NCBI GenBank assembly: GCA_903822005.1 | Contig: CAIJNL010000045.1 | Coordinates: forward strand, 1-64,000 | Origin: an uncultured Nitrospiraceae bacterium | GTDB lineage: Bacteria; Nitrospirota; Thermodesulfovibrionia; Thermodesulfovibrionales; Dissulfurispiraceae | DNA length: 64,000 bases | Direction of reading: 5' to 3' | Shown here: in pieces, positions 1 through 64,000 of the stretch | Numbering within the stretch: position 1 is the stretch's first letter | How the letters are laid out: every line of letters begins with the position of its first letter | Notes under the pieces: generated by a model | What the model saw: the letters and a program-made list of their open reading frames with translations, nothing else | Told to the model about the DNA's origin: nothing | Databases searched by the model: none | Program-made: the position numbers and the translations under genes

Positions 1-78
1 AGGGTTACTCATCATTGTGATATCATCGAAACAGGAAACGACAGTTGGAGAATAAAAACACGAAACTCTAAAAAATGA
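1..78 (+). CDS. istB: IstB-like IS21 helper ATPase, C-terminal end only
   Basis: This frame is open from the window edge to a TGA at 76-78. It encodes 25 residues including THHCDIIETGNDSW, which closely matches the usual C-terminal tail of IstB proteins. IstB is the AAA+ ATPase that helps the IstA transposase choose targets in IS21-family elements. The catalytic part lies outside the window, so completeness cannot be judged. The terminal repeats of the element follow directly after the stop. Confidence 0.7.
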   Translation, partial: RVTHHCDIIETGNDSWRIKTRNSKK

Positions 79-89
79 CCGTCCGGGGT

Positions 90-134
90 GGGTCAAAATT
101 GGACGCCGATGCCGGGTCAATATTCAATGCCGAT
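90..134 (+). repeat. Two imperfect 21-bp direct repeats of the IS21-type terminus
   Basis: Copies at 90-110 and 114-134 share GGGTCAA, ATT and GCCGAT and are offset by 24 bp. They lie between the istB stop and the point where the recombinase frame starts. Multiple terminal repeats that bind the transposase are a known property of IS21-family ends. Confidence 0.65.
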
Positions 135-145
135 CTACAGAAAGA

Positions 146-739
146 ATGAAAAAAGACGGCAAGGATAACTACAAGGTCAATTCTATGCTCAGAAGCCTAA
201 AGGCTTTGTTCAATTACGGCATAGACATTTACGACTTGCAGATGAAAAATCCTTGCACTAAATTAGATTTCTTTTCGGTGGTTATCAGCACAAAATATAT
301 CCCGACCGATCATGAAATCGAAGAAGTCAGAAACAAGCTAAGCGTTAAGCAAAGGATATTATTCGACTTCGTTGCCGAGACTGGAGCGAGAATAAACGAG
401 GGGGTAAGGTTCTTTAATAACCCGGAAATTAACGGCGACCTTATAACCCTATGGACAAGGAAGTCAAAGAACTCCGACCTAACTCCCCGGCATATTCCCA
501 AACCTGATATGCTAGACAGTATTGACCTTGAAGAAATGAAAAACGAGTGGACGACCTACCCCCGATTTTTAGAGGATTTAAACAAAGGGAAATGGAACTG
601 GCATAGTCTAAGGCATAGAATAGCTTCTAAGTGGGCCAACGGCGGCCTGACGACCCTAGAGATCATGAATAGACTCGGTCATAGCTCTTTAAAGGTAACT
701 CTTAACTACCTAAAGCTACTTGGCTATACCAGATTATAG
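146..739 (+). CDS. Tyrosine recombinase (phage-type integrase), N-terminally truncated
   Basis: The 197 residues contain the catalytic domain of a tyrosine recombinase: an Arg in ETGARINE (about residue 82), the HSLRH box (about 153-157), LGHSS (about 178) and a Tyr nucleophile in LNYLKL close to the end. The family is usually 300-400 residues long. Here the N-terminal arm-binding domain and much of the core-binding domain are missing, and the frame begins right after the IS21 terminus. The ATG at 146 is simply the first Met after the junction and is probably not a native start. The gene points at tRNA-Leu 80 bp downstream, the normal arrangement for an integrase beside its attachment site. 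It is most likely inactive. Confidence 0.8.
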   Translation: MKKDGKDNYKVNSMLRSLKALFNYGIDIYDLQMKNPCTKLDFFSVVISTKYIPTDHEIEEVRNKLSVKQRILFDFVAETGARINEGVRFFNNPEINGDLITLWTRKSKNSDLTPRHIPKPDMLDSIDLEEMKNEWTTYPRFLEDLNKGKWNWHSLRHRIASKWANGGLTTLEIMNRLGHSSLKVTLNYLKLLGYTRL

Positions 740-818
740 CCCATTTGTAGCCGGAATATGGAAGCCAACAAAAAAGGGATAGACAATAATCAGTCTAACC
801 CTTTCTTTTTAAAGAAAA

Positions 819-902
819 TGCCGGAGACGAGACTTGAACTCGTACGATGCAAGCATCGAGGGATTTTAAGTCCCTTGCGTCTGCCAGTTCCGCCACTCCG
901 GC
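819..902 (-). tRNA. tRNA-Leu (anticodon UAA)
   Basis: Read on the minus strand this is an 84-nt class II tRNA. It has a GCCGGAG/CTCCGGC acceptor stem, an AGGGA/TCCCT anticodon stem around the loop CTTAAAA (anticodon UAA at 866-868), a variable arm with a GATGC/GCATC stem, and a GAGTTCAAGTCTC T-arm. CCA is not encoded; the discriminator base is A at 819. The integrase fragment lies next to its 3' end, so this gene is the likely attachment site of the truncated element. Confidence 0.97.
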
Positions 903-971
903 TTAAAGATCAGCACTAATTAAGATACAAAAAAACCGCGGTTAATGCAACTTTTCTTATCGCACCTTGTT

Positions 972-1001
972 TTGCATCGCCTCTACAAAGTAGACTATAC
1001 A
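972..1001 (+). promoter_or_regulatory. Possible sigma-70 promoter for the DUF1189 gene
   Basis: TTGCAT (972-977) and TATACA (996-1001) are separated by 18 bp, about 20 bp upstream of the ATG at 1022. Match quality is moderate and the short leader leaves room for only a weak ribosome site. Confidence 0.35.
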
Positions 1002-1021
1002 TTAAAGTTTACGAGGCGAAG

Positions 1022-1801
1022 ATGAGAAAATTTAATATAATAGATCCCCTGTACATGTCTTTTTATTCAAAAGAGATCTACCAGGACGTGGCGCGCAACT
1101 GGTCTACGCGTCTCTGTCTGCTCTATCTGCTTTCCCTTACAGCCATATGCTGGATACCCGGGATAATCAGGCTCGACACCGACGTCACTTATTACATCGA
1201 TAATATTGTGCCCAAATATGTAGTCCAGATGCCGGTCATCGAGATATCAAAAGGCGAGGCCTCAATAAAAGAACCACAGCCCTATCTCATCAAAGAACCC
1301 GACAGCGGCGAGACGGCAATAATTATCGACACTACCGGCGCCACCAAATCGCTCGAAAATTCGACGGCCTTCATCCTGCTCACTAAAGACCGGCTGACGC
1401 TTAAAAAAGACAATAAAGAACGTACTGTGCTCGAGATGCATGATCTTGGAGATGTGACCATAACCAGGACCATGGCGTTTGAATGGCTTGAGGCATATAC
1501 CGAATGGTTCGGCATCATGGTATACCCGTTCGCGGTCATGCTGTCATACGCGTTCAGGATCATTCAGATCTTGCTCCTCGGAGTGGTCGGAGCAGTCGCG
1601 TCCAGAATCTTCAAGGTGGGTCTCGACTATCGCCTTCTGATAAGGATTTTTGCTGTGGCTGTTACGCCTCTCCTCATCTTCGACGCGTTGACAGGTTTCT
1701 TCAGGATCGACGTCCCCATGCCGCTGGTGGCTGATCTGATTCTGACAACAGGCTACCTGATCTTCGCCATCAGGTCGAGCGCAACTTCCGCCCAGGCATA
1801 A
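1022..1801 (+). CDS. DUF1189-family membrane protein
   Basis: A 259-residue protein with a short cytoplasmic N-terminus, a hydrophobic segment at about 32-50, a soluble loop of roughly 110 residues, and three or four hydrophobic segments from about 160 onward. The opening FNIIDPLYMSFYSKEIYQDV, followed by a membrane segment and a loop with Tyr-Val-Val-Gln-Met-Pro, is typical of DUF1189. No biochemical role is established for the family. It stands alone between tRNA-Leu and the convergent holin-like gene. The ATG is the first in-frame start. Confidence 0.75.
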   Translation: MRKFNIIDPLYMSFYSKEIYQDVARNWSTRLCLLYLLSLTAICWIPGIIRLDTDVTYYIDNIVPKYVVQMPVIEISKGEASIKEPQPYLIKEPDSGETAIIIDTTGATKSLENSTAFILLTKDRLTLKKDNKERTVLEMHDLGDVTITRTMAFEWLEAYTEWFGIMVYPFAVMLSYAFRIIQILLLGVVGAVASRIFKVGLDYRLLIRIFAVAVTPLLIFDALTGFFRIDVPMPLVADLILTTGYLIFAIRSSATSAQA

Positions 1802-1816
1802 GCAGCCCGGCAGCTG

Positions 1817-2179
1817 TTATCTTCTAAGCCCTGTTAGTGCAGTAAGCAGCATGCTGACAATGCTTATTACAAGCGCGCCGCCCAGGGCGGGCCAGAAGCC
1901 GCTGATATGCAGACCCATGTCAAGCGGACCCGACAAGGCCGCAGTAATCGCAAGCATTGCCGCATTTATCACCAGTGTAAAAACCCCGAGTGTAATGATA
2001 ATAATTGGAAATGTAAAAAACTGGACTATCGGCTTGATCAGGGCGTTCACAAAACCAAAGATGACCGCTATCAGGATTATCTTCCACCACTCACCCGTAA
2101 AGGTTATGCCCGAGATCAGCTTTATTGCAACGGCCAGCGAAAGGGCATTTATGGCAAGTCTGAGCAATAGTTGTTGCAT
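1817..2179 (-). CDS. Phage holin family 4-TM membrane protein
   Basis: A 120-residue, almost wholly hydrophobic protein with four predicted membrane helices. The pattern ALIKPIVQFFTFPIIIITLGVFTLVINAAML is characteristic of the small membrane family named holin superfamily IV (PF04020). Despite the name, members are common chromosomal genes with no phage around them, and there is no lysis cassette here. It lies 33 bp downstream of the LOG-family gene and is probably the last gene of that minus-strand operon. Confidence 0.8.
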   Translation of the reverse strand: MQQLLLRLAINALSLAVAIKLISGITFTGEWWKIILIAVIFGFVNALIKPIVQFFTFPIIIITLGVFTLVINAAMLAITAALSGPLDMGLHISGFWPALGGALVISIVSMLLTALTGLRR

Positions 2180-2212
2180 GGCTTTACCCCCCGCATTAAG
2201 AAATGGTTCATA

Positions 2213-2884
2213 CTATCTCTTGTCATAATCAGGCGGCCTGTCGGCAGATGAGACGGCCGCATACTGCATAAATATCCTGCCTATATCGGCCGAGTCGTCA
2301 ACAACATGAAACAGTTCAGTATCTTTTTTATCTATGACACCGCGATCAACAAGCACCCCTTTGATCCAGTCAATGAGGCCCATCCAGTATGACCTGTCAT
2401 ACATAACTATCGGGAAATCCGCGATCTTCCTGGTCTGAACAAGGGTCAGCGCCTCAAAGAACTCATCGAGGGTGCCGAAACCGCCGGGGAAGATCACAAA
2501 GCCTGTGGAGTATTTAACAAACATTAACTTCCTCACAAAGAAATATCTGAAGTTCAGGCTGATGTCCTGATAAGGGTTTGCCCTTTGCTCATTGGGAAGT
2601 TCGATGTTCAGGCCGACTGATTTGCTCTTTCCCATCTTCGCCCCTTTGTTCGCGGCCTCCATGATGCCGGGGCCGCCGCCGGTAATGATCGAAAAGCCGA
2701 GATTTGAGAGCATCGCACAGACCTTTACCGCATCGTCGTAATAATTCGATGTCTCGTCAAAACGCGCCCCGCCGAAAACACTTATGGCCGGCCCGAGGTT
2801 ATAAAGAGACTCGAAGCCTTCGACAAGTTCTGACTGGATCCTGAAGACCCGCCATGTCTCTGATTTTTTTAAGTCCTCTATCAT
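2213..2884 (-). CDS. LOG-family (TIGR00730) Rossmann-fold nucleotide hydrolase
   Basis: A 223-residue protein with the two diagnostic motifs of the family: GGGPGIMEAANKGA (about residues 69-82) and PGGFGTLDEFFEAL (about 133-146). The PGGxGTxxE motif forms the active site of cytokinin-riboside-5'-monophosphate phosphoribohydrolases, which split the base from a nucleoside monophosphate. In bacteria of this type the physiological substrate is not known. Its start overlaps the stop of rmuC by 4 bp, indicating translational coupling. Confidence 0.85.
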   Translation of the reverse strand: MIEDLKKSETWRVFRIQSELVEGFESLYNLGPAISVFGGARFDETSNYYDDAVKVCAMLSNLGFSIITGGGPGIMEAANKGAKMGKSKSVGLNIELPNEQRANPYQDISLNFRYFFVRKLMFVKYSTGFVIFPGGFGTLDEFFEALTLVQTRKIADFPIVMYDRSYWMGLIDWIKGVLVDRGVIDKKDTELFHVVDDSADIGRIFMQYAAVSSADRPPDYDKR

Positions 2885-4179
2885 AACAGCCTCCCTGTAT
2901 CTTCGGGCTTCCTGAATTCAGCAGCGAGATAGGCGCTCGATTTCGGGGCCTGATCGACTTCTTCAGGGGAATCTACTTCTTTGGCGCTCGAAATGCCTAA
3001 ATCCCTGAACTTCCTGATTGAAGGGATCAGCCTTGTCTCCATCGAACGCACGCCGTCATTGTATGAGCCTACGGCCTTGCGGAGAGAATCACCGGTCTTC
3101 GCAAAATGTTCAATGACGATCGCAAACCTTTCATAAAGGTCTTTGCCGAGGCGGTTGACCTCCTGCGCGCTCTTGGTGACCTGCTCCTGCTGCCAGCCAT
3201 AGGCCACGGCCTTGAGCAGGGCAATAAAGGTGGTCGGGGTGGCCAGCACTACCTTTTTCAGGCTGCCGTCCTCAATGAGCCGGGGATCATGCTCAAGTGC
3301 GGCGCTGAAAAAAGATTCACCCGGCAGGTACATAACTACCAGCTCGGGCGACTGAGGGAACTGGTCCCAGTATGCCTTGGAGCTGAGAGAATTCATATGG
3401 TTTCTTATCTGCGCTATATAGTTGACAATGCCGCGCTTCCTCTCTTCCTCGGAGCCTGCCGACAGCGCGTTAAGATAGGCATCAACCGGCGCCTTGGCAT
3501 CAACAACAATCTCCCGTCCGTTCGGCAGACGCACTATCATGTCGGGCCGCAGTCTGCCGGCCTCTGCAGATACCGACTCCTGTTCATAGAAATCGCAATA
3601 GGCGGTCATCCCTGCGAGCTCGGCAACACGCTTCAGCCCGAGTTCACCCCACGATCCGCTCACTTTAGGCCTGCGCAGGGCCGTCACCAGGTTATGCGTC
3701 TCCTGCTGAAGCCTGTCCTGCATTCCGGAGAGACTGCGGATTTGCTCGGAAAGACTGCCGTGGGACTTATGCCTGTTGTCCTCCATCTCTTTGATCTGAA
3801 GCTCATAACGTCTCAGCATCTCCTGCAGCGGCTGTATTGTAGCGTCGATGGACGTCTGGTGCTTGCCGAGTTTGCCCTCTGTCTCGACAACAACCCTGCC
3901 CAGATGTTCGGACGCGAGGCGCAGGAAATCTTCGCTGCTGCTCTTGAGCGCCGCAGACGAAAGCGCGTTAAAGGTGTCCGTCATTTCGGTCTTAAGTGCT
4001 GCCGAGCGGGACCTCTCATCATCCCTTTGCTGTTCCGCTGCCCCGGCCCTGGCTTCAAGTATTGCCTGTGCGGCCTTGAAGCGCGAGCCCACTATAATCC
4101 AGACCAGGAAAGCCCCGACCGCAAAACCGGCAAGCGCAGCCGCAATAATAAATGCTGTTTCTGTCATTGCGCGCTCCAT
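2881..4179 (-). CDS. rmuC: DNA recombination protein RmuC
   Basis: A 432-residue protein with one N-terminal membrane helix (about residues 8-30), a long coiled coil (about 35-150) and a C-terminal nuclease-like domain carrying VVDAKAPVDAYLNAL. This is the standard RmuC layout. RmuC limits recombination at inverted repeats, and its domain belongs to the PD-(D/E)XK superfamily, where the Asp and the Lys of DAK are likely catalytic. The N-terminal start (MERAMTETAF) overlaps the preceding GroES-like gene by 16 bp; starting at the second Met would shorten this to 4 bp. Confidence 0.9.
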   Translation of the reverse strand: MERAMTETAFIIAAALAGFAVGAFLVWIIVGSRFKAAQAILEARAGAAEQQRDDERSRSAALKTEMTDTFNALSSAALKSSSEDFLRLASEHLGRVVVETEGKLGKHQTSIDATIQPLQEMLRRYELQIKEMEDNRHKSHGSLSEQIRSLSGMQDRLQQETHNLVTALRRPKVSGSWGELGLKRVAELAGMTAYCDFYEQESVSAEAGRLRPDMIVRLPNGREIVVDAKAPVDAYLNALSAGSEEERKRGIVNYIAQIRNHMNSLSSKAYWDQFPQSPELVVMYLPGESFFSAALEHDPRLIEDGSLKKVVLATPTTFIALLKAVAYGWQQEQVTKSAQEVNRLGKDLYERFAIVIEHFAKTGDSLRKAVGSYNDGVRSMETRLIPSIRKFRDLGISSAKEVDSPEEVDQAPKSSAYLAAEFRKPEDTGRLL

Positions 4180-4550
4180 TCTTCGGTAGAGAGTTCGGTG
4201 CGCAGAAGGGCGAGTATGGCTGAATGCGGCACGATGAGATATTTCTTGTTCTCAAATTCTATTTCTATCGCTGCGTCCCTGAGAAATATCGCGTAGTCGC
4301 CCTCGAGCGCCTGCAACGGGACGAATTTGAGTTCCTCTCTTCTTTTGGATGACCAGGGCTCATCGATTACTGAATTGGGATCACTCACCGGATAGCCCGG
4401 TCCGACCTTCACAATATATCCACTCTGGACCTTGTCTTTTTCCTTGACAGTTGGGGGGAGGTATAGCCCGGCTGTAGTCCGCTCCCTGCTTTCGTCAAGC
4501 TCTACAAGTACGCGGTCGCCTATTACTATGAGGTTCTTTTTTGCTTTCAT
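4164..4550 (-). CDS. GroES-like co-chaperonin family protein
   Basis: A 128-residue protein beginning KKNLIVIGDRVLVELDESRE followed by TTAGLYLPP, matching the start of the Cpn10/GroES beta-barrel. It ends with a segment like GroES strand 8 (KKYLIVPHSAILALL). It is about 30 residues longer than classical GroES, has an insert rich in Ser, Lys and Arg, and no groEL is adjacent. It is therefore better called a GroES paralogue than the housekeeping GroES. It is probably the first gene of the minus-strand unit that continues through rmuC and the LOG-family gene. Confidence 0.75.
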   Translation of the reverse strand: MKAKKNLIVIGDRVLVELDESRERTTAGLYLPPTVKEKDKVQSGYIVKVGPGYPVSDPNSVIDEPWSSKRREELKFVPLQALEGDYAIFLRDAAIEIEFENKKYLIVPHSAILALLRTELSTEEWSAQ

Positions 4551-4615
4551 GACAGGTATTTTAAACTATTTCGGGGCCAGAGACAAAACATCTGCAAATT
4601 ATCAGCAATCGAAAA

Positions 4616-4897
4616 TCAGCAATAACGCCAGCCCTCGACTATGAGCCTTTTGAATCCGAGGAAGGACGACACCTCAATGCTGAGTTCAATCCCCGCAATG
4701 ACCCTGGGCAGATAAACCATTATACCGTCCATATCTACAACGATGTAGGCATCAAGATTTGGTGGAGGACCTATCCGGACAGTCGGGCTTTCCTGAAAGT
4801 CAAAACAGCAGGTTGCTATGGCCTTGGGCAGGTCCAGGAAGACCGTGTTGCCCTGCTTTCTTATGATTTCAGCCGCCTCAGGAGATACGCTAATCAT
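4616..4897 (-). CDS. Small CC-motif protein (CC/Se-motif-like)
   Basis: A 93-residue protein starting MISVSPEAAEIIRKQGNTV with an adjacent Cys pair in AIATCCFDF (about residues 29-30) and ending in Cys. The size, N-terminal pattern and CC pair resemble the small proteins annotated as CC/Se motif family, in which some members carry selenocysteine at the second position. Both positions are ordinary Cys here. No function is known. It lies upstream of the GroES-like gene and divergent from truA. Confidence 0.5.
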   Translation of the reverse strand: MISVSPEAAEIIRKQGNTVFLDLPKAIATCCFDFQESPTVRIGPPPNLDAYIVVDMDGIMVYLPRVIAGIELSIEVSSFLGFKRLIVEGWRYC

Positions 4898-5018
4898 AAT
4901 AATATATTAAACTTTACGGCATGCTCCTGTCGACTCAGGATAGCCGCGGAAAATACCGCCAGCCTGTGATCGGCAAACCACTGTCCAATTCAGCCGCTTT
5001 TTGAGGTAAACTAATCAG

Positions 5019-5810
5019 ATGCGGAACATCAGGATGTTGATCCAGTACGACGGAACGGATTACAGCGGCTGGCAGGTGCAACCCATAGGTGTCACCATCC
5101 AGGGACTTCTCGAGGAATCTCTGGCTGTAATCACGGGGGAAAGGGTCGAAGTAATAGCTGCCGGAAGGACAGACGCGGGCGTACATGCGCTGGGGCAATG
5201 CGCTAACTTCAAGACAGCATCTCTGCTTGCTCCCGGAGTACTGCGTGACGCGCTTAACGCGCACCTGCCGCCTGATATCAGGATAATGCGGGCCGAAGAA
5301 GCGGATGAATCATTTAACGCGCGTTTCTCGGCCACGGGCAAATCTTATGTCTACATCATCTCAACCGGACGCATAATTTCGCCGTTCCTGAACAGATATC
5401 TCTGGCGTCTGCCCTATAGCCTGAATCTGGATGCAATGCGCGCTGCCGCAGTGCATCTAACAGGCACTCATGATTTTTCGGCCTTCAGGGGAAGCGGCTG
5501 CGGGGCCAAAACCTCGGTGCGGACAATCAGTTCAGCCTCTATTGATGCAAAGACTGCCATAGAATTCATGACCCTGAAGATGGAAGGGGATTTCATTATA
5601 TTCAGGTTTGAAGGTGACGCCTTCCTGCGCCATATGGTGAGAAATATGGTCGGAACACTTGTAGATGTTGGCCGAGGGAAGATAGAACCCGCTGATATTG
5701 CGCGGATTCTCGACACCTGCGACAGAAAGTGCGCAGGGCCGACAGCACCTGCGCAGGGGCTTTTTCTTGAGCGGATCAATTATCCATTCAGTAGCAGGTA
5801 CCCGGTTTGA
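5019..5810 (+). CDS. truA: tRNA pseudouridine(38-40) synthase TruA
   Basis: A 263-residue protein of normal length. It opens with IRMLIQYDGTDYSGWQVQP and carries GRTDAGVHA with the catalytic Asp at residue 52, plus the conserved FLRHMVRNMVGTLVDVGRG near the C-terminus. TruA converts uridines 38-40 of the tRNA anticodon arm to pseudouridine. It is a single plus-strand gene between two minus-strand groups. Confidence 0.97.
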   Translation: MRNIRMLIQYDGTDYSGWQVQPIGVTIQGLLEESLAVITGERVEVIAAGRTDAGVHALGQCANFKTASLLAPGVLRDALNAHLPPDIRIMRAEEADESFNARFSATGKSYVYIISTGRIISPFLNRYLWRLPYSLNLDAMRAAAVHLTGTHDFSAFRGSGCGAKTSVRTISSASIDAKTAIEFMTLKMEGDFIIFRFEGDAFLRHMVRNMVGTLVDVGRGKIEPADIARILDTCDRKCAGPTAPAQGLFLERINYPFSSRYPV

Positions 5811-5853
5811 AAAGGAGGTGTCCTTTGCTTTCCCTGCATGCAGTAAGAATTAA

Positions 5854-6120
5854 TCAGTTTTTCAAATTGCGATAGAAATTCTCATGTGGGCCAAGCGCAC
5901 GCAAAGTGAGAATTTCCTTATCATATTCATAGGCCAGTAAAAACAATTGATTTAAAACCTGGAATTTGTAAACTCTGATACCTGCCAAATCATCTTTTTT
6001 TGCTTCGCCTTCCAATGGGTCATTAATAATTTTCTTTATAGCAGTGTTTACTGCATCAAGTTCGTTGTCATGAAGCCGCTTGTACGCGCGTTTGAATTCA
6101 CCCTTTTGCGATATAATCAT
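5854..6120 (-). CDS. RelE/ParE-superfamily toxin
   Basis: An 88-residue basic protein. The start EFKRAYKRLHDNELDAVNTAIKKI, the central LAGIRVYKFQVLNQLFLLAYEYD and the closing LRALGPHENFYRNLKN match the RelE-like fold, with the usual His-Glu-Asn-Phe-Tyr end. RelE-type toxins cleave mRNA on the ribosome; ParE types inhibit gyrase, and sequence alone does not separate them here, although the His/Tyr end favours RelE. The start overlaps the antitoxin stop by 4 bp. Confidence 0.85.
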   Translation of the reverse strand: MIISQKGEFKRAYKRLHDNELDAVNTAIKKIINDPLEGEAKKDDLAGIRVYKFQVLNQLFLLAYEYDKEILTLRALGPHENFYRNLKN

Positions 6121-6329
6121 TTACTGCGAAATTCAAACGGCTCGGAAGATTGCCCCTCTGAAGCCAGGATAGACTTAATAAACTCAATTGGCAGATCAGG
6201 GTTGTCCAAAGCGGCCTTGCCAATTTTAGCCCAATATTGAACTTGCAGGGGTGCAGTCCGGGATTCTGCCCTTGCGGTAGTTTCAGCCTGCTTATAAAGC
6301 TTATCATCAATTCTAATAGCTACACTCAT
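6117..6329 (-). CDS. ParD-like antitoxin
   Basis: A 70-residue protein with an N-terminal ribbon-helix-helix-like segment (SVAIRIDDKLYKQAETTARAE) and a variable C-terminal tail for toxin binding. The RTAPLQVQYWAKIGKAALDNPDLP segment is typical of small ParD-like antitoxins. It precedes and overlaps the toxin by 4 bp, as in most type II toxin-antitoxin operons. A perfect 17-bp inverted repeat just upstream is the likely autoregulatory operator. Confidence 0.8.
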   Translation of the reverse strand: MSVAIRIDDKLYKQAETTARAESRTAPLQVQYWAKIGKAALDNPDLPIEFIKSILASEGQSSEPFEFRSK

Positions 6330-6343
6330 AATTATCCCCTCCC

Positions 6344-6388
6344 TGTATTGTAATTATTATAGCATTCAGCAATAATAATTACAATACA
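6344..6388. promoter_or_regulatory. Perfect 17-bp inverted repeat upstream of the toxin-antitoxin pair (candidate operator)
   Basis: TGTATTGTAATTATTAT at 6344-6360 is repeated exactly in reverse complement at 6372-6388, with an 11-bp spacer. It begins 14 bp upstream of the antitoxin start. Type II antitoxins with a ribbon-helix-helix domain usually bind such palindromes to repress their own operon. It is AT-rich and not followed by a T run, so a terminator is less likely. Confidence 0.6.
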
Positions 6389-6527
6389 TCAAGTTTAACG
6401 CATTAACTGTCTGATTATTTTGGGAATTATAACATTTCCGATATTAGTAAATCTGCGGATAATCAGTAGCGCGCTCGCGAATTTATGGCCGTTCAAAGGC
6501 CGCTAACCTTGCCGGCAGGTCAAGTTA

Positions 6528-6556
6528 CAAAAAAACCGCCGGCATCTGACCGGCGG
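6528..6556 (-). terminator. Rho-independent terminator of the rpsB-frr-dksA-like operon
   Basis: On the minus strand, a 7-bp GC-only stem (CCGCCGG/CCGGCGG, 6536-6542 with 6550-6556) and a 7-nt loop are followed by seven T residues. It lies 28 bp after the stop of the DksA-like gene. Confidence 0.85.
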
Positions 6557-6583
6557 GTTGCAGTTTCTTCTATAGTCTATGAT

Positions 6584-7240
6584 TTATAAAGTCCCGCTGT
6601 CCCTCTCCACTTTTTCCCTCATCTCGCGTTCCTCCTGGCAATCCCTGCACGCGATGGCAAAAGGCATGATCATAAGCCGCTCAACGCTGATCTCGTCTCC
6701 GCACTCATCACATGTGCCGTAGGTCCCTTCATCAAACTTTCTCAGGGCAATATCTATCTTCTGGAGCGTTTCCCTGTGGGTGCTCAGCTGTTTGAGATTG
6801 ATGTCCTCGGCAAGGTCGACCACCGAAAGATCTCCCTCATCGAGCACGGTCTCCACAAGCTGTCTTTTTTCACCTGCAACATACTTTTTGATCTCGGTCT
6901 GGCTCTCTTTTATGATCTCCTGCCTCTTTTGTAAAAGGAGCTTTCTCAAACGTTCGTTGCGTTCCGTACCCGGTTCCTGTTCAGCCTTGCTCTTTTCTTT
7001 TGTCGTCACTGCCTTTATCGGTGCCTTCGCTTTCGTAATTGATTTCGCTTTCGCCACAGGCGCAGCTTTTGGTTTAGCTTTGAGCTTGTTTGCGGCCGCG
7101 GCCCTCGGTTTCACCCTGGGGGCGACCTTTGGTTTTGCCTTCAAAACAGTCTTGGTCTTGACAGCAGGCTTTGCTTTCAGTCCGGACTTTTTCTGCAATC
7201 TGGTCTTTGGTTTAGTCTTTTTCTGAACCTTGCCGGCCAT
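6584..7240 (-). CDS. TraR/DksA-family zinc-finger protein with a long histone-H1-like Lys/Ala/Pro tail
   Basis: A 218-residue protein in two parts. Residues 1-100 are low-complexity Lys/Ala/Pro repeats (KAKP, KAKA, KPK), like histone H1 or AlgP tails. Residues 105-215 form a DksA-like coiled coil followed by a four-Cys zinc finger (CDEC about residue 176 and CRDC about 197). DksA-type proteins bind the RNA polymerase secondary channel and tune transcription. The tail should bind nucleic acid or acidic surfaces, but its role is unknown. It lies 54 bp behind a 46-residue ORF downstream of frr, in what looks like one operon with ribosomal genes. Confidence 0.85.
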   Translation of the reverse strand: MAGKVQKKTKPKTRLQKKSGLKAKPAVKTKTVLKAKPKVAPRVKPRAAAANKLKAKPKAAPVAKAKSITKAKAPIKAVTTKEKSKAEQEPGTERNERLRKLLLQKRQEIIKESQTEIKKYVAGEKRQLVETVLDEGDLSVVDLAEDINLKQLSTHRETLQKIDIALRKFDEGTYGTCDECGDEISVERLMIMPFAIACRDCQEEREMREKVERDSGTL

Positions 7241-7294
7241 ATATTCCCTCCGGGTAAAAAGGCTGCCTGTTTATCGCCATTATTGCGGCAGTCC

Positions 7295-7435
7295 TTATTT
7301 ATCTGAATCTGCGGTTTCCTCTTTATATACTTCCGTAATGTTCCTGACCCTGATGCCGGCCTGTTCGAGGGCTTTCTGCACCTCGGAGGGCTTGGCGTCA
7401 ACCACCTTGAGAATATAATTCAGATTGACCGCCAT
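7295..7435 (-). CDS. 46-residue protein of unknown function directly after frr
   Basis: The ATG at 7435 lies 1 bp after the frr stop and has a good ribosome site (GGAGG, 6 bp upstream, inside the frr end). The product begins MAVNLNYILKVVDAKPSEVQ and ends ETADSDK. It is charged and predicted helical, with no membrane segment. The segment VDAKPSEVQKALEQAGIRV looks like a small helical UBA-like or winged module, but I cannot assign a family. Position and spacing suggest co-translation with frr. Confidence 0.6.
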   Translation of the reverse strand: MAVNLNYILKVVDAKPSEVQKALEQAGIRVRNITEVYKEETADSDK

Positions 7436-7436
7436 A

Positions 7437-7991
7437 CTAGACCTCCATTATCTCCTTCTCTTTATGCTGAAGCACCTCTTCAACCTTCTCGATATAAGAG
7501 TCCGTCACCTTCTGTATCTCTTCATGCAGCCTCTTCACATCATCCTCGCTCATGTGCTGCTCTTTTTCTTTTTTCTTCAGTTCTTCCAGTATGTCGCGGC
7601 GGATGTTCCTCACCGCCACACGGCCCTCTTCCGAACGTTTCTTGACGACCTTGACGAGTTGCACCCTTCTCTCTTCCGTGAGATGAGGAATGTTGATCCT
7701 TATCATCTTGCCGTCATTGCCCGGCGTGAGACCGAGGTCGGACTTGAGGATCGCCTTTTCAATCTCCGAAATAATCTTGGGGTCCCATGGCTGAATCGTT
7801 ATCTGCCTGCTCTCAGGGATCCCGAGCGTCGCAACCTGGCTGAGCTCCGTAGGCGCGCCATAGTAGTCAACCCTTATCCCGTCAAGAAGACTCAGGGAAG
7901 CCCTCCCTGTCCTGACAGATCCGAAGTCTTTTTTCAGCGACTCAATAGCCGAGTTCATCCTGTCCATCGCCTTTTTTTTAAGTTCGTTCAT
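7437..7991 (-). CDS. frr: Ribosome recycling factor
   Basis: A 184-residue protein of normal family length. It has the conserved FGSVRTGRASLSLLDGIRVDYYGAP region and PHLTEERRVQLVK near the middle, and the helical C-terminus. It splits post-termination ribosomes together with EF-G. It is the fourth gene of rpsB-tsf-pyrH-frr, an order conserved across many bacteria. Confidence 0.98.
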   Translation of the reverse strand: MNELKKKAMDRMNSAIESLKKDFGSVRTGRASLSLLDGIRVDYYGAPTELSQVATLGIPESRQITIQPWDPKIISEIEKAILKSDLGLTPGNDGKMIRINIPHLTEERRVQLVKVVKKRSEEGRVAVRNIRRDILEELKKKEKEQHMSEDDVKRLHEEIQKVTDSYIEKVEEVLQHKEKEIMEV

Positions 7992-8044
7992 TATCCACCC
8001 CGTCTATTTATGAACTAACAACAAAGCGTCGAGACCTGCTGCAA

Positions 8045-8794
8045 TCAGTTTTGGGCCTTTACTACAGTTGTGCCTATCTTCTGCCCCAGCAGAATATTCT
8101 TAATATTATCTGTTTTTTTCATGTCAAAAACAACTATCGGCAGATTGTTGTCCATGCACAGCGATATGGCTGTCGAATCCATGACCCTGAGATTCTGTTT
8201 TATCACATCAATATAGGAGATTACATCATACTTCTTTGCATCAGGATGCGTGGCCGGATCAGCGGTATAAACACCATCTACCTTGGTGCCCTTCATAATC
8301 ACGTCAGCGCCAATTTCCATTGCCCTGAGCGCGGCAGCGGTATCAGTTGTAAAGTAAGGATTGCCGGTGCCGGCCGCGAATATCACTATCCTGCCCTTTT
8401 CGAGATGGCGCATGGCCTTTCGCCTTATGTACGACTCGGCCAGTTCCCGCATCTCGATAGCGGACTGCACCCTTGTCTGGAGTCCGACATTCTCAAGCGC
8501 GTTCTGCAGGGCCAGAGAGTTTATGACAGTGGCCAGCATGCCCATGTAATCAGCAGAGGCCCGCTCCATGCCCTGCAATGAGGCTTCGACACCACGGAAT
8601 ATATTGCCGCCGCCAATTACTACGGCAACCTGCACCCCCATCTCAAAGACTTTTTTGATCTCGTCTGCCATGAAACGGACAGTGGCGGGGTCCAGACCGT
8701 AGGTCTTGTCTCCCATAAGCGCCTCTCCGCTCAGTTTCAGCAGTATCCTCTTATAGACAAGCTTTTGAGCTTCGTGCTTCTCAATGGGAGACAT
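8045..8794 (-). CDS. pyrH: Uridylate kinase (UMP kinase)
   Basis: A 249-residue amino-acid-kinase-fold protein with [15 protein letters not shown] at the start, [11 protein letters not shown] (about residues 60-70) and the [21 protein letters not shown] region. It phosphorylates UMP to UDP in pyrimidine nucleotide synthesis. The start is about 10 residues longer than in E. coli PyrH; a later start cannot be excluded. Confidence 0.97.
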
Positions 8795-8814
8795 ATCAGA
8801 CTTCCTTTCGCCTG

Positions 8815-9429
8815 CTAGCAGGCTTCGACTTTTGCCAACCCCTCACCCAGCTGATAGCGGGTGAACCTTCTTATAACTATATTTTCGCCGACCTTGGCTA
8901 TCGTTTCGGTAAGCAGGTCTTTTATCTTCTTCTTCCCCTCGGGGTCCTTTACAAAGACCTGATCGAGCAGGCACATATCACTGAAGAACTTGTCGAGCTT
9001 GCCTTCCACGATCTTATCGACAACCTGCGGGGGCTTGTTTGTGACCTGCGCCTTGTAAATCTCTTTTTCCCTTTCCAGAGTGTCGGCAGGGACCTCTTCC
9101 CTGGTGACATATTGCGGATTGGCGGCGGCTATATGCATGGCCACATCTTTTACCAGGCCCCTGAAGTCATCTGTCTTTGCTACAAAATCGGTCTCGCAGT
9201 TTATCTCGACCATAACACCGATTTTATCCATATGTATATACGAGGCCACGAGTCCCTGGGAAGCCGTGCGGCCCGATTTCTTGGCAGCCGATGCCAGGCC
9301 CTTCTGCCTGAGCACATCTATGGCTTTTTCCATATCGCCGTTACATTCGGAAAGTGCCCGTTTGCAGTCCATAAGACCTGCGCCGGTCTTTTCCCTCAGT
9401 TCCTTTACAACATCAGCGCTTACTGTCAT
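8815..9429 (-). CDS. tsf: Elongation factor Ts
   Basis: A 204-residue protein with the N-terminal signature [18 protein letters not shown] and [16 protein letters not shown]. It is the short form, similar in length to the Thermus protein and about 80 residues shorter than E. coli EF-Ts. It exchanges GDP for GTP on EF-Tu. The start codon overlaps the rpsB stop region by 1 bp. Confidence 0.97.
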
Positions 9430-10214
9430 TATTTACTCTCCTCCTGAACTCCTGCTGCAGCTTCTTTCTCGTCACGCGCGGCCTTTTCTGCAATTGCGGC
9501 CTTTTCCGAGACCTCTTCTATCTTCTTGGCAAGAGCACCCTTGCCCTCGGTTATTGCCGAAGCCATCTTTGAAGAAACAAGCTTGATGGCCCTTATTGCA
9601 TCATCGTTGCCCGGTATGACATAGTCCGCATCTTCAGGGTCACAATTCGTATCAACAATCGCCACGATTGGGATAGAAAGCCGCTTGGCTTCCTGTACCG
9701 CTATCTTTTCCTTCCGCGGGTCTATGATGAATATCGCGCCAGGGACGCCTTTCATGTCTTTTATACCGCAGAGGTTCTTTTCGAGTTTCTCCCTCTCTTT
9801 CTCGAGCTGGGAGACTTCCTTCTTGGTCAGCACGTTGTATGTGCCGTCCTCTTTCATGGTCTCAATCTTCTTGAGCCTTTCGATACTCTTTTTAACGGTG
9901 GTGAAGTTTGTGAGCATTCCTCCGAGCCATCTGCTCGTTACATAATATGCACCGGCCTTTTTGGCCTCTTCGGTCACAGCGTCCTGGGCCTGCTTCTTGG
10001 TCCCGACGAAAAGCACGTTCGCGCCGGCTGCAGACAGGTTCTTCAGAAAGTTGTAAGCCTCTTCTACACCCTTCAATGTCTTCTGAAGATCGACTATGTG
10101 AATACCATTACGTTCGCCGAAGATAAATTTCTTCATCTTCGGGTTCCACCTTTTCACCTGGTGCCCGAAATGCGCGCCTGACTCGAGCAACTCCTTCATG
10201 GTTACAACACTCAT
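9429..10214 (-). CDS. rpsB: 30S ribosomal protein S2
   Basis: A 261-residue protein beginning [20 protein letters not shown] with the conserved [15 protein letters not shown] and [21 protein letters not shown] segments. It is a small-subunit ribosomal protein and the first gene of the operon. The C-terminal 30 residues are a Lys/Ala/Glu-rich extension that varies in this family. Confidence 0.98.
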
Positions 10215-10322
10215 TCTGCTTCCTCCTGTGGCTCTGGTTTTTTTCCTCCGCCCTTTCCCCTTACCCAGCCGGCTGACTGGACCATCAGGGGAGTTTACCG
10301 GGCGTGTGTTTTTGAGCGTGAA

Positions 10323-10352
10323 AGTTTAGCACAAATTAGGCTTATTTTACAA
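10323..10352 (-). promoter_or_regulatory. Likely sigma-70 promoter of the rpsB operon
   Basis: On the minus strand, TTGTAA and TAAACT are separated by 18 bp. This predicts transcription starting near 10316 and a leader of about 100 nt before rpsB. The leader contains GC-rich segments that could fold (for example around 10270-10310), which fits the known habit of S2 autoregulating its own mRNA, but I cannot match it to a defined leader family. Confidence 0.5.
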
Positions 10353-10388
10353 GCAATAAGACATTTCGGCAAGGCTGCAGGCCCAGGC

Positions 10389-11723
10389 TCATTGAATAAG
10401 CGGCAGCTGGGCCTTATGATATGATTTCCTTTTTGAATATATGCGTATGGAATTTTTCATGGTCTTGGCCTCATAAAGGGCCTTGTCGGCCGCGTCGTAC
10501 AGGTCCTTATAGTCCTTGAATTTGTCGTTGCTGGTGTTAACGATCCCTATGCTTATGGTAGCGACATGCTTGAGTCCCCTGAGATTATGCTTCGAAAATT
10601 TTTCCTGGAGTCTCTGTGCAAAATTATGGGCGCCTTCAGGGTCGGATTCAAGCAGCATATACCCGAACTCGTCCCCTCCGAGCCTGCTCGCAACGTCGCC
10701 TTTCCTGCCGACATCCTTCATGCAGCTTGCCAGCAGCTTGATGACCCGGTCTCCCACAATATGGCCCTGCTGGTCGTTTATCGGTTTCAGGTTGTCGATG
10801 TCTATAAAAAGCAGGGAAAACTGCACACTATAACGTTTGGCCCGTAAAAACTCCTCTTCAAGCCGCTTGAAGAAAAAGCGCCTGTTGTATATGCCGGTAA
10901 GGGGATCTATTAGCGCCAGTTTGCGCAGCTGCCTGTTCTTCCTGGTCAATTCGGCGGTCTTTTTGCTGACCTCATCCTTCAGCCTCGCGTTCCATTGAAG
11001 CATGCCGGTATATAGCATGGACAGTGTAATGACCTGCCCGACAAACCCCGCAAGCAGCAGCATTATACCCTCCAGGTCCCGGTCATATATATCGACCTGC
11101 TCAGGATGGCTGAAGCTTATGACACCTATAGTTTCATCACCCGCGATAATGGGGACAGAAAGTATGGATTTCATCTTGATACTCTCATCGAACACCTTAA
11201 ATGTCTCGTCTACCGTAATGTCAGGCACGAATACCGGCTTCCCTGTAGAGAAGGCCTTGCCCGCCACACCGTCGCTAATCCTGAGGCGGGTGCCGGTCCT
11301 CCACTTTTTCAGGCGGCTGTATCTGTCGCCTTTCCCGCACCCGGCGACAAGTTCAAGATATTCGCCCGTATCATCCTTAAGCATTATGGAGCAGTTGTCG
11401 AACTCCAGGTCCCTGGATATTATCTCGACGATCTCCCTGCAAAGAACATTGACATCATCTGCCGCCTTGCTGAGCATGCTCAGCTTTATCATGGCCGAAA
11501 TGACCCTTATAATCCGCTCGGAAAAGCCTTCGGCCTTCTCTATCAGATCGAGAGAGCCACGGGCCATCTTTTCGAACCTTGCCGCCTTTGAGATCTCTTC
11601 GTTGATCTTTTTTGCAATCGTCAGTTCTGCTGACGAAAGATCATCAAGAGGTATCGGCTTTGAGGCGGATTTTGCGAGCGCCTGGTTGAGACGCTCTATA
11701 AAGCTTTCCTTGTTCATCGGCAT
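10389..11723 (-). CDS. GAF-GGDEF diguanylate cyclase
   Basis: A 444-residue cytoplasmic protein. A helical N-terminus (1-80) precedes a GAF domain (about 85-235, including DGVAGKAFSTGKPVFVPD and GVISFSHPE), a coiled linker and a GGDEF domain (about 275-435). The active-site motif RLGGDEFGYML is intact, so cyclic-di-GMP synthesis is expected. An inhibitory RxxD motif is not obvious. Its start overlaps the stop of the HDOD gene upstream by 10 bp, so the two are co-expressed. Confidence 0.92.
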   Translation of the reverse strand: MPMNKESFIERLNQALAKSASKPIPLDDLSSAELTIAKKINEEISKAARFEKMARGSLDLIEKAEGFSERIIRVISAMIKLSMLSKAADDVNVLCREIVEIISRDLEFDNCSIMLKDDTGEYLELVAGCGKGDRYSRLKKWRTGTRLRISDGVAGKAFSTGKPVFVPDITVDETFKVFDESIKMKSILSVPIIAGDETIGVISFSHPEQVDIYDRDLEGIMLLLAGFVGQVITLSMLYTGMLQWNARLKDEVSKKTAELTRKNRQLRKLALIDPLTGIYNRRFFFKRLEEEFLRAKRYSVQFSLLFIDIDNLKPINDQQGHIVGDRVIKLLASCMKDVGRKGDVASRLGGDEFGYMLLESDPEGAHNFAQRLQEKFSKHNLRGLKHVATISIGIVNTSNDKFKDYKDLYDAADKALYEAKTMKNSIRIYSKRKSYHKAQLPLIQ

Positions 11724-12559
11724 ATATCCTGTACTGAAGGTATAACTTTATCCATTTTTTTCTCTATGGCCGCTAATTGGGTCCTAGTCAGGCCGATTGC
11801 ACTCATTGCCGCTTCATCAAGCTTATCTTCAAACCCGTCGGACAGTATCGGGCTGCAGCCATTCTTTATCGCAAGATTATCGGCTATATGCACGACCGCA
11901 GCAGTCCGCCGGTGCATCACGGCCCTGCTGAGGTAATGATGACAATATATGGCTTCATGTAAACGGCTCGGCAGGTTCCATTGATCAGCCAGCCATGCCC
12001 CCACATCACAATGCGTGAATCCGTAGACCTCGTTTTCGGCCTCAAGGTATTTCTTCCCTTTTTTTACCATCTGGTTGACCCGTTCAGTGACATCAGGGAA
12101 AAAACTGTGCATGACCATCATTCCGATATCATGCAGAAGCCCGCTGGTAAACACATCCTCCCGGTCTTCACATCCAAGATGTTCTTCAATCTCATTCGCG
12201 ATAACTCCGACCGCCAGGCAATGCCTGAAAATCTGCATGTATTCGGCCTTGCGGCCCGCATTGTCGGCCTTGAAAACCGTAAGCAGAGATATCCCAAGGG
12301 CTATTCCCTTGACGTTGTCAAATCCGATCTTCATGACCGCGTCCGAAATATTCGTAACCGGCCTGCCCAGCCTGAAGAAGGCCGTATTGGAAAAACTGAT
12401 GACCTTCCCCGAAATGGCAGGGTCTTTTTCTATCGTTTCTACCAAACTGTCCATATACGCATCCCTGGTGCCGACAAGCTCTATTATCTTGTCGGCAATA
12501 GGCGGTATAGTCGGAAGCTTGCTGATCCGCTGGGTAAATATACGCAATGATTCATTCAT
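11714..12559 (-). CDS. HDOD-domain signalling protein
   Basis: A 281-residue protein made almost entirely of one HDOD domain. It opens with ISKLPTIPPIADKIIELV, has KDPAISGKVISFSNTAFF and SDAVMKIGFDNVKGIALGI, and keeps the HD-like pair in GLLHDIGMMVMH. HDOD proteins are related to HD phosphohydrolases and are found with cyclic-di-GMP and chemotaxis systems; most are thought to be regulatory. The overlap with a diguanylate cyclase supports a signalling role. Confidence 0.88.
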   Translation of the reverse strand: MNESLRIFTQRISKLPTIPPIADKIIELVGTRDAYMDSLVETIEKDPAISGKVISFSNTAFFRLGRPVTNISDAVMKIGFDNVKGIALGISLLTVFKADNAGRKAEYMQIFRHCLAVGVIANEIEEHLGCEDREDVFTSGLLHDIGMMVMHSFFPDVTERVNQMVKKGKKYLEAENEVYGFTHCDVGAWLADQWNLPSRLHEAIYCHHYLSRAVMHRRTAAVVHIADNLAIKNGCSPILSDGFEDKLDEAAMSAIGLTRTQLAAIEKKMDKVIPSVQDICR

Positions 12560-12643
12560 GCGTGACTCTCATTAGATCTCCATCGTAAAGTTAATCGCTT
12601 ATTATACAGTAAAAACAACGAAATTCCATACCCCTGTTGAGAT

Positions 12644-12669
12644 AAAAAAAAGCGGGCCTTTCGGCCCGC
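12644..12669 (-). terminator. Rho-independent terminator of hcp
   Basis: On the minus strand, a 7-bp stem GCGGGCC/GGCCCGC with a GAAA tetraloop is followed by eight T residues. It ends the hcp transcript 18 bp after its stop codon. Confidence 0.92.
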
Positions 12670-12687
12670 CTTCACGAATCAAACAGA

Positions 12688-14301
12688 CTATCCGAGAATC
12701 GCCTTCAGGTCCTGATCAGGCGTGGTGATCGGCTTGAGGTCGAAATTCTTGACAAGCACGTCAAGAACATTCGGCGTGATAAAGGCCGGCAGCGAAGGCC
12801 CTATACGGATGCTCTTTATGCCCAGGAACAGCAGTGTGAGGAGAATGGCGACCGCTTTCTGTTCATACCAGGACAACACCAGCGAAAGCGGCAGCTCATT
12901 CACGCCTACATTAAATGCCTTTGCAAGCGCAACCGCTATCTGCACTGCAGAATAGGCATCATTGCACTGGCCGACATCAAGCAGCCTCGGGATACCGCCA
13001 ATGTTTCCCATCTCCTTGTCAAAGAACCTGAACTTGCCGCATGCAAGGGTAAGTACTATGCAGTCTTTGGGGACCTTTTCGACAAACTCGGTATAGTAAT
13101 TGCGCCCCGGTTTTGCGCCGTCGCAGCCGCCAACCAGGAAGAAGTGGCGAATCTGCTTGTTCTTGACCGCATCGATAACAGTGCCTGCAACCCCCATTAC
13201 GGTATTCCTTCCAAAACCGACCGTCACGCTCTTGCCCTGGACATCCTCGCTGAATCCGGGCATATCAAGCGCCTTGTCGATGGCCGGCTTAAAGTTGCCG
13301 TCGGCAATATGTGCGATTCCAGGCCATCCAACCAGCCCGGTGGTGAATATACTGTCCTTATAAGAATCCTGGGGCCTCTGCAGGCAGTTTGTGGTCATTA
13401 CTATGGCGCCCGGAAATGCGCCAAACTCTTTATGCTGGTTCTGCCAGGCAGTACCGTAGTGACCAAAGAAATGCGGATATTTTTTCAGTTTCGGATACGC
13501 ATGCGTGGGCAGCATCTCGCCGTGGGTGTAAACGTTTATCCCCTTGCCTTCGCTCTGCTTCAGGATTGCCTCCATGTCCTTGAGATCATGCCCGGAAACG
13601 AGCAGCGCCTTGCCTTTTTTGGCGCCAAGCGGTACTACGGTAGGCACAGGATGACCGTATGTGCCTGTATTTCCGGCATCCAGAAGCTCCATGGCCCGGA
13701 GGTTTATCTCGCCGCACTTCAGCACAAGCCCCACCCAGTCATTAAGACCGAGAGACTTGTTAAGGGTTGCCACAAGCGCTTCCTGCACAAAGGCATAGAC
13801 CGCATCGTCCTGCTGACCGAGTATCTGGGCATGGTCCGCGTAGGCGGCTACACCCTTAATGCCGTATATGAGGGTGTCCTGCAGGGATTTGATGTCTTTG
13901 TCAACAGAAGGATCAGAATTCACTCCAACCTTCTCTCCTTGTTTGATGAGTTCATCCAGCGTTGCCGCCGGACTGAAGCCAGCCGGACCCTCATTGACCG
14001 AGATACCCGCCCTCGCCTTAAGTTTGTCCCTGAGCGCGACGGCCTCATTGATCAGGGCCACAAAACGGTCAGGATCAAAGTCCACATTGGTAAGTGTCGA
14101 GAAGAGCGCGCGGACAGTAAACACATTTACGTCATTGTCAACGACCCCTTTTTTACGGGCCTCTACCGCGTATTGGGAAAGACCTTTAAGCGTATAAACC
14201 AGAAGATCCTGAAGAGCCGCCACCTCGGGCTGCTTGCCGCAGACCCCAATCTTTGTACATCCGGTACCCTGCATCGTCTGTTCGCACTGATAACAAAACA
14301 T
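12688..14301 (-). CDS. hcp: Hydroxylamine reductase / hybrid-cluster protein (class I)
   Basis: A 537-residue protein of normal length. The N-terminal Cys motif is C-x2-C-x8-C-x5-C (Cys 3, 6, 15, 21), the arrangement that ligates the [4Fe-4S] cluster in proteins of strict anaerobes. Residues typical of the hybrid Fe-S-O cluster follow, including the GTYGHPVPT, TTNCLQRP, VGGCDGAKPGR and LACGKFRFF regions. Hcp reduces hydroxylamine or NO and protects against nitrosative stress. It is transcribed alone from a promoter with a CRP/FNR-type box. No hcr reductase gene is adjacent. Confidence 0.97.
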   Translation of the reverse strand: MFCYQCEQTMQGTGCTKIGVCGKQPEVAALQDLLVYTLKGLSQYAVEARKKGVVDNDVNVFTVRALFSTLTNVDFDPDRFVALINEAVALRDKLKARAGISVNEGPAGFSPAATLDELIKQGEKVGVNSDPSVDKDIKSLQDTLIYGIKGVAAYADHAQILGQQDDAVYAFVQEALVATLNKSLGLNDWVGLVLKCGEINLRAMELLDAGNTGTYGHPVPTVVPLGAKKGKALLVSGHDLKDMEAILKQSEGKGINVYTHGEMLPTHAYPKLKKYPHFFGHYGTAWQNQHKEFGAFPGAIVMTTNCLQRPQDSYKDSIFTTGLVGWPGIAHIADGNFKPAIDKALDMPGFSEDVQGKSVTVGFGRNTVMGVAGTVIDAVKNKQIRHFFLVGGCDGAKPGRNYYTEFVEKVPKDCIVLTLACGKFRFFDKEMGNIGGIPRLLDVGQCNDAYSAVQIAVALAKAFNVGVNELPLSLVLSWYEQKAVAILLTLLFLGIKSIRIGPSLPAFITPNVLDVLVKNFDLKPITTPDQDLKAILG

Positions 14302-14342
14302 CTGACATTCCTCCGTTATGATTTATTTGAACTGTTGATCTA

Positions 14343-14384
14343 AGTATACCGACATAAAACCGGCGCTGCTATGATATAGATCAT
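14343..14384 (-). promoter_or_regulatory. hcp promoter with a CRP/FNR-family operator at about -41.5
   Basis: A palindrome ATGAT-ATAG-ATCAT (14371-14384) lies upstream of a -10 element TATACT (14343-14348 on the minus strand). With a start near 14336, the palindrome centre (14377.5) is 41-42 bp upstream, the classic position for a class II activator of the FNR type. It resembles the FNR consensus TTGAT-N4-ATCAA. FNR-like or HcpR-like control of hcp by low oxygen or nitrosative stress is known in other bacteria; which regulator acts here is inference. Confidence 0.6.
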
Positions 14385-14431
14385 ACTATCAAGAAATATA
14401 CGGGGGGGGCAGGCAGGGTCGAAGCTGGATC

Positions 14432-15427
14432 TCAGTCGAACATCAGATGGGCGGCCTTGCAGATCAACCAGGCAATGATACCGCAGAGCGGGATAGTGAG
14501 CACCCAGGTGAGAACGATGTTGCCGCCAATGCCCCAGCGCACTGCTGAAATCCTCCGGGACGCGACAACACCCATTATGGCAGAAGTCATGATATGGGTG
14601 GTAGAAAGCGGGAGTCCGAATCTCGATGCAACCTCGATGACCGACGCCGCAACGGTATCCGCGGCAAAACCATTGATCGGCTTCATGCTCGCGAGTTTTA
14701 TCCCGAGTGTCTTGATTATCCGCCAGCCGCCTACAGCCGTGCCCATGGCCATGGCCACAGCGCAGAGATATATTACCCAGTCCGGAACTTCGAAAGTCGG
14801 CAGATGGTAGTAGCTGACAAGCGCCATTGCGATAATGCCCATTGTCTTCTGCGCGTCGTTGTTGCCGTGGCTGAAGGCCATATAGGCCGCCGAAAATATC
14901 TGCAGCCGCTTAGAAACCTTGTTCACTCTGGACGGATTGGAATTGGCAAGAAATTGAGAGAGCATGGTCATCGCGATCCAGCCAAGCATAAAACAGAACA
15001 GCGGGGTCAGGATCAGCGCACCGAATATCTTGAGCACACCCGAAACAATAATGACATCAGTTCCAGACGTTGCGATGGCGGCCCCAACCATGCTCGAAAG
15101 AAGGGCATGGCTTGATGAAGACGGGATGCCGAAATACCATGTCAGCAGGTTCCACAATATGGCAGACCCGAGCGCGGCAAGTATCGTGACCTGCGTGATG
15201 CCTATCGGGATGACCAGGCCTGAGCCGACTGTTTTCGCGACAGCAGTGCCTGACAGCGCACCTGCGAGATTCATGACCGCTGCCATAGTTATCGCAACAC
15301 GCGGCGTCAGCACTCGCGTAGAGACAGAGTTGGCAATGGCATTGGCAGTATCGTGAAACCCGTTGATAAAATCGAAGATTACAGCAAGGACAATTACAAA
15401 GACGAGCAGGAAAAAGGAATCATGCAT
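14432..15427 (-). CDS. Pit-family inorganic phosphate transporter
   Basis: A 331-residue membrane protein with about ten hydrophobic segments. The family signatures FDFINGFHDTANAIANSVSTRVL (N-terminal half) and GNNDAQKTMGI (middle) match the PiT/PHO4 family, which moves phosphate, often as a metal-phosphate complex, with protons or sodium. It is shorter than E. coli PitA because the central hydrophilic loop is small. Its start overlaps the DUF47 gene by 8 bp. Confidence 0.95.
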   Translation of the reverse strand: MHDSFFLLVFVIVLAVIFDFINGFHDTANAIANSVSTRVLTPRVAITMAAVMNLAGALSGTAVAKTVGSGLVIPIGITQVTILAALGSAILWNLLTWYFGIPSSSSHALLSSMVGAAIATSGTDVIIVSGVLKIFGALILTPLFCFMLGWIAMTMLSQFLANSNPSRVNKVSKRLQIFSAAYMAFSHGNNDAQKTMGIIAMALVSYYHLPTFEVPDWVIYLCAVAMAMGTAVGGWRIIKTLGIKLASMKPINGFAADTVAASVIEVASRFGLPLSTTHIMTSAIMGVVASRRISAVRWGIGGNIVLTWVLTIPLCGIIAWLICKAAHLMFD

Positions 15428-16040
15428 ACTTGATGACTATCGCCTCGAGTATGTTTGCCACGTCCTCGCATCCGTCCGAGGCATCCTCGAGGATTTCATA
15501 CACTTCCTTCCACTTGATCAGAAATATGGGGTCTTTCACCTCGTCAAACAGCTTGCCCAAGGCGGCCCGGTAAAGCCTGTCTATCCTGTTTTCGAGGCTG
15601 TTGATCTCAATGCAGTACTCCTGCACAAAGGGATATTTCTTGTCCCTCAGGGCTATTATGGCCTTGCTCATCATCTCGGTGGTTACCAGAAGCTCTTTGG
15701 CCATCTCGATGGCCTCTTCAGTCGGCTCCTTGAGCTTGAAAAGGGTTAGCCTCTCCGCGCAGGCCCAGATGAGGTCCACTACATCATCTATCCCGTTGCA
15801 GAGCGCATGCATGTCTTCCCGGTCTATGGGAGTAATGAAAGTCTTGTTGAGCTGCCTGATGATATCGTGCGTCATCATGTCGCCCTCTTTTTCGGTCTCA
15901 CGGATCTCCTTTGATATCATCTCAAGATTTTCCATGTCCCTGAAGGCCGATACCAGCAGCGACGCGGCCTTTATTGCGTTACGCGCCGCCTTGTCAAACG
16001 GCTCAAAAAAATCTATGTCTTTGCGCAGAAATGATCTCAT
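15420..16040 (-). CDS. DUF47 (PhoU-like) phosphate transport accessory protein
   Basis: A 206-residue helical protein with FFEPFDKAARNAIKAASLL, the EKEGDMMTHDIIRQLNKTFITPIDREDMHAL region and DDVVDLIWACAERL. These mark the TIGR00153/DUF47 family related to PhoU. These genes are regularly paired with Pit transporters and are thought to regulate them. Here it is upstream of and overlaps pit, so the two form one operon. Confidence 0.93.
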   Translation of the reverse strand: MRSFLRKDIDFFEPFDKAARNAIKAASLLVSAFRDMENLEMISKEIRETEKEGDMMTHDIIRQLNKTFITPIDREDMHALCNGIDDVVDLIWACAERLTLFKLKEPTEEAIEMAKELLVTTEMMSKAIIALRDKKYPFVQEYCIEINSLENRIDRLYRAALGKLFDEVKDPIFLIKWKEVYEILEDASDGCEDVANILEAIVIKYA

Positions 16041-16120
16041 TTTTTCACCCTGGATAGCTTAATTTATGCCCGAGACACATGTCAACAAAACACTATTCAT
16101 AACAACCTGCATTTTCAACT

Positions 16121-17197
16121 TTAACGCAGCGCTTTTATTACATCATCACCCTTAACGCCTTTTTTTATCACAACTTCGCCAATGCGCTTTGGCAGGATAA
16201 AGGTCATCACACCCGCAACAGTTTTTTTGTCAAGCTTCATATGCGAGAGCAGTCTGGCTGCGTCCATGCCCTGGGACAGACTTACAGGCAGCCCGTAGGC
16301 TGCAATAAGATCGTCTATCCTGCGCCTATCATCCGGCTTTAGCGTACCCGATGCCTCGGCAATCCTCGATTCAAGGCACATGCCGAGGCCTACTGCCTCA
16401 CCATGCGTATATTGCTGATAACGCGTCTCGGTTTCAACAGCATGTCCTATGTTATGCCCGAAATTCAGAATGGCCCGCTGCCCGGTCTCGCGTTCGTCCT
16501 GCGATACGATCTCTGCCTTTATCTCGCATGAACGCCTTATGATATGCACCAGCGCCCCTCCATCAAGATCAAGGATATTTGCCATCTTCTTTTCGAGATA
16601 TTCGAAAAATTCTGCGTCATGGATAATGCCGTATTTTATGACCTCGGCCATACCACCAACAAAGTCCCTTTTCCTCAGGGTTGAAAGTGTATTCACATCT
16701 ATCCATACCAGCCTCGGCTGATAAAATGTGCCGACCATATTTTTCCCGAGGGAATGATTGACCCCTGTCTTGCCGCCGACCGAGCTGTCAACCTGCGCGA
16801 GGAGCGTCGTGGGGACCTGCACGAAATGAATGCCCCTCATGTATGTCGATGCCGCGAAACCGGTTATATCTCCTATCACCCCGCCGCCGAGCGCGATAAC
16901 GCACGAATTCCTGTCGAGACCCTGTTTCAGCAATTCTGTAAGTATATGGTAAGTCCAGTTATAGTCCTTGTATTCTTCGCCATCAGGGATGATGACGGCA
17001 AAGCAGCTGAACCCCGCCTCCTTCAGAGAGCTCATCACCTGCGGTCCATATAATGCGTAAATTGTAGGATTGCTGACAACAGCTATTTTGGGGCTGAAAC
17101 GCATCGGCTTGAGCCTCTCGCCGATGCCGGAAAGTATGCCGCAGCCGATGACTATATCGTAACTTCTGTCGCCAAGGTCAACCGTTACTTTTTTCAT
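16121..17197 (-). CDS. aroB: 3-dehydroquinate synthase
   Basis: A 358-residue protein with the NAD-binding GGGVIGDITGFAASTYMRG segment, QVPTTLLAQVDSSVGGKTGVNH and the zinc-ligand region NFGHNIGHAVE. It converts DAHP to 3-dehydroquinate, the second step of the shikimate pathway. It overlaps aroK by 20 bp, and the two genes form a small aromatic amino acid operon. Confidence 0.98.
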   Translation of the reverse strand: MKKVTVDLGDRSYDIVIGCGILSGIGERLKPMRFSPKIAVVSNPTIYALYGPQVMSSLKEAGFSCFAVIIPDGEEYKDYNWTYHILTELLKQGLDRNSCVIALGGGVIGDITGFAASTYMRGIHFVQVPTTLLAQVDSSVGGKTGVNHSLGKNMVGTFYQPRLVWIDVNTLSTLRKRDFVGGMAEVIKYGIIHDAEFFEYLEKKMANILDLDGGALVHIIRRSCEIKAEIVSQDERETGQRAILNFGHNIGHAVETETRYQQYTHGEAVGLGMCLESRIAEASGTLKPDDRRRIDDLIAAYGLPVSLSQGMDAARLLSHMKLDKKTVAGVMTFILPKRIGEVVIKKGVKGDDVIKALR

Positions 17198-17699
17198 ACG
17201 CCTTCATCTCCTCAATGATCTCATCGGCTATCTGAACAGGTGATTTGGATTCAGTATCTACCATGATGTCGGCCTGTTCATAAAATGGCTGCCTGACGGC
17301 AAGCAGCTCCTTTATCCTGGCCAGAGGGTCCTCGACATTGATTAGTGGCCTGTCCTTGCTGCCTCTCGTCCTGTGCATGATAGTAGCTGCGGAGGCCGCA
17401 AGGCAGACAATAATACCTTTCTTCCTGAGATTGTCCATATTCTTCTGCCTCATAACAGCTCCGCCGCCTGTCGATATTACCAGCCGGTCTCCGCCAGAGA
17501 CCGCTCCTATGGTCTCTTCCTCGATCTCCCTGAAAGCCGGCTCTCCATCCAGTTTGAAGATCTCGGTTATTTTCATATTCCTTTTCTTCTCGATCTCGCT
17601 GTCAACATCAACAAATATATATCCGAGTCTTTTGGCGAGAATTCTCCCGACCTCGGTCTTTCCTGTGCCCATGAACCCTGTAAGTGCTATGTTTTTCAT
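17178..17699 (-). CDS. aroK: Shikimate kinase
   Basis: A 173-residue P-loop kinase. The Walker A motif GFMGTGKTEVG sits at residues 8-18, DVDSEIEKK binds shikimate, and STGGGAVMR is the family glycine-rich motif. It phosphorylates shikimate with ATP. It is located directly upstream of and overlapping aroB, the usual order. Confidence 0.97.
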   Translation of the reverse strand: MKNIALTGFMGTGKTEVGRILAKRLGYIFVDVDSEIEKKRNMKITEIFKLDGEPAFREIEEETIGAVSGGDRLVISTGGGAVMRQKNMDNLRKKGIIVCLAASAATIMHRTRGSKDRPLINVEDPLARIKELLAVRQPFYEQADIMVDTESKSPVQIADEIIEEMKAYEKSNG

Positions 17700-17780
17700 A
17701 CTTTCAATGTCCCTGGTTTCGGATTTTCTCAGAAGCCTATTCCTGTTTGATGCCCCTCAAAACATGTGCTAAAATAAATC

Positions 17781-18359
17781 GTGGGCCGCCTATATTATAC
17801 AAAAATATTCCTTATAATTATTTTTCTGCTCTCTATAAGCGCTGCCGTATATGCCTCGTCTGCTGCCGCTCATGCACTGCCCGGCAGTCCTTTTGTTGTG
17901 ACGGACGTGCATGACGGGGACACTATAAGCATCAAGGTCGAGAGTTTTGCGGGCTTTCCTCTCAGGACCGAGCGGCTGAGGCTCATAGGTATAGACGCGC
18001 CTGAACTCAAACAGGAAACGTGGGGCAGAAAGGCGAAAAAACATCTCAAAAAGCTGATCAGCGAAAGCGACTGGGTCGTGAATGTCGAATTCGATGTCGA
18101 CAAGAGAGACAAATATGGCCGCCTGCTGGGTTATTTGTGGAACAGGCATACCGGAGTGCTGATAAACGAAAAAATGACAGCGGATGGTTACGCCGTGCTG
18201 TTTACCTTTCCGCCAAATGTCCGCTATGTTGACCGCTTTATAGAAGCCGAAAAAAAGGCCCGTGCCGCCAAGCTCGGCATATGGGAACAGGGCGGACTAA
18301 AACAGTCACCCGTTGAATGGCGCAGGCAGAACCCCTCAAACTATTCAGAGCGGCATTAA
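17781..18359 (+). CDS. Secreted thermonuclease-like (SNase-fold) nuclease
   Basis: A 192-residue protein starting at a GTG (no in-frame ATG precedes the signal peptide). A signal sequence covers about residues 8-33 (hydrophobic core, then AAHALP). The SNase domain follows with DVHDGDTISI, the RLIGIDAPELKQETWG active-site segment (catalytic Arg and Glu) and DKRDKYGRLLGYLW with the second Arg. It should degrade DNA and RNA in a calcium-dependent manner outside the cytoplasm. It is divergent from aroK, with only 81 bp between them. Confidence 0.88.
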   Translation: MGRLYYTKIFLIIIFLLSISAAVYASSAAAHALPGSPFVVTDVHDGDTISIKVESFAGFPLRTERLRLIGIDAPELKQETWGRKAKKHLKKLISESDWVVNVEFDVDKRDKYGRLLGYLWNRHTGVLINEKMTADGYAVLFTFPPNVRYVDRFIEAEKKARAAKLGIWEQGGLKQSPVEWRRQNPSNYSERH

Positions 18360-18736
18360 ACACGCTTATTAAAATAATTCCAGAAAGCAATTCGTCAATT
18401 CGAAGCGAATAACCGCCCCATGTCTCGCTAAAGTTGAATTTCACCCTCGATCTTTCCAGGATCATCAGTACACAGATTCATCCCTCTTGATTTCTACCAC
18501 TACGGCTACCGAGCCATGCGTCAGCCATCCACTTCGAATCTCCACAATTACATGCCGGTGGGCAGGCAGGTGTCAGGGGCTTTCCCGATACCTTGATAAC
18601 ATTTGCCTGTCAACCAGATAAACACTTAAATACTCCGGGGATGAACGTTCGGCGAAGCCTGATAAAATTGATCACATCGAATTGGAAAGGCGCTGATGCC
18701 TGTCTGCTCATCGGTATTGCCTGTTGTGCTTACCGC
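18360..18736. other. 377-bp region without a convincing gene
   Basis: No promoter, terminator or complete gene stands out between the nuclease and the atp small-protein operon, which converge here. On the minus strand a short frame ends with EIKRDESVY at a TGA that overlaps an ATG (TGATG), whose frame starts MILERSRVKFNFSETWGGYSL and soon runs into the nuclease gene antisense. These look like two fragments of a degraded gene pair, but I cannot name the family. Confidence 0.4.
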
Positions 18737-18877
18737 TTATTTTTTGAACAATCCGCTCCGCGCTATCATGAAAACAACGAGCGCCCCAAGCGCCAATATG
18801 GCTGCCAGCTTTGTGAGCTTGAGTACGATAAGCGCGAGCAGCGCGAGTATGACCCCAACAATAACCAGAAATTTCAT
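18737..18877 (-). CDS. 46-residue single-pass membrane protein
   Basis: The ATG at 18877 has an AAAGGA ribosome site 9 bp upstream and overlaps the end of the atpI-like gene by 4 bp (stop/start contact). The product (MKFLVIVGVILALLALIVL then KLTKLAAILALGALVVF) holds two short hydrophobic stretches separated by Lys residues and ends SGLFKK. No family is recognised. The coupling to AtpI suggests a membrane role. Confidence 0.55.
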   Translation of the reverse strand: MKFLVIVGVILALLALIVLKLTKLAAILALGALVVFMIARSGLFKK

Positions 18878-19227
18878 TGTATTGATTCCTTTCTTGCTGC
18901 AATAAAGCCCTGCCAGATGATAATCGCGAGAACAAGCGTAAATCCTGCCAGAAGGGGTACAGGCATGATTAGCTGTAGTAACGCGAGCACCACCAGAAAG
19001 ACAAAAATGGCAGTGATCTTCAGTATGCTTATGCCCATAATGACAGGCTGCGCCATCTGCATACCTATAAATTTGCGCACCGCCCATACTATGGTCCTGA
19101 AACTCAAAAGGCTGATCGCGCCGCCCAGCACGAAATTGAAAGCAAATAACCAGCCGCCAAAAAAGAGCGAGACGAGGGCAAGGGCCGGAATGACAATAAC
19201 CGAAAACTTAGTGATCTTTTGAATCAT
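18874..19227 (-). CDS. ATP synthase subunit I-like protein (AtpI family)
   Basis: From ATG 19227 the product is 117 residues with four hydrophobic segments (about 10-30, 35-55, 70-90 and 92-110), matching the ATP synthase I family PF03899. AtpI helps assemble the c-ring of the F-type ATP synthase. The frame stays open upstream; a GTG at 19248 is an equally possible start, whereas the ATG at 19305 would overlap AtpZ by almost 100 bp. No atpB or atpE follows within this segment. Confidence 0.7.
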   Translation of the reverse strand: MIQKITKFSVIVIPALALVSLFFGGWLFAFNFVLGGAISLLSFRTIVWAVRKFIGMQMAQPVIMGISILKITAIFVFLVVLALLQLIMPVPLLAGFTLVLAIIIWQGFIAARKESIQ

Positions 19228-19471
19228 CTTTTGCAGCTGGTCCTGCACCCTGATTACCCCCCTGTTTTTTCGCGATCCTGAAAAGTTCCCTGAAGCCCGC
19301 GACAATGCCCATAAAAAGAAAGACGAACTTGAGATATGAAGTATCGAAAAGCTTGTCCAGCCCGTAGCCTATTGCGAGCCCCGCAAAAGTACAGAGCACA
19401 AGATTTATGCCTACAGTGCTCGCCTCGAACAGCTGCCTTGCCACTGATTTCTCTTTATCCTGCCCGGTCAT
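19208..19471 (-). CDS. AtpZ/AtpI-family small membrane protein
   Basis: An 87-residue protein with two membrane helices (about 20-40 and 45-65). GINLVLCTFAGLAIGYGLDKLF and FLFMGIVAGFRELFRIAK match PF09527, the AtpZ-type family. AtpZ proteins occur at the head of ATP synthase operons and have been linked to magnesium or calcium transport. It sits 34 bp downstream of hemL and overlaps the next gene, so hemL-atpZ-atpI is one unit. Confidence 0.82.
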   Translation of the reverse strand: MTGQDKEKSVARQLFEASTVGINLVLCTFAGLAIGYGLDKLFDTSYLKFVFLFMGIVAGFRELFRIAKKQGGNQGAGPAAKDDSKDH

Positions 19472-19505
19472 CGTTTCCCCTTGCCGTCTCTCCTGAATTC
19501 TATCA

Positions 19506-20798
19506 TCAAAGAGTCTTCATCGTCTCGTACGCCACTTTTATTGTCCTGTTTATATCTGCAGCGGAATGAGCTATGGATATGAAACCTGCCTCGAACTGCG
19601 AAGGCGCCAGATAGATACCGCGGTCGAGCATGCCCGAGAAAAACCGCCCGAACCTTGCGGTATCCGACTGCTTGGCAGTCTCATAATCCGTCACTTCCGA
19701 GTCAGTGAAGTATGTGCAGAACATGGTCCCTGCCCGGTAGAATTTTGCGGGCACACCAGCTTTTCTGGCAGCATCCTTCAGCCCCTTTTCGAGCTGCTCC
19801 ATCCTTGACTCAAGCTTTTCATAAACTCCTTTGCGGGACAATATCTTCAGGGTCTCGATACCAGCGGTCATGGCGACCGGATTACCTGAAAGAGTGCCTG
19901 CCTGATAAACCGGCCCTTCCGGCGAGATGACCGACATGATATCTTTCCTGCCGCCATAGGCCCCGACGGGCAGGCCGCCGCCGATGATCTTGCCGAGGCA
20001 TGTAAGATCAGGAACGATGCCGTAAGCAGCCTGCGCCCCTCCAAGAGAGACCCTGAAGCCGGTCATCACTTCGTCAAAGATCAGCACGATCCCGTGCCGG
20101 GCAGTCTCTTCCCTGAGTGTCTTCAGAAATCCCTTTGCCGGGAGCACGCAGCCGATGTTGCCCGCAACCGGCTCCACGATAACACAAGCGATGGAATTCC
20201 ATTCCTCGTTCACTATCTTCCTGAACATATCGATATCGTTGAAAGGTACCGTGATTGTATTTCGAGCATAAGACTCCGGCACGCCCTTGCTGTCAGGCAC
20301 GCCGAATGTGGCGCCGCCCGAGCCGGCCTTTACCAGCAGCCCGTCGGCATGCCCGTGATAGCAGCCCTCGAACTTGATTATCTTGTCCCTGCCTGTAAAG
20401 CCCCTCGCCACCCTGATCGCGCTCATGGCAGCCTCAGTCCCGGAGCTCACCATTCTTACCTTTTTGATCGAAGGATAGAGCTCCATTATCCTCAGCGCAA
20501 GCTCTGATTCGAGCTGTGTCGGCGCCCCGTAACTGGTGCCGTTTTCGACCGCCGACTTCAGGGCCTTTACCACCTGAGGATGCGCATGCCCGGCCAGCAT
20601 CGGGCCCCACGAAAGCACATAATCTATATATTCGTTGCCGTCCACGTCGAAGATATGCGAACCCTTCGCCTTTTTGATAAATACCGGGGAGCCTCCTACT
20701 GATCTGAATGCCCTGACCGGGCTATTGACCCCACCGGGCATGAGCTCCTGCGCCTGTATGAATAACCGGGCCGATTTCTTTCTATCCATATGAACCAC
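19506..20798 (-). CDS. hemL: Glutamate-1-semialdehyde 2,1-aminomutase
   Basis: A 430-residue PLP enzyme of the expected length. It has [19 protein letters not shown] at the N-terminus, [25 protein letters not shown] and [19 protein letters not shown] with the PLP Lys (about residue 266). It forms 5-aminolevulinate in the C5 pathway of tetrapyrrole synthesis. A second Met three residues in (MDRKKS) is an alternative start. Confidence 0.97.
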
Positions 20799-20985
20799 CG
20801 CCTTTATAAATGAGTAAATAATAATTAACAGCAGAGACCACCGGGACCATGTTGTCCCTTATGGCTCAGACTATTTTAACAATTATCACTTTTCCGCGAT
20901 ACGCCTTTCCGGGAAACCTCCATTTCTTCCCGCCCGGTTTTATCTTTATAATAGAAAAAAGGGCTGCTAAAAAGGAGGGTTTGAA

Positions 20986-21225
20986 ATGGCCGCGAGAATG
21001 AAATTGTACAATCTGGAATCCTGTCCTGATTGCAGGAAGGTGCGCGAGAAGCTTGGTAAGATGCAGGTGACCTATACCTGCGTAAACGTTCACCCGGACA
21101 AAGAAAAGAGGAAATCCGTGCACAAGGCGAGCGGACAGCATGGGGTGCCTGTGCTGGTGCATAAAGACAGGACGATGAAATCGGTCAGACAGATCATGCA
21201 GTATCTGGCCGAGATCAAGGAATAA
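20986..21225 (+). CDS. Glutaredoxin / GST N-terminal-like thioredoxin-fold protein
   Basis: A 79-residue thioredoxin-fold protein with a CPDC redox motif (Cys 13-Cys 16) in LYNLESCPDCRKVREKL and the cis-Pro segment HGVPVLV. This matches glutaredoxin-like or GST N-terminal domains. It probably handles dithiol exchange. A strong AAGGAGG ribosome site precedes the ATG. It is a single gene between divergent and convergent neighbours. Confidence 0.85.
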   Translation: MAARMKLYNLESCPDCRKVREKLGKMQVTYTCVNVHPDKEKRKSVHKASGQHGVPVLVHKDRTMKSVRQIMQYLAEIKE

Positions 21226-21286
21226 GATCAATGGCCATATCCTTGCAGGCTGATGCAGAGCAAAGATATGGCCTACTCTAAAGTGT

Positions 21287-24184
21287 TTATGCAGTCTCTC
21301 CGTCCAGAACATTCCTGATCTTCTCAAAAAGCTCTTTTGGAGAGACAGGTTTTGAGATGAAGGGCACGTCTTCTTCCAGCCCGAAACTGCCGGAAAGGTA
21401 ATCTCCGGTATATCCGCTCATGAATATTATTTTCAGGTCCGGCTTTAGCACCTTTAGTTCCCGATAGGCATCAGCGCCGCTCTTGCCCGGCATGATGACA
21501 TCCATGAGCACAAGCTGAATTTCACTCCTGTGGGCCACGAATTCAGCGACTGCGTCTTCTCCATCACACGCCTCTATTACAGTATGCCCAACCGCTTGCA
21601 GCATTTCGACCAGCGCCTGTCTTACCATGACATTGTCTTCAACAACAAGCAGGGTCTCCGTGGCGCCTTCCGGTTCAAAGTGCTCATCGATTTCCCGGAC
21701 TTCGACCTCGGTATCAAAAGCCGGCAGATAAATCGTAAAAACAGTTCCTTCACCTGCCTCACTCTCCACATCGATGAAACCATTGTGCTGTTTCACTATG
21801 CCATAGACCATCGAAAGGCCGAGGCCGGTGCCCTTGCCGACTTCCTTGGTCGTGAAAAAGGGCTCGAAGATCCTCTTTTTAGTCTCTTCATCCATGCCAA
21901 TACCTCTGTCAGTGACAATCAGCACTGCATAGTTGCCTGTGAGGCCATGGCCGCGCTCTTTAATGAAGGCTTCGTCCATAAAGACGCGTTCTGTCTTCAG
22001 CTGCAGAATACCTCCTTTAGGCATGGCATCTCGCGCATTTGCCGCAAGATTCAGGAGAATCTGAGTCACATGATTACTGTCTGCATAAGTCGAGGTGTTC
22101 TGTTCAGTCAACTGCATGCGTACATGTATATCTTCTCCAACCAGACTGGCCAATATTTTTTCTGTATTCTTTATGATTGCGTTCAGGGAAATAGGCTGCG
22201 GATTGACCAGCTGTTTCCTGCTGAATGCCAGGAGACTCTGTGTAAGGGCCGCTGCACGGCCGGCCGCCAGCAGTATATTTGCTACATATTGCGAAGCAGT
22301 GGCATTATCTTTTAAATGCGTCTCTAAAAGGTGGCCAAATCCGGATATCGCCTGCAGGATATTATTGAAATCATGCGCTACACCGCCTGCCAGCTGGCCG
22401 ATGGCTTCCATTTTCTGGGCCTGCTGGAGCTGTTCCGCCAGCTTAAGTTTCTCCTCCTCAGCCTGCTTGATCTCGCTGATGTCCCGTATTGCTTCAACCG
22501 AGCCGGCCCTGTTACCCTGCGAGTCATATAGAGGGGCCCCGGTCATCCAGATATAGGCCCCTTTAGCGCCATAGAGGGCAGGCGCGAATGCTTCAGCAAA
22601 AAGCCGCTCTCCTTTTTTTTGAACATTCTTATACTTTGCTTTAATTTCATCGTCGGAAACATCAAGCAGATCTAACAACTGTGGTCTGCGATTTCCATAA
22701 AACGGGATGGTATAGGCATGATCTCCCTGCCCGAGCATTTCTTCCTTGCTTATGCCTGACATCTCTTCCATGGCCCTGTTCCAGGCGATGACCTTTTTAT
22801 CATTGTCGATGACAAACGTGGCGTCCGGCAGAAAATCAAAGATGTTTTCGAGCTGCTGCCTGATCTCGTTAAGTGATTGCTCGGCCCGTTTGCGGTCGGA
22901 TATGTCCACGAAGCATTCCAGCAGTTTCTCATGACCATTCAGCTGGATTCGCTTCACGGTTTTCATAACAGGGATGCGGCTGCCGTCCACCCTAAGCATC
23001 TCCCGGTCCGAGGTATCCACGCCCTGGCCCAAATCGCATATCGGACAGTTCTCTTCGCACGCCGGACACAATAACGAGTGACAGCGCCGGCCTTTCAGCT
23101 GATCCGGCGGGGCGCCAAACAGCGCGGCCACATATTCATTCGCAAGCTCTATGACCCGGGTCACCGGGTCGACTATGACCACTCCAGCCGGAAGATTGGC
23201 CAGCAGCTGACGTTGCAGCGCCTCGCTCTCCCGCAGCGCTGCTTCCGCCTGCACGCGTTCGGCAATGCTCCGCCTAAGATTGGTATTCAGAAGGACCATA
23301 GAGCGGTAACGCCAGAAAGCCATGCCGACAGCAAGCAGGAAAATCATCGCGCCGCTTATCCATATGACTTTTTCGACCGTCCAGAATGATGCAGGCTTGC
23401 CAAACCACTTCACATATATCTTTTGGTATTCTGCCGACCCTACAAATTCATCTATGGCTTTGTTGAGCGCCATCAGAAGGGCAGTGTCCTCTTTTCTGAG
23501 CGCCAGGGCCCTTTTCCCTTCTATGACCGGGGGGGGAATGACCTTGACCTTGTCATCAACCCTGGCTTCATAGGCAATCTGCATGAAAATAGGCGTGGCC
23601 GTAAGGGCCGCGTCAATCCGCCCCGCAAGCAGTTCGAACAGAAGGGTATGCATATCATTATAGGATTTGAGCTGGATTGTCCCGTTTTTTTTCAGATAAT
23701 CTTCCGCGCTGCTTCCTTTTATGGCTCCGACAGTAATTCCGGGAATGATTGCAGTAATTTTGGCATTATCGCTGGGAATAATAAGGTTTATCGGATTAGT
23801 CGCAACGGTATGAGTGAATGCCAGCACTTTTTGCCGCTCTTCGTGAATGGTGATGACCGGAACGATGTCCGCCCTGCCGTCAGAAAGCATTTCCATGATT
23901 TCATCCCATGGCTTCCCGAAAACATACCGGACCTTAAGGCCGCTGCGCCTGGCCAGTTCATCCATAACATCAACAGCAAAACCGTCGGCCCTGCCTGTTT
24001 GCTGATTTTTAAAATACGTTGGCGGGAAATCTTCGGGAATGACCGCAATCACCGTGCCAGGCAAGCGGCCCTCAGCTGCAATCAGGTCCCGGGCAGAGAA
24101 TTGTCCCAGCAGGAGGATCAGAGCTGCAACGACTACTACGATGGGGATTCGCTTTTTGCTACATCCCACATATCCTCCACTCAT
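21287..24184 (-). CDS. Hybrid sensor histidine kinase with periplasmic binding-protein (SBP_bac_3) sensor
   Basis: A 965-residue membrane sensor kinase. The order is signal/TM segment (about 12-32), amino-acid-type solute-binding domain in the periplasm (about 40-270), TM helix (about 272-295), PAS with a [14 protein letters not shown] Cys cluster (about 320-440), second PAS (about 445-580), HisKA with [11 protein letters not shown] (phospho-His about 606), HATPase (about 705-830, [22 protein letters not shown]) and a C-terminal receiver domain (about 850-960). It would phosphorelay within itself and on to an unknown partner. The four-Cys cluster in the first PAS could bind metal. Confidence 0.92.
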
Positions 24185-24288
24185 GCGGCTTCATTGGCCT
24201 ATTATAGCACAAAAAATGACTGGTAATTAACAATAAACTGATACTTCTGCTAAACTGTACTGGTAGCTTAACTCAGGGGGACAATGGC

Positions 24289-26496
24289 TTGCCTGCATAT
24301 GAGGAACTTCTCGACGAACTCTCGGACCTTTACGGGATAGTTCCTGAATATTGCGACATTTTCGGCAACAGGCATGCTGCCCCTGCCTCAACAAAGATCT
24401 CCATCCTCAAGGCCATGAAACTCCGCACCGGATCTGCTGACGATCTTCATTTAGAGATAACCAGAAAGCGGACCAGACAATGGAAAAGGCTCATTGACCC
24501 TACCATGGTCATACCTGTTACCGGGCAGCCGCTTGAGCTAATCGTGCATGCGCCAGTAAGGGAGGGTGACGAGAAGTCTGTCATTATCAAATGCGCTCTG
24601 ATTGACGAAAGCGGCAGAAGAGAGCTCTTTTCCTTCGACCTCAGCGATATCGAGATAGTCGAACGCAAGGTCATTGAAGATGTACCGCATTTGAAAATCA
24701 GATTACTGCTAAAGACAGCAAAAGAGATCGGGTATTATGATCTGGATGTCCTCTATACGAGTTCCAGCTTCGGGATGACCGGTCATGCGAAGGTAATAAT
24801 AACGCCCGAGACATGTTACATCCCCGGCGAAAAAGACAGGACCTGGGGACTCTGCGTTAATCTCTATTCACTTACCTCTGCCCGAAACTGGGGCATCGGC
24901 GATTTTGGCGAGCTACGGGCTATCGGAGAGTGGACGGCCGGGCTTGGCGGCGGGTTTATCGGGATTAATCCGTTGCATGTACTGCCCAACAGGCCGCCCA
25001 ACGGCATAAGCCCCTATTCTCCGTTAAGCAGGCTCTTCAAGAACTTTATTTATATCGACATGGAATCGGTACCGGAGGCAATTGTATCGAATGAAGCCCA
25101 GGCAGTTGTCGTATGGACCGGCTTTCAGAAAGAGCTGAAAGAACTGCGGGCTTCCGCTGTAATAGATTATGAAAAGGTTGCCCGGCTGAAAGCTGGCGTG
25201 CTGCGCCGGGCGTTTGATTATTTCTATGATAATCACTACCTGAATAACACGCCCCGGGCAGCTGACTTCAGACTTTATGCCGAGGCAGCGGGAGAGCTTC
25301 TTGAAGACTTCGCGCTATTCTCAGCCCTGCAGGAGCATTTCATGTCTGTTTCAAAAACTGCCTCATGGCGTGACTGGCCTGAGGAATACAGGAAGAAAAC
25401 TGGTACCCGGGCAAATGAATTCAGGATGTCTAATGAAAAAGCAATGCTTTACCATAAATATGTGCAGTGGCTTATCGATGACCAGCATGGAGAAATAGCT
25501 AACCGCCTAATTACCCTCGGAATGCCGGTCGGCCTTTATCATGATCTTGCTATCGGTTCCTCTGATGGCGGGTTTGACACATGGATCGCCGGCAGCATAA
25601 TGGCAGAGGGCATAGATGTCGGCGCCCCTCCGGATGATTTCACACCTGCGGGACAAAACTGGGGCTTCTCGCCTGTAATACCCGCAGCTATGAGAGAATC
25701 CGGCTATGAGTTTCTGATCCAGACAATAAGAAAAAACATGCGCCACGCCGGGGCCCTCAGGATAGACCACGCCCTCGGCATGTTCAGGCTCTTCTGGATA
25801 CCGGGCGGCATGAAACCTGAACATGGCGCATACGTAAAATATCCGGAGGAAGAGATTTTGGGAATCATAGCCCTCGAAAGTGTCAGAAACAGGGTGATGG
25901 TAATCGCTGAAGACCTGGGCACTGTCGGGGACGATGTCCGCGAAACACTGTTGAAATTCAGAATGCTCAGTTATAAGCTTCTCTATTTCGAGAGGAATTA
26001 TCCAGACCCATCGTTCAAAAAACCGGCCGCCTACCCAGATCTCGCGTTATGCGCTGTGACAACCCATGACCTGCCAACACTCTATGGCTACTGGGAAGGC
26101 CGTGATATCGAAGCCAGGACCGCTTTGGGTCTCTACCCGAACGAAAAACTGAGGCAGCACCAGATAACTGAACGGCTCAGGGACAAGAGCCTGCTGCTGC
26201 AGGCACTGAAGTCCGAAGGTCTGCTGCCGGAAATGTTCTCTGAAGATCCGGCAGACATACAGGCTATGCTGTCAACGCTATGCCTGACCATATACGAATA
26301 TCTTGCAAAGGCCCCCTGCAAGCTGCTGGCGGTTAGTCTGGATGATATCATCGGCGCAATGGATCAGCAGAATATGCCCGGCACCATAGACGCCTATCCG
26401 AACTGGGTGCAGAAAACACCGGTGACCCTTGAGAAGATCATGCAGAACCGTTCATTCCCTGCCCTGGCCGGGCTGCTGAAGAAGAGCGGCAGGTAG
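24289..26496 (+). CDS. malQ: 4-alpha-glucanotransferase (amylomaltase, GH77)
   Basis: A 735-residue GH77 enzyme with the extended N-terminal region seen in E. coli-type MalQ. GNRHAAPASTKISILKAM marks this N-terminal part. The catalytic domain has SARNWGIGDFGEL, INPLHVLPNRPPNGISPYSP, ALRIDHALGMFRLFW with the nucleophile Asp, VIAEDLGTV with the acid/base Glu, and TTHDLPTLYGYW. It transfers glucan chains in glycogen or maltodextrin metabolism. The start is a TTG with GGGGG 8 bp upstream; the ATG at 24284 is out of frame. Confidence 0.95.
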   Translation: MPAYEELLDELSDLYGIVPEYCDIFGNRHAAPASTKISILKAMKLRTGSADDLHLEITRKRTRQWKRLIDPTMVIPVTGQPLELIVHAPVREGDEKSVIIKCALIDESGRRELFSFDLSDIEIVERKVIEDVPHLKIRLLLKTAKEIGYYDLDVLYTSSSFGMTGHAKVIITPETCYIPGEKDRTWGLCVNLYSLTSARNWGIGDFGELRAIGEWTAGLGGGFIGINPLHVLPNRPPNGISPYSPLSRLFKNFIYIDMESVPEAIVSNEAQAVVVWTGFQKELKELRASAVIDYEKVARLKAGVLRRAFDYFYDNHYLNNTPRAADFRLYAEAAGELLEDFALFSALQEHFMSVSKTASWRDWPEEYRKKTGTRANEFRMSNEKAMLYHKYVQWLIDDQHGEIANRLITLGMPVGLYHDLAIGSSDGGFDTWIAGSIMAEGIDVGAPPDDFTPAGQNWGFSPVIPAAMRESGYEFLIQTIRKNMRHAGALRIDHALGMFRLFWIPGGMKPEHGAYVKYPEEEILGIIALESVRNRVMVIAEDLGTVGDDVRETLLKFRMLSYKLLYFERNYPDPSFKKPAAYPDLALCAVTTHDLPTLYGYWEGRDIEARTALGLYPNEKLRQHQITERLRDKSLLLQALKSEGLLPEMFSEDPADIQAMLSTLCLTIYEYLAKAPCKLLAVSLDDIIGAMDQQNMPGTIDAYPNWVQKTPVTLEKIMQNRSFPALAGLLKKSGR

Positions 26497-26643
26497 AAAG
26501 AACCCATAAAAACATGCAGCAAATATTTTCTCAACCGATACAAAACAAATGCTGTATAATTAGTGCCTCATAAGTGCCTGAAAAATATACCGCCCCCTTC
26601 ATGTAAATTGATAACTATCTGATTTAATTGCTTAACTTTCCTC

Positions 26644-26672
26644 TTGATCATTAAGTGTATTTAATGTATTGT
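26644..26672 (+). promoter_or_regulatory. Candidate sigma-70 promoter for the 26728 gene
   Basis: TTGATC (26644-26649) and TATTGT (26667-26672) have 17 bp between them, and the start codon follows 55 bp downstream. The surrounding 230 bp after malQ is AT-rich and otherwise shows nothing. Confidence 0.4.
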
Positions 26673-26727
26673 GGAATTGAATATAGGCTATTGAAATTAT
26701 GATAGCCCATGAAAGGAAGGTGTACTC

Positions 26728-27405
26728 TTGATAAATGGACCAGATCAGATTATTGCATGTCCACATTGCGCGATACTCGTCAAATATGAGACCTTCATTT
26801 CCGGAAATAACGGTGGTGCGCAGAGCTGGACTGATGGTAAAACAGTCTTTCCGATGTTGCCGCAGCCGCCATCCGTAATTAAATGTTATTCGTGCAAAGA
26901 TTTCTACTGGCTTGCCGAAGCAAAAGAAATAGGCACTTGTTATACATGGAGAGAAAATACAGAACCGGTTGATGAATCCTGGCTTGCCGCCAAAAATATA
27001 GAAGAGCCTTCAGCAACGGAATATTATGAGGCCATAGATAGCGGATTTGCAAAGAACAGGAATCAGGAAACTTTTTTGCGTAAGCTCGCATGGTGGAAGA
27101 GAAATGACGCTTTCCGTGATAACTTGCCTGATCAAAAAGAGAGTCAATCTCAAATTACGGATACCGACATAAAAAACATGGAAGCTCTGCATGAACTCCT
27201 TAAAGAAGAAAAAGATCATAGGATACAAATGACAAGCGCTGAACTTCTACGACATCTTGGACGCTTTGATGAGGCCAAGGAGATACTCAAGTCTATTAAA
27301 TCAAGAGGCATAGGCTGGGTTGCTTCTGTAATTAATGAATTATGCACAAGAGGCATAACAGAGTTACGGAATTTGAATGATCCGTTTAAAAAAGGAGGAA
27401 GGTAA
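26728..27405 (+). CDS. Zinc-ribbon protein of unknown function
   Basis: A 225-residue soluble protein starting at TTG with AAGGAAGG 8 bp upstream. Two CxxC pairs (CPHC about residue 11 and CYSC about 53) suggest a zinc ribbon. The rest is helical, and the C-terminal third (ELLRHLGRFDEAKEILKSIKSRG) resembles a TPR helix pair. It is not recognised as a named family. It precedes a 115-residue unknown gene by 1 bp, so they are co-translated. Lower GC and different codon choice from malQ suggest acquired DNA. Confidence 0.6.
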   Translation: MINGPDQIIACPHCAILVKYETFISGNNGGAQSWTDGKTVFPMLPQPPSVIKCYSCKDFYWLAEAKEIGTCYTWRENTEPVDESWLAAKNIEEPSATEYYEAIDSGFAKNRNQETFLRKLAWWKRNDAFRDNLPDQKESQSQITDTDIKNMEALHELLKEEKDHRIQMTSAELLRHLGRFDEAKEILKSIKSRGIGWVASVINELCTRGITELRNLNDPFKKGGR

Positions 27406-27406
27406 T

Positions 27407-27754
27407 ATGGGACTTCTCGATTTCCTGGATAGCAGAAAGAGCCTCGCAAAGTGGGCTGCTACCCTTTTTACTGCAGCAAGAGAGAATAATCCGAATATTT
27501 CTGACGCAGAAATTATCAAGATCGCGATAAAGAATAGATATGATCATGGGCCATCTTTATCTATCCGGCAAAAAGAGATTCTGCTTGAAAATCTTCCAGA
27601 TGCCGTTGATATTCATTCCTTATGTGCGGCTATTGCGCGTGCCGAACTACTTGATCATTTAGATGCTGCGGATTGGAAATATGGAGGCATAGCACATAGT
27701 TCATTAGCAGTCATCTCAAAAGAATTAGAACGATTGGGCTTCCCAGAAAAATAA
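27407..27754 (+). CDS. Protein of unknown function (115 aa)
   Basis: The ATG at 27407 has AAAGGAGGAAGG 6-10 bp upstream, inside the end of the preceding gene. The upstream ATG at 27377 lies inside that gene and lacks such a site. The product begins MGLLDFLDSRKSLAKWAATL, is mostly helical, and is rich in Asp, Ile and Ala. No family is recognised. The pairing with the zinc-ribbon gene suggests a shared function. Confidence 0.6.
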   Translation: MGLLDFLDSRKSLAKWAATLFTAARENNPNISDAEIIKIAIKNRYDHGPSLSIRQKEILLENLPDAVDIHSLCAAIARAELLDHLDAADWKYGGIAHSSLAVISKELERLGFPEK

Positions 27755-27785
27755 TCAGAGAATAAGCAGTTTTTTTTCAACCATC

Positions 27786-28766
27786 TCAAATATTAGCAAG
27801 ATCTACATATGTCACTTCGAAACTGGTCAATAATTCATTAATGGCCTGCGGAATCATCGAATAAAAAGTCGATAAATAAAGTTGTGTTTCACTTAAAAAG
27901 GACAGGTCATGACTGTCGTCATCCTGGCCAAAAGCCTTACCCAAGAAAACTCCACCCAAGCCATTTACCAGTGCTAAGTCTACTGCATTTCTTGATTCTC
28001 TCATTGAAGCTTGAAAAATCGGTAAATATGTATTGCACCGATCAATCAATACATCCTTGAATTGTTGCCTCAAATGAAAGCTTAATATCTTTTCACTGGA
28101 ACCAAAAAAAGAACCCTCAAAACCATGCATAATTGACGATCGGGTTTCTGGTTCAAATTTTGACTGCACAACGCCTGCAATTAGTGAACTAAGAAACAAT
28201 CTGAATTCTTTTAAATAAGCGATTCTTTCAGCATCATTCATTTTGCTAAAATTAACATTTCCCAATAGAGACAAATCTGCCATATAAGCATCCCATTTAT
28301 CGCTCATGATATCACGATATAATTTACGGCCAAATTCATACGGAGTTATTTTATTCCTTGGCGTTTTGCTTTTATGACTTCTACTTCTAACGATGGGGCT
28401 GCAAGTCTCCTCATTTCTAATTTTAGCCCTGAGTATAATTCCTACGTATCCAAATATAATTAGTCCAATAAAAAGCTCGCGAGTTTCCGTAACAACTTTC
28501 TTCTCTGATTTCCGAGGATTATTATATGCGTAAGGATTGCCTGAATCTGATAATATCTCTTCTATCTTTGGAGGTCTATTCCTAAGTATGTCTTCTACAG
28601 TGGAATGAAGAATGATATAAGAAACTAAAGTGACGGATAAGAGCATTACAAAGTTAAGAAGATGTCTTTTCCCCAAAATCGCAATTTTTTCATTGTGTCG
28701 AGCTATCAAATATCCGGCGCCAGTACCAAAAAGGATAAATGGGATAAGAATCGGTTCGATTTTCAT
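27786..28766 (-). CDS. Membrane protein of unknown function (326 aa)
   Basis: Three hydrophobic segments (about residues 4-20, 35-55 and 98-115) anchor a soluble C-terminal domain of about 200 residues that is rich in Phe, Leu and Ser and mainly helical. No catalytic motif is visible. It is the last of three minus-strand genes in the accessory patch and converges with the 27407 gene. GC content is clearly lower than in the flanking core genes. Confidence 0.6.
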   Translation of the reverse strand: MKIEPILIPFILFGTGAGYLIARHNEKIAILGKRHLLNFVMLLSVTLVSYIILHSTVEDILRNRPPKIEEILSDSGNPYAYNNPRKSEKKVVTETRELFIGLIIFGYVGIILRAKIRNEETCSPIVRSRSHKSKTPRNKITPYEFGRKLYRDIMSDKWDAYMADLSLLGNVNFSKMNDAERIAYLKEFRLFLSSLIAGVVQSKFEPETRSSIMHGFEGSFFGSSEKILSFHLRQQFKDVLIDRCNTYLPIFQASMRESRNAVDLALVNGLGGVFLGKAFGQDDDSHDLSFLSETQLYLSTFYSMIPQAINELLTSFEVTYVDLANI

Positions 28767-28787
28767 AACTATTCTCAGCCTTTATTT

Positions 28788-28883
28788 TCAGTGACTACTA
28801 CAACCTTTAAAATTACAACCACAGTTTGGGCAGGGTCCAGTTTTTTCGCCGCGTTCTATAGACCGCTCCATGGGATTTTTCAC
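28788..28883 (-). CDS. 31-residue Cys-rich mini-protein
   Basis: From GTG 28883 (or ATG 28871 in the same frame) a short frame ends with PCPNCGCNFKGCSSH. Four Cys and a terminal His could hold one zinc ion. AGGAG lies 10 bp before the GTG. It fills the gap between two minus-strand genes with 13 and 21 bp to spare, which supports it being translated as part of that unit. Its function is unknown. Confidence 0.45.
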   Translation of the reverse strand: MKNPMERSIERGEKTGPCPNCGCNFKGCSSH

Positions 28884-28896
28884 CTTTCAATCTCTC

Positions 28897-29127
28897 CTAG
28901 AAGCTATATTTAAATGGACGCAGACATCGAAATTGGCCAGGCCTTATCCTCTCGAATAATTCCGAATTGCCGCCTGGATTGCCTTTGGCGTGTTTGTGCA
29001 AAAAAGTATTATATGTTCCTTCGCCTAAGTTCGGACAGTGCAGTCGAAAGCCTTGTTTGGTGAATGGCTCAGTCAGGTTCCCGGACTGTATTGCTCTCAT
29101 AATTTGCTCGTAAACTTTATGATTCAT
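28897..29127 (-). CDS. Small conserved-type protein of unknown function (76 aa)
   Basis: A compact basic protein with KVYEQIMRAIQSGNLTEPFT, GEGTYNTFLHKHAKGNPGGN and SELFERIRPGQFRCLRPFKY. The many Gly, Asn and aromatic positions look like a small DNA-binding winged-helix module, similar to short proteins I have seen in other sulfate- or metal-reducing bacteria, but no named family can be given. It is the first gene of the three-gene minus-strand unit. Confidence 0.6.
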   Translation of the reverse strand: MNHKVYEQIMRAIQSGNLTEPFTKQGFRLHCPNLGEGTYNTFLHKHAKGNPGGNSELFERIRPGQFRCLRPFKYSF

Positions 29128-29172
29128 GTCTGCATACCATTTTAGAGTTTTTTTTAATAATCAACAAAACAA

Positions 29173-29218
29173 AAAGCCGCGTCATCAAAGGACTGCTCTC
29201 CCCTGTCGACGCGGCTTT
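29173..29218. terminator. Possible hairpin terminator with an 11-bp stem
   Basis: AAAGCCGCGTC (29173-29183) pairs perfectly with GACGCGGCTTT (29208-29218) across a 24-nt loop. The stem is GC-rich in the middle and has A and T at its ends, but no long T run, so termination efficiency is uncertain. It lies 45 bp upstream of the 76-residue gene and could end transcripts arriving from the ABC operon side. Confidence 0.45.
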
Positions 29219-29373
29219 AGTTCATCTAAAATCCGCCAACTATCTGCCCCCTCCAAAGAAGCATTCTAGTCGTACAGCGATGTCACAAACGAATCTTTTA
29301 TCTAAACGCCATTAACGTACCACGCATCTGTTGCCTGAGTCAATGCACCATGCTTTGCCAATCTAAACCGAGC

Positions 29374-30429
29374 CTAATCCCCCGGATACCAAATGGGCCT
29401 GCTGAACTTCAGGCAACAGGTATCGCCCTCCGCGAAATGAGTGGACCGCCTGCCCTTCTGCACGCGGACCTCAGTCCCGCCGACCATTATGCGATAGTCT
29501 ATGATCTCTCCCAGATAGACCTTTCTCTTCACAATTGCCTTTACCCCGCCCGATTTTACCAGATCGACCTCTGATGGCCTGCATGCGAGCGTAAGACGGT
29601 CTGAGCTCACGCCGTCAGGCAACGTCTTGCTCACCGGCCCCGAGTCCTCTACTCCTTCAATATATACCGAGCCCTTTTTAACGACAACAGGCAGGAAATT
29701 GGAGAGCCCTATAAAACTGAATATAAACCTGTTCGCCGGTTTAGTATAAATATTAAGGGGTGTATCTATCTGCTGGGCAACGCCATCGCGCATTACGAGT
29801 ATCCTGTCCGAAAGCGCCATGGCCTCAGACTGGTCATGAGTAACAAAAACAATCGTGAAACCGAATTTCCGCTGGAGGTCCTTTATCTCAAACCTCATCT
29901 CTTCGCGCAGCTTTGGATCGAGATTGGAGAGCGGCTCATCCAGCAGCATCACAGCCGGATTGATCGCAATAGCCCTGGCCAAAGCTATCCTCTGTTTCTG
30001 TCCGCTCGAAAGCTCGTTCGGATAGGCGTTCTCGTATCTTGCCAGACCGGTATGCAGTATCGCGCTTTTTGTGCGCTCACCTATCTCGGCCCGCGAAAGA
30101 CCCCTTATCTGGAGCGGAAAAGCTACATTATTAAAGACATTCAGGTGAGGCCAGACCGCAAAGGCCTGAAAGACCATCCCGAAATTCCGTTTTTCAGGCG
30201 GAAGATAATACCCTTTGTGGCTCGATGAAAACAGCTGTTCACCGACCGAGATCTCGCCTTCGTCGAGGTCCTCGAAGCCAGCCAGCATCCTGAGCGTGGT
30301 TGTCTTGCCGCAGCCAGATGGGCCAAGCATCGAAAAACATTCGCCTTTTTCGATTTCGATGCTCAGGTCGTTGACGGCCACCACACTGCCGAAACGCTTT
30401 GTTATATTCTGAAGTTTAACGTATGACAT
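29374..30429 (-). CDS. ABC transporter ATP-binding protein (second copy in the operon)
   Basis: A 351-residue ATPase of the iron/polyamine/phosphonate-importer type. Walker A is GPSGCGKTT, the Q loop is in FQAFAVWPHL, the signature is LSSGQK rather than LSGGQ, Walker B is VMLLDEPLSNLD and the switch His is in VTHDQ. A TOBE-like regulatory domain follows (about 240-350). It ends the transport operon, 2 bp after the permease. It is a distinct protein from the first ATPase (32126-33235) and may have evolved to serve as its partner. Confidence 0.92.
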   Translation of the reverse strand: MSYVKLQNITKRFGSVVAVNDLSIEIEKGECFSMLGPSGCGKTTTLRMLAGFEDLDEGEISVGEQLFSSSHKGYYLPPEKRNFGMVFQAFAVWPHLNVFNNVAFPLQIRGLSRAEIGERTKSAILHTGLARYENAYPNELSSGQKQRIALARAIAINPAVMLLDEPLSNLDPKLREEMRFEIKDLQRKFGFTIVFVTHDQSEAMALSDRILVMRDGVAQQIDTPLNIYTKPANRFIFSFIGLSNFLPVVVKKGSVYIEGVEDSGPVSKTLPDGVSSDRLTLACRPSEVDLVKSGGVKAIVKRKVYLGEIIDYRIMVGGTEVRVQKGRRSTHFAEGDTCCLKFSRPIWYPGD

Positions 30430-30431
30430 GA

Positions 30432-32126
30432 TTAGACCCCCTCCACGTTCGAGCGCGTTATCCGCTTGATCACAAGCTGGCCGACCACGATGATAACGAG
30501 CGCAATCGATGCAAGCGCCGCGGCATATACGGTCTCCCCATCTTCGTTAAGCGTATAGATGGCAACACCGATAGTCCGTGTTGTCGGACCGTAGAGGAGC
30601 ACCGAGGTGGTAAGTTCCCGGAGGGCGGGCAGAAAGATAAGGAAGAAAGCGGCCACCATGCCGGGCTTTATCAGGGGGATGACAATGTCCTTTAAGGCCT
30701 GCCAATGCGTTGCTCCGCAGGCCCGCGCGGCCTCCTCGAGAGAGTCATGCACCTGTTCGAGAGCAGCCGAATTGGACTTGAGCGAAAAGGCCATATAACG
30801 CGCCACATACGCGACGAAGATGATCCAGGCAGTATTGTAAAGATTGATCCCGAATTTGCCGCTCCACATCAGGATAACGCCCAGCGCTATAACCGTGCCC
30901 GGCAAAGAAAATGGCAGCACGCCAAGGAATTCGAGAATAAACTTGCCCCTGACCTTCATCTTGACTATGACGTAGGATATAAGAGTTCCTACCAGCATCG
31001 TCACGAACGCGGCGGCCAGCGACAGGTAGAAGCTGTTCCAGATGGCATCCTTCGTCATCTTCCAGTCAAAGAGGATGTACGTCAGGTTATCGAGCGTCAT
31101 GTTTTCCAGATTGAACTCGAGCCCGTAGGTCTTCAGTGAACCGACCATAAAGATAGTCACTGTCGGCAGGATGACGGTAATTGCTATATACAGTATGCTC
31201 AGAACAAGCAGAGGCATCTTGAGACCCCGCAGCTTGAGCAGCGTGGGCCGCATGCTCTTGCCGGCAATGACCTGGAAACGGCCTGCCTTGAGTATGAAGC
31301 TCTGGGCGTACAGAATGAGGCCAGCGGAAATCACCAGTATGGACGAGAGAATGGTGCCTGTCCTTATGGCATCAAAGCTCCCTGCGCTCTGATAGATTCG
31401 TTCGTAAATCTTGGTCGGTATGTTGTATATGCCGACCTCGGTCCCCAGGATAGCGGGCACGCCGAAATGCGCGAGTGAATAAAGGGCCACGAGCAGGGCA
31501 CCCGCAACGATACTCGGCAGCATGAGCGGAAGCGTGATCTTGCGGGTGATGGTGAGAAGTCCGGCGCCCGATATACGCGCGGACTCCTCGAGGGTCGGGT
31601 CCATGCGTTCAAGTGCGCCAGAGACCTGGATGAAGACAAACGGGAAAAGATACATGGTCTCGACAGCAATGATCCCGATCAGGCCATAGATATCAAATGG
31701 AGAGTCTTCGAGGCCGAAGGTATTCATCAAAAATTTGTTGACATACCCCGAACGCGGAGAGAGCAGCATCTTCCAGGCCAGAGCGCCTATGAAAGAAGGC
31801 AGCATGAACGGGATGAGGAAGAGGAGCTTCATCGTGTTTTTAAACGGCAGATCGGTGCGCGATACGAGCCAGGCAAAGAAAACTCCGATTATGGTGCTCA
31901 GGAAGGTAACCCCGCCCGCAATTACAAGAGAATTTTTGAGGGCCTCGTAAGTGTCCGGTTCGCTCAGCACCATTACAATATCTTTTATGTTGAGCTGACC
32001 GTCCACAAAAAGGGCCGTCCAGACAATGAGCAGCACCGGGACCGCCACTACCACAACGAGTATCAGAACTGACAGGGCAAGCAGCAATTCTGCGATGCCC
32101 ACCGATTTTATATATCTTCCCAACAT
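30432..32126 (-). CDS. ABC transporter permease, fused two-domain type
   Basis: From ATG 32126 the protein has 564 residues with about 12 membrane helices. Two permease halves each carry an EAA-type loop (EESARISGAGLLTITRKITLPLM about 200-220 and EEAARACGATHWQALKDIVIPL about 495-515). This fused layout is known from FbpB-like and aminoethylphosphonate importers. The ATG overlaps the stop of the upstream ATPase as TAATG, so I prefer it to the earlier Met at 32171. Confidence 0.92.
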   Translation of the reverse strand: MLGRYIKSVGIAELLLALSVLILVVVVAVPVLLIVWTALFVDGQLNIKDIVMVLSEPDTYEALKNSLVIAGGVTFLSTIIGVFFAWLVSRTDLPFKNTMKLLFLIPFMLPSFIGALAWKMLLSPRSGYVNKFLMNTFGLEDSPFDIYGLIGIIAVETMYLFPFVFIQVSGALERMDPTLEESARISGAGLLTITRKITLPLMLPSIVAGALLVALYSLAHFGVPAILGTEVGIYNIPTKIYERIYQSAGSFDAIRTGTILSSILVISAGLILYAQSFILKAGRFQVIAGKSMRPTLLKLRGLKMPLLVLSILYIAITVILPTVTIFMVGSLKTYGLEFNLENMTLDNLTYILFDWKMTKDAIWNSFYLSLAAAFVTMLVGTLISYVIVKMKVRGKFILEFLGVLPFSLPGTVIALGVILMWSGKFGINLYNTAWIIFVAYVARYMAFSLKSNSAALEQVHDSLEEAARACGATHWQALKDIVIPLIKPGMVAAFFLIFLPALRELTTSVLLYGPTTRTIGVAIYTLNEDGETVYAAALASIALVIIVVGQLVIKRITRSNVEGV

Positions 32127-33235
32127 TACGAGACCCCTTCCCCGGCATCTACTTCCTGCCGCGCAAACCATTTCATATCGAGAAACCGGAGTCCGATCTT
32201 GTCTCCTTCAGCATAAATACGGTTCTCGGCAAGGGCCTCCTGTATGTCCTGCTGCACCCTGATCTCGGTCTCGCCGACGGCTATGCGGTAGTCTATTGTC
32301 GAGCCGAGATAAACAGCGCGTTTCAGCAGACCGCGGAGATGAGTTTCGTTTGTGGAAAGCTGGATGTCCTGAGGCCGGCAGCCTGCAACAAGGCTGCCCT
32401 CCCTAAGCGCATCTGTCTGATCTTTCGGCACAGGATATTCCATGACCGAGTCGCTGCCACGCACATAGACCTTTCCGTCACGATAGTCGAGCGGGATAAA
32501 ATTCGAGACGCCCATAAACTTGAAGACAAAACTGTCCGCCGGTTTTTCATAGATCTCATCAGGAGGGCCGATCTGGCGAATGTTCCCGTTTTTATCCATG
32601 ACCGCAACGCGGTCGGAGATCGCAAGCGCCACCTCCTGGTCATGCGTTACATACAGTATTGTTACTCCAGTGTTCTTCTGCAGTTCCTTCATCTCAAACC
32701 GCATCTCTTCCCTAAGGTTCGCGTCAAGGTTCGAGAGCGGCTCATCAAGCAGCATTATTGCCGGCCCAGAGACAAGCGCGCGGGCAAGAGCGACACGCTG
32801 CTGCTGCCCGCCCGAAAGCTGGAAAGGCAGGCGCTTTTCGAGGGTCTGGAGGTTCACCATCGCAATGCTCTTCATGGTGCGGCCATCTGCCTCTTCCTTC
32901 TGTACCTTCTGCATCTTGAGAGGGTATACAACATTTTCATATACGGTCTTATGAGGCCAGACCGCGTAATCCTGGAAGACAACGCCTATACTCCGCTTCT
33001 CGGGAGGCAGAAATACATGCTCGTCCGGGCAGCAGACAAGGGTATCACCTATTATGATCTTCCCGCTGTCCGGCTGTTCGAAACCGGCGATGAGCCTCAG
33101 GATTACTGTCTTGCCGCATCCGGACGGCCCGAGAAATGTGAAACATTCCCCGTCGTTTATGGTTATGCTCAGGTCCTTTATAACCGGATGTTTGTCATAT
33201 GACTTGCTGACCTTTTCAAGCCTAACGCTTGCCAT
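32126..33235 (-). CDS. ABC transporter ATP-binding protein (first copy)
   Basis: A 369-residue ATPase. Walker A is GPSGCGKTV, the signature is LSGGQQQRVALARAL, Walker B is IMLLDEPLSNLD and the switch is VTHDQ, followed by a TOBE-like domain (about 240-360). This type powers importers of iron(III), spermidine/putrescine or phosphonate. It sits between the binding protein and the permease, overlapping the latter by 1 bp. Confidence 0.93.
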   Translation of the reverse strand: MASVRLEKVSKSYDKHPVIKDLSITINDGECFTFLGPSGCGKTVILRLIAGFEQPDSGKIIIGDTLVCCPDEHVFLPPEKRSIGVVFQDYAVWPHKTVYENVVYPLKMQKVQKEEADGRTMKSIAMVNLQTLEKRLPFQLSGGQQQRVALARALVSGPAIMLLDEPLSNLDANLREEMRFEMKELQKNTGVTILYVTHDQEVALAISDRVAVMDKNGNIRQIGPPDEIYEKPADSFVFKFMGVSNFIPLDYRDGKVYVRGSDSVMEYPVPKDQTDALREGSLVAGCRPQDIQLSTNETHLRGLLKRAVYLGSTIDYRIAVGETEIRVQQDIQEALAENRIYAEGDKIGLRFLDMKWFARQEVDAGEGVS

Positions 33236-33263
33236 GGAGCCCCCCCTGACATACCATCATTAT

Positions 33264-34256
33264 TTACTTCACCTTCATGACAGCATCAAATTTCTTTATG
33301 ATGGCCGCTTTGTCTTTCATGGTTTTGAGGTAGTCAAGTTTCATGGCGCGTTTTACAGCTTCGTCAGGAGTCGGAAGACCATATTTTTTCAGGACCGGAA
33401 CGTCCGAACGGATCGGGAGCGTGCCGGATGCCGCGATGATGGTCTGGCCCTCTTTTGAAAGCAGAAAGTCGATGAACTTCTTTGCAGCGCCCAGGTTCGG
33501 GGTGCCCTTTATAATCGCCACAGGGCTCGGGATTACAAGCATCTCCTTCGGATATACAAAGCCGATATTGGCGCCTTTCTGCATCTTGTCAATGACGATG
33601 TAATCAACGCCGAGCGCAGCCTTCAGGTCTCCGGATGCGGTGTCATCAACGACCTGGCCCGAGCCCTGTCCTATCCTTGCACCATTGGCCCTGAGCTTCT
33701 GGAAATAGTCCCACCCGAGGCTGTTTGCCTGCATCGCAATACTCATAAAGGCGGTCCCTGAAAGCGCGGGATTAGCTATGCCATAGCCTCCTTTGAAGCG
33801 CGCGTCGAGCAGGTCCTGCCAGGTTTTGGGCGGCACGGTCACCTTTTTAGTGTTATAGACTATGCCGAGGGTCCCGAGACGGGCCGGTGTAAAGTAGCCG
33901 TCAGGGTCTTTCACTGTGCTCTTTATATGCTTTGACTCGGGAGATACATATTTTTCGAAAAACCCCTCACCCTTGAGCTGGTAGAAATCGGGCACCTCGC
34001 TGTGCCACAGCACGTCCACGGTCATCCTGCCTGACTGGCGTTCTGCTGCTATCTTGGCCATAAGCTTGCCAGCCCCTGCCGAATAGTAGTCAAAGGCGAT
34101 GCCGGGATACTTTTTCACAAAGGCATCACGCAGCTTGCCGATAAGGCTCTCTTTCATGGAGGTGTATACCATCAGCTTTTCAGCCGCGAACGAAACCGAT
34201 CCGATACTGCAGAATACAAATGACAGCACGATCAGGAAAACCAGCGCTTTTTTCAT
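33264..34256 (-). CDS. ABC transporter substrate-binding protein (iron/phosphonate-type)
   Basis: The ATG at 34256 (MKKALVFLIVLSFVFC) with AAGGAGAAGAGAG upstream gives a 330-residue protein with a signal peptide cut near SFAAEK. The mature part starts LMVYTSMKESLIGKLRDAF and is related to FbpA-like and 2-aminoethylphosphonate binding proteins. The paired Tyr that holds iron in FbpA is not evident near residues 190-220, so iron is less likely than an organic or phosphonate ligand. The ligand is not determined by sequence. Confidence 0.85.
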   Translation of the reverse strand: MKKALVFLIVLSFVFCSIGSVSFAAEKLMVYTSMKESLIGKLRDAFVKKYPGIAFDYYSAGAGKLMAKIAAERQSGRMTVDVLWHSEVPDFYQLKGEGFFEKYVSPESKHIKSTVKDPDGYFTPARLGTLGIVYNTKKVTVPPKTWQDLLDARFKGGYGIANPALSGTAFMSIAMQANSLGWDYFQKLRANGARIGQGSGQVVDDTASGDLKAALGVDYIVIDKMQKGANIGFVYPKEMLVIPSPVAIIKGTPNLGAAKKFIDFLLSKEGQTIIAASGTLPIRSDVPVLKKYGLPTPDEAVKRAMKLDYLKTMKDKAAIIKKFDAVMKVK

Positions 34257-34320
34257 CTCTCTTCTCCTTTTTATATGCATGATTTTAATTATTACGAAAC
34301 CTTCATCCCGCCCGGTCTTT

Positions 34321-35307
34321 CTATTTCCGGAAAGCGGCAGGGATCCCGAATTTGGCGATGGGATCATCGTTAGGACCGAGACCCATGAGCTTAACAAGTT
34401 CTATCCGTATCACGTCCCATTTTTCACGCGCCAGCTCTTTTCCAGGCGTGGTCTTTGCTTCTTCAAAGAGGCGCTGAAATACATAATAAACAACATGCCC
34501 TTCCTCAACAGTCGTCTTTGCTCCCCAGCGCTGCTTCGCTATGCCGCGCCACTTGCTGCCGTCCGGCACTACCGATTCAGGCACAAATTGGGATATCAGG
34601 TCCGCATCATGGGCAAAAAGCGCAATATTGCCCTCCGGCTCCGGAAATACCGTCTGCCATGCGCCATTGGCGCCGCCGGCCTTGTCGACCATGTCCCTGA
34701 AATACCAGTAGCCTGTAGAATGCCCCAGTATGGCGGCCTGGATCGTATCTATCTCCGCCTTCTTAAAACCGGCCTTCTTCAGTATCTCTCCAGCCTTTAA
34801 GGCGCCTGTTATATGATGGATAAGCGCGAGATTGCCTCCAACCTGCTGCGACTTCAGTAACTTTTCATCGGTCCAGAAGCGTGCGGAACCCTTCAGGAAT
34901 CCTGACTTTCGCAGGCCAATAGTCATTTCGGCTGACTGCGAAAAGAGGACCGGATCTGTCAGCAACGCCTTCTTGTCCTGCTTGGTGATATCATGGAGAA
35001 GGTCCGTTGCTATGGCCAGTCTCCTCTCTTTGAGAGAGAGCTTGAGATCAACCGCCATCCGGTATGAGAGGGCCGAACATACCCGCACATGCAGAATGTC
35101 CTGGGCCGGGTCCTTAAGTTGACCAGCGTAAGTGCTGATCATCACATCCATCAACCCCTGCAGGTCAGGGAATTCCTTAAGATACGCCTTTTCATATCCT
35201 GCGTACGGCTCGGGCAGATCGTATGCATCCTGCACAGCCGCTTCTGATGCGCCAACTGCGGCCATCACAAACAGAAGAGCAATAATCAGTAATGATTTCA
35301 CACGCAT
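34321..35307 (-). CDS. Secreted HD-domain protein in the ABC-transport operon
   Basis: A 328-residue protein with a signal peptide (VKSLLIIALLFVMAAVGASEA). It shows the metal-binding pattern of HD hydrolases: HVRVCSAL (His), DLLHDI (His-Asp), IHHITGALKAGEIL (His), GHSTGYWYF and FAHDADLIS (Asp). It should act in the periplasm on a phosphate-like substrate, but its substrate is unknown. The ATG at 35307 is only 1 bp from the GGGG site, whereas the GTG at 35301 has a better spacing and may be the true start. It leads the operon behind a sigma-54 promoter. Confidence 0.75.
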   Translation of the reverse strand: MRVKSLLIIALLFVMAAVGASEAAVQDAYDLPEPYAGYEKAYLKEFPDLQGLMDVMISTYAGQLKDPAQDILHVRVCSALSYRMAVDLKLSLKERRLAIATDLLHDITKQDKKALLTDPVLFSQSAEMTIGLRKSGFLKGSARFWTDEKLLKSQQVGGNLALIHHITGALKAGEILKKAGFKKAEIDTIQAAILGHSTGYWYFRDMVDKAGGANGAWQTVFPEPEGNIALFAHDADLISQFVPESVVPDGSKWRGIAKQRWGAKTTVEEGHVVYYVFQRLFEEAKTTPGKELAREKWDVIRIELVKLMGLGPNDDPIAKFGIPAAFRK

Positions 35308-35381
35308 TCCCCTTTCGTAAAGAGAGTTTGTACTTTATTCAGGCGGATTGAAGCCGGTCAGCCTGTTAACAGGAAATATAC

Positions 35382-35397
35382 AGCATTAAATGTACCA
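35382..35397 (-). promoter_or_regulatory. Sigma-54 (-24/-12) promoter of the HD/ABC-transport operon
   Basis: Read on the minus strand, TGGTAC-ATTTAA-TGCT has GG and GC separated by exactly 10 bp and matches the -24/-12 consensus at most positions. It would start transcription near 35371, 64 bp upstream of the HD gene. The NtrC-type regulator gene ends just upstream. Confidence 0.7.
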
Positions 35398-35405
35398 TGG
35401 CGATT

Positions 35406-35417
35406 GACCGCACGGTC
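35406..35417. promoter_or_regulatory. 12-bp palindrome GACCGCACGGTC near the sigma-54 promoter
   Basis: GACCG and CGGTC arms surround a CA centre, about 40 bp upstream of the predicted start. It may be a regulator site; it is closer than usual for a sigma-54 enhancer, so its role is uncertain. Confidence 0.35.
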
Positions 35418-35430
35418 TGAAAAGAAAAAA

Positions 35431-35442
35431 CAATGTTTTCAA
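35431..35442 (+). promoter_or_regulatory. CAATGTTTTCAA box upstream of the HD/ABC promoter
   Basis: The same 12-mer found at the sigma-54 promoters near 58888 and 60634 lies 33 bp upstream of the -24 element here, in the opposite orientation relative to transcription. It could be a DNA-bending or regulator site. The match to the IHF consensus is only partial. Confidence 0.4.
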
Positions 35443-35466
35443 TGGTAAACAGAGAAGGGGCGAAAA

Positions 35467-35492
35467 ATATCAGCTATTGACCTGCCTGATAT
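35467..35492. promoter_or_regulatory. Candidate enhancer ATATCAG-N12-CTGATAT
   Basis: A 7-bp inverted repeat with a 12-bp spacer, centred about 108 bp upstream of the predicted start, which is a usual distance for a sigma-54 activator site. Its half-sites equal the inner half-sites of the double palindromes at 54835, 58772 and 60519. Confidence 0.45.
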
Positions 35493-35512
35493 GAAGCAGC
35501 AGCTGTTGGATA

Positions 35513-36883
35513 TCAAGCACCCGCAAACGGGATGCCGAATTTTTCCATCCGGTAGCGCAGGGTATTCCGGGTGATCTTAAGCAGATTTGCGGCCTTGACC
35601 TGATTGTTTCCGGTCATCTGCAGCGCGGCAACTATAAGCCCTTTTTCGACCTCTTCCAGTGAAATGCCCTCGGGCGGGATCAGAGAGCAGTATTTATGAT
35701 GTGGGTCCAAAGGCGCTCCGGCCCCCAGCAATATGTCTCCATGGCTTATCTCACTGCCCTTGCAGAGGATAACAGCACGTTCGACAATATTCTGAAATTC
35801 CCGTACATTACCGGGCCAGACATAGGAGACCAGCATATTGAGAGCATCTTCAGAAAAGCCCTGAACGGACTTTCCCATTTCCTCGTTGAAGCGCCTGAGA
35901 AAATAGACCGCAAGAAGAGATATGTCGTCACGGCGCTCGCGCAGCGGGGGGATATGAATCGGGAAAACGCTCAGCCTGTAGAAAAGGTCATCGCGAAAAC
36001 GGCCTTCCTGCACCAGCGCGCTTATATTCTTGTTCGTGGCGGCCATAATGCGCACATCGACCTCGATGGTCTTTGTGCCGCCAAGGCGCTCAAAGCTCCT
36101 CTCCTGCAAGACCCTCAGCAGCTTGGCCTGCAGACTATGCGGCATGTCGCCTATCTCGTCAAGAAAGAGCGTGCCATGTTCCGCGATTTCAATCCGGCCC
36201 GGCTTCATATGGTCGGCGCCCGAAAAGGCCCCTTTTTCAAAACCGAAGAGTTCGCTTTCGAGCAATGTCTCAGGAATTGATGCGCAGTTGATTGCGATAA
36301 ACGGCCCGTTGTTCCTTTGCGACGCATGATGTATGGCCCTTGCCAGCAGGTCTTTGCCTGTTCCGCTTTCGCCTGTGATGAGCACCGTGGAATTCGTCCC
36401 GGCCACCCGGCCCGCAAGCGCATAAATTTCCCGCATGTTCGGAGAGTTACCGACAAAATCCTCAAAGGTCGCGCGCCTCCTCACTTCCTCCCTCAGGTAC
36501 GTATTTTCTTTTCTAAGGCTTCCATAACTAAGGGCCTTTGAGACGAGGATGCGGATCTCCTCCCGGTCAAACGGTTTGGTGATATAATCGAAAGCCCCTT
36601 CCTTCATCGCCTCGACAGCGGTCTCAACAGACCCGAAGGCGGTAACCACTATCACAGGAATATCGGGAGATACCTTGCGCAGTTTCTTCATAAGGGTGAG
36701 TCCGTCCATGGGCGCCATCTTCAGGTCGGTAACAATGAGCGAATAGCTGTTTTTCTCGCAGAGCGACAAGGCCTTAAGTCCGTCCTCAGCCGTGTCGATA
36801 CGGTAGCCATCCTCCGAAAGCATGATCTCCAGTATGCGCCGCATCTTGGCTTCATCTTCGACTATAAGTATTCTGGGGTTCAT
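35513..36883 (-). CDS. NtrC-family sigma-54 response regulator
   Basis: A 456-residue protein with receiver domain (1-120, phospho-Asp in VTDLKM), AAA+ domain (about 140-375) and Fis-type helix-turn-helix (about 415-455, NNQVKAANLLKITRNTLRYRM). Walker A is GESGTGKD, the sigma-54 contact loop is GAFSGA, and Walker B is LFLDEIGD. It overlaps the kinase by 4 bp and so forms a cognate pair. The next operon downstream begins with a sigma-54 promoter and is the likely target. Confidence 0.95.
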   Translation of the reverse strand: MNPRILIVEDEAKMRRILEIMLSEDGYRIDTAEDGLKALSLCEKNSYSLIVTDLKMAPMDGLTLMKKLRKVSPDIPVIVVTAFGSVETAVEAMKEGAFDYITKPFDREEIRILVSKALSYGSLRKENTYLREEVRRRATFEDFVGNSPNMREIYALAGRVAGTNSTVLITGESGTGKDLLARAIHHASQRNNGPFIAINCASIPETLLESELFGFEKGAFSGADHMKPGRIEIAEHGTLFLDEIGDMPHSLQAKLLRVLQERSFERLGGTKTIEVDVRIMAATNKNISALVQEGRFRDDLFYRLSVFPIHIPPLRERRDDISLLAVYFLRRFNEEMGKSVQGFSEDALNMLVSYVWPGNVREFQNIVERAVILCKGSEISHGDILLGAGAPLDPHHKYCSLIPPEGISLEEVEKGLIVAALQMTGNNQVKAANLLKITRNTLRYRMEKFGIPFAGA

Positions 36884-38343
36884 CTGGATGGACCGGTTTC
36901 GACAAGCGGGAACAACATCGTCACGCTGGCGCCTCCTTCTTCGCGATTCCCGGCTGTAACGCGCCCGTTATGGCTTTCGACTATATTTCTCACTATTGAG
37001 AGCCCCAGCCCCGTGCCGTCTTTTTTAGTCGTGAAAAAAGGTTCGAATATCTTGTCCATCCCTGCCTCGTCGATCCCCGGCCCATTATCGGAAACACGGA
37101 CAGCGACCCATGAGCCATCTTTGCTGAAAGTCTGAATATCGACTTCCCCTCCATGTTCCGCAGCTTCGCAGGCATTCATGACAACATTGAGCAGCGCCCT
37201 CAGGACAAGATCGCGGTCTGCCCTGACCTCTGGCAGTCCCTCAGCCAGGAGAAGCCTCAGGGTTATTTTACCTTTTTCCGCCGCCGTTTTTTCCCATATC
37301 GTCCGGCTGTCCCTTATCAGGGCATTCAGATCAACAGGCACCAGTTCCCTCATGCGCGGCTGAGCATAGTTCAGGATGTCCATCACCGTATGGTTCAGCT
37401 TGTCCGTCTCTTCGACTATAAAGCGTCCAACCTCTTCCTTGATCGCGAGCGGCGTCTTCCCGTCAACAATGATCTGCGCCGAACCCCGTATTATGCCCAG
37501 CGGATTTTTTATCTCGTGCGCCACTCGGGCCGAAAGCTCGCCGAGCGCGGCAAGTTTCTGTTTCTGGGCCAGCTCTTCGAATGTTTCCCTGAGTTTCTCC
37601 TTGCTCTCGCTGAGAGAGTGCGCCATGCGGTTAAAGGAATCGGCCATCTCTCCGAACTCGTCCGGAGACGATACCCTGATCTTCTGCGAGAGGTCTCCTT
37701 CCGATATTGTCCGCATGCTCTTGATGAAGGCCCCTACTGGCTTGGTGATAATGCGCGTCAGGACAAGTGCCACGGCAATGCCGCCTGCGATCGAAAGCAG
37801 TGCGCTCAGAAGCGCGGAGAAGATGTTCGAATAAATCTCGTGCTCTACATTCCCGAGCGAAAATCCGACACGAACAGTGCCCCACTTTTTTGCATCTATC
37901 ATGACCGGCACGGAGATGTCGTTTACCTGCATCTTCAGGGCTTCGCTGTGGTATGTCTGAACAAGGGCCGGGGCCGTATTCACAAGTCCCTTCCGGATAA
38001 TTTCGCCGGGCACATTTAAGTCCTGATCGCCGCCCGCCAGTATATGCCCGTTGTGGTTGGTGAAGATGACATACGCGACATTCTCTTTTTTCAGGAGATT
38101 ATTCACATATTCTTCGAGTGTAGAAAAGTCATGCCTGAGGATGGGATCAACAGAGCCCTGTGCCAGGGTCTGGGTGAGCACCGTGCCTTCTTCACGCACC
38201 TGGGCGTAGTAATCATGCTTCCATTTATAATGCGAGACAAAAGACGAAATTACCGTGGAGATGATAATGACAAAGACAAACGAAAAGACCAGCTTGTTGC
38301 GCAGGCTGAGGCCCTCAAAAAAATGTACCAGCGAGCGTATCAC
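36880..38343 (-). CDS. Membrane sensor histidine kinase
   Basis: A 487-residue kinase with a first TM helix (about 15-36), a periplasmic sensor loop (about 38-165), second TM (about 178-200), HAMP (about 200-252), HisKA with AHEIKNPLGII (phospho-His about residue 280) and a HATPase domain ending with TGLGLSIVRNIVESHNG. It overlaps the regulator gene below and the PhnD-like gene above by 4 bp each. It may sense the state of that binding protein. Confidence 0.94.
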   Translation of the reverse strand: MIRSLVHFFEGLSLRNKLVFSFVFVIIISTVISSFVSHYKWKHDYYAQVREEGTVLTQTLAQGSVDPILRHDFSTLEEYVNNLLKKENVAYVIFTNHNGHILAGGDQDLNVPGEIIRKGLVNTAPALVQTYHSEALKMQVNDISVPVMIDAKKWGTVRVGFSLGNVEHEIYSNIFSALLSALLSIAGGIAVALVLTRIITKPVGAFIKSMRTISEGDLSQKIRVSSPDEFGEMADSFNRMAHSLSESKEKLRETFEELAQKQKLAALGELSARVAHEIKNPLGIIRGSAQIIVDGKTPLAIKEEVGRFIVEETDKLNHTVMDILNYAQPRMRELVPVDLNALIRDSRTIWEKTAAEKGKITLRLLLAEGLPEVRADRDLVLRALLNVVMNACEAAEHGGEVDIQTFSKDGSWVAVRVSDNGPGIDEAGMDKIFEPFFTTKKDGTGLGLSIVRNIVESHNGRVTAGNREEGGASVTMLFPLVETGPSR

Positions 38344-39266
38344 TCTTCAGGCAGCCCTTCGAGAGACCTGGCCAGGGACCGTACAATTTTATAATCGCTG
38401 TCGCGTGCAGCAACAAAACCGTCAACGCCGAACTGTTTCAGCAGCGGTTTAGTGGATGGAGATGATTCGATCCTCAGTAAGGCCTTTCGCAGTTTCGCGA
38501 TTGTCGCTCCTCCCAGACTTTTTCTCGCCACAAAAGGCCCGAGAGGAATAGATTCCGACTTCCATATTATCCTCAAGTGATCAAGTTTGGCATTAAGCGG
38601 GTCAAGCCGGGTGGTCGAAAGCGCGGCGCCGTCAGCAGACCCGCTGTATACGGCAAGCAGGGCCGAGTCATGGTTGCCCGTGTAGATTATTTCCGAGAAA
38701 AATTGTTCAGGCGGGCCGAGACCGCTTCTTTTCATCTGGCGCACCGGCAGGACGAACCCGGTCGTAGAGTTTTTATCGGTAAACGCAAAACGCCTGCCCT
38801 TAAGGCCTGAAAGCGTGCGAATGGCGCTGTCTGTTCTTACAACAATAATGCCGCGGTAATAGGAGCTGCCAAATATCACGCGCCTGACAAGGGGAACGAT
38901 GCCGCCTCCCTCCGCGGCCCTGACATAGGAAAAACTTCCCAGCAGCCCAACATCAACTTTTCCACGGGCAAGGTCGTCAATAACGCCCTGATAATTCGGC
39001 TTGATCTCTATTTCGACAGGCCTGTTCAGCTCCTTCGAGAGATAATCTGCAAGGGGCTGCCATTTCTTGACCATCCTGACTGCATTGTCCTGAGGAACAA
39101 ATCCGATGCGTAAAACATTGCTCCTCTCCGGAATGCTTTCAACACCGGCTGCCCTTCCTTCAGCAGGCATACACAGGAACGTTGCCGCGCAAAAAAAGAT
39201 GAACAGGAACCAGGCCGGCAGAACCTTTATTACACTACTTCTCATGACAGATCTGAGCCTCTCCAA
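38340..39266 (-). CDS. PhnD-like periplasmic binding protein
   Basis: A 308-residue protein with a signal peptide (about 15-40). It has NVLRIGFVPQDNAVRMVKKWQPLADYLS, GKVDVGLLGSFSYVRAAE and TDKNSTTGFVLPVRQM, matching phosphate/phosphite/phosphonate binding proteins of the PhnD type. It has no permease beside it; instead it overlaps a histidine kinase. Such PhnD-kinase-regulator sets are thought to use the binding protein as a ligand sensor. The ligand is not determined. Confidence 0.87.
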   Translation of the reverse strand: MERLRSVMRSSVIKVLPAWFLFIFFCAATFLCMPAEGRAAGVESIPERSNVLRIGFVPQDNAVRMVKKWQPLADYLSKELNRPVEIEIKPNYQGVIDDLARGKVDVGLLGSFSYVRAAEGGGIVPLVRRVIFGSSYYRGIIVVRTDSAIRTLSGLKGRRFAFTDKNSTTGFVLPVRQMKRSGLGPPEQFFSEIIYTGNHDSALLAVYSGSADGAALSTTRLDPLNAKLDHLRIIWKSESIPLGPFVARKSLGGATIAKLRKALLRIESSPSTKPLLKQFGVDGFVAARDSDYKIVRSLARSLEGLPEE

Positions 39267-39366
39267 AGAATATTATAACCGTCATTTTATTATTATACGC
39301 CATCCCTGCCGGACTATTCCCCGCCGCACAGCATATACTCCATCACAACAAGTATCCGATGCCCCT

Positions 39367-39395
39367 TTGCCATCCTGACATGATTTTGATATACT
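39367..39395 (+). promoter_or_regulatory. Sigma-70 promoter of the cheB-cheR fusion
   Basis: TTGCCA (39367-39372) and TATACT (39390-39395) are separated by 17 bp. The predicted start near 39402 leaves an 89-nt leader before the ATG at 39491. Confidence 0.6.
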
Positions 39396-39490
39396 ACTCA
39401 CTGGGAAGAATCTGGCCGGCAGATCGTACGCTTTTGTAATCACCCTCAATCTCACTCTGGAGACCATCTCTGACAACAGAAGAAAACAAG

Positions 39491-42400
39491 ATGCCTGAAA
39501 AGAAGAAAGCCCCCAAAAAGGGCCAGATTCAAGCAACTGCTAAAGGTCCGGTAGAAGGACATTCTCAAGACGAATCCGAAGCAGTGTCGGAGATAACGTT
39601 TCCCGTTGTCGGCATCGGGGCCTCGGCCGGGGGGCTGGCAGCAATCGAACAATTCCTTGCCGCGATGCCGCCGGACACCGAAAGCGGCATGGCCTTTGTC
39701 ATAGTGCAGCACCTCGATCCCGATCATAAAAGCATCCTGCTCGATCTTATCCAAAAGTATACCCGGATGCAGGCCTTCAGGATTGAGGACGGGATGAGGG
39801 TGCATCCCAATTGCGTTTATGTAATACCCCCCAACAAAGACCTGGCGCTCCTGCATGGCAGACTGCACCTTATGGCGCCGAGCGCTCCACGCGGTCTTAG
39901 GTTACCGATAGATTACTTTTTCCGCTCTTTGGCTGAAGACCAGCATGAGAGGGCAATTTGTGTAGTGCTTTCCGGAACAGGTACCGACGGCACCCGCGGT
40001 CTCAAGACGATCAAGGGCGAAGGGGGAATGGCCATGGTCCAGAGCCCGGAGTCAGCTGCCTATAATGGGATGCCCGACAGCGCCATTGCAACCGGCCTGG
40101 CAGATTACATCCTGCCTCCGGGCAAGATGCCGGAGCAGTTGATATCTTTTACACAGCACTCCTTTGGCGGGCAGCATCTGCCTGTAACCGACCACGTGCC
40201 CTCGATCACAGACTCCTTTGAAAAGGTGTTCATCCTGCTGCGCAGCAAGACAGGCCATGACTTTTCCCAGTACAAGAAAAATACGGTCCTTCGCCGCATC
40301 CAGCGACGCATGGTCGTCACTCAAATAAACAGTGTGGATGATTATAACCGCTACCTGCAATCAAATCCCTCAGAGGTAGAGACACTCTTCAGGGAACTGC
40401 TGATAGGCGTCACCAATTTTTTCCGCGACCCCAAGGCCTTTGAGGCGCTCAGCGAACAGGTCATTCCGCATCTGTTTGAGGGGAAGCCCTCGGGCGTCTC
40501 CGTGCGGGCCTGGGTGCCTGCATGCTCTACAGGCGAAGAGGCTTATTCCCTGGCCATTCTGCTCCAGGAACAGGCAGACAGCCTGAAAAAAGGACACAAG
40601 GTGCAGGTCTTTGCAACAGATATCGATGACCGGGCCATTGAAAAAGGCCGCGCAGGCCTCTATACCGAAAGCATAGCCGCCGATGTATCGCAGGGACGGC
40701 TGGCGCAATTCTTCACCCAGGAGAACAGCTCATATCGCATACGCAAATCCATCCGTGATCTGGTGGTCTTCGCCAAACAGGACATTATCAAGGACCCGCC
40801 GTTTTCGAAGGTAGACCTGATAAGCTGCCGCAACCTGCTTATCTATATGGAGCCCAAGCTGCAGAAGAAGATCATTCCCATGTTCTATTATGCGTTGAAT
40901 CGTGACGGCTATCTCTTTCTGGGCAACTCGGAATCGATAAGCGAATTTGTGGACCTCTTCTCGATCACGGACAAGAAATGGAAACTCTACCAGCGCAGGA
41001 GCGATGTGACCCCCAAGGCCGCCTATTCGCCGTATGTCCCAGCCCTGCTGACAGGGACCAGGACCATGCGCCAGGCCCAGACTGATGTCAAGGCAGTCAA
41101 ATCAGACATCCGCGAAATGGCTGAGAGGGCCCTGCTGGATGAATACATACCGGCCTGCGCCTTCATCAATGCCGACTATGAAGTGCTCTATGTTCATGGT
41201 CATACAGGCCGCTACCTTGAGCTTGCGCCGGGAGAGCCGAGTCTGAACCTGCTCAGGATGGCGCGTGAGGAATTGAGGCCGGCATTGGCCGCTGCCGTAC
41301 GCAAGGCCATGACCCAGAAAACAGCCGTCAGGTATAATGGCCTGCATGTCACGGCCAACGAAGATGCCCTCCTGGTCAACATCCTCGTTCAGCCTGTATC
41401 AAAGCCGGAGTCTGCTACCGGACTCCTGATGATTATATTCGAAGAGGCACTCGTCAAGGACCATCCGGTTGCCGGGACTGTACAGGGCGAAGCCACTGAT
41501 AAAGAGCGGCGGATTTCCGAGCTCGAGCACGAACTCACGACCACGAAAGAATACTTTCAGGCAACTACAGAGGAGCTGGAGACCTCCAATGAAGAACTGA
41601 AATCGACCAATGAAGAGATGCAGTCTTCCAATGAGGAATTGCAGTCTACCAACGAGGAGCTCGAGACCTCGAGTGAAGAGCTGCAGTCGGTCAACGAGGA
41701 ACTGGTGACCGTAAATACGGAACTCCAGAAAAAGATCGAGGAACTGGACCAGGTAAACAATGACATGAATAACCTGCTTGCAGGAACCGGCATAGGCACT
41801 ATCTTTGTTGACAATCAGCTGATCATTCAGCGGTTCACGCCCGCGGCCGCCAGGGTGATCAACCTGATACCGACTGATATCGGGCGTCCGGTCGACCATA
41901 TCGTCCCGCGTCTCGCAGCATATGACAGCATGGTCCGGGATATCAAGACGGTGCTCGATACATTGATTCCAAGGGAAGAGGAGGTCCGGACCAAAGACGG
42001 CCAGTGGTTCCTGATGCGCATCCAACCCTATCGCACAATAGAAAACGTTATCAAGGGTGCAGTGCTGACCTTCGTTGATATTACCGTGCAAAAGGGAATA
42101 CGTGACACATTGTCTGAAAAAGAGAACCCGCTGCGCCTGCTGGTGTCGAACATGGGAGATGTTATCAGCCGCATGACTCCTGACAGCACATATCTTTATG
42201 TCAGCCCATCTTGCAGCAGGCTCTTGGGATTTGAACCGGATGAATTGGTCGGCACCCGCATGTTCGATTATATACATCCCGATGATGATGCGGGCCTGCA
42301 GCAGACGGTGAAATTCGCAGCGGCATCGCGCAAAGCAGAGTTACATATCGAATGCGGAATTCGACGCAAATCCGGGGATTATGTCCGCGTGGAGACAGTA

Positions 42401-42502
42401 TTCCGTCTGATGTATGCGGAAAACGGAGATATTACCGAGCTTCAGAGCTCCTGCCGGGACATCGGGGAGCGCAAGCAGCCGGGGACAGACAATGGCAAGT
42501 AA
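39491..42502 (+). CDS. CheB-CheR-PAS fusion protein
   Basis: A 1003-residue cytoplasmic protein. It contains a CheB methylesterase domain (about 35-225; GASAGGLAAIEQF with the active Ser, DPDHKS with the His, GTGTDGTRGLK with the Asp), a CheR methyltransferase (about 245-500; VRAWVPACSTGEEAYSLAI as the SAM motif), a coiled coil of EELxSxNEEL repeats (about 680-755) and two PAS domains. It has no kinase domain and no receiver. It can methylate and demethylate a partner and probably signals through the kinase encoded 10 bp inside its end. Confidence 0.94.
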   Translation: MPEKKKAPKKGQIQATAKGPVEGHSQDESEAVSEITFPVVGIGASAGGLAAIEQFLAAMPPDTESGMAFVIVQHLDPDHKSILLDLIQKYTRMQAFRIEDGMRVHPNCVYVIPPNKDLALLHGRLHLMAPSAPRGLRLPIDYFFRSLAEDQHERAICVVLSGTGTDGTRGLKTIKGEGGMAMVQSPESAAYNGMPDSAIATGLADYILPPGKMPEQLISFTQHSFGGQHLPVTDHVPSITDSFEKVFILLRSKTGHDFSQYKKNTVLRRIQRRMVVTQINSVDDYNRYLQSNPSEVETLFRELLIGVTNFFRDPKAFEALSEQVIPHLFEGKPSGVSVRAWVPACSTGEEAYSLAILLQEQADSLKKGHKVQVFATDIDDRAIEKGRAGLYTESIAADVSQGRLAQFFTQENSSYRIRKSIRDLVVFAKQDIIKDPPFSKVDLISCRNLLIYMEPKLQKKIIPMFYYALNRDGYLFLGNSESISEFVDLFSITDKKWKLYQRRSDVTPKAAYSPYVPALLTGTRTMRQAQTDVKAVKSDIREMAERALLDEYIPACAFINADYEVLYVHGHTGRYLELAPGEPSLNLLRMAREELRPALAAAVRKAMTQKTAVRYNGLHVTANEDALLVNILVQPVSKPESATGLLMIIFEEALVKDHPVAGTVQGEATDKERRISELEHELTTTKEYFQATTEELETSNEELKSTNEEMQSSNEELQSTNEELETSSEELQSVNEELVTVNTELQKKIEELDQVNNDMNNLLAGTGIGTIFVDNQLIIQRFTPAAARVINLIPTDIGRPVDHIVPRLAAYDSMVRDIKTVLDTLIPREEEVRTKDGQWFLMRIQPYRTIENVIKGAVLTFVDITVQKGIRDTLSEKENPLRLLVSNMGDVISRMTPDSTYLYVSPSCSRLLGFEPDELVGTRMFDYIHPDDDAGLQQTVKFAAASRKAELHIECGIRRKSGDYVRVETVFRLMYAENGDITELQSSCRDIGERKQPGTDNGK

Positions 42503-44204
42503 CAATGAATCCCGGATACCTGATCCCGTGAGCCCGAATGAAATTCCGGGCCTGCGCCGCCGGGCTGAGGACCGGCTGGTAAAACAGTCAGGAGAAATTG
42601 ACCGGACGCAGCTCCCGGACGTTGACCGCATAGTCCAGGAACTGAGGGTGCACCAGATCGAACTCGAGATGCAGAACGAGGAACTGCGCCGCGCGCAGCA
42701 GGAACTTGAGGCATCCCGTGAGAAGTATTTTGACCTGTACGACCTGGCGCCGGCCGGATATTTATCTGCCGACAACAAGGGGCTTATCACCGAAGCCAAT
42801 CTTACCATCGCCACACTGCTGGGCAAGGAAAGGAGTTATCTGGTCGGTCAGCCGATGACGCGCTTCATCCATAGGAACGACCAGAACGTATATTTTCTCT
42901 GCTGCAGAAAACTTGCCGAAACGCAGGAAAAGCAGACATGTGAAATGAGAATGCTTGCTAATGACGCCGTCCCTTTCTGGGTGCGAATAGATATAAGCAC
43001 AGGACTTACCGGTGACGGCAAAACGAATGTCAGGGCGGCCGTCATCGACATCAGCGAAAGCAGACGCTTAAGTGACATCCTGGATAAAAATGAAAAAAAA
43101 TATCATCTGCTGTTCGAAAACATGTCTGAAGGGGCGGCATACTGCAAAATGCTGTACGACAAAAACGGCACCCCCGCAGATTTTGTCTACCTCGATGTAA
43201 ACACTGCCTTCGTACATCTGACGGGCCTGCACAATATAGAAGGAAAGCGGGTCACTGAGGCAATCCCGGGGATTAAAGATTTACACCCGGAGTTGTTTGA
43301 GATTTACGGCCGGGTGGCAACGACCGGCCGGCCCGAGAAACTCGAAATCGAATTTAAACCTTTGGAGGCGTGGCTCTCCCTTTCGGTTTACAGCACTGAA
43401 AAGGACCACTTTATAGTTATTTTTGATAACATCACCCGGCGCAAAAAGCACGAGAAGATTATTGAGGACCTCAATGCACGGCTGCAGGACAAGGTCATCA
43501 AGATTGAACTCGCAAACGAGGCGCTCGAGACATACAGCTACTCGGTCTCGCACGACCTGCGCGCTCCGCTCCGTCACATGTCCGGCTTTGCCGACTTGTT
43601 GCAAAAACGAATGAAAGACCGGCTGGACAATGACGAAGCCAGATACCTGGCGTTGATATCCGACGCAGCAAAAAAAATGGACCGGCTAATAGCTGACCTG
43701 CTCAATTATTCGAGGCTTGGCCAGCAGGAGCTGAAAAAGAGCGAAGTGGACCTGAATCAACTCGTGGACGAATCCGTCAGTCAGCTTGCTATTATAACGA
43801 CCGGGCGGGACATAACATGGAACCTCGGCAAACTGCCTGTTGTTTACGGTGAACAGTCGCTGTTAAAACTGGTGTTTGTCAATCTGATTTCTAATGCGGT
43901 CAAGTTCACAAGTACACGTTCCAGTGCAGAAATAGAGATCGGATGCGAAACAGCCGCCGACGAAGATATATGTTTCATCAGGGACAACGGCGTAGGATTT
44001 AGCATGGAACATGAGGACAGGCTCTTCGGCGTCTTCCAGCGTCTTCATCCTGAGAGTAAATTTGAAGGCTCAGGCATAGGATTGGCAAATGTCCGCCGCA
44101 TCATGGCCCTGCATGGCGGCCGCACATGGGCTGAGGGCGCCGTGGATAAAGGCGCCACGTTTTACTTTACCCTTCCGAAAGTTGAAAAACGGACTGTGTC
44201 ATAG
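42492..44204 (+). CDS. PAS-domain histidine kinase
   Basis: The ATG at 42492 gives 570 residues. A coiled coil (about 50-85), PAS domains (about 85-200 and 215-330) and a second coiled coil lead to HisKA with SYSVSHDLRAPLRHM (phospho-His about 357) and a HATPase domain (about 450-565; DNGVGFSMEHEDRLFGVFQRLH). There is no TM helix, so it is a soluble kinase. It overlaps the CheB-CheR gene by 11 bp and is probably its output. The earlier ATG at 42414 would lie inside that gene and add a non-homologous tail. Confidence 0.9.
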   Translation: MASNNESRIPDPVSPNEIPGLRRRAEDRLVKQSGEIDRTQLPDVDRIVQELRVHQIELEMQNEELRRAQQELEASREKYFDLYDLAPAGYLSADNKGLITEANLTIATLLGKERSYLVGQPMTRFIHRNDQNVYFLCCRKLAETQEKQTCEMRMLANDAVPFWVRIDISTGLTGDGKTNVRAAVIDISESRRLSDILDKNEKKYHLLFENMSEGAAYCKMLYDKNGTPADFVYLDVNTAFVHLTGLHNIEGKRVTEAIPGIKDLHPELFEIYGRVATTGRPEKLEIEFKPLEAWLSLSVYSTEKDHFIVIFDNITRRKKHEKIIEDLNARLQDKVIKIELANEALETYSYSVSHDLRAPLRHMSGFADLLQKRMKDRLDNDEARYLALISDAAKKMDRLIADLLNYSRLGQQELKKSEVDLNQLVDESVSQLAIITTGRDITWNLGKLPVVYGEQSLLKLVFVNLISNAVKFTSTRSSAEIEIGCETAADEDICFIRDNGVGFSMEHEDRLFGVFQRLHPESKFEGSGIGLANVRRIMALHGGRTWAEGAVDKGATFYFTLPKVEKRTVS

Positions 44205-44409
44205 TTTTCCATCCTAAGTAGCAGCAGCACATCCGAACTACAGACAATCGCCGGGATGGCGATACAGATTGCGTCCTGAACGGGATTTATGCCCAATATC
44301 TCCCTTTTAGGACAGCAGTTCTTGTCTTAGTGTCTAGGAATACCATCTCAAAGAGGATATCCTTAGTAATGTAAGACCTTCTGCGTTCAGAAAAAAGGAG
44401 AACTGCAAG

Positions 44410-47400
44410 TTGAAGATAAACAAAAAGACCCTGCGCGAAAACCTGCCGCATTTGCGCGCGAGTTTCAGGGGAACAGACCTGGCGCAAAAATGCGCCCTGC
44501 GCGAGCCCCCTCTGCGAGCGGAATTATTCAGCAGCGACCAGATGGAGCAGCACGGCAGGACCCTGGCGGTCCTGCATAATTTAAGCCCCGAATTTCCCCC
44601 TGACCAGCTCCTGTCGCGTCTTGCCGACAACGAAGGCATCCTGACCGGGACCAGGAGCCTGTTGATGGAGGCGATCACGACTGATCGCCGGATTACGCCG
44701 GCAGGCGACTGGCTGCTCGATAACTTTTACCTGATCGAGGAACAGATACGCACCGCAAGGCGACACTTGCCCAAAGGATACAGCCGCGAGCTTCCCCGCC
44801 TGCGTGACGGCCTTTCGGCCGGGCTTCCCCGCGTCTATGATATCGCCCTCGAAACCATCTCACACAGCGACGGGCGGATAGATCCGCAAAGTCTTAGCAG
44901 GTTCGTTTCGGCCTATCAGACAATCACGGTGCTTAAGCTGGGAGAACTTTGGGCCATCCCCATAATGCTGCGGCTCGCGCTGATCGAGAATCTCCGGCGC
45001 ATCAGTGCCCGCATCACTGCCGACAGGCTCGACCGAAACCGGGCCGATTATTGGGCGGACCGTATTACCGACGTTGCCGGCAAGGACCCGAAGAACCTGA
45101 TTTTGACAATAGCGGACATGGCCCGCTCGAACCTGCCGCTGACGAGCGCGTTCGTCGCGGAGTTTACCCGACGCCTTCAGGGGCAGGGACCCGCCCTGGC
45201 AATGCCGCTCACATGGATTGAACAACGACTATCAGAGTGCAGCCTGACCATCGACCATCTGGTCCAGTCAGAGGCACAGCAACAGGCGGCCGACCAGGTA
45301 TCGATGAGCAACAGCATTGACAGCCTCCGTTTCCTGGGCACGATGGACTGGCGCGAGTTCGTGGAGACGATGAGCGTTGCCGAGCAGACGCTGCGTGACG
45401 ATCCGTGCGGTACATACGCCAAAATGGACTTTACAACTCGCGACCTTTACCGCCACGTTGTGGAAAAGATTGCAAAGAGCGGGCGACTGTCCGAAGCCGA
45501 AGTGGCAGCCGAAGCGGTCCGGCTCGCGCAGGTATTCAAATCCGGCAAAACAGGTATTGAGGGCACCGATGACCGGGCGACCCATGTCGGTTATTACCTT
45601 GTTGACAAGGGGCTGCCGCAGCTTGAAGAGCTTGCGCATCTGCGATTGTCCGTCTCCGGTGCAATATGTAAAATGGGCGCCAGGTTTCCCCAGTCCCTCT
45701 ATCTGGGCGCGATCGCGCTCATGACTCTGATGTTCGCCGGCGGATTGGCTTCAAAGGCGGTTGGCGACAGCATACCACTCTGGCTGATTGCGATTACAGG
45801 TGTCCTCTCGGTGCTGTGTGCGAGCCAGCTCGCGGTTGGAGTGGTAAACTGGCTTGCTACATTACTGGTAAAACCTCAGCCGCTGCCAAGAATGGATTTT
45901 TCCAAAGGTATCCCGTCTGAATCGCGCACCCTCACCATAGTTCCCACTATGCTCACCAGCGCACAGGGCATCGAGGACCTGACCGAAGCGCTCGAAGTCA
46001 GGTTCCTGGCAAATCGCGATGAAAACCTTCTTTTTGGTTTGCTGACGGATTTTCAGGATGCGCCGGCGGAAACACTGCCCGAAGATGAACCGCTGTTGCT
46101 GCTGGCGCGAAATAAAATCGAAGAGCTGAATGAAAAGTATAGCAATGCAAAAGGCGACAAGTTCTTCCTTTTACACCGCCCGCGGCGATGGAATGCCGAT
46201 GAAAGGGTCTGGATGGGTTACGAGCGCAAGAGGGGTAAGCTTGCGGCATTGAATTCCTTATTGCTCGGACGGGAAAATGCAGGGGCTGATGACAGTTCCG
46301 GTACCCCTTTCTCTCTTATCGTCGGTAATACGGCCGTACTTTCCAATATAAAGTATGTGATCACTCTAGACACGGATACGCAGCTGCCCCGGGATTCGGC
46401 GCGACAGTTTGTAGGGGCCATGTCGCACCCTCTGAACCGGGCGCAATATGACGAAAACAGACAGCGCGTTGTTGCCGGTTACGGAATTCTTCAGCCGCGG
46501 GCCGCGGTGAGTCTGCCCGGCACAAACCGCTCGCGCTATGCACGCCTGTACGGCAGCGATCCGGGAATCGACCCTTACACGCGCGCGGTCTCGGATGTCT
46601 ACCAGGACATCTTCCGTGAAGGTTCTTTTATCGGAAAGGGGATATATGATGTAGAGGCATTCGAAAAGGCGGTCAGCGGCCGTTTTCCGGAAAACCGCAT
46701 CCTGAGTCACGATCTTATCGAAGGCTGTTACGCGCGCGCAGGACTTTTAAGTGATGTGATGGTCTTTGAAGAATATCCATTCCGTTACAGCGCTGACGTA
46801 GACCGCCGTCATCGCTGGATTCGCGGGGACTGGCAGCTCGTCCGCTGGCTGCTGCCCGGAGTTCCCGGACTCGACGGACACCGCCGGAAAAATCCACTCT
46901 CGCCGCTTTCCAGATGGAAGCTCTCCGACAATCTCAGGCGCAGCCTCGTCCCGGCCGGGTTGACACTGCTCCTGTTTCTGGGCTGGACGGTCTTTTCATC
47001 GCCATGGTTCTGGACCCTGTCTGTACTCGGGATAATTTTTATTCCTTCGTTGATAGCTTCTGTCCTGGACCTGCTCAAAAAACCGGATGATCTGCTTTTT
47101 GCCCAGCACCTCGCTGTCGTTGGCCGCTCCAGCGTCAGGCGCTTCGTTCAGGGCATATTCATGCTGGCCTGCCTCCCGTACGAAGCGTTTTTCAGCCTGG
47201 ATGCGATTGTGCGCACAATCTGGAGAATGCTGGTCACGCAGAGGCATTTGCTCGAATGGAGTCCGTCAGGCAGCCCGGACCGAAGCAGCGATAATTCGGC
47301 TTTAAGCAGTCTTGTCGATTCCTGCAGGACAATGTGGCCGGCCCCTTTCCTTGCCGTCGCCGCGGCAATATATGCAATGCTTTCAAATCCCGCCGCCGCG

Positions 47401-50400
47401 GGCGTTGTCTTAATACTGTTGCCGATCTGGTTCTTCTCTCCCGCTATCACCTGGTGGATCAGCCGGCCGCTGTCCCGCAAAGAAGCAAGGCTGAGACCCG
47501 ACCAGACCGTCTTCCTTCGAAAGCTTACCCGGAAAACATGGGCCTTCTTCGAGACCTTCGTATGCCGTGACGAGCACTGGCTGCCGCCCGATAATTTTCA
47601 GGAGCAGCCAGGCCCTGTCACCGCGCATCGCACATCTCCTACAAATATGGGGCTCGCGCTACTGGCGAATTTATCCGCCCGTGATTTTGGCTACATTACT
47701 GCGCGCCAGCTCATCGACCGCGTAACAAATGCACTCGCTGCAATGGAAACTCTTGAACGCTACCAGGGCCACTTCTACAACTGGTATGACACTCTCACTC
47801 TCAAGCCGCTGCCGCCCAGGTATGTTTCGTCCGTGGACAGCGGAAACCTGGCGGCCAATCTGCTGATATTGCGGCAGGGACTGCTCGCCCTTCCCGACCA
47901 GACACTGCTGAGTCCGCGGCTGTTTGAAGGGCTCCGCGATACCCTTTGGGTTCTACTGGACGTCCTGGCGGAAGCCCGTTATCAAAAAGAGATCTCCGCC
48001 CTGCTCGCTCAGCTGCAGTCGGAGCTGGACGCTGCCTGCAATTCCAGGCCGGCTGCTCTCTCGGCTGTGAGACTGCGCCTTGATCATCTCACAAAGATCT
48101 CGGCAGAGCTGTTTTCCAGGATCGATAGCCTGGTTGACAGTCCTGAGTTCCCGCCAGAGAACCATCCGGAGAGCCGGACGGAAAGCCGGGCACTCTGGTG
48201 GGCCCGATCCTTCAGCGGACAATGCCGGGCCGCGCTGGATGAGCTTATACTGCTCGGCACGTCGTCTGCCGGCGGCATTGATGACATGCCGACACTGCGG
48301 GAGCTGGCAGGCACCGGAAACGATACGGCCGCCGGGATGATAAGGGCCATCGGAAAGCTTGTCCTGAAAACCGGAGAACTAAGCCTCATGCAGTATGATT
48401 TCCTGTTCGACAAGGCGAGCAATCTGCTGGCTATTGGGTACAATGTCGACGGCCGCAGGCGTGACGCGAGTTACTATGACCTGCTGGCCTCGGAAGCCAG
48501 ACTCTGCAGCTTCGTGGCCATCGCCCAGGGACAATTACCGCAGGAAAGCTGGTTTGCATTGGGCCGTCTGCTCACAAACATAGGCGGAGAACCGATCCTC
48601 GTTTCCTGGAGCGGTTCGATGTTCGAATATCTTATGCCTCTCCTTGTAATGCCCACCTATGAACGTACTCTGCTGGATGAGACCTGCAAGGCGGCGGTAG
48701 CCATGCAGATCGAATACGGGAAAAAACGCGGGGTGCCCTGGGGCATTTCGGAATCAGGCTATAACACGATAGATGCCCAGCTCAATTATCAGTACCGCGC
48801 CTTCGGCGTGCCCGGACTGGGACTCAAACGCGGACTCGCGGACGATCTGGTAATCGCGCCTTACGCTTCCGCTCTTGCCCTGATGGTTGCGCCCGAGGCG
48901 GCGTGCCAGAATTTGCAGCGGCTTAGTGCGGAAGGATGCGAAGGAAAATACGGTTTTTATGAAGCTGTAGATTACACTGCTTCGCGTCTGCCGCGCAAAA
49001 AAACAAGTGCCGTGGTGCGGTCCTTTATGGCCCATCATGTGGGCATGAGCTTTCTTTCCCTCGCCTACCTGCTTCTGGACCGTCCAATGCAGAAATTGTT
49101 CCGGTCGGACCCCGTGTTGCAGGCTACAATGCTTCTGCTTCAGGAGCGCGTGCCGAGGGCCACAGGGACCTATTCGCAGACTGCCGACTTTGCTGAACCG
49201 CATGCCGCTTCTGCCGAAGCAGAGACACATGTGCGCACATTCAGCAGCCCCGACACTCCTTCTCCCCAGGTGCAGCTGTTATCGAACGGCAGATACCACG
49301 TGATGGTAACAAACGCGGGCGGCGGTTACAGCAGATGGAAGGACATCGCAATCACACGCTGGCGTGAAGACAGCACCAGCGACAACTGGGGCACGTTCTG
49401 CTATGTCCGCGAGCTGAAGAACGGGGAGTATTGGTCGGCTGCGTATCAGCCGGCGCTCGGCCACCCGAAGGATTACGAAGCAATATTCTCGGAAGGCCGC
49501 GCCGAGTTCCGCCGCCGGGACCATGACTTCGACACGCACACCGAGATCTCGGTTTCTCCCGAAGATGATATCGAATTGCGCCGGATCACCATTACCAATC
49601 GCGGCCGGGCACACAGGGAGATCGAGGTAACGAGTTACGCGGAGATAGTCCTTGCTCCTCCTGCCGCAGACACGCTGCACCCGGCATTCAGCAATCTTTT
49701 TGTACAGACAGAGATTATTGATCACAGGCAGGCGATCCTCTGTACCCGCCGCCCCCGTTCCATTGACGAACACTCTCCCTGGATGTTTCATCTGATGACT
49801 GTGCATGGGGCGGAAACCGGCCAGGTTTCGTATGAGACCGACCGCCTGCGGTTCATCGGTCACGGAAACACTCTTGGCAACCCGCTTGCCATGAGCGGTC
49901 CTGACACCTCTGAAAGAATGACCAGGCCTGCCGCCCTCACGGGCAGCGAGGGCTCGGTGCTCGACCCCATCGTTGCAATAAGGTACCGCATTATTCTGGA
50001 TCCGGAGAGTTCCGCAACAATAAATATTGTTACAGGCATCGCTGAAACCCGGGACGCATGTATGGGTCTTGTAGAGAAATACCAGGACAGGTATCTGGCA
50101 GACCGCGTCTTCGAACTCGCGTGGACGCACAGCCAGGTGCTCCTGCGGCAGATCAATGCCTCAGAGGCCGACGCGCAGCTGTATGGTCGCCTTGCCGGTT
50201 CAGTGATCTATGCCAATTCTTCGCTGCGTGCCGATCCGGGACTAATTATATCGAATCGACGGGGACAGTCCGGGCTGTGGGGATACTCAATATCCGGCGA
50301 CCTGCCGATCGTGCTGCTGCAGATCGCTGATCCCGACAACATCGACCTCGTGCGCCAGCTTGTCCAGGCCCATGCATACTGGCGTCTCAAGGGACTGGCA

Positions 50401-53130
50401 GTGGACCTTGTTATCTGGAACGAAGACCATGCCGGTTACCGCCAGTTGCTGCATGAACAGATCATGGGACTCATTGCCGCCGGAGTAGAAGCTAACGTAA
50501 CAGAACGACCAGGAGGCATCTTCGTGAGACCCGGGGACCAGATATCTGCTGAAGACCGTACCCTCATACAAACAGTCAGCCGTGCCGTCATTACAGACAG
50601 CCGGGGGACGCTTGCAGAACAGATCAACGGACGCGGCTTGCCCGAAATAGCTGTCCCACTCCTTGCCCTGACCAGGACCCAGCGCCCCGCTCCCCTGTCT
50701 GTCGCGCCGTTGCCGCGCCATGATCTGGCGTTTTTCAACGGACTGGGTGGATTTACCCCGGATGGCCGCGAATACGTTATTACTACCGCTCACGGGCAGG
50801 TTACGCCGGTGCCGTGGGTAAATGTGCTGGCCAACCCTCAATTCGGGACCGTCATTTCAGAGAGCGGCCTGGCCTACACCTGGAGCGAGAACGCCCACGA
50901 GTTCCGCCTAACCCCCTGGGGGAACGATCCGGTAAGCGATTCTGCCGGAGAAGCTTTTTACATCCGTGATGAGGAGCGCGGCCACTTCTGGTCACCCACT
51001 CCCCTGCCCTGCCGCGGGTCAACGCCTTACACGACCCGGCATGGGTTCGGTTACAGCGTCTTCGAACACACGGAACGCGGTATCCGGTCCGAGCTATGGG
51101 TCTACGTTGCCCTGGACGCGCCGGTCAAGTTTACAGTGCTTAAAGTGCGCAATGAATCGGAGCAGTCCCGCAGGCTCTCCGTCACCGGATATGTTGAATG
51201 GGTGCTGGGCGATTTGAGGCAAAAGACCGCAATGCATGTAAGCACCGAAATTGACCCGAAGACAGGCGCTCTTTTCGGGCGGAACTACTTCAATACAGAG
51301 TTCAGCGGCCGGACCGCATTCTTTGACGTTGATGAAAACACCCGGACCATAAGCGGCGACCGTACGGAGTTTCTTGGCCGCAACGGAACTTTCCATAACC
51401 CTGCAGCTATGACCCGCCTGCGCCTTTCCGGAAGGGCAGGCGCAGGCCTGGACCCCTGCGCTGCGATCCAGGTCCCATTTGAGCTGGCCCCGGGGCAGGA
51501 GCGTGAGATTGTCTTCAGGCTCGGAGCAGGACGGGACACCGAAGATGCCCGAAGCCTGGTCAATCGCTTCAGGGGACCAGCTGCTGTGCGCAACGCCCTC
51601 GATATAGTGTGGCAGCACTGGTCACACACCCTCGGAGCGGTGAACGTGGACACACCCGACCAGTCCCTGAACATGCTGGCCAACGGATGGCTGCTATACC
51701 AGACATTGGCATGCCGGCTTTGGGCACGAAGCGGACACTATCAGTCCGGCGGCGCCTTTGGTTTCCGCGACCAGCTTCAGGACGTTATGGCACTTATCCA
51801 CTCAAGGCCGAATCTTGTGCGCGAGCACCTGCTACTGGCTGCGGGCCGTCAATTCCCTGAAGGAGATGTCCAGCATTGGTGGCATCCCCCAACGGGCCGG
51901 GGCGTTCGCACTCATTGTTCGGACGATTACCTCTGGCTGCCTTTCTGTGTGAGCCGCTATGTACTCACCACCGGAGATACCGGCGTATTGGATGAGCCCG
52001 TTCACTTTTTAAAGGGCCGCCTGGTAAACGCTGATGAAGACTCTTATTACGATCTGCCCCTGCGTTCTGAAGAAACAGCGACTCTTTTCGAACACTGCGT
52101 CAGGGCCCTTCTGAATGGCCTGAAATTCGGTGATCATGGTCTGCCGCTCATCGGTACTGGAGACTGGAACGACGGCATGAACCTGGTGGGCGAACAAGGC
52201 AGGGGGGAAAGCGTCTGGCTCGGGTTCTTTCTTTATAAAGTGCTGGTGGAGTTTACCGGGATTGCGCGTCTGCATGGCGATCTCACCTTCGCCGATCGCT
52301 GTCAGGCGGAAGCCGTCCGGCTGCGCAAAAATATAGACGACAATGGATGGGACGGGAAGTGGTACCGCCGCGCTTACTTTGATGACGGCACGCCTCTCGG
52401 ATCGTCCGCCAATGCCGAATGCCGGATTGATTCGATTGCGCAGAGCTGGTCGGTCCTTTCGGGTGCCGGAGAGCAAGACCGGTCACGCATGGCCATGGAA
52501 GCGGTCGATGAGCGCCTTGTTCGCCGCGAACATGGACTTGTGCAGCTTCTTGATCCCCCCTTCGACAAGTCGGACCTGAATCCGGGCTATATAAAAGGAT
52601 ATGTTCCGGGGGTAAGGGAGAATGGCGGGCAATACACACATGCTGCCATCTGGGCAACAATGGCATTCGCTGCCTTGGGCGACAGAAAACGCGCTTGGGA
52701 GCTTTTTACAATGATCAATCCGGTGAACCATGCGAGATCGATCGAGGGGACTGCTGTCTATAAAGTCGAGCCTTACGTCGTTGCGGCCGACGTCTATGCG
52801 GTATCTCCGCACATAGGACGCGGCGGATGGACTTGGTACACAGGATCGGCTGCATGGATGTACAGGCTTATCCTTGAATCACTCCTTGGGCTCAGGCTTG
52901 AAGTGGACAAACTGGGCTTCGTACCCTGCCTTCCTCAGGATTGGGAGTCCTTCAAAGTGCATTACCGGTACAGGGAAACGGTCTACCACATCACCGTCCT
53001 CCAGGTGAGAGACGGCAGCGCGGCGAGCGTGACCGTCGATGGAGCGGAACAGCCTGACAAGACAATTCCCCTCGTTGACGACCGGCAGGAACATTTTGTT
53101 GATGTGAGGATAGAGGCTGCCGGCGGATAA
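44410..53130 (+). CDS. ndvB: Cyclic beta-1,2-glucan synthase (NdvB/ChvB-type)
   Basis: A 2906-residue membrane protein starting at TTG with AAGGAG 9 bp upstream. The N-terminal region leads to TM helices (about 430-485), a GT84 glycosyltransferase domain with LDTDTQLP (DxD about 652) and [10 protein letters not shown] (about 800), further TM segments (about 842-890 and 975-1020), a glucoamylase-like domain (about 1350-1560) and one or two carbohydrate-binding/GH94 units ending with the catalytic [13 protein letters not shown] (about 2582). It uses UDP-glucose to make and close periplasmic glucans for osmotic adaptation. It is intact, with all family motifs in one frame. Confidence 0.95.
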
Positions 53131-53199
53131 GAATTGCAATACGAGGCAATTTTACATTCACTTTTACAACAATCGCTCGCGAGAATTGATTGGAAAATA

Positions 53200-53228
53200 T
53201 TGACATTCAATCAATACATTGATAAAAC
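53200..53228 (+). promoter_or_regulatory. Sigma-70 promoter of the sigma-54 activator gene
   Basis: A consensus TTGACA (53200-53205) and TAAAAC (53223-53228) are separated by 17 bp, placing the start near 53236, about 34 bp before the TTG start codon. It separates the activator from the glucan synthase transcript. Confidence 0.6.
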
Positions 53229-53269
53229 AACATATGTAACATAGACATGTGGTAAAGGATAAAGAATAA

Positions 53270-54823
53270 TTGAATCAAGAGATGGAAAACAGGCCCATCA
53301 GTATCCTGCTCGTAGAAGACAGTCCCAATGACGTCTCTCTGTTCAGGGAAATGCTTGCAGATTCTGATAGTGCCCGGTTTGAATTATCCCATTGTAATAC
53401 GCTGAAATGCGCACTTGCACTGCTGGGCAAAGAAAACTTTGACATCATTTTGCTTGACCTTGCACTTCCGGACAGCATAGGACTTGATACCGTAATACGC
53501 ACACTTGCAGCAGCGCCTAAAATACCGATTGTGGTGATGAGCGGTCTTGGTGATGAGGAGCTCGCAGCCCGCGCATTGCACGAAGGCGCGCAGGATTATC
53601 TGGTGAAGGGCCAGGTTGACAGCAATCTTTTGATCAGGGCCATAAGATATGCCATTGAGCGCAAGCGGACGGAAGAGGCCCTGAGGAAAGCGCACGACAG
53701 GCTTGAGCTGCGTGTTCAGGAACGGACAGCGGAGTTGCTGACCGCTAATAAGCAGCTCTTGCTGGAAATAGAAGACCGCAAGAAGGCAGAGGAGGCGCTT
53801 CAGGAGGCGCTTCAGGAGCTGAAACAGTTAAAAAACAAATTGCATGAAGAGAACATCTTCCTTAGAGAAGAGATAAGCCTGATCCACTCACATATGGAAA
53901 TCGTCGGCAACAGTGAATCGATAAGGACCGTCCTGCAGCAGATAGAGCAGGTAGCTCCAACGGACTCTACAGTTTTAATCCAGGGGGATACCGGGACAGG
54001 AAAAGAACTGATAGCTCATGCGATCCATAACCTGAGTGCCCGCAAGGACCGGCTCATTATCAAAGTCAACTGCGCCGCACTGCCGCCTACCCTGATCGAA
54101 AGCGAATTGTTCGGCCGTGAAAAGGGCGCTTTTACCGGCTCTCTGTCAAAACAGATAGGCCGTTTTGAACTTGCGGATTCTTCTACTATTTTCCTGGATG
54201 AGATCGACTCCCTGCCGCTGGAACTCCAGGCCAAGCTGCTTCGGGTACTGGAGAGCGGTGAATTTGAGCGGCTTGGCAGCCCCCGGACAGTAAAAGTGAA
54301 CGTCAGAATTATATCAGCGACGAACCGCGATCTCTCCAGCCTCGTAAGTGAGGGCGGGTTCCGTGAAGACCTTTACTACCGCCTGAATGTCTTTCAGATT
54401 ACTGTGCCGCCTCTTCGTGAGCGGCGCGAGGACATATTGCCGCTTGTATGGTCTTTTATAAAAGAGTTCAGCGAGAGAATGGGCAAACGCATAGAATCAA
54501 TACCACAAAAGTGCGTTGAAGCGCTGCAAGCCTATCCATGGCCCGGCAACGTACGGGAGTTGAAAAATGTTACCGAGCGAGCGATGATCATAGCCACCGG
54601 GCCCGTACTGCATTTTGAGGTACCAAAGATCGCGCAGTCATCTGCGGACCAGTCCGGGACCCTCGAAGAGGTCGAAAAACGGCGGATCATCGAGGCCCTG
54701 AACACCACCGGGTGGCAGGTCAGCGGCAAGGGTGGTGCAGCAGAGATTTTAGGCATAAATCCGAAGACGCTCGAATCGAGGATGCAAAAACTCGGAATTC
54801 AAAGAAATAAGAAAAATGCCTGA
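53270..54823 (+). CDS. Receiver-AAA-Fis sigma-54 activator
   Basis: A 517-residue protein: receiver domain (about 8-130, phospho-Asp 63 in LLDLALPD), a long coiled coil (about 138-205), AAA+ domain (about 212-440) and Fis-type HTH (about 475-513, GKGGAAEILGINPKTLESRM). Walker A is GDTGTGKE and Walker B is IFLDEIDS. The sigma-54 contact loop reads GAFTGS rather than GAFTGA. The start is a TTG with AAAGGA 10 bp upstream; the ATG at 53282 is an alternative. Three identical sigma-54 modules follow at 54820, 58757 and 60504, the first overlapping its own stop codon. Confidence 0.93.
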   Translation: MNQEMENRPISILLVEDSPNDVSLFREMLADSDSARFELSHCNTLKCALALLGKENFDIILLDLALPDSIGLDTVIRTLAAAPKIPIVVMSGLGDEELAARALHEGAQDYLVKGQVDSNLLIRAIRYAIERKRTEEALRKAHDRLELRVQERTAELLTANKQLLLEIEDRKKAEEALQEALQELKQLKNKLHEENIFLREEISLIHSHMEIVGNSESIRTVLQQIEQVAPTDSTVLIQGDTGTGKELIAHAIHNLSARKDRLIIKVNCAALPPTLIESELFGREKGAFTGSLSKQIGRFELADSSTIFLDEIDSLPLELQAKLLRVLESGEFERLGSPRTVKVNVRIISATNRDLSSLVSEGGFREDLYYRLNVFQITVPPLRERREDILPLVWSFIKEFSERMGKRIESIPQKCVEALQAYPWPGNVRELKNVTERAMIIATGPVLHFEVPKIAQSSADQSGTLEEVEKRRIIEALNTTGWQVSGKGGAAEILGINPKTLESRMQKLGIQRNKKNA

Positions 54824-54850
54824 TATTTCAGGAGCCTCCTGATATATCAG
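54820..54850. promoter_or_regulatory. Upstream activating site 1 (31-bp double palindrome)
   Basis: Two 12-bp palindromes of the form CTGATATATCAG (first one with a single change, TTTCAG) are joined by GAGCCTC, giving a 31-bp inverted repeat centred at 54835. It starts at the stop codon of the activator gene and lies 115 bp upstream of the -24 element. Copies 2 and 3 are almost identical. Confidence 0.8.
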
Positions 54851-54903
54851 AACGCAGTGCCTGCTGCAATGTCCTTCGTCCAGTGCAGTTTTCGCTGAAA
54901 TCT

Positions 54904-54915
54904 TAATGTTTTCAA
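54904..54915 (+). promoter_or_regulatory. TAATGTTTTCAA box 1
   Basis: This 12-mer lies 34 bp upstream of the -24 element; the same box (CAATGTTTTCAA) is at the same place in modules 2 and 3. It is followed by a loosely conserved ATAGNNGCT stretch. It may help bend the DNA between enhancer and promoter. Confidence 0.5.
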
Positions 54916-54949
54916 GACCATAGAAGCTCCTCTCCGGCACAATCGGCCC

Positions 54950-54965
54950 TGGCACACATCCTGCT
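54950..54965 (+). promoter_or_regulatory. Sigma-54 promoter 1
   Basis: TGGCACACATCCTGCT matches the -24/-12 consensus (GG and GC 10 bp apart). The predicted start is near 54976, 80 bp before the first gene of unit 1 (55056). Confidence 0.85.
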
Positions 54966-55055
54966 TTTCAATACTATGGCGAACACCGGAGCACATTCAT
55001 CTTTGGTGCAATGGGCATCGGAGCGCGTATTAACAATTATCGCAAGGAGAGAGAA

Positions 55056-55595
55056 ATGATGAGGAAATCTGGAAAGTCGTGTTTGTATGTTATTGCCACT
55101 TTGCTTTTAGCACTAACAGTATCCGCAGCCCAGAGCGATGCAGCGGTCAATGTACAGGTTAATCTTCCGGCCATCAGGTTTGCTGCTCCGCCTGAGGTGG
55201 TTGTGATACCGGGAACGTATGTTTACATGGTCCCTGACATTGAAACAGATGTTCTTTTTTTCCAGGGTTACTGGTGGCGTCCTTATGAAGGACGCTGGTA
55301 CAGATCGGGTGATTATAAAGGGCGGTGGAGTTACGTAGCCCCTTCCAGGGTCCCCGGCGGTTTGAGATCGCTGCCGCAGGACTATCGTCACCGCATATCA
55401 TCGCCCGGACACGAACGGATAGGCCACAGAGACGTGAAAAGCAACTGGAAGAGATGGGAAAGGGAAAAACATTGGGACAGGCGGGACGAGCGTGACCGTG
55501 GAGGCCGCGGAGAGCAGGACCGTGGTGGACGCAGCGAGCATGACCGCGGGGGGCCTGGCGGGCATGACCGGGGCGGACCTGGTGAGCGCAGATAA
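55056..55595 (+). CDS. Secreted protein with a C-terminal DRGG repeat tail
   Basis: The ATG at 55056 has AAGGAGAGAG upstream and gives 179 residues with a signal peptide (about 8-30). A middle part with Tyr/Trp-rich segments (GYWWRPYEGRWY, GRWSYVAP) resembles small secreted proteins with YXW repeats. The last 35 residues are DRGG repeats with Glu, His and Gln. It is the first gene of sigma-54 unit 1. Its function is unknown. Confidence 0.75.
   Translation: MMRKSGKSCLYVIATLLLALTVSAAQSDAAVNVQVNLPAIRFAAPPEVVVIPGTYVYMVPDIETDVLFFQGYWWRPYEGRWYRSGDYKGRWSYVAPSRVPGGLRSLPQDYRHRISSPGHERIGHRDVKSNWKRWEREKHWDRRDERDRGGRGEQDRGGRSEHDRGGPGGHDRGGPGERR
55490..55585 (+). repeat. Degenerate tandem repeat coding for DRGG units
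   Basis: Four to five imperfect copies of about 21-24 bp around GACCGNGGNGG encode the C-terminal DRGG repeats of the secreted protein. Copy number changes would lengthen or shorten its tail without a frameshift. Confidence 0.6.
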
Positions 55596-55648
55596 CGTCG
55601 TTGAATAAATCGAATCCCGGGTAAGAATCTCGGTAGTCAGGAGGCACC

Positions 55649-55984
55649 GTGATATTAGCAACACTAAGAATGATTGTCCGCCCCGAAAAGCGGAATGATC
55701 TTTTAAAGACTCTGAAGGGGATGCTCGAACCCGCGCGGGTAGAAAGGGGCTGCCTGAATTACCGCCTCTACGAAGACACTGAAAATAATAATGCCTTCGT
55801 CCTGCTGGAACAATGGGCGACACAGGAAGATCTTGAGAGGCATCTTTCCACGGACAATCAGCGGCGGCTGCTCGAGTTGACGGACCTGCTGAGTGAGAAG
55901 CCTGAACTACTGTTCAACACTGTGTTACACACGCAGGGAATAGATCTGATAGAAAATGTCTTCAAGGCGGATGATGCAAGATGA
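55649..55984 (+). CDS. Antibiotic biosynthesis monooxygenase (ABM) family protein
   Basis: A 111-residue ferredoxin-fold protein beginning at GTG with CAGGAGG upstream. ILATLRMIVRPEKRNDLLKTL, ARVERGCLNYRLYED and FVLLEQWATQEDLERHL match the ABM family. Many members are small quinone or heme-related monooxygenases, and the name does not mean antibiotic synthesis here. It follows the secreted protein in unit 1. Confidence 0.85.
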   Translation: MILATLRMIVRPEKRNDLLKTLKGMLEPARVERGCLNYRLYEDTENNNAFVLLEQWATQEDLERHLSTDNQRRLLELTDLLSEKPELLFNTVLHTQGIDLIENVFKADDAR

Positions 55985-56058
55985 GATATGGAAGTAAGAG
56001 CTATGAGGTCAACTGCCGGCTCATCAGGCAGGACGACGCATAGCAGCAGGAGGCTGAT

Positions 56059-56260
56059 ATGTTTTGGACGATTCTTGGAATGCTTAAGGCCCTCTGGGTG
56101 CTGGGACTGATCGGCGGCTATACGCTTTTAATGTCCATCTGGTTATCGCACTAGTTGTCGCTCTGATCAGAATAGTCCAGGGGATGCAAACAGCGTTAAC
56201 TTCCAAGGAACAAGTAAAACGGAGCGGACAGGAAGGGAGGAAAACGGGGATAACTCGTTC
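56059..56260 (+). pseudogene. Frameshifted lmo0937-type membrane protein gene
   Basis: The first frame encodes MFWTILGMLKALWVLGLIGGYT and then leaves the family pattern, stopping at 56154. In the +1 frame the similarity continues as NVHLVIALVVALIRIVQG, which lines up with the intact copy at 61091-61237. The break is close to the T run at 56126-56129. The expected stop after the Gln-Gly is also lost. A good AGGAGG site precedes the ATG. Either the gene is broken, the sequence has an error, or the 31-residue product is made on its own. Confidence 0.55.
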
Positions 56261-56313
56261 CGGTCATGTTGAGACAGAGAAAACAATAAATCATATTTCG
56301 GAGGTATTTAAGT

Positions 56314-57048
56314 ATGCAAGCAATAACAGTCAAGAGAGTCTTTATGATCATCATCGCCTTATTTTCCATCAGCGTGCTGGCAGGCTGTTCCGGTCTGGTA
56401 AAAAGACCCGCCGAAAGGTCGGGCTATTTGTACTATCCGACGGCATTGGTCCAGGCTGATCAGGCCCTTGCTGAAGCCCGCATGGCAGGCAAGGACAGGC
56501 AATGCCCGGCAGAATATAATGCGCTGAAGGACCAGGTGGACCAGGCCTATGAGGCCTACATGGTATGCCGTACTCAGGAAGCGATCGATATGGCTAATGA
56601 TGCAATCCCTAAAATCAAGGCCCTTTGTCCGGCGAGACCGAGCGCTGTGGTGAGGCCGGAACCGAAACCGGAACCGAGGGTCGTCGAAAAGCTGATCGTT
56701 CTCGAGGATGTGCATTTCGATCTGGACAAGTCGACCCTGACAAAAGATGCTCAGGCGATACTTAGAAGGAATATCCAGGTCATGAAGCAGAACCCGAATA
56801 TGAAAGTCATCATTCAGGGGCATACCTCTGCAATCGCCACCGTTGAATACAATCAGAAGCTGAGCGAAAGAAGAGCGGCATCTGTCAAGGCCTTCCTCAT
56901 GAAAGAAGGAGGAATTTCTCAGGACAGGCTGGCCACAATCGGATATGGTGAGACACAGCTGGAGAGGCCGGAGCCTAACGAAAGAGACGTGGAATCGCCG
57001 GCAGCAAAGATTAACAGAAGCGTTATCTTTAAAATCACGGTCAGGTAG
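56314..57048 (+). CDS. OmpA-family lipoprotein
   Basis: A 244-residue protein. The signal peptide ends in a lipobox (VLAGC, Cys 25). A helical middle part with three Cys leads to a Pro/Glu-rich linker and an OmpA peptidoglycan-binding domain (about 130-243; VHFDLDKSTLTKDAQAIL, IIQGHTSAIATVEYNQKLSERRA, GYGETQ). The usual Asp of the GHTD motif is replaced by Ser (GHTSAI). It should link outer membrane and cell wall. It belongs to sigma-54 unit 1. Confidence 0.92.
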   Translation: MQAITVKRVFMIIIALFSISVLAGCSGLVKRPAERSGYLYYPTALVQADQALAEARMAGKDRQCPAEYNALKDQVDQAYEAYMVCRTQEAIDMANDAIPKIKALCPARPSAVVRPEPKPEPRVVEKLIVLEDVHFDLDKSTLTKDAQAILRRNIQVMKQNPNMKVIIQGHTSAIATVEYNQKLSERRAASVKAFLMKEGGISQDRLATIGYGETQLERPEPNERDVESPAAKINRSVIFKITVR

Positions 57049-57153
57049 CCGCGCAGGGCCAAAGGGTCGGAAGATACACCCCATGAGTATATCCGTACCT
57101 TTGACCCTGGTAAATTATTAACCAGTAATGCGCAACATGAAAGGAGAAAAACT

Positions 57154-57345
57154 ATGCCGCTGATTCATTTAGTAATTATTTTGGTTGTCGTTGGGGTGAT
57201 CCTATGGGTAATTAATAACTATATACCGATGCAGTCTACCATAAAGAGGATTTTGAATGTGGTAGTGATCGTTTGCGTGATTATATGGTTATTGAGCGTT
57301 TTCGGGCTCATCGGAAACATCTCGGCAATTCATGTCGGAAAGTGA
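57154..57345 (+). CDS. Thivi_2564-type small membrane protein
   Basis: A 63-residue protein with two hydrophobic segments (about 4-20 and 33-54) around NNYIPMQSTIKRILN. This pattern matches the small membrane proteins named after Thivi_2564. AAAGGAGAAAA precedes the ATG. The function of the family is unknown. It is a unit 1 gene. Confidence 0.75.
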   Translation: MPLIHLVIILVVVGVILWVINNYIPMQSTIKRILNVVVIVCVIIWLLSVFGLIGNISAIHVGK

Positions 57346-57471
57346 AGAGACTGCTGACAGTCTGCCCTGAGTGAAAAGGAGCATGGTCATCTGTACATAA
57401 CCTGAAGTCAAATCCTTCAGGAAGATGGCCATAGCTCCCTTATTTCGATTTGTTGCTTCTTCTTCTGCGCT

Positions 57472-58743
57472 ATGAAAAACAAAAAAAACATTTCAGGCAA
57501 ATTTTATCATTTCTGGAAAATACTCGGCCCCGGACTCGTTACTGGTGCAAGCGACGACGACCCTTCGGGCATCGCAACTTATTCACAGGCAGGCGCTGCA
57601 TACGGACTTTCGACCCTCTGGACCGCGCTTATTACATTTCCACTCATGGCTTCCATTCAGGAAATGTGCGCAAGGATCGGCCTCGTTACCTCTCATGGAC
57701 TGGCAGGAACACTTAAGGCCCATTATTCAAGGCCCATTTTGTATTTAATGCTGCTGTTCAGTTTTCCGGCCATTGTAATGAACATTGGCGCCGACATTGC
57801 AGGAATGGGAGCAGTAGGAAATCTGTTGTTCCCCTCCATTCCGGCGGCATATTTCAGCATCGTCTTCACCCTTGTTCTTTTAGTCTCAATTATTTACCTG
57901 CCATATCAAAAGTTCGCAGCTGTTCTGAAATATCTCTGCGTCGTCCTCCTGGTCTATCTCATAGTTCCCTTTTTATATGAACAGGACTGGGCAAAGGTCC
58001 TGAAAGCCGCGTTTATCCCGACAATACAGTTCGACAAAGACTTTATCGGAATTCTGGTCGCCATTCTTGGAACCACCATTTCACCATATCTTTTCTTTTG
58101 GCAGACCACGATGGAAGTTGAAGCTATGAAACAGAAGAGAAAACATTTAGTGATAAACAAAAAAATAATAGGTGACATGCAGCAGGATGTCGATTTCGGA
58201 ACATTATTTTCGAATGTCGTCATGTTCTTTATCATCCTTACCACCGGGACGGTTTTATTTAATGCCGGCATTCATCGGATCGACACCGTTGAACAGGCTG
58301 CGCAGGCATTGAAACCATTGGCAGGAAATGCCGCATATATACTTTTTGCTGTTGGCGTCATCGGCACCGGCTTTCTGGCCATTCCCGTTTTGAGCGGCTC
58401 ACTTTCCTACATCATCACCGAAACCTTCGGCTGGAAACAGGGACTCGACAAAACATTTAACAAGGCAAAAGCATTTTATGTCATCATTGCCATTTCATTG
58501 ATCCTGGGGTTATCGCTGAATTACGTCGGGATCTCGCCAATTAAAGCACTCATTTACTCGGCCATTCTTTACGGACTGACCGCTCCCGTATTAATCGCCA
58601 TCATTCTTCACATTTCCAACAACAAAAAAATAATGGGCAAAAATACGAATGGCATGACTTCTAACATTCTCGGGTTTGCGACATTCCTTCTCATGACTAT
58701 TACCGCCGTGATTTTAGTTTACATGCAACTCACGGAAAAATAG
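57472..58743 (+). CDS. Nramp-related metal-transporter-like protein
   Basis: A 423-residue membrane protein with about 11 helices. The first helix has GASDDDPSGIATYSQAGA in place of the canonical DPGN, and helix 6 has GTTISPYLFFWQTTMEVEA without the MPHN motif of manganese Nramps. This marks the Nramp-related branch, whose substrates may include other divalent ions or magnesium. No clear ribosome site precedes the ATG. It is the last gene of unit 1, and module 2 follows directly. Confidence 0.88.
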   Translation: MKNKKNISGKFYHFWKILGPGLVTGASDDDPSGIATYSQAGAAYGLSTLWTALITFPLMASIQEMCARIGLVTSHGLAGTLKAHYSRPILYLMLLFSFPAIVMNIGADIAGMGAVGNLLFPSIPAAYFSIVFTLVLLVSIIYLPYQKFAAVLKYLCVVLLVYLIVPFLYEQDWAKVLKAAFIPTIQFDKDFIGILVAILGTTISPYLFFWQTTMEVEAMKQKRKHLVINKKIIGDMQQDVDFGTLFSNVVMFFIILTTGTVLFNAGIHRIDTVEQAAQALKPLAGNAAYILFAVGVIGTGFLAIPVLSGSLSYIITETFGWKQGLDKTFNKAKAFYVIIAISLILGLSLNYVGISPIKALIYSAILYGLTAPVLIAIILHISNNKKIMGKNTNGMTSNILGFATFLLMTITAVILVYMQLTEK

Positions 58744-58748
58744 ATTTC

Positions 58749-58795
58749 GCCGCCTTCTGATATATCAGGAGACTCCTGACATATCAGAAGGCGGC
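58749..58795. promoter_or_regulatory. Upstream activating site 2 within a 47-bp palindrome
   Basis: The central 31 bp (58757-58787) hold CTGATATATCAG, GAGACTC and CTGACATATCAG. In this copy GCCGCCTTC/GAAGGCGGC arms extend the symmetry to 47 bp. It lies just after the Nramp-related stop and 116 bp upstream of promoter 2, so the RNA copy could also act as a hairpin terminator of unit 1. Confidence 0.8.
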
Positions 58796-58840
58796 ATCTC
58801 TCATAGCGTCATCCAGGCAGCGCAATTCTCGCCAATACTT

Positions 58841-58852
58841 CAATGTTTTCAA
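58841..58852 (+). promoter_or_regulatory. CAATGTTTTCAA box 2
   Basis: The box is 35 bp upstream of the -24 element of promoter 2, with ATAGGTGCTTC after it, as in modules 1 and 3. Confidence 0.5.
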
Positions 58853-58887
58853 TATCATAGGTGCTTCAGTCCTGGTTACAATCCTCC

Positions 58888-58903
58888 TGGCACACATCCT
58901 GCT
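58888..58903 (+). promoter_or_regulatory. Sigma-54 promoter 2
   Basis: TGGCACACATCCTGCT is identical to promoter 1. The predicted start is near 58914, 96 bp before the DUF3309 gene. Confidence 0.85.
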
Positions 58904-59009
58904 CTTAAATAAAGCAACAGATATCAAAGCCTGTTCGCTTTTGATGCGATGAATGCTTAAAGAAAGCCTTGCATTTTTCGCCGGGCAAATAAGATACGGG
59001 AGGAAAAAC

Positions 59010-59162
59010 ATGTTCACAATACTGATCATCATTTTGGTGCTTGTGTTTGTAGGCGCGCTGCCCACCTGGCCACATAGCAAAAGCTGGGGTTACTTTCCGA
59101 GTGGCGGGTTAGGATTGGTACTTCTGATTCTGCTCGTACTGCTGCTCCTCGGGAGGATTTAA
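59010..59162 (+). CDS. DUF3309-family small membrane protein
   Basis: The ATG at 59010 follows GGGAGGAAAAAC. The 50-residue product (MFTILIIILVLVFVGALPTW then PHSKSWGYFPSGGLGLVLL) has two hydrophobic segments around a conserved Pro-Thr-Trp-Pro and Trp-Gly-Tyr turn, as in DUF3309. The function is unknown. It is the first gene of sigma-54 unit 2. Confidence 0.85.
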   Translation: MFTILIIILVLVFVGALPTWPHSKSWGYFPSGGLGLVLLILLVLLLLGRI

Positions 59163-59275
59163 GGGTATTGGAAATCACTATGCATTCATCTAAAGGGAGA
59201 GATGGAAGATTTAAGTGAAAACTTGACCACTTGCCCCTGACAAAGAACGGTCAAAACAGTAACAGGAGAAATAGT

Positions 59276-59344
59276 ATGCTTACGATTCAATTAGTGCTTG
59301 CTTTGGGTACCGTTTGGACGATACTGTGGTTCATTCATAGCTGA
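59276..59344 (+). CDS. 22-residue membrane microprotein
   Basis: The ATG at 59276 has AACAGGAGAA 5-10 bp upstream. The frame codes for one hydrophobic helix, MLTIQLVLALGTVWTILWF, ending IHS. It lies between two unit 2 genes. Its shape is like the other mini membrane proteins of this cluster, but it is too short for homology. Confidence 0.45.
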   Translation: MLTIQLVLALGTVWTILWFIHS

Positions 59345-59402
59345 ATACGGACGGGCAAGACCGGGTATGGATAGTAAAACGGCCGATGCAGTTTATAACC
59401 TC

Positions 59403-59423
59403 TTAGCGCCTTTCAGGCGCTAA
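59403..59423 (+). other. Hairpin before the Spy-like gene
   Basis: TTAGCGCCT and AGGCGCTAA form a perfect 9-bp stem with a 3-nt loop, 27 bp before the ATG at 59450. No T run follows, so it more likely affects mRNA stability or processing than termination. Confidence 0.45.
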
Positions 59424-59449
59424 AGATCAGACTTATAAGGAGACAGATC

Positions 59450-59932
59450 ATGAAACGAACAGATTCAAAAGTTGCTTTTCCGGCTGCACTCGTTATCGTG
59501 ATGGTGGTGTTTTTATCCGCTATCTTTTTCGCGAATGCAAATCCTTCTTTTGCAGCTGACGGCAAAAAGAAAGGGGACAGAGTATCTGCTGTCGCGTATA
59601 CTGAGTCCCAGATCAAACAGCTTCAGGGCGCACTGGTTATAACCAGTGACCAGGATGTGTTATGGAATAACCTTACCAAGGTGATGCGGGGAAATGCGAG
59701 CGACATGGACGCCCTGACCAAGGACAAGGCCGACTACAAGACTATGAACTCCGTAGAGAGCATGAAATTCCACAGGCAGATTACGGAGGCCCATTTGAAT
59801 CAGCTGAACAAGTTCATCCCGGCTTACGAGGCATTCTATGCCAGTTTGTCTGATGAACAGAAGCAGACTGCCGATACAATATTCCGGACAGGTAAACACA
59901 GCAGACATGCAAAAAACAAAATGAAGAAATAA
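59450..59932 (+). CDS. Spy/CpxP-like (LTXXQ-type) periplasmic protein
   Basis: A 160-residue protein with a signal peptide cut near SFAADG. The mature part is helical: AYTESQIKQLQGALVITSDQDVLW, VMRGNASDMDAL and FIPAYEAFYASLSDEQKQTADTIF. These follow the Spy/CpxP pattern, although its LTXXQ motif is degenerate. Spy-type proteins are ATP-independent periplasmic chaperones induced by envelope stress. It belongs to unit 2. Confidence 0.8.
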   Translation: MKRTDSKVAFPAALVIVMVVFLSAIFFANANPSFAADGKKKGDRVSAVAYTESQIKQLQGALVITSDQDVLWNNLTKVMRGNASDMDALTKDKADYKTMNSVESMKFHRQITEAHLNQLNKFIPAYEAFYASLSDEQKQTADTIFRTGKHSRHAKNKMKK

Positions 59933-60006
59933 CCGGTAATATTGTGCAACTACAGATTGACGCCAAACCGGCGCGATTGGAAACGATGCAGGAAAGGAGT
60001 AACTTC

Positions 60007-60285
60007 ATGAAAACATTAAGCACATGGAATTTCAGATCTGTAGCGGGCAAGATAATGATAGGGCTTGCGTTGGCCGCAACGATCGGCAGTATAGGGGTGG
60101 CGCCGGCCTTCGCAGATGACCGAAGGCATGACAACCGCCGCTACGAACACAGGGGGTATGACAGGGGATATGAACGCGACCGCCACTATTATCACCCCTA
60201 TGGCTACAGGGAACCAGTTTATGCCCCAATATATGCGCCGCCTCCGGCTCCGGGGTTTAGTATCTTTTTCCCATTTCGCCGGTAA
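60007..60285 (+). CDS. Small secreted Arg/Tyr/His-rich protein
   Basis: The ATG at 60007 has AAAGGAG upstream. The 92-residue product has a signal peptide (hydrophobic core about 15-33, then FADD) followed by a tail rich in Arg, Tyr, His and Asp (RYEHRGYDRGYERDRHYYHP) and a Pro-Ala end, YAPPPAPGF. It resembles short secreted proteins that often lie beside stress chaperones, but no function can be assigned. It is the last gene of unit 2. Confidence 0.7.
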   Translation: MKTLSTWNFRSVAGKIMIGLALAATIGSIGVAPAFADDRRHDNRRYEHRGYDRGYERDRHYYHPYGYREPVYAPIYAPPPAPGFSIFFPFRR

Positions 60286-60302
60286 TGTGATTGCTTAGCA
60301 AC

Positions 60303-60340
60303 AGCTGCCCAGAGTTCAAGATGTGTTGATCTGGGCAGCT
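60303..60340 (+). terminator. Hairpin terminator of unit 2
   Basis: AGCTGCCCAGA and TCTGGGCAGCT form a perfect 11-bp stem around a 16-nt loop, 18 bp after the 60007 gene. Only a short T run follows. Confidence 0.6.
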
Positions 60341-60503
60341 TTCACATGGAAATCAGGCTGTTTTCCTATGGGACGCAGTGTCATACGCAAGTGACTCGCC
60401 GTATTCCGCAGCTGAATGTTTTCCGTTTTCCCGAGAAATACCCTAAACTCAAATAAACCGACCCTCTTTCTTTCTGTGAAGAAGCGTCAGCATATAAAAA
60501 TAT

Positions 60504-60534
60504 CTGATATATCAGGAGACTCCTGACATATCAG
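60504..60534. promoter_or_regulatory. Upstream activating site 3 (31-bp double palindrome)
   Basis: The sequence CTGATATATCAG, GAGACTC, CTGACATATCAG is identical to copy 2 over all 31 bp. Its centre (60519) is 115 bp upstream of the -24 element of promoter 3. The flanking stretch from 60341 contains no gene. Confidence 0.82.
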
Positions 60535-60587
60535 AACAAGCCACCCTTAAAAGTAACATTCCCCCGACGGAGTTTTCCCTATTATGT

Positions 60588-60599
60588 CAATGTTTTCAA
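60588..60599 (+). promoter_or_regulatory. CAATGTTTTCAA box 3
   Basis: The box is 34 bp upstream of the -24 element of promoter 3 and is followed by ATTATAGGAGCTTCC, closely matching the corresponding part of module 2. Confidence 0.5.
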
Positions 60600-60633
60600 C
60601 ATTATAGGAGCTTCCGTTCGCGGTCACAAGTCC

Positions 60634-60649
60634 TGGCACGCATCCTGCT
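60634..60649 (+). promoter_or_regulatory. Sigma-54 promoter 3
   Basis: TGGCACGCATCCTGCT differs from promoters 1 and 2 at one position. The predicted start is near 60660, 82 bp before the first gene of unit 3. Confidence 0.85.
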
Positions 60650-60741
60650 TTTAAATACATAAACAAACAGGGTGGAAAGCTCCCTAAGGCGGGCCCGAAT
60701 AAATGACCTTGATACTGAACATGCAAAAGGTGAGAGGAGAA

Positions 60742-60933
60742 ATGCAAATGGCAACAATGGTAATTCATTGGAAAGATAAGGACATACCTAATATGGAAGT
60801 CAAGAATGCGACTTATAAAGGCGGAGATGGTTCAATAATCAAAATATCTTCGGGGGACAAAGAGTATTGGTTTAACTGGCAGGAGTGCTGGTTCCTGGAA
60901 TCCATTCCAACCCCCTTAAAGACACAGCAATAA
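60742..60933 (+). CDS. Small protein of unknown function (63 aa)
   Basis: The ATG at 60742 has GAGAGGAGAA upstream. The product starts MQMATMVIHWKDKDIPN and contains YKGGDGSIIKISSGDKEYWF and NWQECWFLESIP. It looks like a compact beta-rich soluble protein with five Trp residues. It is the first gene of sigma-54 unit 3. No family is recognised. Confidence 0.6.
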   Translation: MQMATMVIHWKDKDIPNMEVKNATYKGGDGSIIKISSGDKEYWFNWQECWFLESIPTPLKTQQ

Positions 60934-61016
60934 TGGACCCGGACACCAAACCCATGAATGATGTAAACAACGCAAAGAACATAAAGAAGCAGATAACCAT
61001 CAAAGAGTCCAAATAG
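60933..61016 (+). CDS. Possible 27-residue microprotein
   Basis: The ATG overlaps the stop of the 60742 gene as TAATG, suggesting translational coupling. The product starts MDPDTKPMNDVNNAK and ends IKESK; it is polar and Lys-rich. There is no independent ribosome site, so this is a weak call. Confidence 0.25.
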   Translation: MDPDTKPMNDVNNAKNIKKQITIKESK

Positions 61017-61021
61017 ACTCT
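61004..61021 (+). other. AGAGTC/GACTCT hairpin A
   Basis: A 6-bp stem with a 6-nt loop lies between unit 3 genes. A similar hairpin is present at 61479-61494. Confidence 0.35.
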
Positions 61022-61090
61022 GGATCGCTGACGGCCAATGCGATTTTCGCAGACCCTCAGAGACACTAAAGCGTACTCAAGGAGGATGTT

Positions 61091-61237
61091 ATGTTGTGGA
61101 CAATTGCCGTGATACTGATAGCCCTGTGGCTCCTCGGATTGGTAAGCAGCTATACGATGGGAGGGTTCATTCATGTCCTGCTCGTCATTGCCATTGTCGT
61201 GGTGTTGATTAACGTAATTTCGGGACGACGAGCCTAG
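61091..61237 (+). CDS. lmo0937-family small membrane protein
   Basis: A 48-residue protein (MLWTIAVILIALWLLGLVSS then YTMGGFIHVLLVIAIVVVLI, ending SGRRA). The two membrane segments separated by SYTMGGFIH are diagnostic for this family. AAGGAGGATGTT precedes the ATG. It is an intact relative of the broken copy at 56059. The function of the family is unknown; it is part of unit 3. Confidence 0.85.
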   Translation: MLWTIAVILIALWLLGLVSSYTMGGFIHVLLVIAIVVVLINVISGRRA

Positions 61238-61300
61238 CAGCAAGCGGGCGGTCATCATTTCCCGCAAGCTTGGTAACAATAACATGAAGGAGGAAAGAAA

Positions 61301-61450
61301 ATGATAAAAAAAATTGTTGGGGCATTGCTTTTGGCATTGCTCCTTTTAATATCTATCCAAACTATCGCAAATGCTCAAGTTGACGTCAGGATTTCTCTGC
61401 CGCAATCCCATCAGGAGCAGCAACATGTAAACCCTGAAAGAGGGAAGTAG
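61301..61450 (+). CDS. Short secreted peptide (49 aa)
   Basis: The ATG at 61301 has AAGGAGGAAAG upstream. A signal peptide (about 5-25, ending IANAQ) leads to a mature part of only about 25 residues starting VDVRISLPQSHQEQQ. VDVRISLP resembles VNVQVNLP in the 55056 protein at the same place after the signal, so the two may share a short targeting or binding motif. It is in unit 3. Confidence 0.55.
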   Translation: MIKKIVGALLLALLLLISIQTIANAQVDVRISLPQSHQEQQHVNPERGK

Positions 61451-61478
61451 CCTGGAGAATAACTGGATGATTAACATA

Positions 61479-61494
61479 GAGTCTTTTTAGACTC
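61479..61494 (+). other. GAGTCT/AGACTC hairpin B
   Basis: A 6-bp stem around TTTT follows the 61301 gene. With hairpin A it shares GAGTC-N4/5-TAGACTC and a following TGATC/GGATC-like stretch. Confidence 0.35.
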
Positions 61495-61656
61495 CTGATC
61501 TTTGCCGGCTCAAGCTCAAGGTGCGCGAAACGGCAAAGAGCTTAACGCAAACTTGTTGAAGGACAACATGTTATGGGAAACAAAATAAAAACATATCGCT
61601 TTGCAAATGGCGCTGTTATATCTATGTCAATAATGACGAATGAATGGGGGAACACA

Positions 61657-61878
61657 ATGAAAACATATACATTGACAGGCATCATCCTTATCGTAATCGG
61701 CATCATCGCGCTCGCGTATCACGGCTTCACCTACACGACAACCGAGAAAGTCGTTGATATCGGTCCTATCCAGATTAACTCCGAAAAGACCAAAACGATT
61801 CCGCTGCCGCCGATAGTTGGTGGAATTGCGCTCGCAGGCGGCATTATATTGCTTGTCATGGGAAACAAAAAAGGTTAA
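61657..61878 (+). CDS. DUF3185-like small membrane protein
   Basis: The ATG at 61657 has GGGGGAACAC upstream. The 73-residue product has a first helix (TLTGIILIVIGIIALAY), a polar loop (TTTEKVVDIGPIQINSEKTK) and a second helix (VGGIALAGGIILLVMG). Both ends and the loop match DUF3185-like proteins. The ATG at 61573 would add a tail with no homology. It belongs to unit 3. Confidence 0.75.
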   Translation: MKTYTLTGIILIVIGIIALAYHGFTYTTTEKVVDIGPIQINSEKTKTIPLPPIVGGIALAGGIILLVMGNKKG

Positions 61879-61916
61879 TGAAAGGCACTATATTTCAACC
61901 GCAAAAGGAGGATGAA

Positions 61917-63050
61917 ATGACCGTGCTGAAGCGTATCCCCACCTGTGTCATTCTTACCGTTAACCTATTGGCCTTATCACTTTGCCTCATGCTCCTTTTA
62001 CCGTCTTCCCCTGCATTGGCCGCTGACAGGGTCAGCGATGAATACCTGACAGGTTATGTTGCCTCAATACTTGAGCGTGACCTGCATTGGGAGCGAAACA
62101 GCTATACTTTAAAGATCGTCAACGGGGTCGCCACTGTTACACTGTTTAAGGATGATCCGCTGCGCCGGGAAGCTGCCGACAAGCAGCTGCGCACGATTGA
62201 TGGACTGCAAAAAGTATCGATTAGGGTGAAGCCTGCAGACACTGCAAAGCCCGGGGCGATTAGCAGGGTTACCGGAATAACAGGTGAAACAGAAGGCTTC
62301 CCAACCGGCGACCTGTTCCGGCCACTCCTCGCCGATCCGAAACAGCCGCAATTTTTTGTCACTATGGGCCGCTTCTCGACTCCGGGCATACGATACACCA
62401 TGGCGTCAGTCGGTTTCGGGGAGACCTTCGGCCTGTACAGATTCTTCGGGAGCCGTGAGGGTGACGGCCTGCAATTGAGCGTGGAAGGCGCCCTGTTTGC
62501 ACAGTTCAACATGAGCACCCCTTCCCACGATCTCATCAACGCGGATTACACCATCGGCATTCCTGTCACTTACCGGCATGGCGACGATTCTCTCCGCTTC
62601 CGCGTTTATCACCAGAGCTCTCACCTGGGAGATGAATTCCTCCTGAGTGGTACTGCTCCAAAACGGGTCAATCTCAGCTACGAAGCCCTTGAGCTCATAT
62701 ATTCCCGCGAATGGCGCGGATTACGTGTTTACGGAGGCGGTGAGTATCTGATACATAAAGAGCCGGCTGAGCTAAGGCCGATGATCGCTCATTGGGGGGT
62801 CGAATATCGATACAGTGACCCGATTCTTTTAGGCGGCAGGCCCATTGCCGGGGTGGACATGAAGAGCCTGCAGGAGCATAAGTGGGCCATCGATATCAGC
62901 GCCAAGGCCGGCCTTGAGTTCGGGAGTCCCAGCCTCGGGCATCGCAGCCTGCGCATTATGGCCGAATGGTACAAAGGGTTTGATCCACGCGGACAATTTT
63001 ACAATAGAAAAGTTGAATATTATGGTTTGGGTGTCTCTCTCGGATTCTGA
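61917..63050 (+). CDS. DUF1207-family protein with a BON-like N-terminus
   Basis: The ATG at 61917 has AAAAGGAGGATG upstream and gives 377 residues with a signal peptide cut near ALAADR. A short BON-like domain (about 35-105; LKIVNGVATVTLFKDDPLRREAADKQLRTI) precedes a beta-rich part (about 140-377) typical of DUF1207 with RFSTPGIRYTMASVGFGETF and GGEYLIHKEPAELRP. It is probably an outer-membrane beta-barrel-like protein; the function is unknown. It is a unit 3 gene. Confidence 0.8.
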   Translation: MTVLKRIPTCVILTVNLLALSLCLMLLLPSSPALAADRVSDEYLTGYVASILERDLHWERNSYTLKIVNGVATVTLFKDDPLRREAADKQLRTIDGLQKVSIRVKPADTAKPGAISRVTGITGETEGFPTGDLFRPLLADPKQPQFFVTMGRFSTPGIRYTMASVGFGETFGLYRFFGSREGDGLQLSVEGALFAQFNMSTPSHDLINADYTIGIPVTYRHGDDSLRFRVYHQSSHLGDEFLLSGTAPKRVNLSYEALELIYSREWRGLRVYGGGEYLIHKEPAELRPMIAHWGVEYRYSDPILLGGRPIAGVDMKSLQEHKWAIDISAKAGLEFGSPSLGHRSLRIMAEWYKGFDPRGQFYNRKVEYYGLGVSLGF

Positions 63051-63076
63051 CAGGGTCTGTCAGAAAGGTGTTATCG

Positions 63077-64000
63077 ATGACCGGAAAGAGTAACGCTAAC
63101 GACGGAACGCGCTTGCTGGTCACAGCGGCATCGCTCGTGATCATCATCGTGGGCATCAATCATGCAGAGCCGGTACTGGCTTCATTGCTCGTCGCCCTTT
63201 TCCTGTCTGTCCTCGGGACGCCGCCGGTGCTCTGGCTCGAGGGGAAACGCGTTCCTTCTATTGTCTCGGTAGTAATTGTGGTGGCAGGGATGATCACGAT
63301 CCTGTTGATTGTAGGCGCAATCGTAGGCACTTCCGTCAACGGTTTTTCCGCTGCCTTGCCTGCCTACCAGACGCGCCTGCGGGATCATTTGGCCGCACTC
63401 AATGAGTTTTTGACAACCCTGAATATCGGAGGCATTGACAGGGTCCTGCTCGGGTATGTCAAACCCGAAGAGGTAATGAAGCTGACCGTCGGTATGCTGG
63501 CGGGATTGGGCTCAACGCTTTCCAATATTGTCCTGATCCTGCTCACCGTAACCTTTATGCTGTTTGAAGCCTCGAGTTTTCCGGTCAAGATCCGCGCTGT
63601 CATAGGTGACCCCCGGAAAGCCTTCCCCCAGGTCACCCGGTTCGTTAATGATATTAAACGCTACATGGTCATCAAAACATTGATAAGTCTGGCCACAGGA
63701 GTCCTGATCTGGATATGGCTATCCATTCTCGGCGTCGATTTCCCGATCCTTTGGGGTTTTCTGGCCTTTCTTTTGCACTACGTGCCAAATATCGGATTCA
63801 TCATCGCCGCTGTTCCGGCCGTACTTCTCACCTTTATCCAGCTCGGGACAAGCACTGCAGCGCTTGCCGTTGCCGGATATCTTATTGTTGATCTCTTAGT
63901 AGGAAACATGTTTGAAACAAAGCTGATGGGACGGCGGCTTGGGCTGTCCACACTTACTGTATTTCTCTCGCTGATTTTTTGGGGCAGCCTGCTCGGCCCC
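63077..64000 (+). CDS. AI-2E/PerM-family permease, C-terminus cut by the window end
   Basis: The frame is open from ATG 63077 to the last base, giving 308 residues without a stop. The product has several membrane segments, ADxxLV-free N-terminal helices and the family segments LLHYVPNIGFIIAAVPAVLL, GNMFETKLMGRRLGLSTLTVFLSLIFWG. These mark the PF01594 family, whose members move small molecules or act as sodium/proton antiporters. It lies 26 bp after the DUF1207 gene, so it continues unit 3. Confidence 0.88.
   Translation, partial: MTGKSNANDGTRLLVTAASLVIIIVGINHAEPVLASLLVALFLSVLGTPPVLWLEGKRVPSIVSVVIVVAGMITILLIVGAIVGTSVNGFSAALPAYQTRLRDHLAALNEFLTTLNIGGIDRVLLGYVKPEEVMKLTVGMLAGLGSTLSNIVLILLTVTFMLFEASSFPVKIRAVIGDPRKAFPQVTRFVNDIKRYMVIKTLISLATGVLIWIWLSILGVDFPILWGFLAFLLHYVPNIGFIIAAVPAVLLTFIQLGTSTAALAVAGYLIVDLLVGNMFETKLMGRRLGLSTLTVFLSLIFWGSLLGP

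Follow-up and report, generated by a model that had tools for sequence, protein, structure and literature searches.

Which products are encoded at the end of the rpsB-tsf-pyrH-frr row of a Nitrospirota genome, and do they act together? The window, the whole stretch of 64,000 nucleotides that was analysed, carries on its minus strand rpsB (9429..10214), tsf (8815..9429), pyrH (8045..8794) and frr (7437..7991), the gene of the ribosome recycling factor. An ORF of 46 codons (7295..7435) and a gene of the DksA/TraR family (6584..7240) follow on the same strand. The first three genes were named by eye from their translations, frr from the ORF list and family searches, and the DksA/TraR-family gene from family searches and a structure model. 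An earlier note on this DNA had joined the last two genes to the translation operon and proposed a link between nucleoid binding, transcription control and growth rate. Such a link is possible, though putative. Our preferred reading, to which we give a probability of about one half, is that two separate things share the end of the row: a self-assembling small protein and a DksA2-like paralogue with a tail for polyanions.

The small gene behind frr

The small ORF reported in the earlier note is real (7435-7295, minus strand) and starts one base past the frr stop codon. A Shine-Dalgarno-like GGAGGT (7441..7446, minus strand), read from the sequence, lies inside the final frr codons. The same arrangement is visible in most frr-linked homologous loci. 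A GGAGGG is located ahead of the DksA-like start (7251-7246, minus strand). A terminator-like hairpin with a T7 run was detected downstream of the DksA-like gene by a hairpin scan (6536..6556, minus strand); the region holds seven such sites versus 5.0 in shuffles, a count not above chance. Just past this operon terminator lies a toxin-antitoxin pair (5854-6329, minus strand), the toxin ParE-like (E 6.3e-31) and the antitoxin ParD-like (E 2.3e-16). A 93-residue ORF (4619-4897, minus strand) matched nothing in Pfam with an E-value of 0.01 or below.

A search with the single protein matched the small ORF in frame in 54 of 60 genomes, its own included, and the weakest best match had an E-value of 3.4e-7. 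With a 22-member alignment, 189 of 395 genomes of the phylum matched with E-values of 0.01 or below, and 182 of these reached E 1e-11 or better. The other seven matches (E 0.004-0.009) were left out: G066 is GlnB, G161 lies inside a LamB/YcsF-like protein (by eye), G039, G051, G130 and G127 are weak matches in long frames only, and G193 was dropped without re-examination. Scanning named genome contigs yielded 162 confirmed relatives. The best 80 are nearly all titled Nitrospirae, Nitrospirota or Thermodesulfovibrio and served as the named loci, a choice biased to close relatives. The record of locus L088, titled Deltaproteobacteria, prompted a search around the distant carrier G401, in which 9 of 148 genomes matched at E up to 1e-4, the L088 genome included. 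From this title and the low match rate, we infer that the G401 group lies outside the Nitrospirota. Phage and plasmid records gave no match. Whole Nitrospirota lineages are without the small protein; all six genomes examined of one of them, g25, gave no convincing match. The small protein is therefore dispensable.

Selection was measured on a 34-codon core, pooled from 16 close pairs (start codons picked by script). Synonymous change prevails in frame (pS 0.502, pN 0.021, pN/pS 0.042), versus a pN/pS of 3.2 for the same nucleotides in two shifted frames. Third codon positions are the most variable (0.462 vs 0.148 and 0.096). The core reads NYILKVxDAKxxDIQKALxxAGIKVxSIxEVYKEE, and K10, D13, A14, K21, A22, L23 and G27 are invariant in a 60-sequence alignment. 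In-frame conservation and the excess of synonymous change, the check asked for in the earlier note, thus speak for a gene. Judged by its substitution pattern, the small ORF is a real, translated gene under strong amino-acid-level selection with a 46-residue product. Neither the window protein nor the 60 members fall into a family of Pfam, NCBIfam or PHROGs. The small protein represents a conserved family that is undescribed as far as these libraries show. Neither the small protein nor its gene order was found described in the open-licence PubMed Central literature (titles and abstract starts).

The gene neighbourhood was compared across the best 80 of the 162 relatives. In 65 of these 80 loci, frr is located upstream of the small ORF on the same strand; the two are -4 to +6 bases apart in 53 and 10 to 179 bases apart in 12. 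A DksA-like gene lies downstream in 60 of the 65. Fifteen loci are without frr upstream; the contig of L038 starts too near the gene to judge, and 14 remain. A dksA gene adjoins the small ORF in one of them, L092 (1 of 14), and the contig of L076, also among the 14, ends too soon downstream to judge. Elsewhere, in these loci and in more distant genomes, the neighbours are of other kinds, named by eye save where a family search was made. L089 and L102 carry a row of FtsK-, LolA- and deacetylase-like genes before a NusG-like gene, L097 and L099 ATP-synthase genes, L213 a gltX-like gene, and L260 and L261 radical-SAM-like and aminopeptidase-like genes. For L203 to L205, part of the neighbourhood was covered. 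Close behind the frr-unlinked small gene, L092, L097 and L099 encode a protein of 83-84 residues (about 3156-3818), in L092 with dksA between. The scanned L097 copy weakly resembles, below the cut-offs, the C-terminal domain of U32 peptidases and EF-Tu domain 2.

The converse arrangement occurs as well. Among 27 frr loci from genomes picked mostly for lacking the small ORF, 11 place dksA immediately after frr and lack the small ORF. These 11 include all six genomes of genus g25, which encode a tail-less DksA-like protein of 129-130 residues that starts 0 to 5 bases past frr. Since frr-dksA pairs lacking the small ORF and small ORFs lacking dksA both occur, the two features can be separated. 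A functional link is therefore not carried by gene order outside the clade.

The small ORF might be a leader that tunes dksA translation by coupling, with a product that has no function of its own. A ribosome-binding site overlapping the frr end and the place ahead of dksA in most frr-linked loci would suit such a role, but it was rejected because selection acts on the amino acids, and the small ORF also stands beside unrelated genes. We hold it to be very improbable. The earlier note implied a different role, in which the small protein and the tailed DksA-like protein act together and, from the translation operon, couple nucleoid binding with transcription and growth rate. The tight order frr, small ORF, dksA argues for joint action, as does L092, which keeps dksA after the small ORF away from frr. 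Against it stand the single such case among the 14 frr-unlinked loci, the 11 frr-dksA pairs without the small ORF, and the highly variable length of the tail. Joint action is improbable. What holds of the claimed pairing is the close position behind frr on one strand; the two genes are not tied to each other. The small protein is not a dedicated DksA partner, because its gene adjoins frr (and dksA) in only part of the phylum and has unrelated neighbours elsewhere.

Fold and relatives of the small protein

The apolar pattern of the small protein suggests a strand-helix-strand (beta-alpha-beta) arrangement. An AlphaFold2 model from 60 sequences (pLDDT 74, pTM 0.46) has a helix at residues 16-25 and no assigned strand. 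Foldseek found no match to this model in the PDB. Two profiles of the small protein, compared with solved structures, returned nothing significant (best E 0.07 and 0.1). The 60 members have weak family hits, spread over unrelated folds, e.g. EF-hand_2 in 25, SecD-TM1 in 19 and PASTA in 12 of the 60. The best E-values of single members were reached with an ACT domain family (0.0022, two members), the ComEA repeat (0.0013, three members) and an unnamed PHROG (0.0041). PASTA, EF-hand, L11, the Rok winged helix and the exonuclease VII small subunit were set aside as candidates, their hits being weak, scattered and below the cut-offs for the window protein. The ribosomal protein uL23 was rejected as well: Pseudomonas-type L23 chains matched weakly (E 0.71-0.82), and the uL23 profile score of 14.1 was reached by 5 of 100 shuffles.

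The best resemblance found, suggestive only, is to the N-terminal half of P-II. In a profile-profile comparison, 82 members were aligned with 26 GlnB sequences of the same order (26 of 30 loci parsed), giving a score of 25.9 over 24 columns, a probability of 54 percent and an uncorrected P of 1.3e-4. P-II had been chosen since it had already surfaced in the searches. None of 100 and none of 60 column shuffles reached this score. Control profiles scored within their own shuffles (uL23 as above, RRF 13.5, DksA-like family 10.1). In the genomes G321, G333, G253 and G066, the second hit of the profile built from the family is a GlnB N-terminus in matching register, and a hit in G038 falls within a GlnB gene.

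These matches raise the reading that the small protein is a half-domain of P-II (or ACT), devoid of T-loop and nucleotide site, which would dimerise to a ferredoxin-like domain or cap P-II-type proteins. The score, its shuffles and controls and the GlnB N-termini in register favour it, but the probability of 54 percent over so few columns does not, and a narrower alignment of 60 rows compared weakly with GlnB (score 13.0, P 0.015). The P-II family (PF00543) gave no hit for the window protein and one among the 60 members (E 0.035); a family-profile match, T-loop, nucleotide site and second half, by which P-II membership was judged, are all missing from the small protein. Other helix-turn-strand proteins (L192) and long unrelated frames are likewise among the whole-genome profile hits, and the model has no strands. 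We regard this reading as unlikely. A narrower version, a stand-alone ferredoxin-like half-domain of the P-II/ACT kind that would be complete only when paired with its own copy or with a P-II/ACT protein, is doubtful. With a helix only in the model, no Foldseek match and rival profile hits, the half-domain is held as a lead and not as a result. If it were true, the half-domain would serve as a minimal sensor or would naturally modulate nitrogen or amino-acid signalling, expressed in the clade with the translation apparatus. Truncated P-II/ACT small proteins and half ferredoxin-like folds were not found described in open-licence PubMed Central titles and abstract starts.

The DksA-like protein and its lysine-rich tail

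The DksA/TraR-family gene encodes 218 residues. Its zinc-finger domain matches zf-dskA_traR (PF01258) with 48.5 bits (cut-off 24.9), and the four cysteines typical of the superfamily are in place (C177, C180, C198 and C201; 6638..6712, minus strand). The DksA equivalog model TIGR02420 gives 65 bits, below its cut-off of 115.5. Two further family members are present in the genome, at L244 (125.1 bits, a canonical DksA that passes the cut-off) and at L246 (57.2 bits). By these scores the DksA-like protein is a paralogue, with the canonical DksA encoded elsewhere in the genome.

The structure model (overall pLDDT 71, pTM 0.48) has a coiled coil of residues 91-133 and 140-171, an acidic hairpin tip DEGDLS at residues 134-139 (6824..6841, minus strand) and a zinc-finger end. 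Residues 1-90 (6971..7240, minus strand) are predicted without secondary structure, with block pLDDT values of 50-57. Foldseek ranks 1-8 are all DksA-family chains; first comes DksA2 of Pseudomonas aeruginosa (4ijj, E 6.3e-6, target TM 0.74), next the DksA of Escherichia coli, free or bound to RNA polymerase (1tjl, 5vsw, 7khi). Conservation was followed in 63 homologues, the window protein and 62 from the best 80 of the 162 named loci. The DxxD tip was found by pattern in 62 of them and by eye in the last (L081, DTGDWS). Four cysteines form the zinc site in 53, Cys-Cys-Cys-Asp in nine, and one is truncated. The last zinc-finger cysteine is replaced by aspartate in L031, L032, L033, L037, L040, L047, L051, L098 and L101, a change that may alter metal binding or redox response. 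The DxxDxA motif of DksA acts in the secondary channel of RNA polymerase. Coiled-coil tip and zinc finger of such a secondary-channel factor are kept in the sequence and model of the DksA-like protein, and polymerase binding is most likely. The putative polymerase-binding module of the earlier note is retained in this form, as a paralogue below the equivalog cut-off.

The tail in the window consists of about 90 Lys/Pro/Ala-rich residues (92 by script measure) with a net charge of +27. Its composition, predicted disorder and charge are those of histone-H1-like or AlgP-type tails. The lysine-rich tail claimed before was thereby found, with a length of about 90 instead of about 100 residues of KAKP-type repeats and at the N-terminus. 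Among the same 63 homologues (62 of them from the best 80 of 162), tail length ranges from 3 to 111 residues with a median of 63; at least 40 residues occur in 46, 25-39 in four and 0 to 24 in 13. Tail starts were set by script at the first Met of the open frame, and some lengths are overestimates, e.g. L033. The only relative of the same genus in the samples (L041) has 15 residues versus 92 in the window. The tail is thus real and frequent in relatives, but it is a variable attachment and not a fixed module. Since 13 of the 63 homologues are almost tail-less, the core function does not require a tail.

Pooled over the 63 homologues, the tails contain 28.8 percent K, 13.5 percent A and 8.9 percent P, and 48 of them carry a net charge of at least +5. 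Across six close pairs with long tails, pN/pS was 0.25-0.52 for the tail versus 0.05-0.18 for the domain. Two short-tailed pairs gave no such contrast (tail vs domain 0.17 vs 0.13 and 0.00 vs 0.06). The six long-tailed pairs indicate that the tail is translated and constrained mostly in kind; the constraint is relaxed but real and mainly on composition. A neutral low-complexity expansion with no role would account for the wide range of lengths and the common indels. Such an expansion is unlikely, as the lysine-rich composition and positive charge are kept while the sequence drifts, pN/pS stays below 1 in the six pairs, and similar tails occur in another group. There, in the G401 group (28 of 30 loci parsed), lysine-rich N-terminal tails were read on 2 of 28 DksA-family proteins, L302 and L307, and the tailed design therefore recurs. 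These tails have about 57 and 112 residues, respectively, that of L307 with VKGAKKAxRVQKRP-like repeats. A tailed DksA was not found described in open-licence PubMed Central titles and abstract starts.

Proposed roles and comparison with known systems

In the preferred reading of two separate products, the small protein most likely self-assembles, at least to a dimer, in which every copy would supply one half of a small domain of sheet and helix. The assembly would work as a small adaptor or a ligand-sensing subunit. In this clade it would be made together with translation factors because its gene is placed behind frr, and not because it serves DksA. The DksA2-like paralogue most likely works in the secondary channel of RNA polymerase via its coiled-coil tip. 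Its disordered polycationic N-terminal tail would contact polyanions non-specifically, i.e. DNA, RNA or polyphosphate. These contacts may raise the local concentration of the protein near the transcribing polymerase.

The small protein is found across much of the phylum and also outside it, is selected as strongly as core genes are, and is easily missed in annotation. Should the beta-alpha-beta arrangement be confirmed, the small protein would be a natural case for testing how ferredoxin-like domains may arise from half-domains. The tailed DksA-like proteins unite a polymerase-channel factor and a histone-H1-like tail in one chain. The natural series of tail lengths among the 63 homologues lends itself directly to testing how polyanion-binding tails affect transcription factors.

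Three known systems come close to the two products. The small-protein stretch DAKxxDIxKALxxAGIxVxSIxEV aligns with PFKLDDVKxALxxAGIxGMTVxEV in the N-terminal half of GlnB. The small protein differs from P-II by lacking the T-loop, the second half and the nucleotide-site/GFGRQ motif; in the alignments it ends about where the P-II T-loop would begin. The window DksA-like protein resembles DksA2 and the DksA of E. coli in its predicted coiled-coil and zinc-finger-type fold, and its tip DEGDLS aligns with DEADLA of P. aeruginosa DksA2. Relative to the DxxDxA of DksA, the tip has Ser for Ala, and relative to both proteins, about 90 lysine-rich residues are added at the N-terminus. The tailed protein is a DksA2-type variant. 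AlgP and PhaF of Pseudomonas possess a disordered Lys/Pro/Ala-rich (KPAA) tail like that of the window protein. According to the AlgP study, DNA binding is seen with fragments of the AlgP tail and with KPAA peptides, and the folded part of AlgP and PhaF is an alpha-helical N-terminal domain, which is unrelated to DksA (PMC9239181). The tail is C-terminal in AlgP and PhaF, whereas it is N-terminal in the DksA-like protein of the window.

Follow-up and report, generated by a model that had tools for sequence, protein, structure and literature searches.

Gene organization of the locus

The window analysed here is a stretch of DNA of 64,000 nucleotides, in which a 205-bp gap (35308-35512) separates the response regulator gene from the gene 34321-35307, all on the minus strand. 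In the order of transcription, genes for a PhnD/PtxB/ArrX-like binding protein, a histidine kinase and the response regulator precede the gap, and those for an exported HD-like protein, an ABC binding protein, an ATPase, a fused permease and a further ATPase follow it (Table 1). Among 396 genomes of the phylum, an orthologue of the operon was found in one further genome (G019, from another genus; locus L033, record JAAYUK010000185.1, a Nitrospiraceae MAG), where the eight genes are arranged in the same order. Further orthologues were found neither among plasmids nor among viral contigs, and among the named genomes there was one, again G019.

The designation "HD" for the first gene of the operon is weak, as the match to Pfam HD stays under the cut-off (E = 0.19). 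The orthologue retains the H and HD residues, and the predicted structure is all-helical with low confidence (pLDDT 56). In the importer (29374-33235) a single fused permease gene is flanked on both sides by ATPase genes. For the binding-protein ORF 33264-34397, the TTG start given in the ORF list creates a 77-bp overlap with the HD gene (34321-34397), and the true start is probably located further downstream. On the other side of the gap, a PhnD-family protein with PtxB and ArrX as nearest relatives precedes a kinase and a sigma-54 regulator, which corresponds to an AioXSR-like system.

Table 1. Position of genes and sequence elements at the HD/ABC locus.
Feature	Position	Strand	Evidence
Sigma-54 -24/-12 element TGGTACATTTAATGCT	35382..35397	-	GG-N10-GC; L033 has TGGTATGTTCTATGCA at the corresponding position of its gap
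12-mer CAATGTTTTCAA	35431..35442	+ (inverted relative to the promoter)	Exact match; 3 exact copies in the genome; absent from G019
Possible IHF-type bending site containing the 12-mer	35426..35457	+	Matrix score; core with 3 mismatches to WATCAANNNNTTR; IHF subunit genes
ATATCAG-N12-CTGATAT inverted repeat, proposed as operator for the 35513 regulator	35467..35492	.	Shuffle test; arrangement not kept in G019
NtrC-type response regulator (receiver, sigma-54 AAA+, Fis-type HTH)	35513..36883	-	Pfam; G019 orthologue 78% identical, with identical recognition helix
Sensor histidine kinase with periplasmic sCache_3 domain	36880..38343	-	Pfam
PhnD/PtxB/ArrX-family periplasmic binding protein, probably the sensor subunit	38340..39266	-	Phosphonate-bd E 3.5e-71; PDB: PtxB 4e-30, ArrX 2e-28
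Exported HD-like protein, encoded first in the operon	34321..35307	-	Sub-threshold Pfam HD (E 0.19); G019 copy 74% identical
ABC importer: binding protein, ATPase, fused permease, second ATPase	29374..34397	-	Pfam, NCBIfam; identical order in L033

The initial annotation had described a -24/-12 element, an inverted 12-mer box and the inverted repeat ATATCAG-N12-CTGATAT upstream of the HD gene, and all of them were recovered. The -24/-12 element has the form GG-N10-GC and reads on the minus strand from 35397 down to 35382, the box CAATGTTTTCAA lies on the plus strand and thus opposite to the promoter, and the repeat at 35467-35492 consists of perfect 7-bp arms with a spacer of 12 bp. The place of the box with 33 bp between it and the -24/-12 element was also correct, but its exact occurrence in the three modules at 54-60 kb was so only in part: it is identical at 58841 and 60588, whereas the sequence at 54904 is TAATGTTTTCAA. 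A perfect 12-bp palindrome, GACCG-CA-CGGTC, is located immediately above the -24 at 35405-35416. It is missing in G019, and 5-base arms of this kind are expected by chance in a stretch of such length.

A probable sigma-54 promoter upstream of the HD gene

The sigma-54 control region proposed initially for the HD/ABC operon is supported by a -24/-12 element that is kept in the orthologous operon, by the presence of rpoN and by an NtrC-type regulator encoded directly upstream. RpoN is encoded in both genomes (PF04552 above the cut-off). Both the window element, in which GG and GC are kept, and the G019 element differ from the sigma-54 consensus at three positions, and 33 positions of the window match this consensus as well as TGGTACATTTAATGCT or better. 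Using a sigma-54 matrix derived from the modules, the window element reaches a score of 11.8, which is equalled at 7 of 127,970 window positions, and the G019 element a score of 4.4, which is equalled at 90 positions. Therefore, it is the conservation of the position and not the score that bears the sigma-54 case. The suggested alignment of homologous upstream regions, for which one relative (G019) was available, revealed GG-N10-GC at the matching place, whereas box and repeat are not kept. A scan for sigma-70 promoters remained at chance level, with 1 promoter found and 0.7 expected. Judged from the sequence, the gap most likely carries an ordinary sigma-54 promoter for an uptake/hydrolase operon, which would be fired by the adjacent sensor-regulator genes.

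Comparison with the 53270-type modules

The HD promoter had been regarded as a fourth control region related to three modules at 54-60 kb. These are indeed present in the window at a distance of some 20 kb from the HD promoter (54820-54990, 58757-58920 and 60504-60665), but the genome holds five of them, the others being located at C36:107976 and C26:67425. The module palindrome TGATATATCAGGAGNCTCCTGAYATATCA was found in 5 of the 100 relatives searched, with the genome of the window counted. Altogether, 18 modules in five genomes of one order (the three above and L035, L036, L038, L041-L043, L045, L046, L048, L052, L055, L056, L107 and L109) have a 31-bp palindrome that starts 127-130 bp from the -24 and an IHF-like site (scored over 32 bp) that begins 50-52 bp above the -24. 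The IHF consensus is WATCAANNNNTTR, and in most modules the IHF-like site has a core resembling WWTCAANNNNWTA, which is near this consensus. The layout is unusually rigid, and the modules apparently form the regulon of the 53270-type activator. The palindrome can be tied to this type of activator because in both G014 and G071 a palindrome has a related activator as its neighbour. In G001, a member of the same genus (L043, L051), six module palindromes were found and the search for the 53270 activator recovered no complete orthologue. As the DNA beside two of these palindromes resembles only the 3' end of the 53270 gene, this suggests decay of the 53270-type gene in G001.

The HD promoter fails every feature common to the 18 modules, and a fourth copy was rejected on geometry as well as on sequence. 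The modules contain two CTGATATATCAG arms separated by 7 bp, whereas the HD promoter has 7-bp half arms with a 12-bp spacer, and its best 12-mer differs from the module arm by 4 mismatches. The distance from the repeat to the -24 is about 95 bp (35492 to 35397) and not 127-130 bp as in 18 of 18 modules. Furthermore, box and IHF-like site have the opposite orientation, with a score of 10.05 for the latter in comparison to 14-36 for the module sites (two modules fall below 10 in leave-one-out scoring), and the -24 reads TGGTAC instead of TGGCAY. A 53270-type activator co-occurs in G000, yet the orthologous HD promoter in G019 is found without one. What the HD promoter does have in common with these modules (54820, 58757, 60504; L035, L036) are the TGATAT half-sites, CAATGTTTTCAA and the -24/-12 element.

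The 12-mer box as a candidate IHF-type site

The exact 12-mer CAATGTTTTCAA occurs three times in the genome of 3.23 Mb. An exact match of at least 12 bases to the three modules was obtained in 15 of 3000 shuffles of the stretch; when the window was cut into 2726 overlapping tiles of 115 bp, 27 of them (about 1%) contained one. The box alone is therefore weak evidence. If the box is ranked as an IHF-type site with a matrix built without the modules of the window, it is among the best 17 of 127,938 window positions, which corresponds to a chance of roughly 2% for the stretch. The IHF core WATCAANNNNTTR is matched with 3 mismatches in the orientation of the box and with 2 mismatches elsewhere, the latter being the case in one third of random 69-bp pieces. 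The genome encodes an IHF-alpha protein above the curated cut-off, and the protein nearest to IHF-beta stays below its cut-off. As the two further modules of the genome lack CAATGTTTTCAA, the 12-mer is one flank variant of an IHF-like site and no fixed code word. In our view, the stretch around CAATGTTTTCAA is probably an IHF-type bending site.

The inverted repeat and the reader of TGATAT-type sites

The inner arms of the module palindrome recur as the arms of the inverted repeat, and the repeat is stronger evidence of likeness than the box. None of 20,000 shuffles contained arms drawn from CTGATATATCAG, and any 7-bp repeat with a spacer of up to 20 bp was present in 7% of the shuffles; as the motif was chosen after the data had been seen, the half-site statistics are moderate evidence only. 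A second repeat with the same arms is located in the genome inside a coding frame resembling dihydropteroate synthase, where its occurrence is presumably due to chance.

In the G019 gap, a single TTGATATTTCAG is located about 24 bp above the -24, and thus this palindrome is nearer to the -24 than the repeat of the window. The best match to CTGATATATCAG in the G019 HD promoter has 2 mismatches (shuffle p 0.0038). A search in 31 genomes of the family for TGATATWTCA 8-38 bp above a -24/-12 element returned only the HD promoter of G019 and one place in G004 (L112 1501-1539). G019 has no orthologue of the 53270 activator (best match 46%) and no module palindrome. The recognition helix RNTLRYRMEKFGI is identical in the 35513 regulator and its G019 orthologue and differs from that of the 53270 activator (PKTLESRMQKLGI). 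As G019 has no activator of the 53270 type, TGATAT-type sites of the two species are most simply explained as targets of the local regulator, and the 35513 regulator itself may read such a site.

The initial annotation had also considered that both activators may share an ancestor and part of their DNA code. The 35513 and 53270 activators are 44% identical. As to a special common ancestry of the two within the NtrC family, the two pairs stand apart with weak deep support in a tree of 39 activators, and a union of both pairs was not rejected (AU p 0.377). With regard to the code, the TGATAT half-sites have some statistical support, and we give a partly shared code a low but not negligible probability. 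The same probability is assigned to the idea that two distant NtrC-type activators read overlapping TGATAT half-sites and are distinguished mainly by the arrangement of these sites, i.e., by the spacer and by a full or half palindrome. Regulators with similar C-termini in genus g6 provided no informative promoters.

A model for the regulation of the operon

We favor, with some confidence, the explanation that the XSR-like neighbouring regulator switches the HD/ABC operon by means of the sigma-54 promoter in the gap. As we infer from gene order and domain content, the PhnD/ArrX-type binding protein (38340-39266) together with the histidine kinase (36880-38343) would sense a ligand, and the kinase would phosphorylate the adjacent NtrC-type regulator (35513-36883). 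The regulator would then bind above the -24, most likely to the ATATCAG-N12-CTGATAT repeat with its centre about 83 bp above the -24, and would activate the sigma-54 RNA polymerase at TGGTACATTTAATGCT, whereby the CAATGTTTTCAA stretch between operator and promoter would probably act as an IHF-type bending site. Points against this explanation are that the operon is present in two genomes only, that G019 has neither repeat nor box, that its TGATAT-type site is a single palindrome nearer to the -24, that the -24/-12 elements of both genomes and the IHF core deviate from their consensus, and that the operator motif was selected with the data already in view.

It is also possible, but clearly less probable, that the 35513 regulator drives the sigma-54 promoter from an operator elsewhere in the gap and that box and repeat resemble the modules by coincidence. 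The loss of both elements in G019, the frequency of module matches of at least 12 bases in the window tiles and the different recognition helices of the two activators would fit, whereas the failure to obtain arms of the module palindrome by shuffling and the TGATAT-type palindrome in the G019 gap argue against a coincidence. Double control by the 53270 activator, as raised initially, or a site that is a degenerate module of its regulon appears very unlikely to us: even if the half-sites correspond to the inner arms of the module palindrome and both activators are encoded in one genome, none of the shared module features is found, and double control is disfavored because G019 retains operon and promoter without an orthologue of this activator and without any module.

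An equally small probability is assigned to transcription of the HD operon that starts at a sigma-70 promoter or continues from the regulator operon by read-through, with an accidental match to -24/-12. All genes are located on one strand and 33 window positions match the sigma-54 consensus equally or better, but G019 keeps the -24/-12 element beside a sigma-54 activator and the sigma-70 scan did not exceed chance. That the repeat serves the regulator gene as an intrinsic terminator and not as an operator is hardly credible. Although the regulator gene ends 20 bp before the repeat and the second arm is followed by a run of T, the fold reaches only -5.7 kcal/mol (z -0.21), with two G-C pairs in the stem and a loop of 12 bases, and a terminator scan found none, so that this candidate was rejected.

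Relation to known systems

The preferred reading, control by the neighbouring sensor-regulator genes, has a counterpart in AioXSR and ArxXSR (PMC5908839, PMC5335332), where a PhnD-related binding protein, a kinase and an AtoC/NtrC-type regulator are encoded in a row by targets with a putative RpoN promoter. In AioXSR, the family-related binding protein, the kinase and the AtoC-type regulator control this putative RpoN promoter (PMC5908839), and at our locus a PhnD-family periplasmic protein, a kinase and an AtoC-type regulator are likewise consecutive beside the target genes. The target differs, being arsenite oxidase there and an exported HD-like protein with an ABC importer here. An AioR-type operator (GTT...AAC) is absent from the HD promoter, with 4 mismatches for the best match in either gap (window and G019). 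The best solved relatives of the sensor candidate are ArrX and PtxB (E 2e-28 and 4e-30); PtxB serves transport, in contrast to the 38340-39266 protein as a sensor candidate. ArrR of ArrXSR is a CitB-like regulator without AAA+ domain (PMC5908839), whereas the 35513 regulator has a sigma-54 AAA+ domain. A further likeness exists to the IHF-assisted sigma-54 promoters of CbrB, in which activator sites, an IHF-type site and GG-N10-GC follow each other and the activator subsites may vary in spacing (PMC6296734); at the HD promoter, however, the IHF site is a candidate that is not kept in the relative.

Taken together, our analysis assigns an uncharacterised uptake/hydrolase operon to a sensor system that resembles AioXSR in its architecture, and it provides a sensor candidate of the PhnD/ArrX type and a candidate operator. 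If the sharing of half-sites is real, it would be a natural case for how cells with dozens of sigma-54 activators avoid crossing of their operators, and the arrangement instead of the letters would insulate the XSR-like circuit from the 53270 circuit.
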